Positions 1 to 64,000 of a DNA stretch of 64,000 bases are shown one piece after another. Numbering within the stretch: position 1 is the first letter of the stretch; each line of letters begins with the position of its first letter. A program made the translations under genes and the position numbers. The notes under the pieces are model-generated. The model was not told where the DNA came from and ran no database searches. It saw only the letters and a list, made by a program, of their open reading frames with translations. The stretch comes from Streptomyces sp. WAC 01529 (GTDB lineage: Bacteria; Actinomycetota; Actinomycetes; Streptomycetales; Streptomycetaceae): the NCBI RefSeq assembly GCF_003945545.1, contig NZ_CP029617.1:1217001-1281000 (forward strand). Reading direction: 5' to 3'.

Positions 1-516
1 TCCGTGATGGCCGAGGGCGCGCTCGCCGCGTCCTTCGCCGTCTCGGGCACCAGCTTCCAGGTCTCCTCGGGCAAGCTGACCAGCGAGGGCCTGTCCTCGT
101 ACGTCCAGACCGACCGGGACATCGACGGCAAGGGGCACCCCGTGGCGCTCCTCGGGATCGGTGACGCCACCCTGACCGACATCTGCCAGGCCGCCGAGGT
201 CAAGACCCCGCTCGGCAAGGTGGTGTTCAAGCTGACCGCGGGCGGCGACGCGGGCAATGTCACCGCCAGCAATCTCGTCATCGACGGCGAGGACCTGGTC
301 GGCGACGCCCGCTTCGGCACCGCGGAGATCGGCCGGGACGCCTCGACGCTCGACGAGGTGCCCGGGGTCAAGGGCGAGCGGGGCAAGTTCGGGCTCCAGG
401 CCGGGGACATCACCGTCTCCGGGGTGAAGTCGAACGCCTGGTCGGCGACCGGCGGCAACTTCCGGCTCAAGGGCATGCGGGTCGACGTCAGCCTCGGCGG
501 CAAGAAGTGCTTCTGA
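1..516 (+). CDS. DUF6230 family protein (5' end outside window)
   Basis: The reading frame is open from the first base, so the true start lies upstream of the window. The 171 residues seen begin inside what looks like an N-terminal secretion or membrane segment (Ala-rich, around residues 2-16). A beta-rich domain follows, ending in Lys-Lys-Cys-Phe. It matches my memory of DUF6230, an actinobacterial family once misnamed cholesterol esterase; no esterase motif is visible. The next gene starts 10 bases inside this one, so the two are translationally coupled. DUF6230 and DUF6114 genes occur side by side in streptomycetes. Function is unknown; an envelope-associated role is inferred only from the hydrophobic N-terminus. 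Confidence 0.75.
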   Translation, partial: SVMAEGALAASFAVSGTSFQVSSGKLTSEGLSSYVQTDRDIDGKGHPVALLGIGDATLTDICQAAEVKTPLGKVVFKLTAGGDAGNVTASNLVIDGEDLVGDARFGTAEIGRDASTLDEVPGVKGERGKFGLQAGDITVSGVKSNAWSATGGNFRLKGMRVDVSLGGKKCF

Positions 517-1484
517 CCGGCGGCGGCAGGGGCGGTGTCAGAGCCTTCCGCAAGGACGGCGGCGGCTGGCTCGACCGGCGGCTGCCCTGGCCTCAGCAGC
601 GCCGGACCGTCCGCAGATGGCGGCGGACCCGGCCGTTCTGGGGCGGGCTGCTGCTGATCCTCGGCGGCGCCGAGCTGCTGCTGGTGCCGCTCTCGCCGCT
701 GACGGTCCTGGTGAGCCTCGGGCTCGGCGGGATCGCGGCGGTCGGCATCGGGATCGCGCTGGTCGTGGCGGGGCTCTTCCTGTGGTTCCTGCCGCACACG
801 CACCACTACGTGAGCCTCAACGCCCTGATCCTCTCGGTGCTCTCGTTCGCCGCCACCAACCTGGGCGGGTTCCTCGTCGGCATGCTCCTCGGCATCGCGG
901 GCAGCGCCATGGGCTTCGGCTGGACGCCGGTGCCCGAGGAGGCCGAGGAGGATCCCGCGCGGCCGAAGGTGCGGGACGGGCAGGGCACGCGGACGCTCGC
1001 GGTGCTGCTGCCCGTGGTGATCGTCGCCGGGATCGTGAACGGGAGTCCGGCCGAGGCGGCGCCCTCGGAGTCGATCGTGGCGCCGAGGACCCCGCCGACC
1101 ATCACCACCACGCTCTTCGCCCCGAAGGGCTTCATCCTGGCGGGCGTCACCGAGATCCCCACCGCGGACGGGCCGTTGAAGGTCATGGTGCTGCGGATGA
1201 AGGCCGCCTCGCTCACCGACTACAGGCTGAAGACGCGGGACGGGGGCGGGGAACTGGCCCTGGGCGCCGACACGTTGGACCTGAGCGGCTCGGTCACGCT
1301 CTATCTGACCAAGTTCAAGGGCTGCCTCGAAGGCCTGCTCTGCCTGACCTTCACCCCCGACAAGCTGCCGGTGCCGCCCGTCGTGCCGCCGTTCGTCTTC
1401 ATGACGGACGTGAGCGCCGAACAGGCCCTGGTCACCTCGGACTCGATCGTGGCGGGCGGGCTCTCCCTCAAGGCCTCGACGTGA
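507..1484 (+). CDS. DUF6114 membrane protein
   Basis: 325 residues from a GTG start that overlaps the upstream stop region. Residues about 43-150 hold four closely packed hydrophobic helices. A charged loop (Glu-Glu-Ala-Glu-Glu-Asp) follows, then a fifth helix around 172-190 ending in Ala-Glu-Ala-Ala like a signal-peptidase site, then about 125 residues probably outside the membrane. This arrangement and the DUF6230 neighbour fit the DUF6114 family. The C-terminal part (Met-Thr-Asp-Val-Ser, then Asp-Ser-Ile-Val-Ala-Gly-Gly-Leu-Ser-Leu) resembles the end of the DUF6230 partner. No enzyme motif is visible. The role is unknown; the coupling suggests the two proteins act together at the cell surface. 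Confidence 0.75.
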   Translation: MLLTGGGRGGVRAFRKDGGGWLDRRLPWPQQRRTVRRWRRTRPFWGGLLLILGGAELLLVPLSPLTVLVSLGLGGIAAVGIGIALVVAGLFLWFLPHTHHYVSLNALILSVLSFAATNLGGFLVGMLLGIAGSAMGFGWTPVPEEAEEDPARPKVRDGQGTRTLAVLLPVVIVAGIVNGSPAEAAPSESIVAPRTPPTITTTLFAPKGFILAGVTEIPTADGPLKVMVLRMKAASLTDYRLKTRDGGGELALGADTLDLSGSVTLYLTKFKGCLEGLLCLTFTPDKLPVPPVVPPFVFMTDVSAEQALVTSDSIVAGGLSLKAST

Positions 1485-1509
1485 GGGGCGCGGCCGGAAG
1501 GGCCTCGGC

Positions 1510-2415
1510 ATGATCCAGATCCAGGCCGCCCTCTTCTGGGCGTACGCGGTCGGCGCGACGTTCGCGCTCTCCGCGGGGCGGCAGTTGCAGGTGTGGGAGC
1601 GGATCAACGCGGGCGAGGGGCCGCGCACCCGCGGCCGGGCCGCCAATCCGTATCTGGCGCTGACCGCGCTCTTCGCCGCCGTCCTGATGGTGCCGACCGG
1701 CCTCTTCCTGCTGTGGCAGAACCCCGCCTGGGCGACCATGCACGTCGCGGACGGCCACGAGGGCGTGTGGGCGGGGTTCGTGCTCTTCTACGCGGGCGGG
1801 ATCCCGGTCGCCGCGATCATCGGGTTCCTCGTGGCGCAGGCGCTGGTGCTGGTGGGCGCGGGCTACTGGGCGTACCTGCAGTGCGTGGGCGGGTACTTCC
1901 TGCTGTTCGGGACGCTGATCCACGGCTGGGACGGCCGGGGGTACGAGCGTTTCCTGTCACCCGGCGCGGCGGACTTCGCCCGCTGGCCGAGGGAGAGCGT
2001 GGTCAATCACGTACTGGACTTCCTGACGTCCGGCACGTTCCTGGCGCTGCTGCTCTTCGGGGCCGCGGTGATCGGCACCATGCTGATGACCGAGATCGGC
2101 TGGCTCATGGAGGGCTGGTCGCTGCCGGGCGCCGACGAGGACCGCGCGGTGCCGCGGATCCTCGGCATCGCCATCGCGGCCGCCGGGGTCCACGGCCTGC
2201 CGTTCGCCGGCGCGCTCCTCGCGAGCGTGCTGGTGCGCCTGGTCGGCGGCTGGGTCGGCCTGCCGCTGTTCGCGGTGGTGGCGGGGTTCACCCTGCTGCA
2301 CCGGCGGTCGCCGGTGCGCCGGCTGTACGGCCTGGTGGGCGTCCCGCACCGGCACTGGCGGGCCGGTGCGGACGGTGGCTACGAGAGCCGGGTCACAGCA
2401 GACCGGCCTGGGTGA
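1510..2415 (+). CDS. unrecognised polytopic membrane protein
   Basis: 301 residues from an ATG preceded by GGAAGG about 8 bases upstream. Roughly seven hydrophobic helices can be picked out, spread from residue 3 to about 270, with a basic C-terminal tail (Arg-His-Trp-Arg). No known domain is recognised; charged residues are few and there is no nucleotide-binding motif. It follows the DUF6114 gene by 25 bases and probably belongs to the same transcript. Its last 23 bases overlap, tail to tail, the small membrane-protein gene on the other strand. I cannot assign a function. Confidence 0.65.
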   Translation: MIQIQAALFWAYAVGATFALSAGRQLQVWERINAGEGPRTRGRAANPYLALTALFAAVLMVPTGLFLLWQNPAWATMHVADGHEGVWAGFVLFYAGGIPVAAIIGFLVAQALVLVGAGYWAYLQCVGGYFLLFGTLIHGWDGRGYERFLSPGAADFARWPRESVVNHVLDFLTSGTFLALLLFGAAVIGTMLMTEIGWLMEGWSLPGADEDRAVPRILGIAIAAAGVHGLPFAGALLASVLVRLVGGWVGLPLFAVVAGFTLLHRRSPVRRLYGLVGVPHRHWRAGADGGYESRVTADRPG

Positions 2416-2539
2416 CGAGCATCGCGAGGACCACGACGAGCGTCCAGCCCGCGAGGTGCTCCAGAAGGTTCGGCCCGTCTTCCTTGGGTCCGCCGGTGCG
2501 GGCCCGGACGCGAACGGCGGTGGCAGAGGTAGCGGTCAT
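2393..2539 (-). CDS. SCO1431 family small membrane protein
   Basis: A 48-residue gene. The N-terminus is basic and Thr/Ala-rich, then Gly-Gly-Pro-Lys-Glu-Asp-Gly-Pro, then a single hydrophobic helix (about residues 31-48) that runs to the stop. The Gly-Gly-Pro-Lys motif followed by a terminal helix is what I recall of the SCO1431 family, a Streptomyces-specific group of 45-50 residue proteins. The helix ending right at the C-terminus suggests an N-in tail-anchored topology. The gene overlaps the 3' end of the convergent membrane-protein gene by 23 bases. No function is known; a regulatory subunit of a larger membrane protein is one possibility. Confidence 0.75.
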   Translation of the reverse strand: MTATSATAVRVRARTGGPKEDGPNLLEHLAGWTLVVVLAMLVTQAGLL

Positions 2540-2646
2540 GTCTTCTCACTGAAGTTCGACTGGCAGTGGTGTCCCCCCGGGGAACCCCTCCACCATGCCA
2601 GCCTGAAACCTCCTTGTGGGGGAGAGCTTGGTCACCCCGTACCGGA

Positions 2647-2675
2647 GCCCCCTCCTCTCCGGTGCGGGAGGGGGC
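2647..2675 (-). terminator. terminator of the C39 peptidase gene
   Basis: A 9-bp perfect stem (GCCCCCTCC with GGAGGGGGC) and 11-base loop lie 13 bases past the peptidase stop. There is no long U-run, as is common for Streptomyces terminators. Confidence 0.55.
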
Positions 2676-2687
2676 CCTCGGCTCGGC

Positions 2688-4154
2688 TCAGCGGATTCCC
2701 ACGGCCGCCAGTGCCTCACGTTGGCGCGCGGAGAGCCGGGTGGGGAAGTACAGGTAGCAGACGCCGCCGGTGCCGGAGACGACCTTGCCGGTGGCGTTGT
2801 AGCGCTTGGTGCGCAGCCAGATGTTCTCCCACTCGCGCCGCTTGTAGACGCGGCGCACCGCCTCGTTGCTGGGCGACGCCGGATCGTTGGCGATGACGTC
2901 GCCGTCCGCGGTGAAGCCGATGACGGTCATGAGGTGGCCCGCCGTGCCGTACCCCGCGCCCGTCAGCTCCTCCTTGAGGAAGGACTGGGACGTTATGGCC
3001 GGGATGCCCGCGGCGATCAGCGACTCCAGCTCGGTCAGCGAGGCGAGGCGGGTCACGACGCCCTGGAGGTCCTTGTACGTCGCCGCGTACGCCGCGTTGA
3101 AGGGCCAGTTGCCGCAGCCGTTGTACTGGTAGTCGAAGGTGAAGCGGGCCGCGTGGCACACCTGCGGGTCGGCGTAGGAGGGGTCGACCCAGGCCAGGTC
3201 CTCGGGGGTGGGCCTCCGGCCCCAGTACTCGATGATCATCTGCGAGGAGGTGGGGCTGCACCAGGCCTCGCCGCCGTTGTCGTACTCCGGGTACTGGCCG
3301 ATGTGGGTCTCCTGCGAGTAGCGCGGGACCGTCAGCTCTTTGGTGAGGCCCGGCTCCGAGGCGGGGACCTGGAAGCGGTCGGGCACCGCGGAGGCCATCG
3401 CGCCGAGCCGCCAGACCGTGGGCGTCACGGTCGCGCCCGGCCTGCGGTACAGCGTCACACGCAGCTGGTACGAGGTGACGCGCGGGCCCGCCTCCGCGTC
3501 GTCCAGGGCGAGCGTGTCCGTCCACACCGTCGACTTGCCGTCGCTCTGGTCGTCGACGGAGGTCCGCCGGATGTCGGCCTCCTTGTCGTCTCCCGAGGCC
3601 CAGCGGCCCATCACGTACCAGGGGCTCGTCGTCCCGTCCGCGTACGTGCCGCGCAGCTCGATCTGGATCCAGGTGCCGGCCGGGGTGCGCGCGTTCCAGG
3701 AGGCGATCAGTTCCGTCGCGGGGACGGTGGAACGGTGCGTGGGCGAGGTCCACCGGGCGTACTCCCAGGTGGCGACCGTGCCCGTGTGGGGGTCGGCGTA
3801 GTCGGCTCGGCCCGCGGGCTTCGCGATGCGCAGGCCGGCGCGGGCCGCGGAGACGACCGCGGTGCCCTCGGCGGTGCCGGTGCGCCAGTCCGCGCACGAG
3901 GTCCAGAAGCGGTTGTCCACGGGGCGGTCCGCGCGCGGCTTCGCGCGGCGCGGGGACGAGGTGCCCCCCGCGGCCAGGGCGGGGCCCGCGGTCGCCGCGA
4001 GGGCCGCCACCGCGGCGGCGGTGCCGAGCACGGTTCTGCGGGACATGCCGTCTGCTCGGTCTCGCCGGTCTGCTCGGTCTGCTCGGTCTGCTCGGTCTGC
4101 TCTGTCGGAACGGTCGGGGCGGACGGAACGGTCGGGTCGGTCAGCTCGGTCCAT
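2688..4154 (-). CDS. Tat-exported C39-type cysteine peptidase
   Basis: 488 residues from the ATG at 4154. The N-terminal 36 residues are a low-complexity Asp-Arg-Ala repeat, followed by a twin-arginine signal (Ser-Arg-Arg-Thr-Val-Leu-Gly, then an Ala-rich helix ending Ala-Leu-Ala-Ala). A second ATG at 4046 starts exactly at that signal, giving 452 residues; neither start has a strong Shine-Dalgarno sequence. The C-terminal half fits peptidase_C39_2: Cys299 in Glu-Ala-Trp-Cys-Ser-Pro-Thr-Ser and His407 in Ala-Gly-His-Leu-Met-Thr-Val, followed by Asn-Asp-Pro-Ala. The middle region (about 90-280) is beta-rich and may bind substrate. It is monocistronic. Likely a secreted peptidase or bacteriocin-leader-type protease; the substrate is unknown. 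Confidence 0.8.
   Translation of the reverse strand: MDRADRPDRSVRPDRSDRADRADRADRADRRDRADGMSRRTVLGTAAAVAALAATAGPALAAGGTSSPRRAKPRADRPVDNRFWTSCADWRTGTAEGTAVVSAARAGLRIAKPAGRADYADPHTGTVATWEYARWTSPTHRSTVPATELIASWNARTPAGTWIQIELRGTYADGTTSPWYVMGRWASGDDKEADIRRTSVDDQSDGKSTVWTDTLALDDAEAGPRVTSYQLRVTLYRRPGATVTPTVWRLGAMASAVPDRFQVPASEPGLTKELTVPRYSQETHIGQYPEYDNGGEAWCSPTSSQMIIEYWGRRPTPEDLAWVDPSYADPQVCHAARFTFDYQYNGCGNWPFNAAYAATYKDLQGVVTRLASLTELESLIAAGIPAITSQSFLKEELTGAGYGTAGHLMTVIGFTADGDVIANDPASPSNEAVRRVYKRREWENIWLRTKRYNATGKVVSGTGGVCYLYFPTRLSARQREALAAVGIR
4051..4104 (-). repeat. 9-bp tandem repeat encoding Asp-Arg-Ala units
   Basis: Three perfect and several imperfect copies of a 9-bp unit (tctgctcgg on the plus strand) lie between the two possible starts of the C39 peptidase. 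In frame they encode Ala-Asp-Arg repeats. A repeat of three whole codons can change copy number without breaking the frame. Confidence 0.8.
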
Positions 4155-4358
4155 CAGGGGGACCCCCAGTCGACGTGGTTTCCGGCGGGATCCGGAACGG
4201 GTCGGAACAGGTGCGCGGAAGTGGGCCAACTATGGCCGGTCCCGGCCGACTTCTGCCAGCGCTTCGGGCACCGCCGCGCGCGTCAATATTGGCCTCAACC
4301 ACTGGCATGACCAGCGGCGGCGCGCGGAACACCTGCTTCCGCACGCCGCCGCCGGTCG

Positions 4359-4364
4359 TACGCT
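4359..4364 (+). promoter_or_regulatory. possible -10 box of a leaderless promoter
   Basis: TACGCT fits the TANNNT -10 pattern. It ends 5 bases before the first ATG of the kinase gene, which has no Shine-Dalgarno sequence, so the transcript may begin at or next to the start codon. No good -35 is seen. Confidence 0.35.
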
Positions 4365-4369
4365 TGCCG

Positions 4370-5053
4370 ATGATGACCCCTGACCCGCGCGCCCCGCGCA
4401 CCCCCCGGCCCCCGCTCCACCGGACCCCGCTCCCCCGCCTCGCCGACGCCCTGCGCGGGCTGCCGCCGTCCTGCGGCCCCGTCCGGCTGGTCGCCGTGGA
4501 CGGGCACGCGGGCTCGGGCAAGTCGACGTTCGCGCGGTGCCTCGCCGAGGCGCTGGGCGGCGCGCCGGTCCTGCGGCTCGACGACATCGCGAGCCACGAG
4601 GAGCTGTTCGACTGGACGGACCGGTTGGACCACCAGGTCATCGCGCCGCTCTCGCGCGGCGAAACGGCGCGCCATGCCCCGTACGACTGGAACGAGCGCC
4701 GTTTCGGCCCGGCCGAGCGGAGTCTGCCGCCCGCGCCCGTGGTGATCGTCGAAGGGGTCGGCGCGGGCCGCCGCGCGCTGCGGGCGCACCTCGCGGCCGT
4801 GCTGTGGATGGATGTGCCGCGCGAGGAGGCATGGCGGCGGGGGCGCCGACGGGACGGGACGGTCCAGCGGGACTTCTGGGACGAGTGGGAACCGGCGGAA
4901 CTCCGGCACTTCGCCGAGGACCCTTCGCGCCCCTTCGCCGACCTTTTGGTGCGGCAGTGCCCAGAGGGATATGAGGTGCGACCGGGACCCAGTGGGACGC
5001 CAGTCGGAACCCAATTCGTCACGCAGGGTGATGGTTCATCGGCGGTCCGCTGA
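4370..5053 (+). CDS. uridine kinase-like P-loop kinase
   Basis: 227 residues from the ATG at 4370 (a second ATG follows directly). The Walker A motif Gly-His-Ala-Gly-Ser-Gly-Lys-Ser-Thr lies at residues 45-53. Leu-Arg-Leu-Asp-Asp follows near 78, then a lid-like stretch rich in Arg/Trp (Trp-Arg-Arg-Gly-Arg-Arg). This layout fits the uridine/cytidine kinase and phosphoribulokinase superfamily, often annotated uridine kinase in actinobacteria. Such enzymes phosphorylate a nucleoside or small hydroxylated substrate with ATP in the cytoplasm; the substrate here is not established. It is divergent from the C39 peptidase with about 215 bases between the starts. Ribosome-binding sequence is lacking, consistent with leaderless translation. 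Confidence 0.7.
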   Translation: MMTPDPRAPRTPRPPLHRTPLPRLADALRGLPPSCGPVRLVAVDGHAGSGKSTFARCLAEALGGAPVLRLDDIASHEELFDWTDRLDHQVIAPLSRGETARHAPYDWNERRFGPAERSLPPAPVVIVEGVGAGRRALRAHLAAVLWMDVPREEAWRRGRRRDGTVQRDFWDEWEPAELRHFAEDPSRPFADLLVRQCPEGYEVRPGPSGTPVGTQFVTQGDGSSAVR

Positions 5054-5112
5054 ACCCCTGGAAAACAGCTTCCAGTTGGCCCGGGGAGTTTTCATGAGTG
5101 CCCCAACTCCGC

Positions 5113-5142
5113 TTGACCCAGGGGCCTTACAGGACTTACGTT
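5113..5142 (+). promoter_or_regulatory. sigma-70-type promoter of a possible small RNA
   Basis: TTGACC, an 18-base spacer and TACGTT (TANNNT). The predicted transcript would begin near 5149 and reach the hairpin at 5178-5215 after about 65-75 bases with no open frame of note. Confidence 0.5.
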
Positions 5143-5177
5143 CTGAATGTGCGGCCTTCCGAGACCGCCCGCAGACG

Positions 5178-5215
5178 CGAAGCCCCCGGTTGTTCCCCCG
5201 TGATCGGGGGCTTCG
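5178..5215 (+). terminator. strong hairpin, probable terminator
   Basis: An 11-bp perfect stem (CGAAGCCCCCG with CGGGGGCTTCG) followed by ttctg. The loop contains CCCCCGTGAT, whose CCCCCG (5195-5200) can pair with the same 3' strand (5205-5210) in a competing 6-bp hairpin, so two alternative folds share one arm. Confidence 0.7.
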
Positions 5216-5498
5216 TTCTGCCCTCAGGGCCTCATTTTCGGCCGCTGCGAGCCGCCATTCGCTTACCCTCGGTCACCATCGGACCCGCTGCCCGAGGGCC
5301 CTTCCCGGCCGATCCGCCGGCGTCGCACCCTACGGCCGACCGCTCCCCCGCAGGTACGATGCCTAACGGTGCGCCTTTTTCGGACGGCTGCTCTGCGCGC
5401 CGAGTCAACTCCCGTCCGCAGCACGGCGGTTCAGCGAAGTGGCCGACGGGCACCGGCCCGGTGGCACGCAAACGGGGGCACGGTTTGTGGGGGACGCG

Positions 5499-7508
5499 AT
5501 GGACTTCGACGCGGTGGGCTCACCCGCCCCGGCCGACCTCGCCTGGCTGAGGGGTGTCGACGCCTACACGATGGGCGCCTATCCGCAGGCGGAGGAGGAG
5601 TTCCGTTCGGCGGTACGGATGGACCCCGGGATGGCCGACGGCTGGCTCGGGCTGCACGCGCTGCGCGTCGACACCACGACGGCGCTGCTGCGGATGTTCC
5701 AGCACCGGGACAGGTTCGGGGAGCAGCGCGCACGGCACCGCCGCCCCCTCAACTCCTGGTACTGGCTGGGCTGGTGGGTCCAGCCCGTCCTGGAGAGCAC
5801 ACGCGATCTGCTGCTCGCGCACGCCTCGCACTGGCTGGACGGCCGCCACGTCCCGGAGCTCGACCGGGCGCTCGCGGGCCTGCCGCCGGTCGACGCCGAC
5901 CCGCAGGTGCGCTTCCTGCACGCCTGCCGCTCCTACCTGGTCAAGGACTGGGAGCAGTTGGTGCGGCACACGGACCCCCTGATCGACGACCCGATGCTCG
6001 GCATCGAGGCCGGCCTCTTCGGCGGCATGGCCCGGGTGCGCCTGGAGATGTACGGGCAGGCCGAGCCGCTGCTCTCCGCCGCCCTGATGCGGTGCCGCAG
6101 CGAGCAGCCCCAGCGCAAGGAGCTGCGCTACTGGCTGGCCCGCGCGCACGAGGGCACCGGACGCTCGGCGGCGGCCCTGCCGCTGTACCGGGCGGTCCAC
6201 CGGGTCGACGCCTCGTTCATGGACACCTCGGCGCGGCTCGCCGCGATCGCCGAGGGCGACGGCTATGACGAAGCGGCCGATCTGGCCGCCGCGATCAGCC
6301 TGGCGGGCGGGGGCCAGGACGTGCTGGAGGGTCCCGACGGCATCGACGTGCTCTTCGGCACCGAGGGCCGCGACGTGAAGGTCACCGACCCCCAGCTGCC
6401 GCCGGGCGGCATCCCTCCCGGGCCCGGCGGCCCGCCGGGTCAGACCGGCCCGCCGGGTCAGACCGGCACGTCAGGGCAGAGCGGCGCGGCCGGACAGAGC
6501 GGCACGTCAGGACAGACCGGCCCGGCCGGACAGAGCGGCGCGGCGGGCCGCTCCGAGGCCGACGCCGTCCGCGAGAAGGCGATCATCCCGATCAAGCCGA
6601 GCCCCGCACAGCCGCCTCCCGGCCCCACCGACCCCGCCCTCCTTGAGGCCGCGCTCTCCGAGCTGGAGTGCATGGTGGGCATGGAGCCGGTGAAACGCCA
6701 GGTCAAGGCGCTCTCCGCGCAGCTGAACATGGCACGCCTGCGGGCCGCGCAGGGCCTGCCCGTACAACCGCCGAAACGGCACTTCGTCTTCTCGGGCCCC
6801 TCGGGCACCGGCAAGACCACCGTGGCCCGCATCCTCGGCCGGGTCTTCTACGCGCTCGGGCTGCTCGGCGGCGACCACCTGGTCGAGGCGCAGCGCGCCG
6901 ATCTCGTCGGCGAGTACCTGGGCCAGACGGCCGTGAAGGCCAACGAGCTGATCGACTCGGCGATCGGCGGTGTCCTCTTCGTCGACGAGGCCTACTCCCT
7001 CTCCAACTCCGGCTACGGCAAGGGCGACGCCTACGGCGACGAGGCGCTTCAGGTGCTCCTCAAGCGGGCCGAGGACAACCGCGACCACCTCGTGGTGATC
7101 CTCGCGGGCTACCCCGAGGGCATGGACCGGCTGCTCGCCGCCAACCCCGGACTCTCCTCGCGCTTCACGACACGCGTCGACTTCCCCTCGTACCGCCCCC
7201 TCGAACTGACCGCGATCGGCGAGGTGCTGGCCGCCGACAACGGCGACGTGTGGGACGAGGAGGCGCTCGAGGAGCTGCGCTCCATCAGCGGGCACGTCGT
7301 CGACCAGGCGTGGATCGACGAGCTGGGCAACGGCCGCTTCCTGCGCACGCTCTACGAGAAGAGCTGCGCCTACCGCGATCTGCGGCTCTCCGGCTACCCC
7401 GGCGAGCCGGGGCGCGAGGACCTGTCGACGCTGCGGCTGCCGGATCTGATGCAGGCGTACGGCGAGGTGCTCTCGGGACGGGGGCCGCAGGACACGCCGG
7501 GGAGCTGA
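5499..7508 (+). CDS. TPR plus AAA+ ATPase of the CbbX/EccA type
   Basis: 669 residues from the ATG at 5499, preceded by GGGGGA. Residues 1-300 are helical and TPR-like (Ala-Tyr-Pro-Gln-Ala-Glu-Glu-Glu-Phe). Residues about 307-352 are a Gly-Pro-Gly-Gln-Thr collagen-like linker. Residues about 385-660 are an AAA+ module of the CbbX/SpoVK class, with Walker A Gly-Pro-Ser-Gly-Thr-Gly-Lys-Thr-Thr at 433-441 and Walker B Val-Leu-Phe-Val-Asp-Glu-Ala-Tyr near 491. TPR followed by CbbX-type AAA+ is the architecture of EccA of type VII secretion, but no ESX components lie in the window. It probably remodels protein complexes in the cytoplasm; partner unknown. It is monocistronic and convergent with the CNNM gene. 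Confidence 0.8.
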   Translation: MDFDAVGSPAPADLAWLRGVDAYTMGAYPQAEEEFRSAVRMDPGMADGWLGLHALRVDTTTALLRMFQHRDRFGEQRARHRRPLNSWYWLGWWVQPVLESTRDLLLAHASHWLDGRHVPELDRALAGLPPVDADPQVRFLHACRSYLVKDWEQLVRHTDPLIDDPMLGIEAGLFGGMARVRLEMYGQAEPLLSAALMRCRSEQPQRKELRYWLARAHEGTGRSAAALPLYRAVHRVDASFMDTSARLAAIAEGDGYDEAADLAAAISLAGGGQDVLEGPDGIDVLFGTEGRDVKVTDPQLPPGGIPPGPGGPPGQTGPPGQTGTSGQSGAAGQSGTSGQTGPAGQSGAAGRSEADAVREKAIIPIKPSPAQPPPGPTDPALLEAALSELECMVGMEPVKRQVKALSAQLNMARLRAAQGLPVQPPKRHFVFSGPSGTGKTTVARILGRVFYALGLLGGDHLVEAQRADLVGEYLGQTAVKANELIDSAIGGVLFVDEAYSLSNSGYGKGDAYGDEALQVLLKRAEDNRDHLVVILAGYPEGMDRLLAANPGLSSRFTTRVDFPSYRPLELTAIGEVLAADNGDVWDEEALEELRSISGHVVDQAWIDELGNGRFLRTLYEKSCAYRDLRLSGYPGEPGREDLSTLRLPDLMQAYGEVLSGRGPQDTPGS

Positions 7509-7552
7509 GCCCGGGCGCGGTCCCGCGGCCCTTCGTTCGGCCGGTCCGCCGC

Positions 7553-8641
7553 TCAGCTGACCAGCGCGCCGTCCCGGCTTCCGTGCGTGCCCCTGTTCTC
7601 CTGGGCCCTGCGCGGCAGCGCGACGCGGTGCGCCGGGTCGCGGACCTCGCCGACCAGGAGTTCCAGTACGTCCTCCAGGGCGACCAGGCCGAGCACCTTG
7701 CCCGACGCGTCGGCGACCTGCGCCAGGTGCGTCGCGGCACGGCGCATCACCGTCAGCGCGTCGTCCAGCGGCAGCTCCGCCCGCAGCGTGGTCATCGGCC
7801 GCCACACCTGCTGCGGCACGGCCCGGTCGGTCTCCTCCAGATCCAGTACGTCCTTCACGTGGAGGTAGCCCATGAAGGCGCCGTTCTCCGCGCGGATCGG
7901 GAAGCGGGAGTAGCCGGTGCGCCCGGTGAGACCGATGACCTGGCCCGGGGTGACCGAGGCGTCCACGGTCACCAGCGCCGCGCGGTCGAGGAGTACGTCG
8001 GTGACCGGGCGCGAGCCCAGCTCAAGGGCGTCCTCCAGGCGCTCCTGCTCCTCGGGGTCGAGCAGTCCCGCCTGGCCGGAGTCCTCCACGAGGCGGTTGA
8101 GCTGTTCGCTGGTGAAGACCGCCTCCACCTCGTCCTTGGGCTCGACCCGGAAGAGCCTCAGGACCATCCGCGCGCACGCCCCGAGCGCGACCGTCACCGG
8201 CCGGCACAGCCGGGCGAAGGCGACAAGCCCCGGGCTGAACCAGAGCGCGGTCTTCTCGGGGGCCGCCATCGCGAGGTTCTTCGGAAGCATCTCGCCGACG
8301 ACGAGGTGCAGGAAGACGACGACGGCGAGCGCGATCACATAGCCGAGGGGGTGGATCATGCCCTCGGGGAGACGGACCGCGTGGAACACCGGCTCCAGAA
8401 GATGCGCGACGGTCGGTTCGGCGACAGCGCCGAGCGTCAAGGAGCAGACGGTGATGCCGAACTGGGCGGCCGCCATCATCTGCGGCAGGTGTTCGAGGCC
8501 GTAGAGCACCTGCCGGGCCCGCTTGGTGCCCAGGGGCTCGATCTGGCTGCGGCGCACGGAGACGAGGGCGAACTCGGCACCGACGAAGAAGCCGTTGGCA
8601 AGCACCAGCAGCAAGGCGAAGAGGAGTTGGAGCAGGCTCAT
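7553..8641 (-). CDS. CNNM/CorC (hemolysin) family protein, downstream copy
   Basis: 362 residues from an ATG at 8641 that overlaps the upstream gene's stop as ATGA. The N-terminal CNNM (DUF21) domain with about four helices starts Leu-Phe-Ala-Leu-Leu-Leu-Val-Leu-Ala-Asn-Gly-Phe-Phe-Val-Gly-Ala-Glu. A CBS pair follows at about 210-330. Unlike its neighbour it stops soon after the CBS pair and lacks the C-terminal CorC_HlyC domain. CNNM proteins are linked to magnesium efflux, with CBS domains sensing nucleotide and Mg; hemolysin is a historical name. Coupled translation with its paralogue suggests a heterodimer. Confidence 0.85.
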   Translation of the reverse strand: MSLLQLLFALLLVLANGFFVGAEFALVSVRRSQIEPLGTKRARQVLYGLEHLPQMMAAAQFGITVCSLTLGAVAEPTVAHLLEPVFHAVRLPEGMIHPLGYVIALAVVVFLHLVVGEMLPKNLAMAAPEKTALWFSPGLVAFARLCRPVTVALGACARMVLRLFRVEPKDEVEAVFTSEQLNRLVEDSGQAGLLDPEEQERLEDALELGSRPVTDVLLDRAALVTVDASVTPGQVIGLTGRTGYSRFPIRAENGAFMGYLHVKDVLDLEETDRAVPQQVWRPMTTLRAELPLDDALTVMRRAATHLAQVADASGKVLGLVALEDVLELLVGEVRDPAHRVALPRRAQENRGTHGSRDGALVS

Positions 8642-10026
8642 CGCAGTGCCTCCGCGGCGGCTACGGGGGCCGGGGCGTCCGCCGTCACGGCGGCCCCGGT
8701 CATGGCGGCCCCATGCGGGGCGGACCCGGTCATGGCGATCCTGACCCGCTCGGCGCGGTTGTGCCCGACCTGGCGCACCGAGAGCCGCCAGCCCGGCAGT
8801 TCGGCCCGGTCGCCGGGGGCCGGGATGCGCCCGAGCAGGTCGGCGACGAGGCCCGCGACGGTTTCGTAGGGCCCTTCGGGTACGTCGAGTCCTATGCGGC
8901 GCAGGCTGTCGACGCGGCAGCCCCCGTCGGCGTCCCACGCGGGCCTGCCGTCCTCGGACGGCGCGGCGCACAGCTCGGGCACGTCCAGCAGGTCGTGCTC
9001 GTCGCGCACCTCGCCGACGAGTTCCTCGACGATGTCCTCCAGGGTCACGACCCCTGCGGTGCCGCCGTACTCGTCGACGACGACGGCGATGGGCTGCTCG
9101 CTGCGCAGCCGCGCCAGGAGGGGCTGCACGGGAAGCGTCTGGGGGACCAGGAGCGGGGACTGCGCGATGCGGCTCACGGGGGTGCGCAGCCGGTCGTGCG
9201 CGGGGACCGCGAGGGCGTCCTTGAGGTGGACCATGCCGACGATCTCGTCGATCCGCTCGCGGTAGACGGGGAAGCGGGACAGGCCGGTGGCGCGCGTCAG
9301 GTTGACCACGTCCTCGGCGGTCGCCGACGTCTGCAGCGCGCTGACCTTCACGCGCGGCGTCATGACGTGCTGCGCGGTCAGGTCGCCGAGGGAGAGGGTG
9401 CGTACGAACAGGTCGGCGGTGCGCTGCTCCAGGGCGCCGGCCTGCGCCGAGTGCCGGGCCAGGGAGACCAGTTCGCCGGGGGTGCGGGCCGAGGCCAGCT
9501 CCTCGGCGGGCTCGACGCCGAGGGCGCGCACCAGGTGGTTGGCCGTGGCGTTCAGGAGGGCGATCACCGGCCGGAAGAGCCGCGAGAAGGCGTGCTGCGG
9601 GCCCGCGACGAACCGTGCGACCTGGAGCGGTCTGGACACCGCCCAGTTCTTGGGCACCAGTTCACCGATGACCATCTGCACGGCGGACGCGAGCAGCATG
9701 CCGACGACCACGGAGACACCGCCGACGGCGCCTTCGGGGACGCCGATCGCCGTGAACGGGCCCGCGAGCAGGTGCGCGAGGGCCGGTTCGGCGAGCATGC
9801 CGACGACGAGCGAGGTGAGGGTGATGCCGAGCTGGGTGCCGGAGAGCTGGAAGGACAGCTCCTTGAGGGCACTGACGACCGTGCGGGCGCGGCGGTCGCC
9901 GTCGGCCGCGGCCATCTCCGCGTCGGGCCGCTCCACGGTGACGAGGCCGAACTCGGCCGCCACGAAGAAGCCGTTGGCGAGAATGAGCAGGAATGCCGCC
10001 CCGAGGAGCAGGAGGGGGACTGTCAT
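8638..10026 (-). CDS. CNNM/CorC (hemolysin) family protein, upstream copy
   Basis: 462 residues; the ATG follows GGGAGG by 7 bases. Domains in order: CNNM transmembrane domain (1 to about 200, beginning Leu-Ile-Leu-Ala-Asn-Gly-Phe-Phe-Val-Ala-Ala-Glu-Phe), a CBS pair (about 210-335, with Glu-Tyr-Gly-Gly-Thr-Ala-Gly-Val-Val-Thr-Leu-Glu-Asp near the end), then a CorC_HlyC domain (about 350-435, with Tyr-Glu-Thr-Val-Ala-Gly-Leu-Val). A role in divalent-cation (Mg/Co) export or homeostasis in the cell membrane is inferred from the family. It is the first gene of a two-gene operon. Confidence 0.88.
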   Translation of the reverse strand: MTVPLLLLGAAFLLILANGFFVAAEFGLVTVERPDAEMAAADGDRRARTVVSALKELSFQLSGTQLGITLTSLVVGMLAEPALAHLLAGPFTAIGVPEGAVGGVSVVVGMLLASAVQMVIGELVPKNWAVSRPLQVARFVAGPQHAFSRLFRPVIALLNATANHLVRALGVEPAEELASARTPGELVSLARHSAQAGALEQRTADLFVRTLSLGDLTAQHVMTPRVKVSALQTSATAEDVVNLTRATGLSRFPVYRERIDEIVGMVHLKDALAVPAHDRLRTPVSRIAQSPLLVPQTLPVQPLLARLRSEQPIAVVVDEYGGTAGVVTLEDIVEELVGEVRDEHDLLDVPELCAAPSEDGRPAWDADGGCRVDSLRRIGLDVPEGPYETVAGLVADLLGRIPAPGDRAELPGWRLSVRQVGHNRAERVRIAMTGSAPHGAAMTGAAVTADAPAPVAAAEALR

Positions 10027-10164
10027 GCCGCCGCCTCCCAGGTCGCGTGGGTCCCGGAATGCCGGGCGGGGGCGGCGCAGGTACTACAGGACGATCCGTC
10101 CATCGCCGGAGGGAGTCACTCCTCGGGTAGCAGGGGCCCCCGGGGGCCGGGCGGGCCCGTCAGG

Positions 10165-10194
10165 GGCGGGGCGGCACACCTTGCGTGCCCCGCC
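10165..10194 (-). terminator. hairpin after the PH-domain gene
   Basis: GGCGGGGC pairs with GCCCCGCC, and GCAC/GTGC allows further internal pairing. It lies between the stop of the PH-domain gene (10256) and the start of the CNNM operon, so it probably ends the rib-his transcript. Confidence 0.55.
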
Positions 10195-10255
10195 ACCAGA
10201 TTAATCAGAACGTCAAGGCGTCGCGCGGAAGGAGCAGCGGGTGCCGCGGGCGGCG

Positions 10256-10696
10256 TCACTCCCCGAGCGGGGTGCGGGCGTCGACGAGCGCGCGCAGCGC
10301 CTGGGAGTCGGCGATGGCCTGCTGCCTGGCGATACCGGGCTGGATGCCGAGGGCGGGCAGGCTGGTGCCGTCGCTGAGGTTCAGGAAGACCCAGGGGTCG
10401 CCGGGGCGGAGGGTGACCTGGACGATCTCCGCCCAGGCCAGACGCCGGCTCGTCGCGATGTTGACGACGGTCACGCCGGAGTCGTCGGCGACCACCTTCG
10501 GCCTGCTGAGCAGCATGAGCACGCCGAAGAGCAGCGCGCCGGTGAAGACGAAGCTGGCCCGCTCCCCCGGGCTGAGCTTGGGGAGCAGCAGGGCGATCAC
10601 CGTGAGGACCACGAACATCGCGGCGCCCGCGGTGAGCATGACGACCCGGGTCCGCTTGGGGCGGAAGGTGACGGGCAGGGCGGGAAGGTCAGACAT
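10256..10696 (-). CDS. small PH-domain membrane protein
   Basis: 146 residues. Two adjacent hydrophobic helices (about 18-38 and 48-64) are followed by a bacterial PH-like domain of about 75 residues with a conserved Trp-Ala-Glu-Ile-Val-Gln-Val strand and Trp-Val-Phe-Leu-Asn-Leu. Two helices plus a cytoplasmic PH domain is common in actinobacteria (bPH6-like). The gene follows hisG by 21 bases and is probably its last co-transcribed partner. The function is unknown; nothing visible links it to histidine synthesis. Confidence 0.75.
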   Translation of the reverse strand: MSDLPALPVTFRPKRTRVVMLTAGAAMFVVLTVIALLLPKLSPGERASFVFTGALLFGVLMLLSRPKVVADDSGVTVVNIATSRRLAWAEIVQVTLRPGDPWVFLNLSDGTSLPALGIQPGIARQQAIADSQALRALVDARTPLGE

Positions 10697-10717
10697 GGGG
10701 TGCGGGCTCCGGCCGGT

Positions 10718-11566
10718 TCAGAGACGGCAGGCGTGGATGGCGGTGGTCAGGATGGCCCGCGCGCCGAGGGCGTACAGGTCGTCCATGACGCGCTGCGCCT
10801 CCTTGGCGGGAACCATGGAGCGCACGGCCACCCAGCCCTCGTTGTGCAGCGGGGAGATCGTGGGCGATTCGAGGCCCGGGGTGAGGGCGACGGCCCGCTC
10901 CAGGTGCTCGGCGCGGCAGTCGTAGTCCATCATCACGTACGACCTGGCGACGAGGACGCCCTGGAGGCGGCGGAGGAACTGCTGCACCTTCGGGTCGTCG
11001 CCGTCGGCGCCGGTGCGCCGGATGACGACCGCCTCGGACTTCATGATCGGCTCGCCGAAGACCTCCAGGCCCGCGTTGCGCAGGGAGGTGCCGGTCTCCA
11101 CGACGTCGGCGATGACCTGGGCGACGCCCAGCTCGATGGCGGTCTCGACGGCGCCGTCGAGGTGGACCACGGAGGCGTCGACCCCGCTGTTCGCCAGGTG
11201 CTTGGCGACGATGCCCTCGTAGGAGGTCGCGACGGTCTTGCCCGCGAGGTCCTCGATGCCGGTGGCCGTGCCGGGCTTGGCGGCGAAGCGGAAGGTGGAG
11301 CGTGCGAAGCCGAGCGGCAGGATCACCTCGGCGTCGGCACCGGAGTCGACCAGCAGGTCCTGGCCGGTGATGCCGATGTCGAGCCGGCCGGCCGAGACGT
11401 AGATCGCGATGTCCTTGGGGCGCAGGTAGAAGAACTCGACCTCGTTCTCGGGGTCGACGAGGACGAGTTCCTTGGACTCCTTGCGCTGCTGGTATCCGGC
11501 CTCATGGAGCATCGCCGACGCAGGTCCGGACAGTGAACCCTTGTTGGGGACGGCGATGCGCAGCAT
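10718..11566 (-). CDS. hisG: ATP phosphoribosyltransferase, long form
   Basis: 282 residues, the size of the long, self-contained HisG that needs no HisZ. It condenses ATP and PRPP to phosphoribosyl-ATP, the first and feedback-regulated step of histidine synthesis. The N-terminus Leu-Arg-Ile-Ala-Val-Pro-Asn-Lys-Gly is the family signature. Asp-Ile-Gly-Ile-Thr-Gly and Ile-Ala-Thr-Ser-type (here Val-Ala-Thr-Ser-Tyr) loops lie in the catalytic domain. The C-terminal 75 residues form the ACT-like regulatory domain. It lies 55 bases after hisE; the other his genes are not in this window. Confidence 0.95.
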   Translation of the reverse strand: MLRIAVPNKGSLSGPASAMLHEAGYQQRKESKELVLVDPENEVEFFYLRPKDIAIYVSAGRLDIGITGQDLLVDSGADAEVILPLGFARSTFRFAAKPGTATGIEDLAGKTVATSYEGIVAKHLANSGVDASVVHLDGAVETAIELGVAQVIADVVETGTSLRNAGLEVFGEPIMKSEAVVIRRTGADGDDPKVQQFLRRLQGVLVARSYVMMDYDCRAEHLERAVALTPGLESPTISPLHNEGWVAVRSMVPAKEAQRVMDDLYALGARAILTTAIHACRL

Positions 11567-11621
11567 GAGGTCGGATTCCTTTGCGTGAAGGGGGGTTGAG
11601 CGGGCTTGGCTGACGTACGGC

Positions 11622-11894
11622 TCAGAGGTGGGCGTAGACGTCGTCGAGGGAGATGCCGCGGGCGACCATCATCACCTGCACGTGGTAGAGGAGCTGTGAG
11701 ATCTCCTCGGCGGCGGCTTCCTTGCCCTCGTGCTCGGCGGCCATCCAGACCTCGGCGGCCTCCTCGACGACCTTCTTGCCGATGGCATGGACGCCCTTGC
11801 CGACCAGCTCGGCGGTGCGGGAGGTCGCTGGGTCGCCGTTGGCGGCCTTGTGCTGCAGCTCGGTGAAGAGCTGCTCGAAAGTCTTCTTGGACAT
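11622..11894 (-). CDS. hisE: phosphoribosyl-ATP pyrophosphatase
   Basis: 90 residues from the ATG at 11894 ([10 protein letters not shown]). It hydrolyses phosphoribosyl-ATP to phosphoribosyl-AMP, step 2 of histidine synthesis. The MazG-like metal-binding core is seen as Lys-Val-Val-Glu-Glu-Ala-Ala-Glu-Val and Glu-Glu-Ile-Ser-Gln-Leu-Leu-Tyr-His. It is free-standing, not fused to HisI. It starts 35 bases after the ribH stop, so it can be read from the riboflavin operon. An in-frame GTG four codons upstream is a possible alternative start. Confidence 0.95.
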
Positions 11895-11929
11895 GATGCC
11901 GTTCACTCTACGCGGCCGGGCGGCGCCGC

Positions 11930-12415
11930 TCAGCGCCAGGGTTCGGAGACGGTACGGAGCGTGGTCGCGGTGGCCACGGCCGCGGTGACCGCTTCGTGCC
12001 CCTTGTCCTCGCGGGAGCCCTCGATGCCCGCGCGGTCCAGGGCCTGCTCCTCGGTGTCGCAGGTCAGTACGCCGAAGCCGACGGGGACCCCGGTGTCCAC
12101 GGAGACCTGGGTGAGGCCCTGGGTGACGCCCTGGCACACGTACTCGAAGTGCGGGGTGCCGCCGCGGATGACGACGCCGAGCGCCACGATCGCGTCGTAG
12201 CCGCGGCCCGCGAGGACCTTGGCGACGACCGGCAGCTCGAAGCTGCCCGGCACGCGCAGGACGGTCGGCTCACTGATGCCCAGCTCGCCCAGGGCGCGCA
12301 GGGCGCCGTCGACGAGGCCGTCCATGACCTTCTCGTGCCACTGGGCGGCGATCACCGCGACCCGCAGGTCGCCGCAGTTCTTCACGCTCAGTTCGGGTGC
12401 GCCCTTGCCGCTCAC
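11930..12415 (-). CDS. ribH: 6,7-dimethyl-8-ribityllumazine synthase
   Basis: 161 residues. It condenses 5-amino-6-ribitylaminouracil with 3,4-dihydroxy-2-butanone 4-phosphate to give the lumazine precursor of riboflavin, usually as a 60-mer. Motifs: Val-Pro-Gly-Ser-Phe-Glu-Leu-Pro near residue 55, [16 protein letters not shown] with the catalytic His, and Pro-Val-Gly-Phe-Gly-Val-Leu-Thr. It is the last riboflavin gene of the operon, 34 bases after ribBA. Confidence 0.97.
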
Positions 12416-12449
12416 GCGCTTCTCCTTCGGTGTGGTGGTTGCGGGGTGG

Positions 12450-13748
12450 TTACTGGTTGCCGCAGGCGGAGACGCCGGGGGCGTCGAGCCAGGGCAGGTC
12501 GTGGCCCATCCGGTCCCGCTTGGTGCGCAGGTAGCGGAGGTTGTGCTCGCCCGCCTGGACGGGCATGGGCTCGCGTGCGGTGACCCGCAGGCCGTGCCGC
12601 AGGACGGCGTCGACCTTGTCGGGGTTGTTGGTCATCAGCCGTACGCTGCGGACGCCGAGGTCGTCCAGGATCCGCGCGCCCGCGCCGTAGTCCCGGGCGT
12701 CGGCGGGGAGCCCCAGCTCCAGGTTGGCGTCGAGGGTGTCGCTGCCGCGCTCCTGGAGTTCGTACGCGCGCAGCTTGGAGAGCAGGCCGATGCCGCGTCC
12801 CTCGTGGCCGCGGAGGTAGACGACGACGCCGCGGCCCTCCTCGGTGATGCGCCGCATGGACTCCTCCAGCTGCGGGCCGCAGTCGCAGCGCAGGGAGTGG
12901 AAGACGTCGCCGGTCAGGCACTCGGAGTGGAGCCGGGCCAGGACCTCTTCGCCCTCGCCGACGTCGCCGTGGACGAGGGCGACGTGCTCGACGCCGTCGA
13001 CGGTCGAGCGGTAGCCGTAGGCGGTGAAGTCGCCGAAGGCGGTGGGCAGCCTGACCTCGGCCTCGCGGCGGACGGTGGGCTCGGCGGAGCGGCGGTAGGC
13101 GATCAGGTCCTCGATGGAGATGATCGTCAGGCCGTGCTTGCGGGCGAAGGGGATCAGCTCCGGCAGGCGCAGCATCCTGCCGTCCTCGCCGGCGATCTCC
13201 ACGATGGCACCGGCGGGGCGCAGGCCCGCGAGGCGGGCGAGGTCGACGGCGGCCTCGGTGTGGCCGTTGCGGGCGAGCACGCCGCCGGAGCGGGCGCGCA
13301 GCGGGAAGATGTGGCCGGGGCGCACGAAGTCGTCGGCCGTGGCCGCGCCGCCCGCGAGGAGCTGGAGCGTGGTGGCGCGGTCGGCGGCGGAGATGCCGGT
13401 GCTCACGCCGTGCGCGGCCGAGGCGTCGACGGAGACGGTGAAGGCCGTGCTCATCGACTCGGTGTTGTTCTCGACCATCTGCGGCAGGCGCAGCCGGTCG
13501 AGTTCGTCGGCCTCCATGGGCGCGCAGATCAGGCCGCGGCACTCGCTCATCATGAAGGCGACGATCTCGGGGGTGGCCTTCTCGGCGGCGACGACGAGGT
13601 CGCCCTCGTTCTCCCGGTCCTCGTCGTCGACGACCACGACGGGGCGGCCCGCGGCGATGTCGCGGATCGCCTGCTCGACGGGGTCGAGGGAGAGGTCCGA
13701 GACGTCCTCGTCGTGGGCGGTGCTGTACCAAATGGATGCCGCGGTCAT
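12450..13748 (-). CDS. ribBA: 3,4-dihydroxybutanone-4-P synthase / GTP cyclohydrolase II
   Basis: 432 residues from the ATG at 13748, overlapping the ribM stop as ATGA. The N-terminal half (about 25-225) is the DHBP synthase, with [10 protein letters not shown]. The C-terminal half (about 230-420) is GTP cyclohydrolase II, with zinc ligands in [14 protein letters not shown] and the Arg-Gly-His-Glu-Gly-Arg-Gly-Ile-Gly loop. The bifunctional protein makes both branches' first intermediates from ribulose-5-phosphate and GTP. Named ribA or ribAB in some genomes. Confidence 0.96.
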
Positions 13749-14392
13749 GCCGGGGCTCCTTCCATGACGGGCTGAGAGGCCGCCGCGCGGGAGCGCAGCC
13801 ACCAGTCGCGCATGCCCCACAGGACGAGGGCGAGGTAGACGACGTACACGAGACCGGAGAAGGCGAGGCCGCTGCTGAAGGCGAGCGGCACACCGACCAG
13901 GTCGACGAGGAGCCAGGCGAACCAGAACTCGACGAGGCCGCGGGCCTGGGCGACCATCGCGGCGAGCGTGCCGACGAAGATGTAGGCGTCCGGCCAGGGG
14001 TTCCAGGAGAGCGAGGGCACGGCGGTGAACAGGGCGCCGACCGCGAGCGTGCCGACGGCCGTGCCGGCGAGCAGGATCCCCCGCTCCTTCCAGCTCGCGA
14101 ACCGGATGGCGATGGAGCCGTCCTGCGCCTGCTGCTTGCCGCGCGTCCACTGGCGCCAGCCCCACAGCGCGACGCCGATGACGAGGAACTGCTTGCCGAC
14201 GCCGCCGGACAGCTCCGCGGAGGCGTAGGCGGCGACGAGGATGACGCCGGAGAGGAACTGGGCGGGCCAGGTCCATATCGAGCGCCGCCAGCCGAGCGCG
14301 AGGGCGATGAGGCCGATGGTGTTGCCGATCATGTCGGACCACATGATGTGCTGGTCGAAGGCGGTGAAGGCCTCGGCGTTGAGCCAGTTCAC
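13745..14392 (-). CDS. ribM: riboflavin (PnuC-type) transporter
   Basis: 215 residues from a GTG that overlaps the ribE stop as GTGA. Seven or so hydrophobic helices and Trp-rich motifs (Trp-Gly-Trp-Arg-Gln-Trp, [13 protein letters not shown]) are those of the PnuC family of facilitated vitamin transporters. PnuC itself takes nicotinamide riboside, but the homologue placed inside the rib operon of Streptomyces davaonensis and corynebacteria is RibM, which takes riboflavin (and roseoflavin). Location between ribE and ribBA, with translational coupling on both sides and riboswitch control, makes RibM the better call. Confidence 0.85.
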
Positions 14393-15027
14393 TTGGTGGC
14401 CTCCTGAACCGGGGCGTCGACGGGGGCCGGTGCCTGGGCGCGGTCGCCGAGGAGGCGCTCCACGTACTTGGCGATGATGTCGACCTCGAGGTTGACCGGG
14501 TCGCCGGGCTGCTTGAGGCCGAGCGTGGTCAGCGCGAGCGTGGTGGGGATCAAGCTGATGGTGAAGTGGTCGGGGCCCGCGTCGACGACGGTGAGGCTGA
14601 CGCCGTCGACGGTGATGGAGCCCTTCTCCACGACGTAGCGGGAGAGGTCGGCGGGGAGGGAGACCTTCACGATCTCCCAGTTCTCGGAGGGCTTGCGCTC
14701 CACGATCTCGCCCGTACCGTCGACGTGCCCCTGCACGATGTGTCCGCCCAGGCGCGCGCCGACCGAGGTGGGCCGCTCCAGGTTGACGCGGGAGCCGACG
14801 GTGAGCGCGCCGAGGCTCGAGCGGTTCAGGGTCTCCGCCATCACGTCGGCGGTGAACTCGTCGCCCTCGTGCTCCACGACCGTCAGGCATACGCCGTTGA
14901 CCGCGATGGAGTCGCCGTGCTTGGCGCCCTCGGTGACCACGGGGCCGCGCAGGCGGAACCGGGACGCGTCGGGGAGGTTCTCGACGGCGGTGATCTCGCC
15001 CAGCTCTTCGACGATTCCGGTGAACAC
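14389..15027 (-). CDS. ribE: riboflavin synthase alpha chain
   Basis: 212 residues from a GTG preceded by AAGGAG in the ribD tail; one base separates it from ribD. It dismutates two lumazine molecules to riboflavin. Two lumazine-binding repeats are visible: [10 protein letters not shown] at the start, and [12 protein letters not shown] at the start of the second. The last 15 residues are an Ala/Pro-rich tail beyond the usual core. Called ribC in some nomenclatures. Confidence 0.96.
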
Positions 15028-15028
15028 T

Positions 15029-16117
15029 TCAGTGCTCCTTCGCTACGAGGGTCGCGGTGACGCGCAGGTCGGGTCCGATGCGGACGGTCTCGCTCACGTC
15101 GAGCCGCAACGCTTCGGTGATGGTCGTGATTCCGCCGCCGGTCAGGGCGGCGGGGCCCGCGCCCAGCAGGACGGGGGCGAGGTAGGCGATGACGCGGTCG
15201 ACGGCCCCGGCGGCGACGAAGGCACCGGCGAGTGTCGGGCCGCCTTCGAGGAGCACGGAACGCACCCCACGCGCGTGGAGCACCTCAAGGAGGGCCGGAA
15301 TGTCCAGCCCCCGCTCCGCGCGCGGGAGCCGGACCATCTCTTCGGCCTCGTACGCGGGTGTGGCGTCGCCGGCGACGGCGATCAGTGTCGGCGCCGCGTC
15401 GTCCAGGACGCGGGCGCCGGGCGTGACGGCGGTGCCGTTCGTGTCGACGACGACCCGCAGCGGCTGGACGGCCCCCTCGATCCCGCGCACGGCGAGGTGC
15501 GGGTCGTCGGCGCGCTGGGTGCCGGAGCCGACGACGACGGCGTCGCACTCGGCGCGCAGCCGGTGGACGTCGGCGCGGGAGTCGGCGGAGGTGATCCAGC
15601 GGCTTGTGCCGTCGGCGGCGGCGATCCGGCCGTCGAGCGTGGCCGCGTACTTCCAGGTGACGTGGGGGCGGCCGAGTCGCACCGAGGTGAGCCAGGCGGC
15701 GTTCCCCTCGGCGGCCTCGGCCTCCAGGAGGCCCGCTTCGACGGAGATCCCGGCGGTGCGGAGGGTCTGCGCGCCGCCGGTCGCGGTGGGGTTCGGGTCG
15801 CCGACCGCGTAGACGACGCGGGCGACACCGGCGTCGATGAGGGCCTGGGCGCAGGGGCCGGTGCGGCCGGTGTGGTTGCAGGGCTCCAGGGTGACGAGGG
15901 CGGTGCCGCCACGCGCCTTGTCGCCCGCCGCGCGCAGGGCGTTGACCTCGGCGTGCGGGCCGCCCGCGCGCTGGTGCCAGCCTTCGCCGACGACCTCGCC
16001 GGAGGCATCGAGGATGACGCAGCCGACGACGGGGTTGGGGCTCGTGGCTCCGAGACCGAGCGCGGCCAGCGTGATGGCGCGCCGCATGGCGGCTGCTTCG
16101 GCTACGGCGGTGGCCAC
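15029..16117 (-). CDS. ribD: bifunctional pyrimidine deaminase/reductase
   Basis: 362 residues from the GTG at 16117, chosen because CAGGAGGA sits 4 bases upstream; longer in-frame starts lie within the leader. The N-terminal deaminase has the zinc motif His-Ala-Glu-Val-Asn-Ala and Pro-Cys-Asn-His-Thr-Gly-Arg-Thr-Gly-Pro-Cys. The C-terminal reductase has Val-Leu-Leu-Glu-Gly-Gly-Pro-Thr-Leu-Ala-Gly-Ala near 320. It converts the GTP cyclohydrolase product to 5-amino-6-ribitylamino-uracil phosphate with NADPH. First gene of the operon, directly under the FMN riboswitch. Confidence 0.95.
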   Translation of the reverse strand: MATAVAEAAAMRRAITLAALGLGATSPNPVVGCVILDASGEVVGEGWHQRAGGPHAEVNALRAAGDKARGGTALVTLEPCNHTGRTGPCAQALIDAGVARVVYAVGDPNPTATGGAQTLRTAGISVEAGLLEAEAAEGNAAWLTSVRLGRPHVTWKYAATLDGRIAAADGTSRWITSADSRADVHRLRAECDAVVVGSGTQRADDPHLAVRGIEGAVQPLRVVVDTNGTAVTPGARVLDDAAPTLIAVAGDATPAYEAEEMVRLPRAERGLDIPALLEVLHARGVRSVLLEGGPTLAGAFVAAGAVDRVIAYLAPVLLGAGPAALTGGGITTITEALRLDVSETVRIGPDLRVTATLVAKEH

Positions 16118-16310
16118 CGGGTCCTCCTGCCTCTTCGGGCACGGACTCCGGGGCTGTCGATGAGACGACACGTACGGGCAGCGGCACCTGGAGACGCGCC
16201 GACGCCGAAATGAGACCTGTCCCCCGGGAAAACGCATCCCAGGAACCACCCCTGACCGAGGCCAGGAACAAGCCATTACGGCGGCACGCATACGAAGATG
16301 CCCGCCCGCC
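16118..16310 (-). other. leader between FMN riboswitch and ribD
   Basis: 193 bases of transcribed leader. It should carry the expression platform of the riboswitch. I see no U-tailed terminator, which points to control of ribosome access to the CAGGAGGA site rather than attenuation. Confidence 0.5.
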
Positions 16311-16437
16311 GCGCACTGCCTCCCATCCGGACTTTCACCGTCGGTCCAGGAATTTCACCTGGTCAACCGGCCGCTGGAGGCGGCCGGGTCGCGGACTATA
16401 ACCGCCGGTTCGGAATTACACCGACCCCGGAGTGCGC
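16311..16437 (-). promoter_or_regulatory. FMN riboswitch (RFN element)
   Basis: Read on the minus strand. P1 is formed by GCGCACT and AGTGCGC at the two ends. Conserved RFN blocks follow in order: GGGGTCGGTGTAATTCCG, ACCGGCGGT, AGTCCGCGACCC, a variable stem, GGTGAAATTCC, GACCGACGG, then AGTCCGGATGGGAG. All expected sequence blocks of the FMN aptamer are present and in order. FMN binding would lower expression of the ribD-E-M-BA-H operon. Confidence 0.97.
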
Positions 16438-16541
16438 TGCTTCTGGTACGAGGCCAGTCTGCCACGCCTGATCGACGGCCATGCGGGCGATGACTGTGGG
16501 CTGGCTCACAACATTCCCTTTCAATCATTTCTTCAACATCT

Positions 16542-16552
16542 TGGTCCAGACC
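16542..16552 (+). promoter_or_regulatory. DasR-responsive element (dre), site 1
   Basis: TGGTCCAGACC, a near-palindrome matching the core of the dre consensus (TGGTCTAGACCA). It lies just upstream of the -35 box of the chitinase promoter. Confidence 0.7.
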
Positions 16553-16554
16553 TG

Positions 16555-16583
16555 TTGACGCACTGGTCTAGTCCTTTTAATCT
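16555..16583 (+). promoter_or_regulatory. chitinase promoter
   Basis: TTGACG, a 17-base spacer and TAATCT: a near-consensus housekeeping promoter. The second dre occupies the spacer, so a bound repressor would block polymerase. The untranslated leader would be about 115 bases. Confidence 0.75.
16564..16574 (+). promoter_or_regulatory. DasR-responsive element (dre), site 2
   Basis: TGGTCTAGTCC, 22 bases after the first site (two helical turns). Paired 11-12 bp direct repeats of this type are known at Streptomyces chitinase promoters and are bound by the GntR-type regulator DasR, which is released by glucosamine-6-phosphate. Confidence 0.75.
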
Positions 16584-16704
16584 CTGCGTCACCTCCCAGG
16601 AGCCGGAGCCTGCGGTGTGCGCACACCGGGCCCCCGAACGATCCACATCTGTGCCAGCTGTGTTGTTCCGCCCGTCCGCGTACCAGCCGCCCCTGGAGGA
16701 CCCC

Positions 16705-19035
16705 TTGCCATCCCTCGATCGCGCGAGACCCGCGCTGTTCGCGACCGGCGCCGCCGTCGCCGGACTGCTGCTCAGCATGGTCTCCACCGGCGCCTCGCAC
16801 GCCGCCGACAACGCCTCCTGCCGCCCCGACGGCCTCTACCGGACGCCCGGGGTCGACGTTCCCTACTGTTCGGTCTACGACAGCGAGGGCCGCGAGAAGA
16901 TGGGCGCCGACCACCAGCGGCGCGTCATCGGCTACTTCACCGGCTGGCGCACGGGCAAGAACGGCGAGCCCGCCTACCTCGCCTCCGACATCCCGTGGGA
17001 GAAGGTCACCCACGTCAACTACGCCTTCGGGCACATCGACAAGGGCAACAAGCTCTCCGTCGGCTCGGACGGCGAGAAGAACGCCGCCACCGGGATGACC
17101 TGGCCGGGCGTCGCGGGCGCCGAGATGGACCCCGCGCTCCCCTACAAGGGCCACTTCAACCTGCTCAACAAGTTCAAGAAGAAGCATCCGAACGTCAAGA
17201 CGCTGATCTCCGTGGGCGGCTGGGCCGAGACCGGCGGCTACTTCGACGACGAGGGCAAGCGCGTCGGCTCCGGCGGCTTCTACTCGATGGCGACCAACGC
17301 CGACGGCTCGGTGAACCACGCGGGCATCGACACCTTCGCCGACTCCGCGGTCAGCTTCATCAAGAAGTACGGCTTCAACGGCGTCGACATCGACTACGAG
17401 TACCCGACCTCGATGAAGGACGCGGGGCACCCCGCCGACTTCCCGATCTCCAACGCCCGGCGCGGCGGCCTGGTCAAGGGCTACGCGGCGCTGATGAAGT
17501 CCCTGCGCGAGAAGCTCGACAGGGCGGGCGCGGCCGACGGCAAGCACTACATGCTCACCGTGGCGGCCCCCTCCTCCGGCTATCTGCTGCGCGGCATGGA
17601 GACCTTCCAGGTCCAGAAGTACCTGGACTACGTCAACATCATGTCGTACGACCTGCACGGCGCCTGGAACGAGTACGTCGGCCCGAACGCCTCGCTCTTC
17701 GACGACGGCAAGGACGCCGAACTGGCCGCGGCCGGCGTCTACGGCAGCCAGCAGTACGGCGGCGTCGGCTATCTGAACACCGACTGGGCGTACCACTACT
17801 TCCGCGGCTCGATGCCCGCCGGGCGCATCAACATCGGGCTTCCGTACTACACGCGCGGCCACAAGAACGTGCAGGGCGGCACCGACGGGCTGTGGGGCAA
17901 GGCGGCGGCGAGCAGCTGTCCGGCCGGTTCCGGGCTGACCAAGTGCGGTGACGGCGCGGTCGGCATCGACAACCTGTGGCACGACAAGGACGACAACGGC
18001 AAGGAGTCCCCGGCGGGCTCCAACCCGATGTGGCACGCCAAGAACCTGGAGAAGGGCATCGTCGGCGACTACGTCACCAAGTACGGCTTCTCGGCGGACA
18101 CCAAGCTGACCGGCACCTACGCCCGCAAGTACAGCTCCTCGCTGGTCGCGCCGTGGCTGTGGAACGCGGAGAAGAAGGTCTTCCTGTCCACGGAGGACGA
18201 GGAGTCGGTGGCGAAGAAGGCCGACTACGTCGTCGACCGGGGCATCGGCGGCACCATGGTCTGGGAGATGGCCGGGGACTACGACTGGAACGCCGCCAAG
18301 GGCCAGTACGAGATCGGCGACACGCTCACCTCTCTGATGTACGACAAGTTCAAGACCGCCAAGCCGTACGGCGCGAAGGTCGCGAACAGGGAGATGCCGG
18401 CCAAGGCCCTCGACATCGGCGTGGAGTTCGGCGACTTCAAGCTCGGCGACTCCAACTACCCGATCACGCCCAAGCTGAAGATCACCAACAACACGAAGAC
18501 GGCGCTGCCGGGCGGCACGGAGTTCCAGTTCGACTACTCCACCTCGGCGCCGGGCAACGCGTCCGACCAGTCCGGCTTCGGTACGAAGGTCATCAGCAGC
18601 GACCACACGGGCAGCAACGTGGGCGGCCTGAAGGGCGACTTCCACCGGGTCTCGCTGAAGCTGCCCGCCTGGCAGTCGCTGGCGCCCGGGGCCTCCGTGG
18701 ACCTCTCCTTCAACTACTACCTGCCGGTGTCGACCCCGTCGAACTGGACGGTGAACGTCAGCGGCACGACGTACGCGCTCGCCGGTGACCTGGCGCGCGG
18801 CACCACGGTCGTCGAGCCGGGCACGGGCACGGGTCCGACCGACCCGCCCGGGCCGACGGACCCGCCGGAGCCGGGCAAGTGCACGGCGCCCGCGTGGAGT
18901 TCGTCGTCCGAGTACGGATCCGGGACGACCGTCTCCCACAAGTCGCACACCTGGAAGGCCAAGTGGTGGACGAAGGGCGAGGAGCCCGGCGCCGGTGGCC
19001 AGTGGGGCGTGTGGCAGGACCTCGGCGCCTGCTGA
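16705..19035 (+). CDS. secreted family 18 chitinase
   Basis: 776 residues from a TTG at 16705, chosen because GGAGG sits 5 bases upstream. Residues 1-33 are a signal peptide ending Ala-Ser-His-Ala. The GH18 barrel spans about 65-560; its signature is Phe-Asn-Gly-Val-Asp-Ile-Asp-Tyr-Glu, with Glu232 as the catalytic acid and Asn for the first Asp of the usual motif. A beta-rich domain follows (about 568-700), then a Pro/Thr/Gly linker, and a CBM5/12 chitin-binding module (726-776, with Trp-Trp and paired Cys). It cleaves chitin outside the cell. It is likely repressed by DasR. Orthologous, from memory, to the chitinase beside ribE in S. coelicolor. Confidence 0.92.
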
Positions 19036-19078
19036 TCCTCCCCTGCGGGCCCGGACCGGAATGGGATGTCACAATTCC

Positions 19079-19118
19079 GGGGGCCGCCCCCTCCTGAGCC
19101 GGGTGGGGAGCGGCCCCC
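19079..19118 (+). terminator. chitinase terminator
   Basis: GGGGGCCGC pairs with GCGGCCCCC, extended by CCC/GGG, 43 bases past the chitinase stop. Confidence 0.75.
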
Positions 19119-19146
19119 GCTTCCCCGCCCGCGAAGGAGCCCTGTG

Positions 19147-19878
19147 ATGACCACGATCCTGGTGACCGGCGGCACCGGAACTCTCGGCCGCGTCGTGACC
19201 GAGCGGCTGCGCTCGGCCGGACACGAGGTGCGGGCGCTCAGCCGCCACTCGCAGCCGTACGCGGTCGATCTGCGCGAGGGCACCGGCCTGGACGCGGCCG
19301 TCGAGGGCGTGGAGGTGGTCGTGCACTGCGCGAGCACTCCGCGCGGCGGCGACGAACAGGCGGCACGGCACCTGATCGAGGCGGCCCGGAAGGCCGGAGT
19401 CGCGCACCTGGTCTACATCTCCATCGTCGGCGTCGACCGGGTGCCGCTCGGCTACTACAAGGCGAAGCTCGCCGTGGAGCAGCTGATCGAGGAATCCGGA
19501 CTCGGCTGGACCGTGCTGCGGACCACGCAATTCCACGACCTGGTCCTGAAGTTGCTCGACACGGCGGCCCGGCTTCCCGTGCTGGTGTCGCCCTCGGGCG
19601 TCAGCGACCAGCCCATCGATGTCGGCGAGGTCGCGGAGCGCCTCGCGGAGCTGGCGACCGCTCCCCCGGCCGGACGGGTCGCCGACATGGGCGGCCCCGA
19701 GGTCCGCACCTTCACCGACCTGGCCCGCGCCTACCTGCGGGCGACCGGCAGGCGGCGCCCGGTGCTTCCGGTGCGCCTCGCGGGCAAGACGTACCGCGCG
19801 CTGCGCGCGGGCGGCCACCTCACGCCCGAACAGGCCGTGGGGAAGGGCACGTTCGAGGAGTTCCTGGCGCGGCGGTGA
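19147..19878 (+). CDS. NmrA/SDR-like NAD(P)-binding protein
   Basis: 243 residues; GAAGGAG lies about 8 bases before the ATG, and a GTG one codon upstream is an equal candidate. The Rossmann motif Val-Thr-Gly-Gly-Thr-Gly-Thr-Leu-Gly is at residues 6-14. A Tyr-Tyr-Lys-Ala-Lys near 99 is where an atypical SDR has Tyr-x-x-x-Lys. This is the NAD(P)H-binding, NmrA-like group (complex I 30-kDa subunit-like), often oxidoreductases or redox sensors. Its own substrate cannot be told from sequence. It stands alone between the chitinase terminator and the convergent ROK regulator. Confidence 0.8.
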   Translation: MTTILVTGGTGTLGRVVTERLRSAGHEVRALSRHSQPYAVDLREGTGLDAAVEGVEVVVHCASTPRGGDEQAARHLIEAARKAGVAHLVYISIVGVDRVPLGYYKAKLAVEQLIEESGLGWTVLRTTQFHDLVLKLLDTAARLPVLVSPSGVSDQPIDVGEVAERLAELATAPPAGRVADMGGPEVRTFTDLARAYLRATGRRRPVLPVRLAGKTYRALRAGGHLTPEQAVGKGTFEEFLARR

Positions 19879-19925
19879 CCGAGGTGTTCCTGGCCCGGCG
19901 GTAAGCAAGGCCTGAACGCCCGAAC

Positions 19926-21080
19926 TCAGGGGCGCGGCCCGAAGAGTTCGTCCTGGGCCGCGTCCCTGGCGGCGAGCAGCGCGCCGCGCGAGACCGCCGA
20001 GCCGCCGAGCGCGCTCGCGCGCACCTCCGTACGCAGGGGCGACATGGCGGCGATGCGCTCCGTGACGCGGTCGGCGAGCGCGGCACCGCCCGCGCGGCCC
20101 ACCTCGCCGCCGAGAACGACACAGCCGGGGTCCAGGATCGCGGCCATCGCGGCGGCACCGACGGCGACGCGGTCCGCGACGGCGTCCAGGAAGGCGCCCT
20201 CCCCCGCCTCCACCGCGTGCCGCACGACATCGGCGGCGGACATGTCCGGCTTCAGCAGCCCGTGCTCCGCGCCGAGTCCGCGCAGGGCCGCGGCGCAGGC
20301 CAGCGAGTGGAAGCCGCCCTCGCAGCCGGTGGCGGAGGGCAGCCCGCCGGTGCCCGGCACCGGCAGGAAGCCGATCTCGCCCGTGCCCCCGGAGGCCCCC
20401 CTGCGCAGCGCCCCGTCGAGCACGACGGCCGCGCCCACCCCCTCACCGAGCCAGAGCAGCACGAACGTGTCCCGGTCGTGGGCGGCGCCGTCCCGCTGTT
20501 CGGCGCGGGCCGCGAGGTTGGTCTCGTTCTCCACCAGGACCCGCGCGCCGAGCCGCTCCTGGAGGGCGCCGGGGAGACGGCGGTGCCAGGCCGGCAGCGA
20601 GGTCGTGTCGTGCAGGTCGCCGGTGGCGGGGTCGATGAGGCCGGGCGCGCCGACGCCGATGGTGTGCAGCCGCTGGGCGCCGCCGTCCCGCGCGGCGCGC
20701 TCGACGAGCGTGACGGCGCGCTCCACCGCGGGCCCGGTGTCGCCGCCGACGGGCGCCGAGGCCTCGGCGAGGACCGCGCCGAGCAGATCGGTCACCACCA
20801 CGGAGACGCTGTCGGTGCGTACGTCGAGCGCGGCGAGGTGCGCGCGGGCGGCGACGATGCCGTAGAGCCGGGCGTTCGGGCCGCGCCGCTGGGCACCCGC
20901 CTCGCCGACGACGGTGATGAGCCCGCAGTCCTGGAGGCGCTCGACGAGGTCGGCGACCGAGGGCCGTGAGAGTCCGGTGAGCTGCTTCAACTGGTTGGCG
21001 GTCAGGGGACCTTCGCTCTGCAGGAGGCCCAGCGCGAGCCGGTCGTTGAGGGCCCGAGCGGTACTCGGTGAGGCAGGCAT
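19926..21080 (-). CDS. ROK family transcriptional regulator
   Basis: 384 residues from the ATG at 21080. A winged HTH occupies residues about 15-75 (Leu-Thr-Ala-Asn-Gln-Leu-Lys-Gln-Leu-Thr-Gly-Leu-Ser-Arg-Pro-Ser-Val). The ROK sugar-kinase-like domain follows. The glycines of the ATP site are present, but the zinc-binding Cys cluster Cys-x-Cys-x4-Cys typical of NagC/XylR is not seen: only Gly-Cys-Glu-Gly-Gly-Phe-His remains. It is divergent from an MFS transporter, with a 7-bp inverted repeat between them, so it probably controls that transporter and itself in response to a sugar. Confidence 0.88.
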   Translation of the reverse strand: MPASPSTARALNDRLALGLLQSEGPLTANQLKQLTGLSRPSVADLVERLQDCGLITVVGEAGAQRRGPNARLYGIVAARAHLAALDVRTDSVSVVVTDLLGAVLAEASAPVGGDTGPAVERAVTLVERAARDGGAQRLHTIGVGAPGLIDPATGDLHDTTSLPAWHRRLPGALQERLGARVLVENETNLAARAEQRDGAAHDRDTFVLLWLGEGVGAAVVLDGALRRGASGGTGEIGFLPVPGTGGLPSATGCEGGFHSLACAAALRGLGAEHGLLKPDMSAADVVRHAVEAGEGAFLDAVADRVAVGAAAMAAILDPGCVVLGGEVGRAGGAALADRVTERIAAMSPLRTEVRASALGGSAVSRGALLAARDAAQDELFGPRP

Positions 21081-21110
21081 GCCGCGATCCTTCCACAGAG
21101 TGCTTCTATT

Positions 21111-21131
21111 TATCAGGCAGGGTTCCTGATA
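21111..21131. promoter_or_regulatory. inverted-repeat operator between ROK and MFS genes
   Basis: TATCAGG, 7-base spacer, CCTGATA: perfect 7-bp arms in an AT-richer patch 30 bases before the ROK start and 45 before the MFS start. The symmetry and position fit an autoregulatory ROK operator. Confidence 0.65.
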
Positions 21132-21176
21132 GTTTACGTCGCCGTATCGGGGCACGCGCCGGGAGGGCGGAACGGG

Positions 21177-22385
21177 ATGAGTGAAGTGGTCTACGACAAG
21201 GGCCGGTTGCGGCGCGCGCGGGTCGCCGTCGCGGCGGTGTTCTGTGTGCACGGCGCGGTCACCGGTTCCTTCGCGACCCGGGTGCCCTGGATCCAGGAAC
21301 ACGCCTCGGTCGGCGCGGGCATGCTCGGTCTCGCCCTCGCCTTCCCGGCGATCGGCGCCTCCGTCGCGATGCCGCTGGCGAGCCGGATCAGCCACCGCCT
21401 CGGCGCGCGCAACGCGCTGCGCGGGCTGCTCGCGCTGTGGACGCTCTCCCTCGTCCTGCCGTCGCTCGCCCCGAACCTGCTCACGCTCTGCCTGGCGCTC
21501 TTCGTGTACGGCGCGACCTCGGGCATGTCGGACGTGGCGATGAACGCGCTCGGCGTCGAGACCGAGAACCGGATGCGGAAGTCGATCATGTCCGGGCTGC
21601 ACGGCATGTGGAGCGTCGGCGCCCTGATCGGTTCGGCCGCGGGCACGGTCGCCGCCCACCTCGGCTCCGACGCCCGGCTGCACCACGCGCTCGCCGCCGT
21701 CGCGCTGACCGCGCTCGGCCTCGCCGCCTGCCAAGGCGTACTCGACCTCCAGGCGGCGCCCGGCGACGAGGTTCCGCCGCGCTTCTCGCTGCCGCCCAAG
21801 TCGGCGCTGCTCATCGGCGCGGTCGGCTTCTGCGCGGTCTTCGCGGAGGGCGCGAGCCTGGACTGGTCGGCGGTCTATCTGCGGGACGTCCTCGACACGT
21901 CGGCCGGTGTCGCCGCCGCGTCCACCACCGGCTTCACCCTCACCATGGCGATCGCGCGGCTGGCGGGCGACGCGGTGGTCAACCGGTTCGGGGCGGTGCG
22001 CACGGTGCGCGTCGGCGGGGTGCTCGCGGCGCTCGGCGGCCTGCTCGTGGTCCTCGCCTCCCACCCGGTCATGGCCATGGGCGGCTTCGCGCTGCTCGGC
22101 CTCGGCATCGCGGTCGTGGTGCCGCTCGCCTTCGCCGCGGCGGGGCGCAGCGGCCCGAACCCCAGCCAGGCCATCGCGGGCGTCGCCACCATCACGTACA
22201 CCTCGGGCCTGATCGCCCCGTCCGCGATCGGCACGCTGGCGGACGCGACGAGCCTGGTGACCTCCTTCGGCCTGGTGACGCTGCTCGCCTGCGGCCTCGC
22301 GGTCTTCGCGGGCGTGCTGCGCACGGACGGCCGCGAGGCGGCGCAGGCCGGGAGCCCCCAGCCGACCGGGAAGAAGTCGCGCTGA
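21177..22385 (+). CDS. MFS transporter
   Basis: 402 residues; GGGAGGG lies just before the ATG. About twelve hydrophobic helices in two halves, with the MFS loop motif Ser-Arg-Ile-Ser-His-Arg-Leu-Gly-Ala-Arg between helices 2 and 3 and Asn-Arg-Phe-Gly-Ala-Val-Arg in the second half. It resembles the YbjJ-like MFS group. Substrate unknown; a sugar or sugar-derived compound is suggested by the divergent ROK regulator. The short tail is Lys-Lys-Ser-Arg. Confidence 0.85.
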   Translation: MSEVVYDKGRLRRARVAVAAVFCVHGAVTGSFATRVPWIQEHASVGAGMLGLALAFPAIGASVAMPLASRISHRLGARNALRGLLALWTLSLVLPSLAPNLLTLCLALFVYGATSGMSDVAMNALGVETENRMRKSIMSGLHGMWSVGALIGSAAGTVAAHLGSDARLHHALAAVALTALGLAACQGVLDLQAAPGDEVPPRFSLPPKSALLIGAVGFCAVFAEGASLDWSAVYLRDVLDTSAGVAAASTTGFTLTMAIARLAGDAVVNRFGAVRTVRVGGVLAALGGLLVVLASHPVMAMGGFALLGLGIAVVVPLAFAAAGRSGPNPSQAIAGVATITYTSGLIAPSAIGTLADATSLVTSFGLVTLLACGLAVFAGVLRTDGREAAQAGSPQPTGKKSR

Positions 22386-22470
22386 CGCCGCACTAACATG
22401 GCGTCGATCATTTCGGGCCACGCACCACGACACCGCGGCCCGGTTCAGCGCACAGAAAGCGATACTCACC

Positions 22471-23877
22471 ATGGATCTCGGCGTGCGCTGGAAACTGCAC
22501 GGCGACGGCCGCACCCCCGCCCCCGGCGCGGTCGTCCGGCCCGATGAGCGCCTCTCGTGGCCGCGGACCTTCGGGCTCGGCGCGCAGCACGTGGTGGCCA
22601 TGTTCGGGGCGTCCTTCGTGGCGCCCGTGCTGATGGGTCTCGACCCGAATCTCGCCATCATGATGTCGGGCGTGGCGACCGTCATCTTCCTGCTCGCCAC
22701 GCGCGGCCGGGTGCCCAGCTATCTCGGCTGCTCGCTCTCGTTCGTGGGGGTCGCCGCCGTCATCCGGGCGCAGGGCGGCTCCAGCGCGACGGTGACCGGC
22801 GCGGTCTTCGTGGTCGGCGCCGCGCTGTTCCTGGTGGGGCTCGCGGTGCAGAAGTTCGGGGCACGGATCATCCACGCCGCGATGCCGCCGATCGTGACCG
22901 GCGCGGTCGTCATGCTGATCGGCTTCAACCTGGCGCCGGTGACCGCGTCGACGTACTGGCCGCAGGACCAGTGGACGGCCCTGCTGGTGATGCTCTTCAC
23001 CGGCCTCGCCGTGGTGTGTCTGCGCGGCTTCTGGTCGCGCATCGCGATCTTCCTCGGGCTGATCTTCGGGTACGCCATCTCCTGGCTCCTCGACCAGGTC
23101 TTCGGCAAGATCCACTCCGCGGACGGCTCCGGCAAGGTCGTCGACCACTGGCGGCTCGACTTCTCCGCCGTCGGCAACGCCGACTGGATCGGTCTGCCCT
23201 CCTTCCACGCCCCGAGCTTCGAGTGGTCGGCGATCCTTGTGGCGCTGCCCGTCGTCATCGCCCTGGTCGCGGAGAACGCGGGCCACGTCAAGGCGGTCGG
23301 CGAGATGACCGGCGACAACCTCGACGACAAGCTCGGCACGGCGATCTCCGCCGACGGCGCCGCGTCCATGCTCTCCACCGCGGTCGGCGGCCCGCCCAAC
23401 ACGACGTACTCCGAGAACATCGGCGTGATGGCGGCCACCCGCGTCTACTCCACGGCCGCGTACTGGGCGGCGGCCGCCTTCGCGCTGCTCTTCGGCCTGT
23501 GCCCCAAGTTCGGCGCGGTCGTCGCGGCGATCCCGGGCGGCGTGCTCGGCGGCATCACCGTCATCCTGTACGGCATGATCGGCCTGCTCGGCGCGCAGAT
23601 CTGGATCAACGCCAAGGTCGACCTGCGCAATCCGCTGAACCTGGTCCCGGCCGCCGCGGGCATCATCATCGGCGTCGGCGGCGTCTCGCTGAAGATCACC
23701 GACAACTTCGAGCTGAGCGGCATCGCGCTCGGCACGATCGTCGTCATCACGGGCTACCACGTGCTGCGCGCGTTCGCCCCGCCGCACCTCAAGTCCCAGG
23801 AACCGCTGCTGGATTCGGGCACGTCGACGTACGACGAGAAGGGCGAGAAGGGCAGCGACAGCGACAGCGCCCGGTAA
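22471..23877 (+). CDS. NCS2 uracil/xanthine permease
   Basis: 468 residues. About 12-14 helices. Family marks: Gly-Leu-Gly-Ala-Gln-His-Val-Val-Ala-Met-Phe near residue 35, Ala-Glu-Asn-Ala-Gly-His near 270 and Gly-Gly-Pro-Pro-Asn-Thr-Thr-Tyr-Ser-Glu-Asn near 310, the last two forming the substrate site of UraA-type carriers. It imports a nucleobase, probably uracil, with protons. The acidic Ser/Asp/Lys tail is cytoplasmic. It lies 85 bases after the MFS gene and may have its own promoter. Uracil import would complement the pyr operon elsewhere in the window. Confidence 0.9.
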   Translation: MDLGVRWKLHGDGRTPAPGAVVRPDERLSWPRTFGLGAQHVVAMFGASFVAPVLMGLDPNLAIMMSGVATVIFLLATRGRVPSYLGCSLSFVGVAAVIRAQGGSSATVTGAVFVVGAALFLVGLAVQKFGARIIHAAMPPIVTGAVVMLIGFNLAPVTASTYWPQDQWTALLVMLFTGLAVVCLRGFWSRIAIFLGLIFGYAISWLLDQVFGKIHSADGSGKVVDHWRLDFSAVGNADWIGLPSFHAPSFEWSAILVALPVVIALVAENAGHVKAVGEMTGDNLDDKLGTAISADGAASMLSTAVGGPPNTTYSENIGVMAATRVYSTAAYWAAAAFALLFGLCPKFGAVVAAIPGGVLGGITVILYGMIGLLGAQIWINAKVDLRNPLNLVPAAAGIIIGVGGVSLKITDNFELSGIALGTIVVITGYHVLRAFAPPHLKSQEPLLDSGTSTYDEKGEKGSDSDSAR

Positions 23878-23882
23878 TCCGG

Positions 23883-23912
23883 TGGACGTGGTGCGCACCG
23901 GCTGGCTAGCGT
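23883..23912 (+). promoter_or_regulatory. leaderless promoter of the exporter leader
   Basis: TGGACG, 18-base spacer, TAGCGT. The -10 ends 7 bases before the leader ATG, putting transcription start at that ATG. The palindrome GTGCGCAC occurs at 23892-23899 and 23911-23918, flanking the -10, so the promoter may also be an operator. Confidence 0.6.
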
Positions 23913-23919
23913 GCGCACC

Positions 23920-23988
23920 ATGTCAAGCCCCGAGTCCGACAGACTCCGGCCACCGGTCGTCCGGTGGCTTCCCGCGCCCTCGCACTGA
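23920..23988 (+). CDS. leader peptide upstream of the drug exporter
   Basis: 22 codons starting at the predicted transcription start, with no ribosome-binding site: a leaderless mini-gene. The product ends Trp-Leu-Pro-Ala-Pro-Ser-His. Codons 10-17 span a perfect hairpin. Bases 23943-23948 (ACTCCG) are complementary to CGGAGT at 24095-24100, the ribosome-binding region of the exporter. Translational attenuation by a leader peptide is described for cmrA/cmlR-type chloramphenicol exporters in actinobacteria; here it is inferred from layout. Confidence 0.5.
   Translation: MSSPESDRLRPPVVRWLPAPSH
23949..23968 (+). promoter_or_regulatory. hairpin inside the leader ORF
   Basis: GCCACCGG, loop tcgt, CCGGTGGC: 8-bp perfect stem with a tetraloop. 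A ribosome moving or stalled in the leader would melt it and free or block the flanking ACTCCG. Confidence 0.6.
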
Positions 23989-24106
23989 CGCTTCCGCCGC
24001 TTTCGCGCGGCCGTCACGCGCGCCGTCGGCGCTCTCGCAGAGCCCCCGGATCACCGCTCCCGTGTCCTGATCGTTTCGATCCACACCGTGGTTGCGGAGT
24101 TTCGCT

Positions 24107-25312
24107 GTGCCCTTTGCCCTCTACCTCCTCGGACTCGCCGTCTTCGCGCAAGGCACCTCCGAGTTCATGCTCTCCGGCCTGGTGCCGGACATCGCCCGGG
24201 ACCTGGACGTCTCCATCCCGTCCGCGGGCCATCTGACCTCGGCGTTCGCCGTGGGAATGGTCGTCGGCGCGCCGCTGATGGCCCTCGTGAGCCGGCGCTT
24301 CTCGCGCCGGAGCGCGCTGCTGGTCTTCCTGGTCGCCTTCCTGCTGGTCCACCTCGTCGGCGCGCTCACCACGAGCTTCGCCGTGCTGCTCGCCACGCGC
24401 GTCGTGGGCGCCCTCGCCAACGCCGGGTTCCTCGCGGTCGCCCTGGTGACCGCCGCGAGCATGGTCGAGCCGAACGCCAAGGGGCGCGCCACGTCGACGC
24501 TGCTCGGCGGCGTGACCCTCGCCTGTGTCGCGGGGGTGCCCGCGGGCGCGCTGCTCGGCGAGGTGTGGGGCTGGCGCTCGGCGTTCTGGGCCGTGGCCCT
24601 GCTCTCCGCGCCCGCCGTCCTCGCCCTCGCGCGGGCCGTACCGGCCGGGGCGCCGGACGCCGCTGGAACGGACCTCGCCGGACCGGGCGCGCTCGGTGAA
24701 CTGCGTGCGCTGCGCGGTCCCCGGCTCCTGCTGACCCTGCTGCTCGGGGCGCTGGTGAACGGCGCGACCTTCTGTACGTTCACCTACCTCGCGCCCCTGG
24801 TCACCGAGGTCACCGGGCTCGGCCCGGGCCGGGTGCCGGTGGTGCTCGCGCTCTTCGGCATCGGCTCGTTCGTCGGCGTCAGCGTGGGCGGGCGCCTCTC
24901 GGACGGGCGGCCCGTGCCGCTCCTGGTCTGCGGCACGCTCGCGTTGCTGGCCGGCTGGGTCCTCCTCGCGGTGACCGCCGCGCACCCGGTGGCCGCGGTC
25001 GTCCTGGTCCTGGTCCAGGGCGCGCTGTCCTTCGGCGTCGGCTCCACGCTGATCTCGCAGGCCCTCTACGCGGCGACCGACGCGCCCCGCCTGGCGGGCG
25101 GCTTCGCCACGGCCGCCTTCAACGTGGGCGGCGCGTTCGGCCCCTGGGCCGGTGGCCTCGCGATCTCCGCGGGGCTCGGCTACCGCTCGCCGCTGTGGGT
25201 CAGCGCGCTGCTCGTGGCGCTGGCCCTGGCCGTCGGCGGCACGGCGCTCGTCCCGCGGCGCGGGCGGCGCGCGGCCGGGTCCCTCGTTTCGGGGAAGCTG
25301 CCGGTGCGCTGA
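24107..25312 (+). CDS. Cmx/CmrA-type chloramphenicol efflux MFS transporter
   Basis: 401 residues from the GTG at 24107, 7 bases after CGGAG. The N-terminus Pro-Phe-Ala-Leu-Tyr-Leu-Leu-Gly-Leu-Ala-Val-Phe-Ala-Gln-Gly-Thr-Ser-Glu-Phe is the hallmark of Cmx/CmrA/CmlR exporters. Twelve helices; DHA1-type loop Ser-Arg-Arg-Phe-Ser-Arg-Arg after helix 2. It would pump chloramphenicol or a related amphipathic compound out with proton exchange. Many members with this N-terminus are untested, so drug specificity is an inference. The preceding leader ORF and hairpin support antibiotic-inducible expression. Confidence 0.8.
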   Translation: MPFALYLLGLAVFAQGTSEFMLSGLVPDIARDLDVSIPSAGHLTSAFAVGMVVGAPLMALVSRRFSRRSALLVFLVAFLLVHLVGALTTSFAVLLATRVVGALANAGFLAVALVTAASMVEPNAKGRATSTLLGGVTLACVAGVPAGALLGEVWGWRSAFWAVALLSAPAVLALARAVPAGAPDAAGTDLAGPGALGELRALRGPRLLLTLLLGALVNGATFCTFTYLAPLVTEVTGLGPGRVPVVLALFGIGSFVGVSVGGRLSDGRPVPLLVCGTLALLAGWVLLAVTAAHPVAAVVLVLVQGALSFGVGSTLISQALYAATDAPRLAGGFATAAFNVGGAFGPWAGGLAISAGLGYRSPLWVSALLVALALAVGGTALVPRRGRRAAGSLVSGKLPVR

Positions 25313-25347
25313 CACCCCCGCCGGGCCGGTGCTGGGATCCTGCCCCC

Positions 25348-26052
25348 ATGGCGCAGTTGGAGCGGTTCGCAGAGAGCGGGGCCTCGCGGCGCGGGGTCGA
25401 CGGCGTGGTGGCACGGATGCGCGCGCTCGGCGACGACTGGCCGCCGCGCGACGGGGTGGCCGTCTTCAACCGGGTCTACCTCTCGGTCACCGAGGAGGTC
25501 CACCGAAGCATCGGCCTCGGCGCCTTCGCCGACACCCGCGCCGCGGCCACGCTGGGCGTACGGTTCGCCGAGCGCTATCTGGCGGCCGTCGACGCGGCGG
25601 CCGAAGGGCATCGGCCGCCCGCCTGCTGGCGCCCGCTCTTCCAGTACCGCCGCCATCCCGGCGTACACCCGCTGCAGTTCGCCCTCGCGGGCATCAACGC
25701 GCACATCGGCCACGATCTGGCGCTCGCCCTCGTGGACGCCTGCCGTACGCTCGGCTGCGAACCGGCCGAGCTGGAGGACGAGTTCGACCGCGTGGGCGAC
25801 ATCCTCGTATCGCTGGAGGAGCGCATCCGCGAGGAGCTGATGCCCGGCCCCGACCTCCTCCAGATCGGCGACCCGCTGACGCATCTGGCGGGTTCCTGGA
25901 GCCTGGAGCGGGCCCGCGACGGCGCGTGGGCGGCGGCCCGCACCCTGTGGGCCCTGCGCGAACTCCCCGGCGTGGCCGGGGAGTTCGGGGAGCGTCTCGA
26001 CGGGGCGGTGGGACTGGTGAGCCGGATCCTGCTCACCCCGCTCCCGGACTGA
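25348..26052 (+). CDS. DUF5995 family protein
   Basis: 234 residues. Recognised features: Val-Phe-Asn-Arg-Val-Tyr-Leu near residue 36, Phe-Ala-Glu-Arg-Tyr-Leu near 73, then His-Pro-Leu-Gln-Phe-Ala-Leu-Ala-Gly-Ile-Asn-Ala-His-Ile-Gly-His-Asp. The paired His with Asn/Asp suggests a helical bundle that might bind metal. No signal peptide or transmembrane segment. It follows the exporter by 35 bases and may be co-transcribed. The function of DUF5995 is unknown to me. Confidence 0.75.
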   Translation: MAQLERFAESGASRRGVDGVVARMRALGDDWPPRDGVAVFNRVYLSVTEEVHRSIGLGAFADTRAAATLGVRFAERYLAAVDAAAEGHRPPACWRPLFQYRRHPGVHPLQFALAGINAHIGHDLALALVDACRTLGCEPAELEDEFDRVGDILVSLEERIREELMPGPDLLQIGDPLTHLAGSWSLERARDGAWAAARTLWALRELPGVAGEFGERLDGAVGLVSRILLTPLPD

Positions 26053-26068
26053 GCGCGGCGCCCGGCGA

Positions 26069-27763
26069 CTAGTCCTCCGGCAGCTCGACCGGCGCGATCT
26101 CGTCGTACACGTCGCCCGGACCGGGGTTCGTGGTGTCCGAGGAGCCGCCGAAGTGGTGCATCACGCCCCACACCGCGTTCAGCGCGGTCTGGATCGCGCC
26201 CTCGGCCCAGCCCGCCGTCCAGGAGATGTCGTCGCCCGCGAGGAAGATGCCCCGCTTGTCCTCGGGCAGGCGGTCCTGCATGAAGTGGGTGAACAGACGC
26301 CGCTGGTAGCGGTAGTGGCCCGGCAGGTTCGCCTTGAAGGCGCCCATGAAGTAGGGCTCGTTCTCCCACGAGACGGTCACCGGGTTGCCGATGATGTGGC
26401 TGCGGATGTCGACCTTGGGGTAGATCTCGCCGAGCGACTTGAGCATGACCTCCATGCGCTCGTTCGCCGACAGGGGCAGCCACTTCAGGCTGTCGTCGCA
26501 CCAGGTGTAGGAGAGGCAGATGACGGCGGGCTTGTCCGGACCGTCGTCGAGCAGGTAGGTGCCGCGCGTCATGCGGTCGGTGAGCGTCATCGACATGACG
26601 TCACGCCCGGTCTCCTCGTCCTTGTCCAGCCAGAACGGCCGGTCGACGGGCACGAAGAGCTTCGAGCTCTCCATGTAGTGGGTGCGCTCCATCGCCGTCC
26701 AGTGGTCGATGGGGAAGAGCGAGTCGTCGCACTCGATCTTGGAGAGCAGCATCCACGACTGGGCGGTGAAGATCGCCGCCTGGTAGGTGCGGATGTCACC
26801 GGAGGCGTCGGTGACGGTGACACGGTTGCCCGCGGTGCGGGTCAGGCGGGTCACGGCGGGCTTGGGCTCGCCGCCCTCGTGCAGCGACTTCAGGGACGTA
26901 CCGAGTTCCCAGTGCACGATCTTCCGCGGCTCGCGCGCCCACAGGCGCAGGGGCAGCTGCTGGCTGCCGCCGACGATGCCGCGGTGATGGTCGTCGGCCT
27001 CGGTGTAGACGACGCGCAGGATCTCCAGGATGGAGTTCGGGAAGTCGGTGTCCCAGCCGCCGGTGCCGAAGCCGACCTGGCCGAAGATCTCGCGGTGCCG
27101 GAAGGACTTGAAGGCCTCGGACTCGCAGAGGAAGCCGTAGAAGGTCTGGTTGTCGAGCTTCTCGACGAGCTTGGCCCAGATCTCCCGGATCCTCGGCACG
27201 TCCCGCTCGCGCAGCGCGCGGTTCATGTCGGAGAAGTCCGCACCCTCCTCCAGGCAGTCGGCCCACGCCTTGGCCACGTCGCGGTAGACCTGGGGCAGGT
27301 CCTCGACGGTCTCGGCGTAGTGCGACTCGCCCTTGAGGTCCACGACCGTCGACGGCGTCGACTCGGCGAGCGGGTTCGGGAACGCCCGCGTCTTCAGGCC
27401 CACCAGGTCGATGTAGTGCTGGAGCGCCGTCGAGGAGGGCGGGAAGCGCATCGCGCCCATCTCGGCGGTCAGATCGCCGTCACAGCCCTCGAACCCGACG
27501 GTGCGCAGGCGTCCGCCGATCTGGTCGGCCTCGTAGACGACGGGCTTGAGGCCCATCTTCATCAGCTCGTACGCGGCGACGATGCCGGACAGGCCGCCGC
27601 CGATGACGGCGACCTCGGTGCCGTGCTCGGTCGCGGGTATCTGGCCGAGGCCCGCGGGGTGCGCGAGGTAGTCGTCGTACGCGTAGGGGAAGTCCGGACC
27701 GAACATGGTGATCGGCGGCTGGGCGTCGGTGTGCTGAATGGCGGTGGGCACCGTGGACGTCAT
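26069..27763 (-). CDS. L-lysine/L-arginine 2-monooxygenase (FAD, DavB-like)
   Basis: 564 residues, the length of Pseudomonas DavB (about 560), which it closely follows from memory: Met-Phe-Gly-Pro-Asp-Phe-Pro-Tyr-Ala-Tyr-Asp-Asp near residue 21, His-Pro-Ala-Gly-Leu-Gly, the FAD motif Val-Ile-Gly-Gly-Gly-Leu-Ser-Gly at about 51, Gly-Gly-Arg-Leu-Arg, and the C-terminal Gly-Asp-Asp-Ile-Ser-Trp-Thr. DavB-type enzymes oxidatively decarboxylate a basic amino acid to its amide (lysine to 5-aminovaleramide; arginine to 4-guanidinobutyramide in streptomycetes). The adjacent amidase would hydrolyse that amide. A plain amine oxidase is the fallback reading; Lys versus Arg cannot be settled here. Confidence 0.8.
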   Translation of the reverse strand: MTSTVPTAIQHTDAQPPITMFGPDFPYAYDDYLAHPAGLGQIPATEHGTEVAVIGGGLSGIVAAYELMKMGLKPVVYEADQIGGRLRTVGFEGCDGDLTAEMGAMRFPPSSTALQHYIDLVGLKTRAFPNPLAESTPSTVVDLKGESHYAETVEDLPQVYRDVAKAWADCLEEGADFSDMNRALRERDVPRIREIWAKLVEKLDNQTFYGFLCESEAFKSFRHREIFGQVGFGTGGWDTDFPNSILEILRVVYTEADDHHRGIVGGSQQLPLRLWAREPRKIVHWELGTSLKSLHEGGEPKPAVTRLTRTAGNRVTVTDASGDIRTYQAAIFTAQSWMLLSKIECDDSLFPIDHWTAMERTHYMESSKLFVPVDRPFWLDKDEETGRDVMSMTLTDRMTRGTYLLDDGPDKPAVICLSYTWCDDSLKWLPLSANERMEVMLKSLGEIYPKVDIRSHIIGNPVTVSWENEPYFMGAFKANLPGHYRYQRRLFTHFMQDRLPEDKRGIFLAGDDISWTAGWAEGAIQTALNAVWGVMHHFGGSSDTTNPGPGDVYDEIAPVELPED

Positions 27764-27812
27764 GGGGTACGGACTCCTTGCACGGAACTGAAAAGTCAGG
27801 TGAGGGGGTGGC

Positions 27813-28610
27813 TCAGACGAGGGACGCGTACAGGCCGGGGCGGCGGTCGCGCAGGTAGGGGTTGGTCTCGCGGGACGCGCTCAGGAACTCCGGGTCGACG
27901 TCGCCGACGACCAGCTCGGTGCCGCGGCCCGCGCGGGCGCGCGCCACACCGTCGGGACCGACCAGCGTGGAGAGCCCGACGAACTCGAACTCCCCTTCGG
28001 GGCCGACCCGGTTGACGTACGCGACGTACATCTGGTTCTCGAAGGCCCGCACCGGCACCACGGACTCGGCGACGAACTGGAAGGGGTGCATCTGCGCGGT
28101 GGGGACGATCAGCAGGTCGGTGCCGGCGAGGGCGTGCGCGCGGACGTTCTCCGGGAACTCGACGTCGTAGCAGATCATGAGGCCGATACGTACGCCGCCC
28201 AGCTCCACCTGGACGACGGACTGCTCGCCCGGGGTGAAGGCGTCGCGCTCGAAGCAGCCGAAGAGGTGGGTCTTGCGGTAGTTCGCGAGGCGGGCCCCCT
28301 CGGGGCCGATCAGCTGCACGGAGTTGTAGACCACCTCGCCCTCGCGCTCGGGGTAGCCGTAGGCGACGCCGATCTTGTGGCGGGCGGCGATCTCGGCGAC
28401 GGCCTTCGCGGACGCCCCGTCCGCGGGCTCGGCCAGGCGGGCCACGTCGTCACCTATGGCGTACCCGGTGAGGAACAGCTCGGCCGCGACGAGCAGCCCC
28501 GCTCCCTGGGCGGCGGCACGCCCCGCCGCCTCGTCGAGCGCCGCGAGGTTCTCGGCGACGGATCCGAGCTGCCCGGAACTCTGGAGCAGGGCGGTGCGCA
28601 GCGCAGGCAT
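27813..28610 (-). CDS. nitrilase-superfamily amidase (DavA-like)
   Basis: 265 residues. The Glu-Lys-Cys triad of the carbon-nitrogen hydrolase superfamily is complete: Glu44 (Ala-Ala-Glu-Leu-Phe-Leu-Thr-Gly-Tyr), Lys113 (Tyr-Arg-Lys-Thr-His-Leu-Phe-Gly) and Cys147 (Met-Ile-Cys-Tyr-Asp-Val-Glu-Phe-Pro-Glu). The sequence around them matches what I recall of 5-aminovaleramidase DavA. It would convert 5-aminovaleramide or 4-guanidinobutyramide to the acid plus ammonia. It sits 49 bases upstream of the monooxygenase in the same operon, giving a two-step pathway. Its promoter region carries the TTGCGC-type repeats. Confidence 0.85.
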   Translation of the reverse strand: MPALRTALLQSSGQLGSVAENLAALDEAAGRAAAQGAGLLVAAELFLTGYAIGDDVARLAEPADGASAKAVAEIAARHKIGVAYGYPEREGEVVYNSVQLIGPEGARLANYRKTHLFGCFERDAFTPGEQSVVQVELGGVRIGLMICYDVEFPENVRAHALAGTDLLIVPTAQMHPFQFVAESVVPVRAFENQMYVAYVNRVGPEGEFEFVGLSTLVGPDGVARARAGRGTELVVGDVDPEFLSASRETNPYLRDRRPGLYASLV

Positions 28611-28694
28611 GGCAGATCCTCAAGGCGTACGAAGGGTTTGGTGGGGTCCGTTAGACGGTACGGTCGGCGGCCACACGGGTACAAGACGCGACCG

Positions 28695-28754
28695 TTGCGG
28701 GCAGCCGCACGATCTGTTGCGCGTACGAAGCCCGGATCGACGATTCGTTGCGCG
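28695..28754. promoter_or_regulatory. TTGCG repeats upstream of the amidase gene
   Basis: TTGCGG at 28695, TTGCGCG at 28717 and TTGCGCG at 28748: spacings of 22 and 31 bases, near two and three helical turns. The last two are preceded by GATC-type and TTCG bases just as in the permease upstream region. Probable binding sites for the Lrp/AsnC protein encoded next door. Confidence 0.55.
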
Positions 28755-28822
28755 CGAGGGAGGCGTCCCGTCAGGGGCGCGGGGAACTGCGCGACCAGCC
28801 AGAGCACACCCGCAGCGAACGA

Positions 28823-29278
28823 CTACGCAGGCGACCCGGAAGAGAACCGCCGCATAAGGGGCGAAAGGACCAGAACGGACTTCGTCCGTTCCACGAACGG
28901 CTCCCCCGCGATCCGCTCAAGCACCCGCTCGAAATGCCGCATGTCCGCGGCGAAGATCTGAACGATCGCGTCCGCGTCCCCCGTGACGGTGGACGCGGAC
29001 GCGACTTCCGGATACCGCTCAAGCCCCCGCTTGATCGCCTCCGGCGAGGTATTGCGGCGACAGTAGATCTCGATGAACCCCTCGGTCTCCCAGCCGAGGG
29101 CCGCGGGGTCCACCCGTACGGTGAACCCCGTGATGGCACCCGTCGCCCGCAGCCGGTCCACGCGCCGCTTCACGGCGGGCGCGGAGAGCCCGACCAGCTG
29201 GCCGATGTCGGCGTAGGAGCGGCGGGCGTCCTCGGCGAGGGCGTGCACAATGCGTTCGTCGAGATCGTTCAGTCGCAC
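28823..29278 (-). CDS. Lrp/AsnC family regulator
   Basis: 151 residues. N-terminal HTH (Leu-Asn-Asp-Leu-Asp-Glu-Arg-Ile-Val-His-Ala-Leu-Ala-Glu-Asp-Ala-Arg; recognition helix Ala-Pro-Ala-Val-Lys-Arg-Arg-Val-Asp-Arg-Leu) and a C-terminal RAM/ACT effector domain (about 75-140, Val-Thr-Gly-Asp-Ala-Asp-Ala-Ile-Val-Gln). These octameric regulators bind phased direct sites and sense an amino acid. Placed between the permease (11 bases) and amidase genes, it most likely senses the lysine or arginine that the island degrades. Confidence 0.92.
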   Translation of the reverse strand: MRLNDLDERIVHALAEDARRSYADIGQLVGLSAPAVKRRVDRLRATGAITGFTVRVDPAALGWETEGFIEIYCRRNTSPEAIKRGLERYPEVASASTVTGDADAIVQIFAADMRHFERVLERIAGEPFVERTKSVLVLSPLMRRFSSGSPA

Positions 29279-29288
29279 GGGGGGTGGA

Positions 29289-30758
29289 TCACTTCTCTGC
29301 TGTGGCCAATCGGGAGCGGCTCACGCCGTACAGGAAGTAGAACACGAGCCCGACGGCCATCCAGACACCGAACACGGTCCAGGTCACGGAGTCGAGGCTG
29401 AACATGTTGTACGCGCAGAAGCCGAAGCCGAGCACCGGGAAGAGCCAGCCGAGCGGCACCCGGAAGGTGCGCGGCATGTCCGGACGCGTCCGGCGCAGCA
29501 CGATGACGGCGATGTTGACCAGGCCGAACGCGAAGAGCGTACCGATGCTGGTGGCGTCGACGAGCTTGCCGAGCGGGACGACCGAGGCGAGCGCGCCGCA
29601 GAAGAGCGACACGATGACGGTGTTCACCCGGGGCGTGCCGGTCTTCTTGCTGACCCGGCCGAACACCTTGGGGACGAGACCGTCGCGGGACATGGCGAAC
29701 AGGACGCGCGTCTGGCCGTACAGCACGGTGAGCACGACGCTCGCGATGGAGATGACGGCACCGGCGGCGAGCAGCGTGCCCCAGAAGGACTGACCGCTGA
29801 CGTCGTTCATGATCGCGGCGAGCGTGGCCTCGGAGCCCTCGAAGTCCTTCCAGTTCCAGGCGCCGACGGCGACCGCGGCGACCAGGACGTAGAGCGCCGT
29901 GACGATGATCAGCGACAGCATGATGGCGCGGGGCAGGTCGCGCTGCGGGTTCTTGGCCTCCTCACCGGCGGTGGAGGCGGCGTCGAAGCCGATGTAGGAG
30001 AAGAAGAGGCTCGCGGCGGCCGCGCTGACGCCGGCGGTGCCGAGCGGCATGAAGTCGGCGTAGTTGCCGGACTTGAAGCCCATGAAGCCGATGGTGCAGA
30101 AGAGCACGAGCGCGGCGATCTTCACGATGACCATGATCGTGTTGGCGGTCGCCGACTCCTTGGCGCCGCCGAGCAGGAAGACCATGGCGAGCAGCACGAC
30201 GATCAGGCCGGGCAGGTTGATGATCGCGCCGTCGACCTCGCCGGGCGCCGCGGAGAGCGCGTCGGGGATGGTGACGCCGATCGTCCCGTCGAGCAGTTCG
30301 TTGAGGTACTCACCCCAGCCGACGGCGACCGCAGCCACGGACACGCCGTACTCCAGGACCAGGCACCAGCCGCAGACCCAGGCGATGAGTTCACCCATCG
30401 TTGCGTACGCGTACGAGTACGAGGAGCCCGCGACCGGTATGGAACCGGCCAGCTCCGCATAGGAGAGGGCGGAGAAGAGGGCGGTGAGGCCGGCGATCAC
30501 GAAGGAGATCGTGACGGCGGGCCCGGCCTTGGGGACGCTCTCGCCGAGGACGACGAAGATGCCGGTGCCGAGCGTGGCACCGATGCTGATCATGGTCAGC
30601 TGCCACATGCCGAGGGAGCGGCGGAGCGAGCCACCCTCGCCCTGGCCACCCTCCGCGACCAGGGCTTCGACCGGCTTACGGCGCATGAGACGGCGGCCGA
30701 GGCCAGGGGCGCCCGGGGGGCTGGGGCGGTTCTGCGGGGGTGCGCCTTGGTCGAGCAC
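29289..30758 (-). CDS. APC-family cationic amino-acid permease
   Basis: 489 residues from a GTG preceded 7 bases upstream by AAGGAG. A 45-residue basic cytoplasmic N-terminus precedes about 12-13 helices. Motifs fit the CAT-type APC group: Ile-Gly-Ala-Thr-Leu-Gly-Thr-Gly-Ile-Phe-Val at helix 1, Ser-Tyr-Ala-Glu-Leu-Ala-Gly at helix 2, and Phe-Ser-Tyr-Ile-Gly-Phe-Asp-Ala in the middle. CAT-type carriers move arginine and lysine, which suits the linked monooxygenase. First gene of the catabolic island. Confidence 0.88.
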   Translation of the reverse strand: MLDQGAPPQNRPSPPGAPGLGRRLMRRKPVEALVAEGGQGEGGSLRRSLGMWQLTMISIGATLGTGIFVVLGESVPKAGPAVTISFVIAGLTALFSALSYAELAGSIPVAGSSYSYAYATMGELIAWVCGWCLVLEYGVSVAAVAVGWGEYLNELLDGTIGVTIPDALSAAPGEVDGAIINLPGLIVVLLAMVFLLGGAKESATANTIMVIVKIAALVLFCTIGFMGFKSGNYADFMPLGTAGVSAAAASLFFSYIGFDAASTAGEEAKNPQRDLPRAIMLSLIIVTALYVLVAAVAVGAWNWKDFEGSEATLAAIMNDVSGQSFWGTLLAAGAVISIASVVLTVLYGQTRVLFAMSRDGLVPKVFGRVSKKTGTPRVNTVIVSLFCGALASVVPLGKLVDATSIGTLFAFGLVNIAVIVLRRTRPDMPRTFRVPLGWLFPVLGFGFCAYNMFSLDSVTWTVFGVWMAVGLVFYFLYGVSRSRLATAEK

Positions 30759-30909
30759 GCGCTGGCTCCTTCATCGCTGCCGGTCAGGGCGGCGGGGACC
30801 CGTGGCACCCGTGTTTGAAGACGGGAGCCACCGAGCAGGCAGTCCCCGCCACACCACGTACAGCGCCTGACTCTAAGGTCCATGCCTTCCCGACCGTAAT
30901 GCAGCAACC

Positions 30910-30987
30910 TTGCGCACCAGCGGTGGATCATTGCGCACTTCCGCCCCACGCGTCGGTTCGTTGCGCGGTCCGTTTCGTCCGTTGCGT
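30910..30987. promoter_or_regulatory. phased TTGCG repeats upstream of the permease
   Basis: TTGCGCA at 30910 and 30931, TTGCGCG at 30961 and TTGCGTT at 30982, spaced 21, 30 and 21 bases. The spacing puts all on one DNA face, as wrapped Lrp-type octamers require. The same element and spacing recur before the amidase gene. Confidence 0.6.
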
Positions 30988-31010
30988 TCCGGGTGTCGCC
31001 GGGCACGGCA

Positions 31011-31042
31011 AAGGCCCCCGCGGAGGTGTCCGCGGGGGCCTT
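31011..31042 (-). terminator. guaB1 terminator
   Basis: A 14-bp perfect stem (AAGGCCCCCGCGGA with its complement) and loop of 4, 17 bases beyond the guaB1 stop. The A/T ends of the stem make it work in both directions. Confidence 0.85.
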
Positions 31043-31058
31043 CCAAAGCAGGGGGCGA

Positions 31059-32567
<1,509 letters not shown>

Positions 32568-32707
32568 TCATTCTCCCATGCCGCAGGCCGTGCGCCTCCT
32601 GGGACGATCACCCAGGCAGCCCGGGACCCCACTGGTCGAATCATCCAAAGGGCAGCGCCCCGAAGGGGCGCGGGGAACCGCGCCAAGCCCCCACGCACCC
32701 GCGGGAA

Positions 32708-33736
32708 TCAGCTGCCGTCCGGATCCGCCCGGTCGAGCGCGGGCCGCGGGGCGGGCCCCGCAACCAGCAGCTGGTCGGCGGCGGCCGTATCCGTGACCAG
32801 GCTGGTCACAAGCCCCGACCGAAGCACCGCGTCGATGGCGGCGGCCTTCCGCTGTCCGCCGGCGATGGCGACGACCTCAGGAATCCGCCGAAGCCGATCG
32901 GCTTCGACGGTGATGCACCGCTCCCCCAGGTCCCGCCCGACCCGACGCCCCTCGGCGTCGAACAGATGGGCGGACATCTCCGCGGCCACTCCCAGCGAGG
33001 CGTAATGCGCCCGCTCCTCGTCGCTGAGCATGTCGTGGACGGTGGAGATGCCCGGCTCCCAGGAGCCGATGGAGACCGCGGCGACCGTGACCTTGTCGAA
33101 GTAGTCGAAGGCGCGGGCGATCCCGGTCTGGTTGCGCAGCGCCGCCGCGGTGGCCGGGTCGGGCAGCAGCATCGGCGCGTAGATGGGGTGCGCCTCGCCG
33201 CCGGAGACCTGGGCGGCCCGGCGCACGGCCTCGACCGAGCCGCGCTCGGCGGTCCCCGCGTCGTAGACACCGGTCAGCTGCACGACCGTGCACGGCGGCA
33301 GCTGGTCGAGCGCCGCCGCCATGTGGATCGTGGAGCGCCCCCAGGCGAGGCCGAGCACATCGCCCTCGGTGACCAGCTCGCCGAGCAGGTCCGCCGCGAC
33401 CTCGCCGAGGTTCTCGGGGTCGGGCGAGTCCTCGATCTCGTCGGTGGGCGCGGGCGACTCCACCACGACCGCGTGCCGCAGGCCGTACCGGGCGCGCAGC
33501 GCGTCCGAGCGCTCGGCGTCCAGCTCCGCTGGGACCCGGATCTCGATGCGTACGAGATCCCGCTCCAGGGCGGTCTCAAGGACCCGGGCCACCTTGAAGC
33601 GGCTGACGCCGAACTCCTCGGCGATCTGGATCTTGGACTTGCCCTCGAGGTAGAAGCGGCGGGCCATGGCCGCCGCCTGCACCAGCTCCGCGGGTCCCAT
33701 CCGCATGGCTGACCGACCCGCCGACATGGCCGACAC
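32708..33736 (-). CDS. SorC/DeoR-type sugar-binding transcriptional regulator
   Basis: 342 residues from the GTG at 33736, preferred because GAGGAG is 6 bases upstream; a GTG 8 codons earlier is possible. The N-terminal HTH (Lys-Ile-Gln-Ile-Ala-Glu-Glu-Phe-Gly-Val-Ser-Arg-Phe-Lys-Val-Ala-Arg) is followed by the sugar-phosphate-binding SorC domain (about 75-330) with Leu-Gly-Leu-Ala-Trp-Gly-Arg-Ser and Gly-Gly-Gln-Arg-Lys. Such proteins respond to phosphorylated sugars. It follows rpe by about 100 bases on the same strand, so pentose-phosphate intermediates are plausible ligands. Confidence 0.87.
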   Translation of the reverse strand: MSAMSAGRSAMRMGPAELVQAAAMARRFYLEGKSKIQIAEEFGVSRFKVARVLETALERDLVRIEIRVPAELDAERSDALRARYGLRHAVVVESPAPTDEIEDSPDPENLGEVAADLLGELVTEGDVLGLAWGRSTIHMAAALDQLPPCTVVQLTGVYDAGTAERGSVEAVRRAAQVSGGEAHPIYAPMLLPDPATAAALRNQTGIARAFDYFDKVTVAAVSIGSWEPGISTVHDMLSDEERAHYASLGVAAEMSAHLFDAEGRRVGRDLGERCITVEADRLRRIPEVVAIAGGQRKAAAIDAVLRSGLVTSLVTDTAAADQLLVAGPAPRPALDRADPDGS

Positions 33737-33838
33737 GGCGCTCTCCTCACTGCTGTTCACAAACTGGGTTCGCCGTTCATCCTTGCAGATCCGGCCTAGT
33801 TGATCAGCCCTGAGGGACTGCGTTCACGTTCCCGTGGT

Positions 33839-34534
33839 TCAGTGGTCGCATGCCCAGGCACTTGACGCGGTCTTTGCCGCCGCTTGGGCACGCAATGAAC
33901 GTACCGCTTCCGCCGGATCCGTGGCGCCGTAGACCGCGGAGCCCGCGACGAAGACGTCGGCCCCGGCCTCCGCGCAGCGCTCGATGGTGTCGGCGGAGAC
34001 CCCGCCGTCGACCTGCAGCCACAGCTGGAGTCCGTGCTTGCTGATCAGCTCACGGGTGCGGCGGATCTTGGGCAGCATGATGTCGAGGAACGCCTGGCCG
34101 CCGAAGCCCGGCTCGACCGTCATGATCAGCAGCATGTCCAGCTCGGGGAGCAGGTCCTCGTACGGCTCGATGGGCGTCGCCGGCTTCAGCGCCATGGAGG
34201 CGCGGGCGCCCTTGGCGCGGATCTCGCGGGCGAGGCGGACGGGGGCGGCGGCGGCCTCCGCGTGGAAGGTCACGGACCCGGCGCCCGCCTCGACGTACTG
34301 CGGGGCCCAGCGATCGGGGTCCTCGATCATCAGGTGGCAGTCCAGGGGCGTGTCCGTGGCACGGGCCAGCGACTCCACGATCGGCACGCCGAGCGTGAGG
34401 TTCGGGACGAAGTGATTGTCCATCACGTCGACGTGGAGCCAGTCGGCGCCCTCTGGGCCCGAAACGGACTCCGCCTCCTCGGCAAGGCGGGCGAAGTCGG
34501 CGGACAGGATGCTGGGATTGATCTGCACGGCCAT
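33839..34534 (-). CDS. rpe: ribulose-phosphate 3-epimerase
   Basis: 231 residues from the ATG at 34534. It interconverts ribulose-5-P and xylulose-5-P in the pentose phosphate pathway. TIM-barrel motifs: Ile-Asn-Pro-Ser-Ile-Leu-Ser-Ala-Asp near residue 5, [12 protein letters not shown] with metal-binding His/Asp, [10 protein letters not shown] and Val-Asp-Gly-Gly-Val. Its product also feeds RibBA in this window, since ribulose-5-P is a riboflavin precursor. Confidence 0.95.
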
Positions 34535-34622
34535 GCCCCAAGCCTGCCATGCCCGGCGCGTATCGCCGACCGCGGTCCGAGCGGTGGTCACGGCACCTCC
34601 CGTGCCGGGATGCCGCGCGCCC

Positions 34623-34674
34623 CGCGCCGGCCCGCCTCGTGCGCCGCGCCGGCCCGCCTCGTGCGCCGCGCCGG
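34623..34674. repeat. 22-bp tandem repeat
   Basis: Two perfect 22-bp copies (34623-34644 and 34645-34666) plus 8 bases of a third, in the 250-base gap between rpe and rsmB. The unit contains CGCGCCGG and CCCGCCTCGT. No coding frame or stem explains it. Confidence 0.8.
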
Positions 34675-34784
34675 ACGGCGGCGTACCACCGTCCGGCGAC
34701 CGCGACCGCCCCGCCGATCTCCCCCGATCCCGCCCAACTCGCGTACGTCCGCGTCGAGTTCAGGGTACGGTCACGACGGTCGGC

Positions 34785-36239
34785 TCAGGCGGTGCGCCTG
34801 ATCAGCGCCAGATACATCGCGTCCGTCCCGTGCAGATGCGGCCACAGCTGTACGTCGGGGCCCTCGCCCAGCGCCGGGACGCCCGGCAGCAGCGGTCGCG
34901 CGTCGAGCAGTTCGCCGCCCCCGGTCTGCTTGAGGACGTCGTCGACGACCGCGCGGGTCTCGGCGAGGTGCGGCGAGCAGGTGGCGTAACCGACGACGCC
35001 GCCCACGCGCACGGACTCCAACGCCGTGCGCAGCAGGCCGCGTTGGAGCGGGGCGAAGCCCTCCAGGTCCTGCGGGCGGCGGCGCCAGCGGGCCTCCGGA
35101 CGGCGGCGCAGCGCGCCGAGCCCGGTGCAGGGCACGTCCATCAGGATCCGGTCGAAGGTGCCGGGGCGCCACGGCGGGCGGGTGCCGTCGGCGGCGATGA
35201 CCTGGTACGGGCCGGGGTTGCCGGCGAGCGACTGCGCGACGAGACCGGCCCGGTGCGGCTGCTTCTCGGCGGCGAGCAGCGTGGCGCCGCGCTGGGCGGC
35301 GAGCCCGGCGAGCATGGCGGCCTTGCCGCCCGGTCCCGCGCAGCCGTCGAGCCACTTCTCGTCGGGCCCCTCGACCGGGGCGTTGGCCAGGGCGAGCGCG
35401 ACGAGCTGGCTGCCCTCGTCCTGCACGCCCGCGCGGCCCTCGCGCACCGCCTCGATCAGTCCGGGCTCCCCGCCCTCGGTGAGCCGCACGGCATAGGGCG
35501 ACCAGCGGCCCGGCAGCGCCGAGTCCTCGCCCACGGAATCGAGCAGCTCCTCGGCGGTGGAGCGGCCGGGGCGGGCGACGAGCGTGACCTCGGGGCGTTC
35601 GTTGTCGGCTTCGAGCAGGTCCTCGATCCCGGCGCGGCCGCCGCCGAGCGAGTCCCACAGCGCCGAGACGACCCAGCGCGGGTGCGAGTGCACGATGGCG
35701 AGGTGGTCCTCGGGGTCCTCGTCGTAGGGCGGCGCGACCTTCTCCACCCAGCCGTCGAGGTCATCCCGCGCGACCTTGCGCAGCACGGCGTTGACGAACT
35801 TGGCCCGCCCGTCGCCGAGCACCACGCGCGCCAGCTCCACCGAGGCGGAGACGGCGGCGTGCGTGGGGATGCGGGTGCCGAGCAGCTGGTGCACGCCCAG
35901 GTTGAGCACGTCGAGCACCGGCGGGTCAACCTCGCGCAGCGGCCGGTCGACGCAGGCCGCCACGATCGCGTCGTACGTGCCCTGGCGGCGCAGCGTCCCG
36001 TAGACGAGCTCGGTGGCGAGCGCCGCGTCCCGCGCGTCGAACTTCTCGGGCCCCTCCTTCTCCCTGGCCTTGCGCAGCAGGGGCGGCAGGACGAGGTTCG
36101 CGTACGCGTCACGCTCGTCCACGGCCCGCAGCGCCTCGAAGGCGAGGAAGCGGACGGGGTCCTTCTGGGGCCGGCGATAGGGCTTGCCGCCCGCCTTGCC
36201 GGAGGGCTTGCGGGGAGGCCGGTTCGGCTGGTCGTTCAA
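34785..36239 (-). CDS. rsmB: 16S rRNA m5C967 methyltransferase
   Basis: 484 residues. Residues about 1-25 are basic and disordered. A NusB-like RNA-binding domain covers about 28-160 (Leu-Ala-Thr-Glu-Leu-Val-Tyr-Gly-Thr-Leu-Arg). The SAM methyltransferase follows, with Asp-Gly-Cys-Ala-Gly-Pro-Gly-Gly-Lys, the catalytic Val-Pro-Cys-Thr-Gly-Leu-Gly and the second Cys in Tyr-Ala-Thr-Cys-Ser-Pro-His. It methylates cytosine 967 of 16S rRNA. It follows fmt by 33 bases, the usual fmt-rsmB pair. Confidence 0.95.
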   Translation of the reverse strand: MNDQPNRPPRKPSGKAGGKPYRRPQKDPVRFLAFEALRAVDERDAYANLVLPPLLRKAREKEGPEKFDARDAALATELVYGTLRRQGTYDAIVAACVDRPLREVDPPVLDVLNLGVHQLLGTRIPTHAAVSASVELARVVLGDGRAKFVNAVLRKVARDDLDGWVEKVAPPYDEDPEDHLAIVHSHPRWVVSALWDSLGGGRAGIEDLLEADNERPEVTLVARPGRSTAEELLDSVGEDSALPGRWSPYAVRLTEGGEPGLIEAVREGRAGVQDEGSQLVALALANAPVEGPDEKWLDGCAGPGGKAAMLAGLAAQRGATLLAAEKQPHRAGLVAQSLAGNPGPYQVIAADGTRPPWRPGTFDRILMDVPCTGLGALRRRPEARWRRRPQDLEGFAPLQRGLLRTALESVRVGGVVGYATCSPHLAETRAVVDDVLKQTGGGELLDARPLLPGVPALGEGPDVQLWPHLHGTDAMYLALIRRTA

Positions 36240-36272
36240 AGGTGCTCCGCTGCTGGAATGGGTCGAACCTAC

Positions 36273-37217
36273 TCAGCGTACGTCGCTGTCGCCCACGCGC
36301 TCACCGGGGGCGATCCGCACCCCGCGCGCCCAGTCCGCGCCCCGCATCGGCTTCTTGCCCTGCGGCTGGACCCAGAGCAGCTCGACGGCGTGCGAGCCGG
36401 AGCCGACGTACACGTTGTTCTTGGCGGCGGACAGCTCGCCGGGCGCGAGGTCCGTGCGGTCGGGCACGAGCGCCGCCTGGATGATCTTCAGCCGCTCGCC
36501 GCGGAAGACGGTCCAGGCACCGGGCGCGGGGGTGCAGCCGCGCACCACGCGGTCGACGCGCAGGGCGGGCGCGGCCCACTCCACCTGGGCGTCCTCGACG
36601 GTGATCTTCGGGGCGAGGGTGACGCCGTCGGCCGGCTGCGGGACCGCCTTCAGGCTGCCGTCCTCGATGCCGTCCATGGTCGCCACGAGGAGCCCCGAGC
36701 CCGCGAAGGCGAGCCGGGTGAGCAGGTCGCCGCTGGTGTCGGTGGGCCGCACCGCCTCCGTGACCGTGCCGTACACCGGCCCGGAGTCCAGCCCCTGTTC
36801 GATCAGGAACGTCGACGCGCCGGTGATCTCGTCGCCCGCCATCACCGCGTGCTGCACGGGCGCGGCACCGCGCCAGGCGGGCAGCAGCGAGAAGTGCAGA
36901 TTGACCCAGCCGCGGGCCGGCACGTCCAGGGCGGCCTTGGGGAGCAGCGCGCCATAGGCGACGACGGGGCAGCAGTCGGGCCCGATCTCCCGCAGCCGGG
37001 CCAGGAACTCCTCGTCGCGCGGCTTCGCGGGCTTCAGCACCTCGATGCCGGCCTCCTGCGCGCGCTCCGCGACCGGGCTCGCCACGAGCCTGCGGCCACG
37101 GCCCGCGGGCGCGTCGGGGCGGGTCACGACGGCGGCCACCTCGTGCCGGTCGGAGGCGATCAGGGCGTCCAGCGCGGGGACGGCGACCTCGGGAGTGCCT
37201 GCGAAGACGAGCTTCAC
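36273..37217 (-). CDS. fmt: methionyl-tRNA formyltransferase
   Basis: 314 residues from a GTG at 37217 ([10 protein letters not shown]). It formylates initiator Met-tRNA with 10-formyl-THF. The catalytic domain has [15 protein letters not shown] and Asp-Ser-Gly-Pro-Val; the C-terminal domain is the tRNA-binding OB fold. It heads the fmt-rsmB operon and is divergent from the HTH-like gene. Confidence 0.96.
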
Positions 37218-37319
37218 TGGGTGGTACCTCGGATCTCTGGTGGGAGCGGCGGCAGCGCACCAGTCTATGGGCCGCCTCGGGGCCCCGCCCAGGACGGTCC
37301 CGCCGGTGACTCGCGTTGA

Positions 37320-38036
<717 letters not shown>

Positions 38037-38057
38037 CCCGCCCCCGCCCCACCTCCT

Positions 38058-38106
38058 TGCGACTGCCCCCTGCCGTCGGCTCGCACCCGGCGAGGGGGCA
38101 GTCGCA
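38058..38106. terminator. bidirectional terminator between convergent genes
   Basis: A 14-bp perfect stem (TGCGACTGCCCCCT with its complement) between the ends of the HTH-like gene and priA. Confidence 0.8.
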
Positions 38107-38213
38107 TGCCGACGCCCGTGGGCGCGCGCCGCCCCAACGACCGCGCCCCTGGCGGCTCCCACGAGGTGGAGGCGCTTGCCGCGAGGTGGAAGCCCGGCCT
38201 CCCCCGCCCCGCC

Positions 38214-40424
38214 TCAGCCGATGTCCAGCGGATCCACCCGGATCCGCACCGCCTCGGTGCCGCCCTCCCTGGCTCCCTTGGCGCCCCGGGCCATCCGCGC
38301 GGCCTGTGCGGTCTTCAGGGCAGCGGCCAGGGCGGCGCCGCTTCCCGGGGGAACCCGGATCAGCACCCGCTCCCACTGCTCGCCGACCGGCGCCGCGCCG
38401 GGGCGGCGGGCAGGGCCGGGGCCCGCGTCCCGCACCGGCACGGGACCCAACACCACCGCGTCCGGAGGCAGTTCGGCACCGGCGAGGAACCCCGCAAGCG
38501 CCTCCGGCGGCCCGGAGACCGCCGCCATCCGCGACACCGGCGGAAATCCCAGCTCGGCCCGCTCCGACAGCTCCCGCACCGCGTGCCCCACGGGGTCCCA
38601 CCGCACGAGCGCCTGCACGGGCCGCAGCGTCGGCTCGGCGACGACCACCACGGTGCCGCCCGCCCCCTGGGGACGTACGAGCGACGCGGCCGCCATCCAC
38701 CGCCGCAGCGCGTCCTCCCCCGCCCGCAGATCGGGCCGCCCGAGCATGGCCCAGCCGTCCAGGAGCAGCGCCGCCGCGTATCCGCCCTCGGCGACGGGCT
38801 CCGCGCCCGGTGTGCTCACCACCAGCGCGGGCGCCCCCGGCACCGTGTCAAGCACCTGCTCGCGCCCCGAGGTCCGCACCGGCACGGCCGGGAACGCCCG
38901 CCCCAGCTCCTCGGCGGTCCGCTTCGCCCCCACGACCTGCGCCCGCAGCCGGAAACCGCCGCAGGAACCGCAGTGCCACTCGGCCTCCGCCACCCCGCAC
39001 CAGCCGCACCGCAGGGCCGCCCCGCCCTCCTGCGCCTCCAGCGGCCCGGCGCACCGGCGGCACCGCGCGGGCTCCCGGCACCGCTCGCACGCCAGCCGGG
39101 GCACATATCCGCGCCGCGGCACCTGCACCAGGACGGGGCCGTGCTTCAGCCCCTCCCTGACGACCTTCCAGGCCAGCGTCGGCAGCCGCGCGGCCCGCGC
39201 CGCCTCGTCCCGCGCCAGGTCCCCGTCGCCCACGGTCCGCACGAGCGGCGCGGCCCCCCGCACCTGCTCGCGGTCGGCGACGAGAGGCGCGGCCCAGCCG
39301 GTCTCGACGAGCTGTGCGGCCTCGACCGTGCAGCTCCAACTCCCCAGCAGGAAGCCGCACTTGTCCCGGGCGGCCCGCAGCTCAAGCACCTCCCGCACAT
39401 GCGGGAAGGGAGCATGGTCATCGCTGTGATTGGGGTCCCCGTCGTCCCAGATGACGACGAGCCCCAGATCCCGTACGGGCGCGAACATGGCGGCCCGCGT
39501 CCCGACGACGGCCCGCACCGCCCCGCGCCGCACGGAGAGCCACTCCCGATAGCGCCGCTCCTGCCCGGCGTCGGCGGTGAGCAGCGCGTGCTGCCCCTCG
39601 CCGAGGAGTGCGGTGAGCGCGGCGTCCACGCGCGCGGCGGGCCGCCCGGTCGGCACGACGACGAGCGCCCCCCGCCCCGAGGCCAGCGTGGCCTGCACGG
39701 CGCGGGCGATCTCCTCGGCCCACTGCGGCCCGGGCAGCGCCGTCCACACCGCACGCGGCGACCCGCCCGAGGCCAGCGCCCCGACGAAGTCGGCCCCGTG
39801 CCCGTACCGCCGCCAGGTCCCGGGGTCGGGCGCGGCCGGTGGGGCCGGGGGCGCGGACGCCGCCCGCGACTCGGCCCGCCCGTGCCGCGGCGGGATCGCC
39901 AGTTGCAGCACGTCGGCGAGGCTCCCCGCATAGCGGTCGGCGACCGCACGGGCCAGTTCGAGCAGCCCGGGGTCGAGCACCGGCTCCGGGGAGACGACCT
40001 GGGCCAGAGCGGCCAGCGGCCCGGTGTACTCGCTCTCGGCCCGCCGCTCGACGATGAACCCGTCGATGAGCCCGCCGCCCTCACGCCGCCCCTCGCGCAC
40101 GTTCCGCGACCCGGCGCCGAACCGCACCCGGACCCGCACCCCCGGCCTGGCGACCTCGTCCAGCTCCTCCGGGACCGCGTAGTCGAAGTACCGGTCGAGG
40201 TGGAGCACGCCCTTGTCGACGAGGACCCGCGCCACCGGCAGCTCCTTGGCCAGCGCGGCCCCCCGCCACGTCCGCGGCTTGGCCCGCGGCACCTTGGCCT
40301 TGCGCACGCTGTCCCGAATCAGCGCGAGCTGCTCGGGCTCGGGCACCCCGCCCCCGGCACCCTCGCCCGCACCCGACCCGTTCTCCCTGCTCACAGCAGC
40401 ATTCCTACCAGACCGCTCTGACAC
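38214..40424 (-). CDS. priA: primosomal protein N' lacking helicase motifs
   Basis: 736 residues from the GTG at 40424; a GTG 10 codons later is an alternative. The PriA N-terminal 3'-end-binding domain (about 60-165, Tyr-Phe-Asp-Tyr-Ala-Val-Pro), the zinc region with eight Cys (about 440-475, Cys-Glu-Arg-Cys ... Cys-Gly-Ser-Cys) and the C-terminal domain are all present. Where PriA should carry Walker A, the sequence is Leu-Pro-Gly-Pro-Gln-Trp-Ala-Glu, and the DEAH box is Trp-Asp-Asp-Gly-Asp. So it is predicted to bind DNA forks for replication restart without ATP-driven unwinding, as noted for actinobacterial PriA. Confidence 0.9.
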   Translation of the reverse strand: MSERSGRNAAVSRENGSGAGEGAGGGVPEPEQLALIRDSVRKAKVPRAKPRTWRGAALAKELPVARVLVDKGVLHLDRYFDYAVPEELDEVARPGVRVRVRFGAGSRNVREGRREGGGLIDGFIVERRAESEYTGPLAALAQVVSPEPVLDPGLLELARAVADRYAGSLADVLQLAIPPRHGRAESRAASAPPAPPAAPDPGTWRRYGHGADFVGALASGGSPRAVWTALPGPQWAEEIARAVQATLASGRGALVVVPTGRPAARVDAALTALLGEGQHALLTADAGQERRYREWLSVRRGAVRAVVGTRAAMFAPVRDLGLVVIWDDGDPNHSDDHAPFPHVREVLELRAARDKCGFLLGSWSCTVEAAQLVETGWAAPLVADREQVRGAAPLVRTVGDGDLARDEAARAARLPTLAWKVVREGLKHGPVLVQVPRRGYVPRLACERCREPARCRRCAGPLEAQEGGAALRCGWCGVAEAEWHCGSCGGFRLRAQVVGAKRTAEELGRAFPAVPVRTSGREQVLDTVPGAPALVVSTPGAEPVAEGGYAAALLLDGWAMLGRPDLRAGEDALRRWMAAASLVRPQGAGGTVVVVAEPTLRPVQALVRWDPVGHAVRELSERAELGFPPVSRMAAVSGPPEALAGFLAGAELPPDAVVLGPVPVRDAGPGPARRPGAAPVGEQWERVLIRVPPGSGAALAAALKTAQAARMARGAKGAREGGTEAVRIRVDPLDIG

Positions 40425-40441
40425 CGCCGCAAGAACGGCGA

Positions 40442-40474
40442 AGGCCCGGCACCCCGCGAAGGGGTACCGGGCCT
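40442..40474 (-). terminator. metK terminator
   Basis: AGGCCCGG with CCGGGCCT, plus ACCCC with GGGGT inside, 22 bases past the metK stop. Confidence 0.8.
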
Positions 40475-40496
40475 CAGGAGCCGGAGCGCCGGGGAG

Positions 40497-41705
40497 CTAC
40501 AGCCCCGCCGCCTTCCGCAGCGCCTCCACGCGGTCCGTGCGCTCCCACGTGAAGTCGGGGATCGCCCGGCCGAAGTGGCCGTACGCGGCGGTCTGCGCGT
40601 AGATCGGGCGGAGCAGGTCGAGGTCGCGGATGATCGCGGCCGGACGCAGGTCGAAGACCTCGCTGATGGCGGTCTCGATCTTGTCCGTGTCGACCGTGGC
40701 CGTACCGAAGGTCTCCACGAAGAGACCGACCGGCTCGGCCTTGCCGATGGCGTACGCCACCTGGACCTCGCAGCGGGCCGCGAGGCCGGCCGCCACCACG
40801 TTCTTGGCGACCCAGCGCATCGCGTACGCCGCGGAACGGTCGACCTTCGACGGGTCCTTGCCCGAGAAGGCACCGCCGCCGTGGCGGGCCATGCCGCCGT
40901 ACGTGTCGATGATGATCTTGCGGCCGGTCAGACCGGCGTCGCCCATCGGGCCGCCGATCTCGAAGCGGCCGGTGGGGTTGACCAGGAGGCGGTAGCCCTC
41001 GGTGTCCAGCTTGATGCCGTCGTCGAGGAGCGCCTTCAGCTCGGCCTCGACCACGAACTCGCGGATGTCGGGGGCGAGCAGCGAGTCCAGGTCGATGTCG
41101 CTGGCGTGCTGCGAGGAGACCACGACGGTGTCGAGACGGACGGCCTTGTCGCCGTCGTACTCGATGGTGACCTGGGTCTTGCCGTCGGGGCGCAGGTAGG
41201 GGATGGTCCCGTTCTTGCGCACCTCGGACAGGCGCCGCGAGAGGCGGTGCGCCAGGTGGATCGGGAGCGGCATCAGCTCGGGCGTCTCGTCGCAGGCGTA
41301 GCCGAACATCAGGCCCTGGTCGCCCGCGCCCTGCTTGTCCAGCTCGTCCTCATCGCCCTCGACGCGCTTCTCGTACGCCGTGTCGACGCCCTGCGCGATG
41401 TCGGGGGACTGCGAGCCGATGGAGACCGAGACGCCACAGGAGGCGCCGTCGAAGCCCTTCTTCGAGGAGTCGTAACCGATCTCGAGGATCTTGTCGCGCA
41501 CGAGCTGCGCGATCGGCGCGTACGCCTTCGTCGTGACCTCGCCGGCCACGTGGACGAGGCCGGTGGTGATCAGCGTCTCCACGGCGACCCGGGACGTCGG
41601 GTCCTCCCGCAGAAGCGCGTCGAGAATGGTGTCGCTGATCTGGTCAGCGATCTTGTCGGGGTGACCCTCGGTCACAGACTCCGAGGTAAAGAGGCGCCGG
41701 GACAC
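40497..41705 (-). CDS. metK: S-adenosylmethionine synthetase
   Basis: 402 residues from a GTG at 41705, with GGGAG 4 bases upstream; this is the usual Streptomyces length. It makes SAM from methionine and ATP. Motifs: [12 protein letters not shown] near the start, [11 protein letters not shown] and [10 protein letters not shown]. SAM level influences antibiotic production in streptomycetes. A 332-base upstream gap with a long hairpin suggests its own regulated transcript. Confidence 0.97.
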
Positions 41706-42037
41706 ATCGCTCCCTGTGGTTGCAGCGGCTGCTGGCTGATCATTGGTGAACGGCCGGGAGCTGCGCCCGACGTCGTTCGAGACCAGTTTATCGGTCACAC
41801 TCGTCCGCCGGACCACATGTCTCGCCACTTGGGAGCCCTGTGACCTGCGGCACTGCATTGTGCGGTACGACGATCAGTCTCCACCAGAGGGTCTCACGCC
41901 CCATTTTCACGGGTTTGAGGCCTCTGGTGGAACGAAAATGACATTGAGCACCGGCGACGGTGATCCGGTCAAGTAACGAGTCGCATTGTGGCCCAGTTCC
42001 GCCAAGAGGCGAAAGAAGGCGAAAGCCGACGCGTGCG
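41706..42037 (-). other. metK upstream region
   Basis: 332 bases without a gene. It holds a 10-bp-stem hairpin at 41881-41930 and a possible -10, TAAACT, about 80 bases before the metK start. I see no match to the SAM-I core sequences. Confidence 0.5.
41881..41930 (-). promoter_or_regulatory. long structured element in the metK leader
   Basis: CCACCAGAGG pairs perfectly with CCTCTGGTGG. Inside, CTCA/TGAG and CCC/GGG continue the helix around a short A-rich loop (gtgaaaat). There is no U-run, so it is not a typical terminator. It lies between coaBC and metK. Confidence 0.6.
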
Positions 42038-43240
42038 TCAGGGAAGCCGCGCGGCGACCAGGTCCCAGACCGTGTCGGCCAGCGCCTCCTTCGGGCCGTA
42101 CGGCACCGGCGTCTCGCTGCCGTCCGCGCCGAGCACCACGGCCTCGTTCTCCTCGGAGCCGAAGGTCTTGCGCTCACCGACCTCGTTGACGACCAGCAGG
42201 TCGCATCCCTTGCGGGCGAGCTTGGCCCGGCCGTTGGCGAGGACGTCGTCCGTCTCGGCGGCGAAGCCGACGACCACCTGGGCGGGGCGCGGCCTGTCCC
42301 CCGCGATCTCGGCGAGGATGTCGGGGTTGCGGACCAGGGTGAGGGGCGCCGGTTCCTGGCCGTCCTTCTTCTTGATCTTCCCGGCGGCGTACGTCTCGGG
42401 GCGGAAGTCGGCCACCGCGGCCGCCATCACGACGGCGTCGGCGTCGGCCGCCGCCTTCAGGACGGCCTCGCGCAGCTGGACGGCGGTGCCGACCGGCACC
42501 ACGTCGACGCCGGCCGGGTCGGGCAGCGCGGTGTTCGCCGCGACGAGCGTGACGCGGGCACCCCGCGCCGCCGCGCTGCGGGCGAGCGCGTACCCCTGCT
42601 TGCCGGAGGAGCGGTTGCCGAGGAAGCGGACCGGGTCCAGGGGTTCCCGGGTCCCCCCGGCGCTGACCACCACATGTCGCCCCGCGAGGTCCCGCGCCAG
42701 GTCGCCGCGGGCGAGGACCCTGCGTACGACCTCGAACAGCTCGGCGGGCTCGGGGAAGCGGCCCTTGCCGGTGTCGACGCCGGTGAGCCGGCCCACCGCG
42801 GGCTCGATGACGAGGGCGCCGCGGCGCCGCAGGGTGGCGACGTTCTCCTGGGTGGCCGGGTGCTCCCACATCTCCGTGTGCATGGCCGGGGCGAAGACCA
42901 CCGGACAGCGAGCGGTCAGGAGCGTGTTGGTGAGCAGGTCGTCGGCGAGGCCGTGGGCCGCCTTGGCGAGCATGTCGGCGGTGGCGGGGGCGACGATCAC
43001 GAGGTCGGCCTGCTGGCCGATACGGACGTGCGGCACCTCGTGGACGTCGGACCAGACCTCGGTCGAGACCGGGTGGCCGGAGAGCGCGGACCAGGTCGCG
43101 GCGCCGACGAAGTGCAGCGCCGACGCGGTCGGCACCACACGCACGTCGTGGCCCGACTCGGTCAGCCGCCGCAGCAGCTCACACGCCTTGTAGGCGGCGA
43201 TGCCACCGCTGACCCCCAGAACGACCTTGGGCTTGCTCAC
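42038..43240 (-). CDS. coaBC: phosphopantothenoylcysteine synthetase/decarboxylase
   Basis: 400 residues from a GTG at 43240 (Val-Ser-Lys-Pro-Lys-Val-Val-Leu-Gly-Val-Ser-Gly-Gly-Ile-Ala-Ala-Tyr-Lys). The CoaC flavoprotein domain (1 to about 190) has His-Thr-Glu-Met-Trp and Pro-Ala-Met with the active His near 75. The CoaB domain follows, with Ser-Ala-Gly-Gly-Thr-Arg-Glu and Asn-Arg-Ser-Ser-Gly-Lys-Gln-Gly. It performs two steps of coenzyme A synthesis. It lies downstream of rpoZ, past a strong terminator. Confidence 0.95.
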   Translation of the reverse strand: MSKPKVVLGVSGGIAAYKACELLRRLTESGHDVRVVPTASALHFVGAATWSALSGHPVSTEVWSDVHEVPHVRIGQQADLVIVAPATADMLAKAAHGLADDLLTNTLLTARCPVVFAPAMHTEMWEHPATQENVATLRRRGALVIEPAVGRLTGVDTGKGRFPEPAELFEVVRRVLARGDLARDLAGRHVVVSAGGTREPLDPVRFLGNRSSGKQGYALARSAAARGARVTLVAANTALPDPAGVDVVPVGTAVQLREAVLKAAADADAVVMAAAVADFRPETYAAGKIKKKDGQEPAPLTLVRNPDILAEIAGDRPRPAQVVVGFAAETDDVLANGRAKLARKGCDLLVVNEVGERKTFGSEENEAVVLGADGSETPVPYGPKEALADTVWDLVAARLP

Positions 43241-43294
43241 CCGTGCCTCCCCGCACTCGGATCTCCGCACTCGGAGACGTACGACTCCATGACA

Positions 43295-43333
43295 CACCAC
43301 AGGCCCGGCAGTCGCGCTGCCGGGCCTGTGGTG
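43295..43333 (-). terminator. rpoZ terminator
   Basis: A 17-bp perfect stem and 5-base loop, 17 bases after the rpoZ stop and before the coaBC start. Confidence 0.85.
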
Positions 43334-43350
43334 AAAGAACGGAACAACGC

Positions 43351-43623
43351 CTACTGGGCGGGGCCCTCGATGGCCTCGGACGTCAGCAGGCCCGCGTTGA
43401 TCTCGCGGAGCGCGATCGAGAGCGGCTTCTCGTGGACGTGGGTGTCCACGAGGGGGCCGACGTACTCCAGGAGGCCCTCACCGAGCTGCGAGTAGTACGC
43501 GTTGATCTGGCGCGCGCGCTTGGCGGCGTAGATCACGAGGCTGTACTTCGAGTCGGTGGCTTCGAGCAGCTCATCAATCGGCGGGTTGATGATGCCCTCG
43601 GGCGCGGTGATGGAAGAGGACAC
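43351..43623 (-). CDS. rpoZ: RNA polymerase omega subunit
   Basis: 90 residues; GTG start with GGAAGG 6 bases upstream. Omega helps assemble beta-prime. Seen: Pro-Pro-Ile-Asp-Glu-Leu-Leu, [17 protein letters not shown] and Ser-Ile-Ala-Leu-Arg-Glu-Ile. In S. coelicolor its loss impairs sporulation and antibiotic production. It follows gmk by 52 bases, the standard gmk-rpoZ pair. Confidence 0.97.
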
Positions 43624-43675
43624 TCTTCGCCTTCCGATGGGGTCAAGACCAGAAGGGTCAAGACAGGGGTAAAGA

Positions 43676-44269
43676 TCAAAGAACTTTCATCAAGGCTAGC
43701 AGCTCGCGCGCCACGTCCTCGACGGAGGTGTTGACCAGGGTCGTGTCGAACTCGGCCTCGGCGGCCAGCTCGATCTTGGCGGCTGCCAGCCTGCGCTCGA
43801 TCACCTCGGGCGCCTCGGTCCCCCGGCCGGTGAGCCGGCGGACCAGCTCGTCCCAGCTCGGCGGGGCGAGGAAGACCAGCTGCGCCTCGGGCATCGACTC
43901 GCGCACCAGGCGCGCGCCCTGGAGGTCGATCTCCAGGAGGACGGGCTCGCCCGCCTCCAGGCGCTCGATCACCGCGCGGCGCGGGGTGCCGTAGCGGTTG
44001 CCCGCGAACTCGGCCCACTCCAGCAGCTCGCCGTTGGCGATGAGCTTGTCCATCTCGTCGTCGGAGACGAAGAAGTACTGGACACCGTGCTTCTCACCGG
44101 GGCGCGGCTTGCGCGTGGTGGCCGAGACGGAGAGCCAGACCTCGGGGTGTTCCTTGCGCATATGGGCGACGACCGTGCTCTTGCCGACCCCGGAGGGGCC
44201 GGAGAGCACGGTCAGCCGCGGACGTACGTCCGGGGGTACGGGGGTCGTCCCCCGGGATGTTGCAGCCAT
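43676..44269 (-). CDS. gmk: guanylate kinase
   Basis: 197 residues. It phosphorylates GMP to GDP with ATP. Walker A Gly-Pro-Ser-Gly-Val-Gly-Lys-Ser-Thr at 23-31; GMP-binding [13 protein letters not shown] near 48; Glu-Ile-Asp-Leu-Gln-Gly-Ala near 112. It lies 38 bases after the sIHF gene, and sits in the same core cluster as GuaB1, another GMP enzyme. Confidence 0.97.
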
Positions 44270-44307
44270 GCAGCGATTATCCAGGTTCTCAGGAGTGCCT
44301 GAGAACG

Positions 44308-44631
44308 TCAGGCAGCGCCACCGCCGAACTCGCGCTCAAGAGACGCGATCTGGTTGGAGCCGAGACCGCGCACACGGCGGCTCTCGGAGATGCCAAGACG
44401 CTCCATGATCTGCTTGGCGCGGACCTTGCCCACGCCCGGCAGGGACTCCAGGAGGGCGGAGACCTTCATCTTGCCGATGACATCGTTCTCCTGGCCCTGC
44501 TTGATGACCTCGTGAAGCGAGGCACCGGAGTGCTTGAGTCGATTCTTGACCTCGGCCCGCTCCCGGCGAGCCGCGGCGGCCTTTTCGAGCGCGGCTGCGC
44601 GCTGTTCAGGGGTAAGGGGCGGAAGAGCCAC
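44308..44631 (-). CDS. mihF: integration host factor, actinobacterial type (sIHF)
   Basis: 107 residues from a GTG at 44631, the known length of Streptomyces sIHF (from memory SCO1480). An N-terminal Ala/Glu/Arg-rich long helix ([14 protein letters not shown]) precedes the helix-two-turn-helix DNA-binding region with [13 protein letters not shown]. It is a nucleoid protein that binds DNA without sequence preference and affects topology and sporulation. Confidence 0.95.
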
Positions 44632-44853
44632 GCCTACGTCACCTCGGATGTCGAACTGTCGGATACGGACCGGTGAGGAACCTAGTCGCCCCACACCTGG
44701 GGAGCAACGTGCAACGCGCTCGCCCGTTGACTCCCTCGGAGACTAGCGGCCATGGCCGCTGGAGTCAGCGAGAACAGACGAAAAGTCCTGGTCAGCCTCT
44801 GTCGAGCCGTACATATCGGGCAATTCGCCCGCTATTTTGGCTGGTGAACAGTC

Positions 44854-44879
44854 GGCGGGACCCGCGCGCGGGTCCCGCC
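44854..44879 (-). terminator. terminator at the end of the pyr operon
   Basis: A perfect 26-base palindrome (13-bp arms starting GGCGGGACCC) 7 bases past the pyrF stop. Confidence 0.8.
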
Positions 44880-44886
44880 ACCCCGC

Positions 44887-45732
44887 TCAGGCCGCTTCGG
44901 CGGCCGCCCGGATCTCGTCCGCGAAGCGCTCCGCGGCCTCCCGCAGGCCCGCGGCGTCGGGTCCGAACCGCAGGACGCCCCGGCTGACGCTCGGCACCAC
45001 GTTGCGCACGGCCGCGCCGAAGACGCCCGGCAGATCGGCCGGGGTCGCGCCCTGCGCGCCGATGCCGGGGGCGAGCAGCGGGCCGTTGATGTCGAGGTCG
45101 TACGACGAGAGGTCGCCGAGCGTCGCGCCGACGACCGCGCCGAAGGAGCCCAGGGGCTCCTGTCCGGCGTTCTCGGCGGCGAGGTGGCCGAGGACGGTGG
45201 CCGCGACCGTACGGCCGTCCTCGCGGAGCGCGTGCTGCACCTCGGCGCCCTCGGGGTTGGAGGTGAGGGCGAGCACGAAGAGTCCGGCGCCGTTCTCGCG
45301 CGCGAGTTCCACGGCCGGCTTCAGCGAGCCGTAGCCGAGGTAGGGCGAGACCGTGAGGGCGTCGCTGAACAGCGGCGAGTCCTTGTGCAGGAAGGCCTCG
45401 GCGTACGCGGCCATGGTCGAGCCGATGTCGCCGCGCTTGGCGTCCATGACGACCAGGGCACCGGCCTCGCGCAGCTCCGCGACGGCCTTCTCCAGCACGG
45501 CGACGCCCCGCGAGCCGAAGCGCTCGAAGAAGGCGCTCTGCGGCTTGAAGACGGCGACGGTCCCGGCCAGCGCCTCGACGACGGTCCGGGTGAACCGCTC
45601 CAGGCCCGCGATGTCGTCGTTCAGGTCCCACGCGGACAGCAGCGAGGCGTGCGGGTCGATGCCGACGCAGAGCGGGCCGCGCTCGTCCATGGCGCGGCGC
45701 AGGCGCGTGCCGAACGGGTCGAGGGCACTCAT
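44887..45732 (-). CDS. pyrF: orotidine-5'-phosphate decarboxylase, type 2
   Basis: 281 residues, ATG overlapping the pyrD stop (ATGA). It decarboxylates OMP to UMP, the last step of the pathway. It is the longer type 2 form common in actinobacteria: Cys-Val-Gly-Ile-Asp-Pro-His near 21, and the catalytic Asp-Ala-Lys-Arg-Gly-Asp-Ile-Gly near 96. Ala-Ser-Val-type PRPP residues differ from type 1. Last gene of the operon. Confidence 0.95.
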
Positions 45733-46835
45733 GCGGACTTCCTCACGTCGGCGCCGACGGCGTCGGCGAGGGTGGCGTACGGGCTCGTGCGCAGGCGTGC
45801 GGCGAGGCCCTTGTGGATCGCGCGGGCCCAGAACGGCCCTTCGTAGATGAAGGCGCTGTAGCCCTGCACCAGGGTGGCGCCCGCCAGGATGCGCTGCCAG
45901 GCGTCCTCGGCGTTCTCGATGCCGCCGACGCCCACGAGCGTGATGCGGTCGCCCACGCGCGCGTAGAGGCGGCGCAGGACCTCCAGGGAGCGCGCCTTGA
46001 GGGGCGCTCCGGAGAGTCCGCCGACCTCCTCGATCAGCAGGGGCGGGGAGTGCAGCCCGAGGCTCTCGCGCGCGATGGTCGTGTTCGTGGCGATGATGCC
46101 GTCCAGGCCGAGTTCGACGGCGAGGTCCGCGACGGCGTCGATGTCCTCGTCCGCGAGGTCGGGGGCGATCTTCACCAGGAGCGGTACGCGACGGCCCTCG
46201 ACGCTGCGGTCGGCGGCCTCGCGCACGGCGGTCAGCAGGGGCCGCAGCGACTCGGTGGCCTGGAGGTTGCGCAGGCCCGGGGTGTTCGGGGACGAGACGT
46301 TGACGACCAGGTAGTCGGCGTGGCGGGCCAGGCGCTCGGTCGACTTCACGTAGTCGGCGGCGGCCTCCTCCTCGGGGACGACCTTGGTCTTGCCGATGTT
46401 GACGCCCACGACGGTCTTGAAGACGGGCCTGCGCGAGGCCAGGCGCTCGGCGACGGCGGCCGAACCGTCGTTGTTGAAGCCCATGCGGTTGATCAGCGCG
46501 CGGTCGGGGACGAGGCGGAACAGCCGCTTCTTGGGGTTGCCGGGCTGCGGCTCCCCGGTGACCGTGCCGATCTCGATGTGGTCGAAGCCGAGCATCGACA
46601 TGCCGTCGATCGCGACGGCGTTCTTGTCGAAGCCCGCGGCGAGCCCGAAGGGCCCGTGCATCCGCAGCCCGAAGGCCTCGGTGCGCAGCTCCTTGTGGCG
46701 GGGGGCGAGGGCGGCCGCGACGAAGGTGCGCAGGACCGGGACGCGGGCCGCGAGGCGGATCCAGCGGAAGGCCATGTAGTGGGCCTGCTCGGGGTCCATG
46801 CGCTGGAAGACGAGGTTGAAGAAGAGCTTGTACAT
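45729..46835 (-). CDS. pyrD: dihydroorotate dehydrogenase, class 2
   Basis: 368 residues from the ATG at 46835. The N-terminal helix ([10 protein letters not shown]) is the membrane/quinone-binding extension of class 2. Ala-Ala-Gly-Phe-Asp-Lys-Asn-Ala and Asn-Val-Ser-Ser-Pro-Asn-Thr-Pro-Gly hold the FMN site and catalytic Ser. It oxidises dihydroorotate and passes electrons to menaquinone. A GAAA-capped hairpin lies between carB and this gene. Confidence 0.96.
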
Positions 46836-46866
46836 GTTCGATGTCCTCAGAAAGGGCCTCACGAAG

Positions 46867-46894
46867 AGGGGGACACCGTTTCCGGTGTCCCCCT
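46867..46894 (-). promoter_or_regulatory. intra-operon hairpin between carB and pyrD
   Basis: On the minus strand AGGGGGACACCG, loop GAAA, CGGTGTCCCCCT: 12-bp stem with a GNRA tetraloop, 10 bases past the carB stop. No U-run follows, so it may protect the carB mRNA end or partly terminate. Confidence 0.6.
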
Positions 46895-46903
46895 TCTGGG
46901 CTG

Positions 46904-50204
<3,301 letters not shown>

Positions 50205-50212
<8 letters not shown>

Positions 50213-51356
50213 GCTGGGCTCCTTCTGCGGTCATCAGGGATACGAAACGGTCGAAGAGGTACGCGGCGTCGTGCGGACCGGCGGCCGCCTCGGGGTGGTA
50301 CTGGACGCTGAACGCGGGCTGGTCGAGGAGCTGGAGCCCCTCCACCACCTGGTCGTTGAGGCACACGTGGGAGACCTCGGCGCGCCCGTAGGGGGTGTCG
50401 GAGACCTTGTCGAGCGGCGCGTCGACGGCGAAGCCGTGGTTGTGCGCGGTGACCTCGACCTTGCCGGTCGTGCGGTCCTGCACCGGCTGGTTGATGCCGC
50501 GGTGGCCGTACTTCAGCTTGTAGGTGCCGAAGCCGAGGGCGCGGCCGAGGATCTGGTTGCCGAAGCAGATGCCGAAGAGCGGCGTCCTGCGCTTGAGGAC
50601 GGCGCCCATCAGCGCGACCGGTCCCTCGGCGGTGGCCGGGTCGCCGGGGCCGTTGGAGAAGAAGACTCCGTCGGGGGCGACGGCGTACACGTCCTCCTCG
50701 GTGGCGGTCGCGGGCAGCACGTGCACCTCGATGCCGCGCTCGGCCATCCGGTGCGGGGTCATGCCCTTGATGCCGAGGTCGATGGCGGCGACGGTGAACT
50801 TCTTCTCGCCGACGGCCGGGACGACGTAGGCCTCCTTGGTGGCGACCTCCTCGTACAGGCTCGCGCCCTTCATGTGGGGCTGCGCCTGGACGCGGGCGAC
50901 CAGCTCGGCGTCGGCGGCCAGTGCCTCGCCGGAGAAGATCCCGGAGCGCATGGAGCCGCTCTCGCGCAGGTGACGGGTGAGGGCGCGGGTGTCGATGCCG
51001 GAGATGCCGACGACGCCCTGCGCGACCAGCTCCTCGTCGAGCGAACGCCGGGCACGCCAGTTGGAGGGGACGCGGGCGGGGTCGCGGACCACGTAACCGG
51101 AGACCCAGATGCGGCCCGACTCGTCGTCCTCGTCGTTCCAGCCGGTGTTGCCGATCTGGGGGGCGGTGGCGACCACGATCTGGCGGTCGTACGAGGGGTC
51201 GGTCAGCGTCTCCTGGTAGCCGGTCATGCCGGTGGAGAACACCGCTTCGCCGAAGGTTTCCCCCACGGCCCCGTAGGCACGGCCGCGGAAGATGCGGCCG
51301 TCCTCCAGGACGAGTACGGCGGGAGCCTTGCCGGCTCCCCGGGTGGAGGTCGTCAT
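50205..51356 (-). CDS. carA: carbamoyl-phosphate synthase small subunit
   Basis: 383 residues from the ATG at 51356, overlapping the upstream stop (ATGA). Glutamine amidotransferase: N-terminal CPSase domain, then class I GATase with Gly-Ile-Cys-Phe-Gly-Asn-Gln (nucleophile Cys near 273) and His-Pro-Glu near the end. It supplies ammonia to CarB. An N-terminal Thr/Gly extension of about ten residues precedes the core. Confidence 0.97.
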
Positions 51357-51922
51357 CGTGCGGTGCCTTCCGTAGTAGCGGTATTGATCATGGTGTTGAT
51401 GGTCTCGACCCACTCGGCCTGCTCGGCCGCGTGGTCCGAGCGGAAGCCGGAGTCGATCAGCTTCTCGCCGTGTTCCCACGTGACGATCAGCAGGCCGCCC
51501 TCGGCGAGGACTTTGCCGGCGATGCCCTTGTCGAGGCGGGCCCCGCGCAGCCGGGCCGCCGGGACGAAGAAGTCGGCGGCACCGGGGCGTACGACGTCGA
51601 GTCCCGCGTCGGTGAGCGTCAGCTCCACGCGGCTGCGGGTGCCCAGGCCGTGCGCCACGATGCGGTCGAGCCACTGCCCCGCCGTGGTGGAGCCGTGGTA
51701 GCGGCCGGTCAGCTCCAGTCTCGCCGGGCCCGGGTCATCCGGCGCGGCGGGCAGCTCGGGCAGGTCGCCCTGGAGGGTGCCGCGCCATTTCCAGCCCTCG
51801 CGCATCAGCCAGTAGACGAGCGCGATGAAGAGCAGCAGTCCCACGACCCAGCCGAGCCGTGCGGCCCAGTCGGTCACGTCCGCCGATTCCTTCTCGGCGG
51901 CCAGTTCCACAAGAGTTGTCAC
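51353..51922 (-). CDS. single-pass membrane protein inside the pyr operon
   Basis: 189 residues from a GTG that overlaps the pyrC stop (GTGA); its own stop overlaps carA (ATGA). One hydrophobic helix at about 23-42 ([14 protein letters not shown]) is followed by about 140 soluble residues, a PH-like beta barrel with [12 protein letters not shown]. It is not a pyrimidine enzyme. The double coupling shows it is made in step with CarA and PyrC. A tether for the enzymes, or a neighbour carried along, are both possible. Found at this place in other streptomycetes as far as I recall. Confidence 0.75.
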
Positions 51923-53205
51923 GCGAGCTTCCCGTCGACGAGCGTGGCCCGGCCCCGGAGCCACGTGTGCGTGACGCGGCCCGGCAGCTCGCGGCCCTCA
52001 TAGGGAGTGTTGCGGCTGCGCGAGGCGAAGCTCGCGGGGTCCACTTCCCCACGGTAATCGGCGTCGACGAGGACGAGGTTCGCGGGCTCACCTGCCGAGA
52101 CGGGGCGGCCGTGCCCGGTGGCCCGGCCGATCTTCGCGGGCTTGAAGGACATCCGGTCGGCGACCGCTTCCCAGGTCAGCAGCCCGGTCTCGACCATCGT
52201 CTGCTGGACGACGGAGAGGGCGGTCTCCAGGCCGACCATGCCCATGGCGGCCGCGGCCCACTCGCAGTCCTTGTCCTCGTGGGGGTGCGGGGCGTGGTCG
52301 GTGGCGACGATGTCGATGGTGCCGTCGGCGAGGGCCTCGCGCAGCGCCATGACGTCGCGCTCGGTGCGCAGCGGCGGGTTGACCTTGTAGACGGGGTTGT
52401 ACGAGCGGACCAGCTCGTCGGTGAGGAGGAGGTGGTGGGGGGTGACCTCGGCGGTGACGTCGATGCCGCGGGACTTGGCCCAGCGGACGATCTCCACGGA
52501 GCCTGCGGTCGAGAGGTGGCAGATGTGGACGCGGGAGCCGACGTGCTCGGCGAGCAGCACGTCCCTGGCGATGATCGACTCCTCGGCGACGGCGGGCCAG
52601 CCGCCGAGGCCCAGCTCGGCGGAGACGACGCCCTCGTTCATCTGGGCGCCCTCGGTGAGCCGCGGCTCCTGGGCGTGCTGGGCGACGACGCCGCCGAAGG
52701 CCTTCACGTACTCCAGGGCGCGGCGCATCATCACGGCGTCGTCGACGCACTTGCCGTCGTCGGAGAAGACGGTGACCCCGGCGGCGGACTCGTGCATGGC
52801 GCCCAGCTCGGCGAGCTTCTTGCCCTCCAGGCCGACGGTGACGGCACCGATGGGCTGTACGTCGCAGTAGCCGGACTCCTTGCCGAGGCGGTAGACCTGC
52901 TCGACGACGCCGGCGGTGTCGGCGACGGGGAAGGTGTTGGCCATGGCGAACACGGCGGTGTAGCCGCCGGAGGCGGCGGCGCGGGTGCCGGTGAGGACGG
53001 TCTCGGAGTCCTCACGGCCGGGCTCGCGCAGGTGGGTGTGGAGGTCGACGAGGCCCGGCAGGAGGACCTTGCCCCCGGCCTCGACGACGGTCGCGCCCTC
53101 GGCGGGGAGCCCCGTGCCGACGGCCTCGATGGTCTCGCCGTCGATGAGGACGTCCCGCGCCTCGCCGCCGAGCACCTTCGCACCACGGATCAGGATCTTG
53201 CTCAT
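51919..53205 (-). CDS. pyrC: dihydroorotase
   Basis: 428 residues. Zinc amidohydrolase: Asp-Leu-His-Thr-His-Leu-Arg-Glu-Pro-Gly near 56 with two zinc ligands; Ala-Thr-Asp-His-Ala-Pro-His near 305 with the catalytic Asp. It closes carbamoyl aspartate to dihydroorotate. It is the long, class I (PyrC/AllB-like) form. It starts 4 bases after pyrB. Confidence 0.96.
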   Translation of the reverse strand: MSKILIRGAKVLGGEARDVLIDGETIEAVGTGLPAEGATVVEAGGKVLLPGLVDLHTHLREPGREDSETVLTGTRAAASGGYTAVFAMANTFPVADTAGVVEQVYRLGKESGYCDVQPIGAVTVGLEGKKLAELGAMHESAAGVTVFSDDGKCVDDAVMMRRALEYVKAFGGVVAQHAQEPRLTEGAQMNEGVVSAELGLGGWPAVAEESIIARDVLLAEHVGSRVHICHLSTAGSVEIVRWAKSRGIDVTAEVTPHHLLLTDELVRSYNPVYKVNPPLRTERDVMALREALADGTIDIVATDHAPHPHEDKDCEWAAAAMGMVGLETALSVVQQTMVETGLLTWEAVADRMSFKPAKIGRATGHGRPVSAGEPANLVLVDADYRGEVDPASFASRSRNTPYEGRELPGRVTHTWLRGRATLVDGKLA

Positions 53206-53209
53206 GGTC

Positions 53210-54196
53210 TTACTTCTCCTCGGAACCGGTGGGGCGGGTGTGGGTGACGGCGGGCTCGTTGCCGCCCAGGAGCAGGTAGAGGACGGCCATGCGGATGGAG
53301 ACTCCGTTGGCGACCTGTTCGACGACCGTGCAGCGGTCGGAGTCGGCGACCTCGGCGGTGATCTCCATGCCGCGGACCATCGGGCCGGGGTGCATCACGA
53401 TGGCGTGCTCGGGCATCTTCGCCATGCGCTCGCCGTCCAGGCCGTAGCGCCGCGAGTACTCGCGCTCGGTGGGGAAGAACGCGGCGTTCATGCGTTCGCG
53501 CTGCACCCTCAGCATCATCACGGCGTCGGACTTCGACAGCACGCCGTCCAGGTCGTACGAGACCTCGCAGGGCCAGCGCTCGACGCCGACCGGCACCAGG
53601 GTGGGCGGCGCGACCAGGGTGACCTCGGCGCCGAGGGTGTGCAGCAGGTCCACGTTCGAGCGGGCCACACGGCTGTGCAGGACGTCGCCGACGATGGTGA
53701 TGCGCTTGCCCGCCAGGTCCTGGCCGAGGCCCGCGTCGCGCCCGACCAGGCGGCGGCGCATGGTGAAGGCGTCGAGCAGCGCCTGGGTGGGGTGCTGGTG
53801 GGTGCCGTCGCCGGCGTTGATGACGGCGGCGTCGATCCAGCCGGAGGTGGCGAGGCGGTAGGGCGCGCCGGAGGCTCCGTGCCGGATGACGACGGCGTCG
53901 ACGCCCATCGCCTCCAGCGTCTGGGCGGTGTCCTTGAGGGACTCGCCCTTGGAGACCGAGGAGCCCTTGGCGGCGAAGTTGATGACGTCGGCGGAGAGGC
54001 GCTTCTCGGCGGCCTCGAAGGAGATCCGGGTCCGGGTCGAGTCCTCGAAGAAGAGGTTGACCACGGTGCGGCCGCGCAGGGCGGGCAGCTTCTTGATCGG
54101 CCGGTCGGCCACCCGCGCCATCTCCTCGGCCGTGTCGAGGATGAGGACGGCGTCGTCGCGGGAGAGGTCGGCGGCCGAGATGAGGTGTCGCATCAT
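53210..54196 (-). CDS. pyrB: aspartate carbamoyltransferase
   Basis: 328 residues; the first of two ATGs is chosen since GGAG is 8 bases upstream. Carbamoyl-phosphate loop Phe-Glu-Asp-Ser-Thr-Arg-Thr-Arg near 52; Asp-Gly-x-His-Gln-His-Pro-Thr-Gln near 135. It joins carbamoyl phosphate and aspartate. No pyrI regulatory subunit is found, so control is likely through PyrR. Confidence 0.97.
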
Positions 54197-54279
54197 CGGG
54201 GGTACTCCGGTGTGTGGAGGTCTGCGGGCACGCGGACGCGCAGGGGCGTGCCCTGGAGCCCGTGAGGGGGAAGCCGGTC

Positions 54280-54900
<621 letters not shown>

Positions 54901-54985
54901 TCGAAATTGCGCCAGCCAGACTATCAGTACTGATGACCGAACACGTCATCGGCCTCCACCGAAGGGGCGGTACGGACCATTCGGC

Positions 54986-55015
54986 TTGACGCAGGCAAGT
55001 AACGCTGCGTAACCT
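54986..55015 (+). promoter_or_regulatory. bldD promoter
   Basis: TTGACG, 18-base spacer, TAACCT. The BldD box at 55000-55012 covers the spacer end and the -10. Confidence 0.65.
55000..55012. promoter_or_regulatory. BldD box, perfect match
   Basis: TAACGCTGCGTAA matches every fixed base of the palindromic BldD consensus TNACNC(A/T)GNGTNA. It sits on the bldD promoter. Confidence 0.8.
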
Positions 55016-55027
55016 CACAGTGAGTTA
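55015..55027. promoter_or_regulatory. BldD box, one mismatch
   Basis: TCACAGTGAGTTA differs from the consensus at one fixed base. It starts 15 bases after the first box. A weaker third candidate, TGTCGCAGCGTCC, is near 55054. Confidence 0.6.
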
Positions 55028-55076
55028 CCAGCCACGCGGCGGAGCCGCATGATTGTCGCAGCGTCCGGGGAGCTAT

Positions 55077-55577
55077 ATGTCCAGCGAATACGCCAAGCAG
55101 CTCGGGGCCAAGCTCCGCGCGATCCGCACCCAGCAGGGCCTTTCCCTCCACGGCGTCGAGGAGAAGTCCCAGGGACGCTGGAAGGCGGTCGTGGTGGGGT
55201 CGTACGAGCGCGGTGACCGTGCCGTGACCGTGCAGCGCCTCGCCGAGCTGGCGGACTTCTACGGCGTCCCCGTGCAGGAGCTTCTTCCTGGTACGGCTCC
55301 TGGTGGCGCCGCCGAGCCGCCGCCGAAGCTCGTCCTGGACCTGGAGCGCCTTGCCCACGTGCCGGCCGAGAAGGCGGGCCCCCTCCAGCGGTATGCCGCC
55401 ACGATCCAGTCGCAGCGCGGTGACTACAACGGCAAGGTGCTCTCGATCCGCCAGGACGACCTGCGCACCCTCGCCGTCATCTATGACCAGTCCCCCTCGG
55501 TCCTGACCGAGCAGCTCATCAGCTGGGGCGTTCTGGACGCGGACGCGCGCCGCGCCGTCGCCCACGAAGAGGTCTGA
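55077..55577 (+). CDS. bldD: developmental master regulator BldD
   Basis: 166 residues from the ATG at 55077, 4 bases after GGGGAG. The N-terminal HTH (about 5-70, Leu-Arg-Ala-Ile-Arg-Thr-Gln-Gln-Gly-Leu-Ser-Leu) is an Xre-type domain. The C-terminal domain carries the c-di-GMP motif Arg-Gly-Asp, eight residues, Arg-Gln-Asp-Asp, complete here. Tetrameric c-di-GMP makes BldD dimerise and repress sporulation genes during vegetative growth. BldD boxes in its own promoter indicate autorepression. Divergent from pyrR. Confidence 0.98.
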   Translation: MSSEYAKQLGAKLRAIRTQQGLSLHGVEEKSQGRWKAVVVGSYERGDRAVTVQRLAELADFYGVPVQELLPGTAPGGAAEPPPKLVLDLERLAHVPAEKAGPLQRYAATIQSQRGDYNGKVLSIRQDDLRTLAVIYDQSPSVLTEQLISWGVLDADARRAVAHEEV

Positions 55578-55605
55578 TCCCGCCGGACACTTCAGCAGAA
55601 ACGTG

Positions 55606-55656
55606 CCGCCGCCGGTGGCCGCAGCCGAAAGGCCGCGGCCACCGGCGGCGGTTTTT
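55606..55656 (+). terminator. bldD terminator
   Basis: 17-bp perfect stem, an inner GCC-gaaa-GGC hairpin and a run of five T: a complete intrinsic terminator. Confidence 0.92.
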
Positions 55657-55712
55657 CACATTCCCCTCGCAATTACCCCGTGCAAAAACCGGAGCAGCGA
55701 AAAGCCGGGAAA

Positions 55713-55751
55713 CCGACAGGGCCCGCAGCAATCCGCTGCGGGCCCTGTCGG
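55713..55751 (-). terminator. nusB terminator
   Basis: 17-bp perfect stem with 5-base loop, 20 bases past the nusB stop. With the bldD terminator it insulates the convergent genes. Confidence 0.88.
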
Positions 55752-55770
55752 TGTGACGTGGAAGACGCCC

Positions 55771-56205
55771 TTACTCCTCGTCCCGCCGCAGGGACGGCTT
55801 CAGGTCCTTGAAGCGTCCGAGCAGGCCGTTGACGAAGGACGGCGACTCGTCCGTGGAGAACTCCTTGGCGAGCTGGACCGCCTCGTCGAGGACGACCGCG
55901 TCGGGCGTCCCGTCGACCCAGACCAGTTCGTAGGCGCCGAGCCGCAGGATGTTCCGGTCGACGACCGGCATGCGGTCCAGGGTCCATCCGACGGCGTACT
56001 GCGAGATGAGTTCGTCGATGCGGCGCACATGCTCCGCGTACCCCTCGACGAGCTCCATCGTGTACTCGCTCACCGGCGGCTGCCGGGTGTCGGACCGCGA
56101 GTGGCGCACCCAGTCGGCGAGGACCGTCAGGACGTCCGTTCCGCGCTGGTCCGCCTCGAAGAGGATCTGGAAGGCGCGCTTGCGGGCCGTGTTACGAGCA
56201 GCCAC
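55771..56205 (-). CDS. nusB: transcription antitermination factor
   Basis: 144 residues, all-helical RNA-binding NusB fold: Arg-Lys-Arg-Ala-Phe-Gln-Ile-Leu-Phe-Glu-Ala-Asp near residue 10 and Asn-Ile-Leu-Arg-Leu-Gly-Ala-Tyr-Glu-Leu near 83. With NusE it binds boxA of rRNA leaders. It starts two bases after efp and is probably translated with it. Confidence 0.96.
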   Translation of the reverse strand: MAARNTARKRAFQILFEADQRGTDVLTVLADWVRHSRSDTRQPPVSEYTMELVEGYAEHVRRIDELISQYAVGWTLDRMPVVDRNILRLGAYELVWVDGTPDAVVLDEAVQLAKEFSTDESPSFVNGLLGRFKDLKPSLRRDEE

Positions 56206-56207
56206 GG

Positions 56208-56774
56208 TTAGCTGTTCACCCGGCCGAGGTAGTCGCTGGTGCGGGTGTCGACCTTGATCTTCTCGCCGGTGGTGATGAAGAGCGGCACCTGGATCTGGTG
56301 GCCGGTCTCCAGCGTGGCGGGCTTGGTGCCACCGGTGGAGCGGTCGCCCTGGACGCCCGGCTCGGTCTCCTGGATGACCAGCTCGACGGCGGCGGGCAGC
56401 TCGACGAAGAGCACCGCGCCCTCGTGCTGCGCGACGGTGGCGGTGAAGCCCTCGATCAGGAAGTTGGCGGCGTCGCCGACGGCCTTCTTGTCGACGTGCA
56501 GCTGGTCGTAGGTCTCCATGTCCATGAAGACGAAGTAATCGCCGTCCATGTAGGAGAACTGCATGTCGCGCTTGTCAATCGTGGCCGTCTCGACCTTGAC
56601 ACCGGCGTTGAACGTCTTGTCGACGACCTTGCCGGAGAGCACGTTCTTGAGCTTGGTGCGCACGAAGGCCGGGCCCTTGCCGGGCTTGACGTGCTGGAAC
56701 TCGACGACGGACCAGAGCTGGCCGCCTTCGAGCTTGAGCACCAGGCCGTTCTTGAGGTCGTTCGTGGAAGCCAC
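56208..56774 (-). CDS. efp: translation elongation factor P
   Basis: 188 residues in three beta-barrel domains. The tip loop reads Lys-Pro-Gly-Lys-Gly-Pro-Ala with Lys33 between glycines: the actinobacterial Pro-Gly-Lys-Gly-Pro form, reported to work without lysine modification. It relieves ribosome stalling at proline stretches. The efp-nusB order with the M24 protein upstream is common. Confidence 0.97.
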
Positions 56775-56831
56775 GGTTGCGGAATCTCCTGCACTGACTG
56801 ACTGGTGGACGACCCCGGGCGGGCACGCGCG

Positions 56832-57938
56832 CTAGAGCGCGAGCAGTTCCTTGGTCGTGATGGTGAGTAGCTCGGGTCCGCCGTCCGCCTCGGGGCGCAC
56901 GACGAGCGTGTCATCGATCCGGACACCACCCCGGCCAGGGAGGTGAACCCCCGGTTCGACGGTGACCGGCACGCAAGCGTCCAGTTTACCCATGGCCGAG
57001 GGCGCCAGCTGCGGGTCCTCGTCGATTTCGAGCCCCACACCGTGTCCGGTCAGCGGAGGGAAGTCATCCGCATGGCCCGCGGAGTCCAGTACGTGGCGTG
57101 CCGCGCGGTCCACGTCACGGCAGGCCGCACCGGGTACGAGGGCCTCCCTGCCGGCCCGCTGAGCGGCGAAGACGAGGTCGTACAGCTCGATCTGCCAGTC
57201 CGCGGGGGACGTCCCGATGACGAACGTACGCCCGATCTCGCAGCGGTATCCGCGGTAACTCGCCCCGAGGCACACGGAGAGGAAGTCGCCCTCCTCCACC
57301 CGGCGGTCCGAAGGCCGGTGGGCGCCCTTGCCGGAGTGGGGGCCGGTGCCGACCGAGGTGGGGAAGGCGGGCCCGTCCGCGCCGTGGTCCACGAGCCGCC
57401 GCTCCAGCTCCAGGGCGAGATGCCGTTCGGTGCGCCCGACGAGGATGGACTCGAGCAGTTCGCCCAGTGCCTGGTCGGTGATCTCCGCGGCGATCCGCAG
57501 ACAGGAGATCTCCTCCTCGTCCTTGACGTACCGCAGCTGCTCCACCGCCCCGCCGAGGTCCACAAGGCGCAGCCCCGGGGCGACCGAGCCGAGCGCCCGG
57601 TGCCGGGCGACCGTCAGATGGTGCTCCTCCACGGCCAGCGTCCCGGCTCCCCCGGCGGCGGCGAGCTCGGCTCCCGCGACGGCCGGATCGGCCCCGGGCG
57701 CGGGCAGCAGCCGCGTACGCAGCGCCTCGTCGGGCCGCCCCTCGCCGGGCTGCTCCCCGGGCGGGCGCCCGCACAGCAGGACGTCCTCGTCCTCACCCAC
57801 CAGAAGCACGGCACCCTCGGGCGCCACTCCGGCGAGATAGCGGACATTGGCGGGCCGGGAGATCAACGCCGCCGCACCGCCCCCGGCGGCACACCGCTCC
57901 CTCACCCGCTCCCTGCGGACCGCGTACACCTCTGACAT
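56832..57938 (-). CDS. M24 (aminopeptidase P-like) protein with altered metal site
   Basis: 368 residues: N-terminal creatinase-like domain (1 to about 130) and pita-bread M24 domain. Canonical ligands are Asp, Asp, His, Glu, Glu. Here they read Cys223 (Val-Cys-Leu-Gly-Ala), Glu234 (Arg-Cys-Glu-Ile-Gly), His299 (Gly-His-Gly-Val-Gly), Glu328 (Val-Glu-Pro-Gly) and Asp342 (Arg-Ile-Asp-Asp). Three of five are replaced. It may bind another metal or have lost peptidase activity. Placement beside efp follows the usual pepP-efp order, so its ancestor was an Xaa-Pro peptidase. Confidence 0.82.
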   Translation of the reverse strand: MSEVYAVRRERVRERCAAGGGAAALISRPANVRYLAGVAPEGAVLLVGEDEDVLLCGRPPGEQPGEGRPDEALRTRLLPAPGADPAVAGAELAAAGGAGTLAVEEHHLTVARHRALGSVAPGLRLVDLGGAVEQLRYVKDEEEISCLRIAAEITDQALGELLESILVGRTERHLALELERRLVDHGADGPAFPTSVGTGPHSGKGAHRPSDRRVEEGDFLSVCLGASYRGYRCEIGRTFVIGTSPADWQIELYDLVFAAQRAGREALVPGAACRDVDRAARHVLDSAGHADDFPPLTGHGVGLEIDEDPQLAPSAMGKLDACVPVTVEPGVHLPGRGGVRIDDTLVVRPEADGGPELLTITTKELLAL

Positions 57939-58018
57939 GGGGCGAGCCTACGAGCGCCCCGCCGTCCCAGCCCGGCCAGCGCGTCCGACCGGGCGTCAGC
58001 GCCCTCCCGCGAGCCCCC

Positions 58019-58486
58019 TCAGCTGTCGCAGCCGACCCCGTCGCCGTCCCGGTCGAGGTGCCGCCCATAGCCGGGCTGCCCGCGCCGCACAGGAGCGGCA
58101 CCGGCCGCGTGGGCCTCGGCGCAGTTCTCGAACGACACGGAACCACCACCGCCACCGGAGCCCGCCGCCGGTCCCCCTGAACCCTCGTCGGCGGCACCGC
58201 CCTCGGCCGGTGGACGGGTGACCGTGACCGTCGCCTTGACGGTCTTCGTCACCCGCTTCGTGACGGTCGGGGCCGGTCCGGGGCGTGCGGTCCGCGTCAC
58301 GGTGGCCGTCGTGGTGACGGTGGGGGCGGGACCCGCTTTCGCCTCGTCCTTCGCGTCACCCCCGGAGGCGCCTATGCCGATGCCCATGAACAGGGCGAAG
58401 GCCACGGCGGGGAGCACATACCGCTTCCGGGCCCACCTCGGGGCGGGGCCGCGGGCGTTGGACGGAGTGCCGTACGGATTGCTCAT
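58019..58486 (-). CDS. membrane-anchored Excalibur-domain protein
   Basis: 155 residues from the ATG at 58486, with GAGGGG 7 bases upstream. A basic N-terminus, a transmembrane helix (about 26-42), then a Thr/Val-rich repeat region (Thr-Val-Thr-Thr-Thr-Ala-Thr-Val-Thr-Arg), a Gly-rich linker, and a C-terminal Excalibur domain (about 118-155) with Asn-Cys-Ala-Glu-Ala and Asp-Arg-Asp-Gly-Asp-Gly-Val-Gly-Cys. The last motif is a calcium-binding-type loop. The domain is thought to lie outside the membrane. Role unknown. Confidence 0.85.
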   Translation of the reverse strand: MSNPYGTPSNARGPAPRWARKRYVLPAVAFALFMGIGIGASGGDAKDEAKAGPAPTVTTTATVTRTARPGPAPTVTKRVTKTVKATVTVTRPPAEGGAADEGSGGPAAGSGGGGGSVSFENCAEAHAAGAAPVRRGQPGYGRHLDRDGDGVGCDS

Positions 58487-58590
58487 GTCATGCCCCTCGC
58501 TCATTCCGGTGGCATGACGGTAGTACTGGCCTCAGGCGGCCCGAGTGGCATATGGAGGCACAGTGGCCCAACCGTGACCGGGCCCCGCCC

Positions 58591-59544
58591 CTACCACTGC
58601 GGCGGGCTCGCGATGGCTCGGGAGAGGACGTCGTCCAGGACGCGGGCCGTGGCGGGGACGTCCAGTTGGGAGTTGTCGATGATGGGCAGGCCCGAGCCGT
58701 ACCAGCCGGCCATGCGGCCGTGGATGCGGGCGACTTCCTCGTCGGTCAGGCGGCGGTTGCCGCTGCGCAGGGCGTTGCGCTCCAGGACGATCTCCAGGCC
58801 GGGCAGGAGCACCACGGGGAGCAGGCCCGGGCCCACGTGCCGCTTCCAGCCGCCGAGGCCCACCACCGGGCGGTCGGGGAAGACCGCGTCGTCGAGGATG
58901 CACGATATGCCGTTCGCCAGGAAGTTCCGCGCGGCGAAGCCGCAGGTGCGGCGGGCCAGGCGGTACTGCGCCTCGGAGTGGTCGTTCCACCCCGACTGGG
59001 GGTCGGCGAACCCCGAGCGCACCCATTCGCGTACGTCGTCGAGGCTGATGTGGGCCGTCGGCACACGGCGGTGCTCGGCCCAGAACTTGGCGACGCTGGT
59101 CTTGCCCGCGCCCGCGGGGCCGATGAGCAGCACGGCGAGCGTCGTCGCGCCGGTGTCGGCCTGGGCCGTGCCCTGCGGGGGGCTCGGCATCGCGACGGGG
59201 CCGCCGGGCGGAAGCTGGATGTGCCCTGTGGTGTCCGGGTTCGGAGGCACCGGGCCGTGCCCGAGCTGAAGGGTCGCGGGGCCCTGGCTCTGCGGGTGCG
59301 AGGGCTGTCCCGGGGCCTGGGGCACCGGTCCGGGGGCGGACGGCACCTGCCCCGGCGCGTGCGGCGCGGGGCCGCCCGCGAAGCCCGGCGCGGGCGGCTG
59401 CGGGCCTCCTTGCGGGAGAGCGCCCGGCGGGAGAGCGCCCGTCGGGACAGCGCTCGGGTGATGTGCGGCCGGGGACCAGCCGGTGGCCGGTCCGTGCCCC
59501 GGCTGAGGGGGCGGCGGCAGCGGAGACCCCACTGCGTGCTGCAT
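58591..59544 (-). CDS. P-loop kinase-like protein with Pro-rich N-terminus
   Basis: 317 residues. The first 130 are Pro/Gly/Gln-rich and disordered. A P-loop NTPase follows: Gly-Pro-Ala-Gly-Ala-Gly-Lys-Thr-Ser near 141-149, Ser-Leu-Asp-Asp-Val-Arg-Glu-Trp-Val near 167 as a substrate/metal site, and an Asn-Arg-Arg-Leu-Thr lid-like segment near 268. It resembles AAA_33/zeta-toxin or small-molecule kinase domains; no antitoxin-like gene adjoins. It lies downstream of aroB by about 150 bases. Substrate unknown. Confidence 0.72.
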   Translation of the reverse strand: MQHAVGSPLPPPPQPGHGPATGWSPAAHHPSAVPTGALPPGALPQGGPQPPAPGFAGGPAPHAPGQVPSAPGPVPQAPGQPSHPQSQGPATLQLGHGPVPPNPDTTGHIQLPPGGPVAMPSPPQGTAQADTGATTLAVLLIGPAGAGKTSVAKFWAEHRRVPTAHISLDDVREWVRSGFADPQSGWNDHSEAQYRLARRTCGFAARNFLANGISCILDDAVFPDRPVVGLGGWKRHVGPGLLPVVLLPGLEIVLERNALRSGNRRLTDEEVARIHGRMAGWYGSGLPIIDNSQLDVPATARVLDDVLSRAIASPPQW

Positions 59545-59693
59545 CCGGTGCCACTCCGTCTCGTGCGACTGACGCTGGTCGGGCGGCGGCCGGGCCGCCC
59601 GTTACCGAACGGTACCGTCCCCGGCCGCCGTTGTGTGAACGGCCGGGGAGGCCGTGAGGTGCCCGTGGCCCGGCAGAAGGCCACGGAAGCGCG

Positions 59694-61314
<1,621 letters not shown>

Positions 61315-61318
<4 letters not shown>

Positions 61319-62499
61319 CGGATCTGGAGGTTGTCGAGGTACGAGCGGACGTTGCGCCGGGTCTCGGGCACGCTGTCGCCGCCGAACTTCTCGGCGACGG
61401 CGTCGGCGAGGACGAGCGCGACCATGGCCTCGGCGACGATGCCCGCGGCCGGGACGGCACAGACGTCGGAGCGCTGGTGGTGGGCCTTGGCGGCCTCACC
61501 GGTGGCCACGTCGATGGTGGCGAGCGCGCGCGGGACGGTCGCGATGGGCTTCATCGCGGCGCGTACGCGCAGCAGTTCACCGGTGGTCAGACCGCCCTCG
61601 GTGCCGCCGGAGCGGCCGGAGGTGCGCCTGATGCCGTCCTCGGTGGTGACGATCTCGTCGTGCGCCTTGGAGCCGGGCACGCGCGCGAGGTCGAAGCCGT
61701 CGCCGACCTCGACGCCCTTGATGGCCTGGATGCCCATGAGCGCGGCGGCGAGCCGCGCGTCCAGGCGCCGGTCCCAGTGCACGTGCGAGCCGAGGCCGAC
61801 CGGGACGCCGTAGGCGAGCACCTCGACGACGCCGCCGAGGGTGTCGCCGTCCTTGTGGGCCTGGTCGATCTCGGCGACCATCGCCTTCGACGCGTCGGCG
61901 TCCAGGCAGCGCACCGGGTCGGCGTCGAGCCTCTCGACGTCCGCGGGGGTCGGGTAGACGCCGTAGGGGGCCTTGGCGCCCGCCAGCTCCGTCACATGGC
62001 TGACGATCTCGATCCCGGCCGTCTCCTTGAGGTACGAGCGGGCGACCGCGCCGAGCGCGACGCGGGCCGCGGTCTCACGGGCGGAGGCGCGCTCCAGGAT
62101 CGGCCGGGCCTCGTCGAAGCCGTACTTCTGCATGCCCGCGAGGTCGGCGTGGCCGGGACGGGGGCGGGTCAGCGGGGCGTTGCGGGCCAGCTCGGCGAGT
62201 TCGGCCGGGTCGACCGGGTCGGCCGACATGACCTGCTCCCACTTGGGCCACTCGGTGTTGCCCACCATGATCGCCACCGGCGAGCCCATGGTCAGGCCGT
62301 GCCGGACGCCGCCGAGGAAGGTGATCTCGTCGCGCTCGAACTTCATGCGGGCGCCGCGTCCATAGCCGAGCCGCCGCCGGGCCAGGTGGTCCGCCACCAT
62401 CTCCGTGGTGATCGGCACGCCGGCGGGAAGTCCCTCCAGCGTGGCGACGAGTGCGGGTCCGTGGGACTCCCCAGCGGTCAGCCAGCGCAACCTGCTCAA
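61315..62499 (-). CDS. aroC: chorismate synthase
   Basis: 394 residues. Signature Ala-Gly-Glu-Ser-His-Gly-Pro-Ala-Leu at 8-16; Arg-Arg-Leu-Gly-Tyr-Gly-Arg-Gly near 43; [13 protein letters not shown] near 300. FMN-dependent conversion of EPSP to chorismate, the branch point for aromatic amino acids and many secondary metabolites. Confidence 0.97.
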
Positions 62500-62698
62500 C
62501 GGTGCTCCTCATGCTCGCGCCTGGAACTGCGGTATGCGACGGCGCGGCCGGGTGCGCGGCCCTGGCCCGCCATCCCCCGATCCTCCCACGACCCCGGGGC
62601 GCGCCCGGCCGCAGGTCCATCAGGCGGACGCCGCGCCCACGTCCCGGACGCGGCGCCGACACGCCGACAAGGCGCCGGCGGGTCTGAGGCCCCGCGGG

Positions 62699-63529
62699 CT
62701 AACGCTCGGCGAGCGCGTGCTCCCCCGCCGTGCGCATCGCGTCCAGCGGCGCGGGCCCGCGGCCCGTCATCTGCTCGACCTGGAGCACCGCCTGGTGCAC
62801 GAGCAGATCGAGCCCGCTGACCACCGCCCCGCCATACGCCGACCAGCGGGCCGCCAGCGCGGTGGGCCACGGGTCGTACAGCACGTCGAAGAGGGTGGCC
62901 GGGCGCTCGGGCACGAGGGCGGAGAGCATGTCCGTGGTGCCCGCCGGGGTCGTGGCGATCACCAGGGGCGCGCTCAGCGCCTCGCGGGCGTCCTCCCAGT
63001 CCTCGGTCCTGACCTCCACGTCGAGCCGCTCGCCCCACTGCCGCATCTCGGCGGCGCGCGTCTCGCTGCGTACGTACGCGACGACCTCGCCCGTGCAGAT
63101 CCGCGCCAGGGCGGCGAGCGCCGACGACGCGGTGGCGCCCGCGCCGAGGATCGCGGCGGAGTCGACCTGCTCGATGCCGCGTTCGCGCAGGGCGGCCACC
63201 ATGCCGGGGACATCGGTGTTGTCCCCGACCTTCCGGCCGTCCTCGGTGAACACGACCGTGTTCACGGCCTCGACGGCGGCGGCGGTCCCGCTGATCTCGT
63301 CGAGCAGCGGAATGACCGCCCGCTTCAACGGCATCGTCAGCGAAAGCCCCGCCCATTCCGGGCCGAGTTCCGCGACGAATTCCGGCAGCGCCGCCTCGTC
63401 GATCTCGAAACGGTCATACGTCCAGTCACTCAGCCCCAGCTCCTCGTACGCGGCGCGGTGCAGCACCGGGGAGAGGGAGTGGGCGATCGGGGAGCCGAGG
63501 ACGGCGGCTCGACGCTTCTGCGCGCTCAT
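62699..63529 (-). CDS. aroE: shikimate dehydrogenase
   Basis: 276 residues, ATG overlapping the mltG stop. Substrate site Ser-Pro-Ile-Ala-His-Ser-Leu-Ser-Pro-Val-Leu-His near 13; catalytic Lys in Leu-Thr-Met-Pro-Leu-Lys near 65; Asn-Thr-Asp-Val-Pro-Gly near 102; NADP-site Leu-Gly-Ala-Gly-Ala-Thr-Ala near 124. Reduces 3-dehydroshikimate. It is separated from aroC by 199 bases with no gene. Confidence 0.96.
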   Translation of the reverse strand: MSAQKRRAAVLGSPIAHSLSPVLHRAAYEELGLSDWTYDRFEIDEAALPEFVAELGPEWAGLSLTMPLKRAVIPLLDEISGTAAAVEAVNTVVFTEDGRKVGDNTDVPGMVAALRERGIEQVDSAAILGAGATASSALAALARICTGEVVAYVRSETRAAEMRQWGERLDVEVRTEDWEDAREALSAPLVIATTPAGTTDMLSALVPERPATLFDVLYDPWPTALAARWSAYGGAVVSGLDLLVHQAVLQVEQMTGRGPAPLDAMRTAGEHALAER

Positions 63530-64000
63530 TGCCCCTTCAGGTATTTCTCGCGGTTGCGGTTCTGCTCCTCGTTGGTCTCGGCGAAGAGCGTCCTGTCCTC
63601 GCTGACCGAGACGAAGTAGTACCAATTCCCCTTGGCCGGGTGCAGCGCCGAATTCAGCGCCACCTCGCCGGGGTTTCCGATCGGTCCGGGCGGCAGGCCC
63701 TTGATCTTGTACGTGTTGTACGGGTCCTTGACCTTGCGCAGATCGTCGACCGAGCCGATGGCGAGCTTGGACTCGCCCTTGAGGTAGTTGACCGTGGAGT
63801 CAAAGTCCAACAGGCCGTACGTCTCGGTGTTGTTGGGCTTCAGGCGGTTGTAGACGACCGTCGCGACCTTCTCGAAGTCGTGCTTGTACTTGCCCTCCGC
63901 CTGGACCAGGCTCGCCACCGTGAGGACCTCCAGCGGGTCCTTCAGGTTCAGCTCGGCGGCCTTCGACTTGAGGTCGAGGTCCTCGTACTTCTCGTTGGCG
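63526..64000 (-). CDS. mltG: endolytic transglycosylase MltG (C-terminal part)
   Basis: The gene starts beyond the window edge; about 158 C-terminal residues are seen. YceG/MltG motifs: Val-Ala-Ser-Leu-Val-Gln-Ala-Glu-Gly with the catalytic-region Glu, Val-Val-Tyr-Asn-Arg-Leu, Leu-Asp-Phe-Asp-Ser-Thr-Val-Asn-Tyr, Asn-Thr-Tyr-Lys-Ile-Lys-Gly-Leu-Pro-Pro-Gly-Pro-Ile and Ala-Leu-Asn-Ser-Ala-Leu-His-Pro. It cuts nascent peptidoglycan glycan strands at the membrane. Older annotations call it aminodeoxychorismate lyase. Its stop overlaps the aroE start. Confidence 0.93.
   Translation of the reverse strand, partial: ANEKYEDLDLKSKAAELNLKDPLEVLTVASLVQAEGKYKHDFEKVATVVYNRLKPNNTETYGLLDFDSTVNYLKGESKLAIGSVDDLRKVKDPYNTYKIKGLPPGPIGNPGEVALNSALHPAKGNWYYFVSVSEDRTLFAETNEEQNRNREKYLKGQ

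Follow-up and report, generated by a model that had tools for sequence, protein, structure and literature searches.

What does an open reading frame of 22 codons, containing a perfect hairpin, do in front of a chloramphenicol exporter gene? The window analysed here (a stretch of 64,000 nucleotides from Streptomyces sp. WAC 01529) contains such an arrangement, whose elements are collected in Table 1. A sequence-only reading of the window had identified the downstream gene as a Cmx-type exporter, and the protein indeed scores well above the cut-off of the corresponding family (NCBIfam NF033135; 529.8 bits versus a cut-off of 400). The locus shares with chloramphenicol attenuators a short conserved leader ORF directly 5′ of a chloramphenicol resistance gene. 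An Rfam search of positions 23700–24400 returned three matches, all below their gathering scores, and thus no known riboswitch or leader family. The genome encodes three proteins above the Cmx cut-off, the window's exporter among them, and a profile of the leader (described below) matches only at the window. The two other proteins (L002 and L003) share 46–47% identity with the window exporter, and their genes are not preceded by such a leader.

Table 1. Features of the leader region and its neighbours, in window coordinates.
Feature	Position	Strand	Remarks
WblC/WhiB7-type motif GTAATC	23874–23879	+	3 bases 5′ of the −35; 5 of 6 positions of GAAAWY (PMC7157823)
NCS2 permease gene	stop at 23877		upstream neighbour
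−35 TGGACG	23883–23888	+	fits TKGMNN; TGG conserved here
Twin GTGCGCAC palindromes	23891–23898, 23911–23918
−10 TAGCGT	23907–23912	+	18-nt spacer; seven bases before the ATG; predicts start on the ATG
Leader ORF MSSPESDRLRPPVVRWLPAPSH	23920–23988	+	22 codons and TGA; ATG at 23920; leaderless by prediction
Predicted stall site	23935–23943	+	codon 6 Ser penultimate, codon 7 Asp in P site, codon 8 Arg AGA in A site
Arg8 codon AGA of the window leader	23941–23943
ACTCCG	23943–23948	+	can pair with CGGAGT 24095–24100 (exporter ribosome-binding site)
Segment 1, leader hairpin 5′ arm	23948–23956	+	folding; covariation in relatives
Segment 2, leader hairpin 3′ arm	23961–23970	+	predicted partner of segment 3 when the leader is covered
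Segment 3	24040–24062	+	contains the CCGGATCACCG block, replaced in close relatives by CCACCGGATCACCG, which repeats the hairpin 5′ arm
Segment 4, exporter ribosome-binding region	24087–24106	+	GGAG 24096–24099; read directly and by folding
Cmx/CmrA family chloramphenicol efflux MFS transporter	24107–25312	+	GTG start

Comparison with other genomes identifies the window ORF as a member of a conserved leader family with the consensus M-x-S-P-E-[S/A]. In a DNA search of 60 other Streptomyces genomes, the leader block alone matches 5′ of the exporter in 13 (hand count; 73–90% identity), and this match, which covers the ORF start and the hairpin, is separate from the exporter match. In these alignments the leader is kept where the surrounding sequence is not conserved. 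A sequence-only profile built from 20 such leaders matched 163 of 295 Streptomyces genomes (E ≤ 0.001), as well as 62 of 394 genomes and 22 of 137 genera in a class-wide sample. Many of the weak class-wide matches are probably due to chance, and 13 genera are left at E ≤ 1e-6 (hand count). Loci were retrieved from among the profile matches listed, the total number of matches being at least as large. The resulting 175 loci were reduced to 164 with a leader-profile match, then to 148 distinct leaders by merging repeats and dropping L158, which has no recognisable start codon, and finally to 138 transcripts by removing 10 that lack a usable exporter start. An exporter gene follows on the same strand in 142 of the 148 distinct leaders, and the 11 loci with an exporter-like gene only 44–50% identical show no leader match. 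Six leader-like sequences have no exporter match behind them (L086, L088, L140, L158, L167 and L169) and the exporter gene of L037 is cut short; all seven look like remnants.

This first set was found by a profile built from such leaders; a second set was chosen from named genomes by the exporter protein alone (the best 80 of at least 558). A search for the leader pattern.x[SCTA]P[EK][SAT] within 520 bases 5′ of these 80 Cmx/CmrA exporters finds it in 75, compared with 23 of 4,000 shuffled upstream sequences and a single case when the opposite strands of the 80 are searched (shuffles in this test, as in the promoter-score, accessibility, duplex, overlap and block-enrichment tests below, kept base composition only). 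Four of the five misses (L216, L255, L260 and L261) carry a one-residue variant recognisable by eye, and no leader variant is apparent by eye in the 300 bases inspected for the fifth, L232. By record titles, leaders of the exporter-selected set come from 20 genera, with Saccharopolyspora included through a variant; genera with the leader include Streptomyces, Nonomuraea, Streptosporangium, Microtetraspora, Amycolatopsis, Actinomadura, Rhodococcus and Micromonospora. Leaving out L232 and L243, this set provides 78 transcripts.

The leader is also present on some resistance plasmids. Among the 8 inspected records of 40 listed in a plasmid collection, Corynebacterium striatum plasmid pTP10 carries MSSPESDRSGVVGHTASPLNH 169 bases 5′ of cmx, and further leaders are found in records of Glutamicibacter, Microbacterium, Micrococcus, Rhodococcus fascians and Streptomyces clavuligerus, as well as in an 11.9 Mb Nonomuraea record that is filed as a plasmid. 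A Rhodococcus cmrA gene (L205) is preceded by a near-copy of the leader, MSSPKASRL, with Lys in place of Glu5. Lys is likewise residue 5 in two Rhodococcus genome contigs (L245 and L246).

Codon usage within the leader reveals which part of it is under constraint. In 137 leaders (L079 was left out of the codon tables), Pro4 and Glu5 are invariant and their codons variable. Residue 6 is Ser in 97 leaders and Ala in the other 40, residue 7 mainly Asp (93) or Ser (38), and codon 8 encodes Arg (107), Lys (11), Glu (10) or Thr (9). Over codons 2–6 the entropy is 1.07 at third positions, 0.38 at first and 0.16 at second positions, a pattern of third-position variability that is absent from codons 7–10. 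As judged from these alignments, selection is on the first eight codons of the leader, and the conserved sensor is about eight residues long. The sequence-only reading had named a non-conserved leader frame as the result that would tell against it; the entropy values and the recovery of the leader ahead of most exporters chosen by protein alone indicate, on the contrary, that the frame is conserved.

Merging both sets yields 209 distinct leaders (5 shared leaders counted once, L240 left out), a number that, like all comparative counts given here, is inflated by the relatedness of the sequences. Pro4 is found in all 209 and Glu5 in 205 (Lys in 3, Asp in 1); codon 6 is Ala in 105 and Ser in 104 and nothing else, the pattern used for the exporter-selected leaders having demanded S, A or T at this codon. 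The peptide is much less constrained towards its end: 77 of the 209 leaders stop after nine codons, nearly always with a TAG immediately 5′ of the hairpin, and the C terminus is not conserved. The suggestion that Ala and Ser near the end of the peptide favour stalling has consequently been abandoned, the conserved Ser or Ala being residue 6. According to PMC8987054, chloramphenicol arrest is strongest with Ala as the penultimate residue, followed by Ser and Thr, and PMC10192921 describes a counteracting effect of nearby Gly. By the rule taken from these two sources, the family offers an arrest-favouring residue (A/S/T) without neighbouring Gly, since none of the 209 leaders has Gly at codon 7 or 8. 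With Ser or Ala at residue 6 in the penultimate position, codon 7 would occupy the P site and codon 8 the A site. All 179 leaders with Arg at codon 8 use either AGA (149 leaders) or AGG for it, although AGA makes up 18 of the 4,405 Arg codons (0.4%) of the 209 exporters; in the 30 other leaders, codon 8 is Lys, Glu or Thr. A rare AGA at the predicted A site was unexpected; it might act by slowing the ribosome, or result from a constraint on the RNA. From these features we infer both the position of the stall and chloramphenicol as the inducer.

The promoter proposed by the sequence-only reading, TGGACG-N18-TAGCGT, is present ahead of the 22-codon ORF, and its −10 spacing predicts a leaderless start. 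Its type had to be revised: the two hexamers correspond to a WblC/WhiB7-type promoter and not to a generic sigma-70 promoter, and a scan of positions 23700–24300 with TTGACA/TATAAT found no promoter. In PMC7157823, WblC promoters of Streptomyces coelicolor are described as GAAAWY-N3-TKGMNN-N16-19-TANNNT with transcription starting 7–8 bases after the −10, and the window promoter agrees with 9 of the 10 specified positions. Scores of at least 8 out of 10 are obtained for 132 of 209 upstream regions (0.5% of shuffles), and lower scores for the remaining 77 and for 7 of the 8 plasmid-collection loci, which score from 3 to 9. When the upstream regions are aligned on the −10, positions −32 to −30 form an A tract and positions −24 to −22 read TGG, as in the WblC architecture of PMC7157823. 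Of 212 upstream regions, 209 have a TAnnn[TC] element whose first base lies 12–14 nt 5′ of the start codon; given the published start distance of 7–8 bases, transcription would start on the leader ATG. The transcript would accordingly begin on the leader start codon, and WblC is a putative ligand of the leader promoter, both assignments being derived from sequence. The GTAATC motif of the promoter (23874–23912) shares bases with the stop codon of the permease gene that lies 5′ of it. The twin GTGCGCAC palindromes that had been noticed on either side of the −10 do exist, and add nothing detectable: the window holds 5 against 3.3 expected, a count reached by 23 of 100 shuffles, and we rejected them as a functional element. 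By eye, the second palindrome is kept in the close relatives L035, L075 and L216 and not family-wide.

The perfect 8-bp hairpin that the sequence-only reading had placed within the ORF is confirmed by folding. Positions 23949–23956 pair with 23961–23968 through 8 perfect pairs (9 including a G-U), with a free energy of −18.2 kcal/mol (z value of −3.75), and none of 200 shuffles is as stable. Across 79 leaders the pairs are kept in 98.7% of cells, one of them exchanging between A-U, G-U and G-C, with a covariation score higher than that of any shuffle. The fold of the whole leader region has a z value of only −1.53, and RNAalifold applied to the group of the window (group W) recovers little besides the hairpin.

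Folding calculations predict that this hairpin is part of a switch. In the free window RNA, segments pair as 1:2 and 3:4 at −78.1 kcal/mol, compared with −76.2 kcal/mol for the 2:3 alternative (a difference of 1.9 kcal/mol). When leader nucleotides 1–35 are covered, 2:3 is favoured by 5.5 kcal/mol (−63.3 versus −57.8 kcal/mol), and with nucleotides 1–33 covered by 2.7 kcal/mol (−64.9 versus −62.2 kcal/mol); with nucleotides 1–30 covered, 3:4 is still better by 1.7 kcal/mol (−67.7 versus −66.0 kcal/mol). The window RNA is thus predicted to switch from 1:2 and 3:4 to 2:3 once about 33 or more leader nucleotides are covered (33–38 nt, not 30). A different switch had been envisaged by the sequence-only reading, in which ACTCCG pairs with CGGAGT at the ribosome-binding site of the exporter. 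This pairing is available, and of 53 segments of the window transcript, the 14-nt one containing ACTCCG pairs most strongly with the ribosome-binding region; the corresponding forced fold (1:4), at −76.2 kcal/mol, is weaker than 1:2 with 3:4. A 6-nt complement of the ACTCCG type occurs in 57 of the 138 and 14 of the 78 transcripts (about 7–10% for other 6-mers), and the idea that the ribosome-binding site has no partner other than ACTCCG fails outside some clades.

One measure of a switch of the predicted kind is the overlap between the partner of segment 2 in the covered leader and the partner of the ribosome-binding site in the free RNA. Over 200 transcripts (those longer than 360 or shorter than 110 nt being left out), this overlap has a mean of 1.52, compared with 0.23 for shuffled middles, and it reaches 2 or more in 55 of the 200 (12 of 400 shuffled). 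The signal is unevenly distributed: 36 of 57 transcripts reach this value in group B, 5 of 13 in group A8, 11 of 67 in the exporter-selected set, 2 of 13 in others, 1 of 11 in group W and 0 of 39 in groups C, D, G and T together. The window transcript itself scores 1.88. In the 138 transcripts, covering the leader is predicted to open the ribosome-binding site by a small mean of +0.045 (+0.011 for shuffled middles and for control masks alike); in the window its predicted accessibility falls from 0.369 to 0.248, the covered fold pairing the ribosome-binding site with coding sequence. The leader hairpin pairs less in real transcripts (5.39) than with shuffled middles (6.94), and duplex formation of segments 2 and 4 with the middle is modest (mean z values of −0.69 and −0.53; 138 transcripts). 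In type B (49 of 58 transcripts, those with a leader-to-exporter distance below 200), a helix conserved in 99.5% of cells contains the ribosome-binding site. The 2:3 helix, present in 91.5% of cells, shows a covariation no higher than that of shuffles, 96 of 500 of which attain its score. Blocks resembling the 5′ arm of the hairpin are enriched downstream of the leader: CCACCGGA is found in 10 of 77 middles versus 0.25 expected and CCGGATC in 21 versus 1.45 expected. Seven middles (L226, L233, L242, L252, L255, L258 and L270) have a GCC[AG]CCGGATC block at a distance of more than 140 bases from the exporter; in most of these a CGTACGG stretch comes next, a combination that suggests a second hairpin. 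In several clades, the evidence for the switch is weak or absent.

This uneven distribution bears on whether the stalled ribosome would act on translation or on transcription. A ribosome halted in the leader might prevent premature termination, at a hairpin or by Rho, between leader and exporter, as would suit the distances of up to 400–500 nt that separate the two in some relatives, the fact that groups C, D, G and T show no switch involving the ribosome-binding site, and PMC7157823, in which wblC itself is described under uORF-mediated transcription attenuation. The CCGGATC block, more than 140 nt before the exporter in several genera and hence far from its ribosome-binding site, makes transcription attenuation possible there. 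A scan restricted to the window found no intrinsic terminator (a hairpin followed by a T run) at positions 23700–24300, and the ribosome-binding site, enclosed in a nearly invariant helix in type B and covered by 3:4 in the window, speaks for control of translation. We regard transcription attenuation as unlikely overall.

The identity of the signal can be questioned on similar grounds. Slow decoding of AGA could stall ribosomes under any inhibitor, leaving chloramphenicol without a special role; the strong preference for AGA at Arg8 relative to its scarcity in the exporters, and a WblC-type promoter suggestive of a general response, would both fit such a general sensor of translation stress. 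It leaves unexplained, however, the nearly invariant P-E-[S/A] and those leaders in which codon 8 specifies Lys, Glu or Thr, and the downstream gene encodes a member of a family of chloramphenicol exporters, so that we give this explanation little credence. It is most improbable that the hairpin is a mere terminator of the upstream NCS2 permease gene and the ORF a product of chance. The hairpin does follow the permease stop by only about 70 bases, but it lacks a T run, the leader is constrained at the codon level, and both leader and hairpin recur ahead of the exporter in numerous genomes, as well as in annotated plasmid records whose upstream genes differ.

The proposal of the sequence-only reading, that a ribosome stalled by the drug rearranges the RNA, remains the best explanation of the leader, with the switch as a prediction. 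We consider it probable that the locus is a ribosome-stalling, chloramphenicol-responsive attenuator of the chloramphenicol exporter; our confidence is slightly reduced because the window switch fails with 30 nt covered and group W gives weak signals. The sequences compared display a leader family with coding constraint, a hairpin, a promoter architecture and a link to Cmx exporters, around which the following mechanism can be proposed. RNA from the WblC/WhiB7-type promoter would start on the leader start codon. Without drug, ribosomes would traverse the leader, the 1:2 hairpin would form and 3:4 pairing would hide the exporter ribosome-binding site. Chloramphenicol would halt translation after M-S-S-P-E-S-D, when Ser6 (Ala in roughly half of the relatives) is penultimate in the nascent chain and the A site holds the rare AGA. 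By covering segment 1, the halted ribosome would free segment 2, which could then capture segment 3 and open the exporter ribosome-binding site.

A bolder version, which we put forward tentatively and judge rather less likely to hold than to fail, is that of a widespread drug sensor of Actinomycetes with three gates on one RNA: a WblC promoter responding to ribosome stress, a leaderless nine-codon ORF whose P-E-[S/A] is read by chloramphenicol, and AGA, the rarest Arg codon, placed at the A site so that the drug catches a slow ribosome, the leader travelling with cmx on mobile resistance elements. In either version, a single drug-sensing leader would serve a whole exporter family, in soil actinobacteria as on cmx plasmids, and would bear on how chloramphenicol resistance stays silent until needed. 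The leader is a very short natural candidate for a chloramphenicol arrest peptide on an apparently leaderless mRNA, and the rare codon at its predicted A site would make it possible to ask directly whether drug sensitivity is determined by codon speed.

A description of the M-x-S-P-E-[S/A] leader was not found in the literature searched, in which the word MSSPES has no occurrence, although older papers may contain one. Those on the inducible cmr gene of R. fascians and on the chloramphenicol gene of Streptomyces lividans may mention attenuation. SCO7526 and SCO7662 are presumably chloramphenicol pumps of S. coelicolor. Their gene numbers are absent from the main text of PMC7157823, and the main text of a 2017 study of cmx spread (PMC5467266) contains neither ‘leader' nor ‘attenuat'.

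Several known systems share parts of the arrangement described here. In erm and ARE-ABCF attenuators, which sense macrolides and lincosamides, a drug-stalled ribosome rearranges the RNA, as proposed here, with different drugs and peptides. Leader peptides of S. lividans TK24 (LeuL, TrpL and others) are attenuator ORFs, most of them described as leaderless (PMC8079986); they sense amino acids, and none of the 8 listed there belongs to a drug exporter. Promoters of the WblC/WhiB7 regulon of S. coelicolor have the same architecture and the start distance predicted here (PMC7157823), to which a putative drug-specific leader is added behind a promoter putatively bound by WblC. The closest parallels are the cat, cmlA and fexA translation attenuators, in which a short leader ORF likewise lies 5′ of a chloramphenicol resistance gene. 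The cat-86 and cmlA leaders are similar in size to the nine-codon form common in this family. As in the arrest motif KNAD of the CmlA leader (PMC10192921), an A/S/T-type residue is followed by Asp at the predicted arrest site. By analogy, the leader would work like the cat and cmlA chloramphenicol translation attenuators, from which it differs in its peptide (M-x-S-P-E-[S/A]), its predicted leaderless start without a ribosome-binding site of its own, its WblC-type promoter, the rare AGA at its predicted A site and the actinobacterial Cmx/CmrA exporter that it serves.
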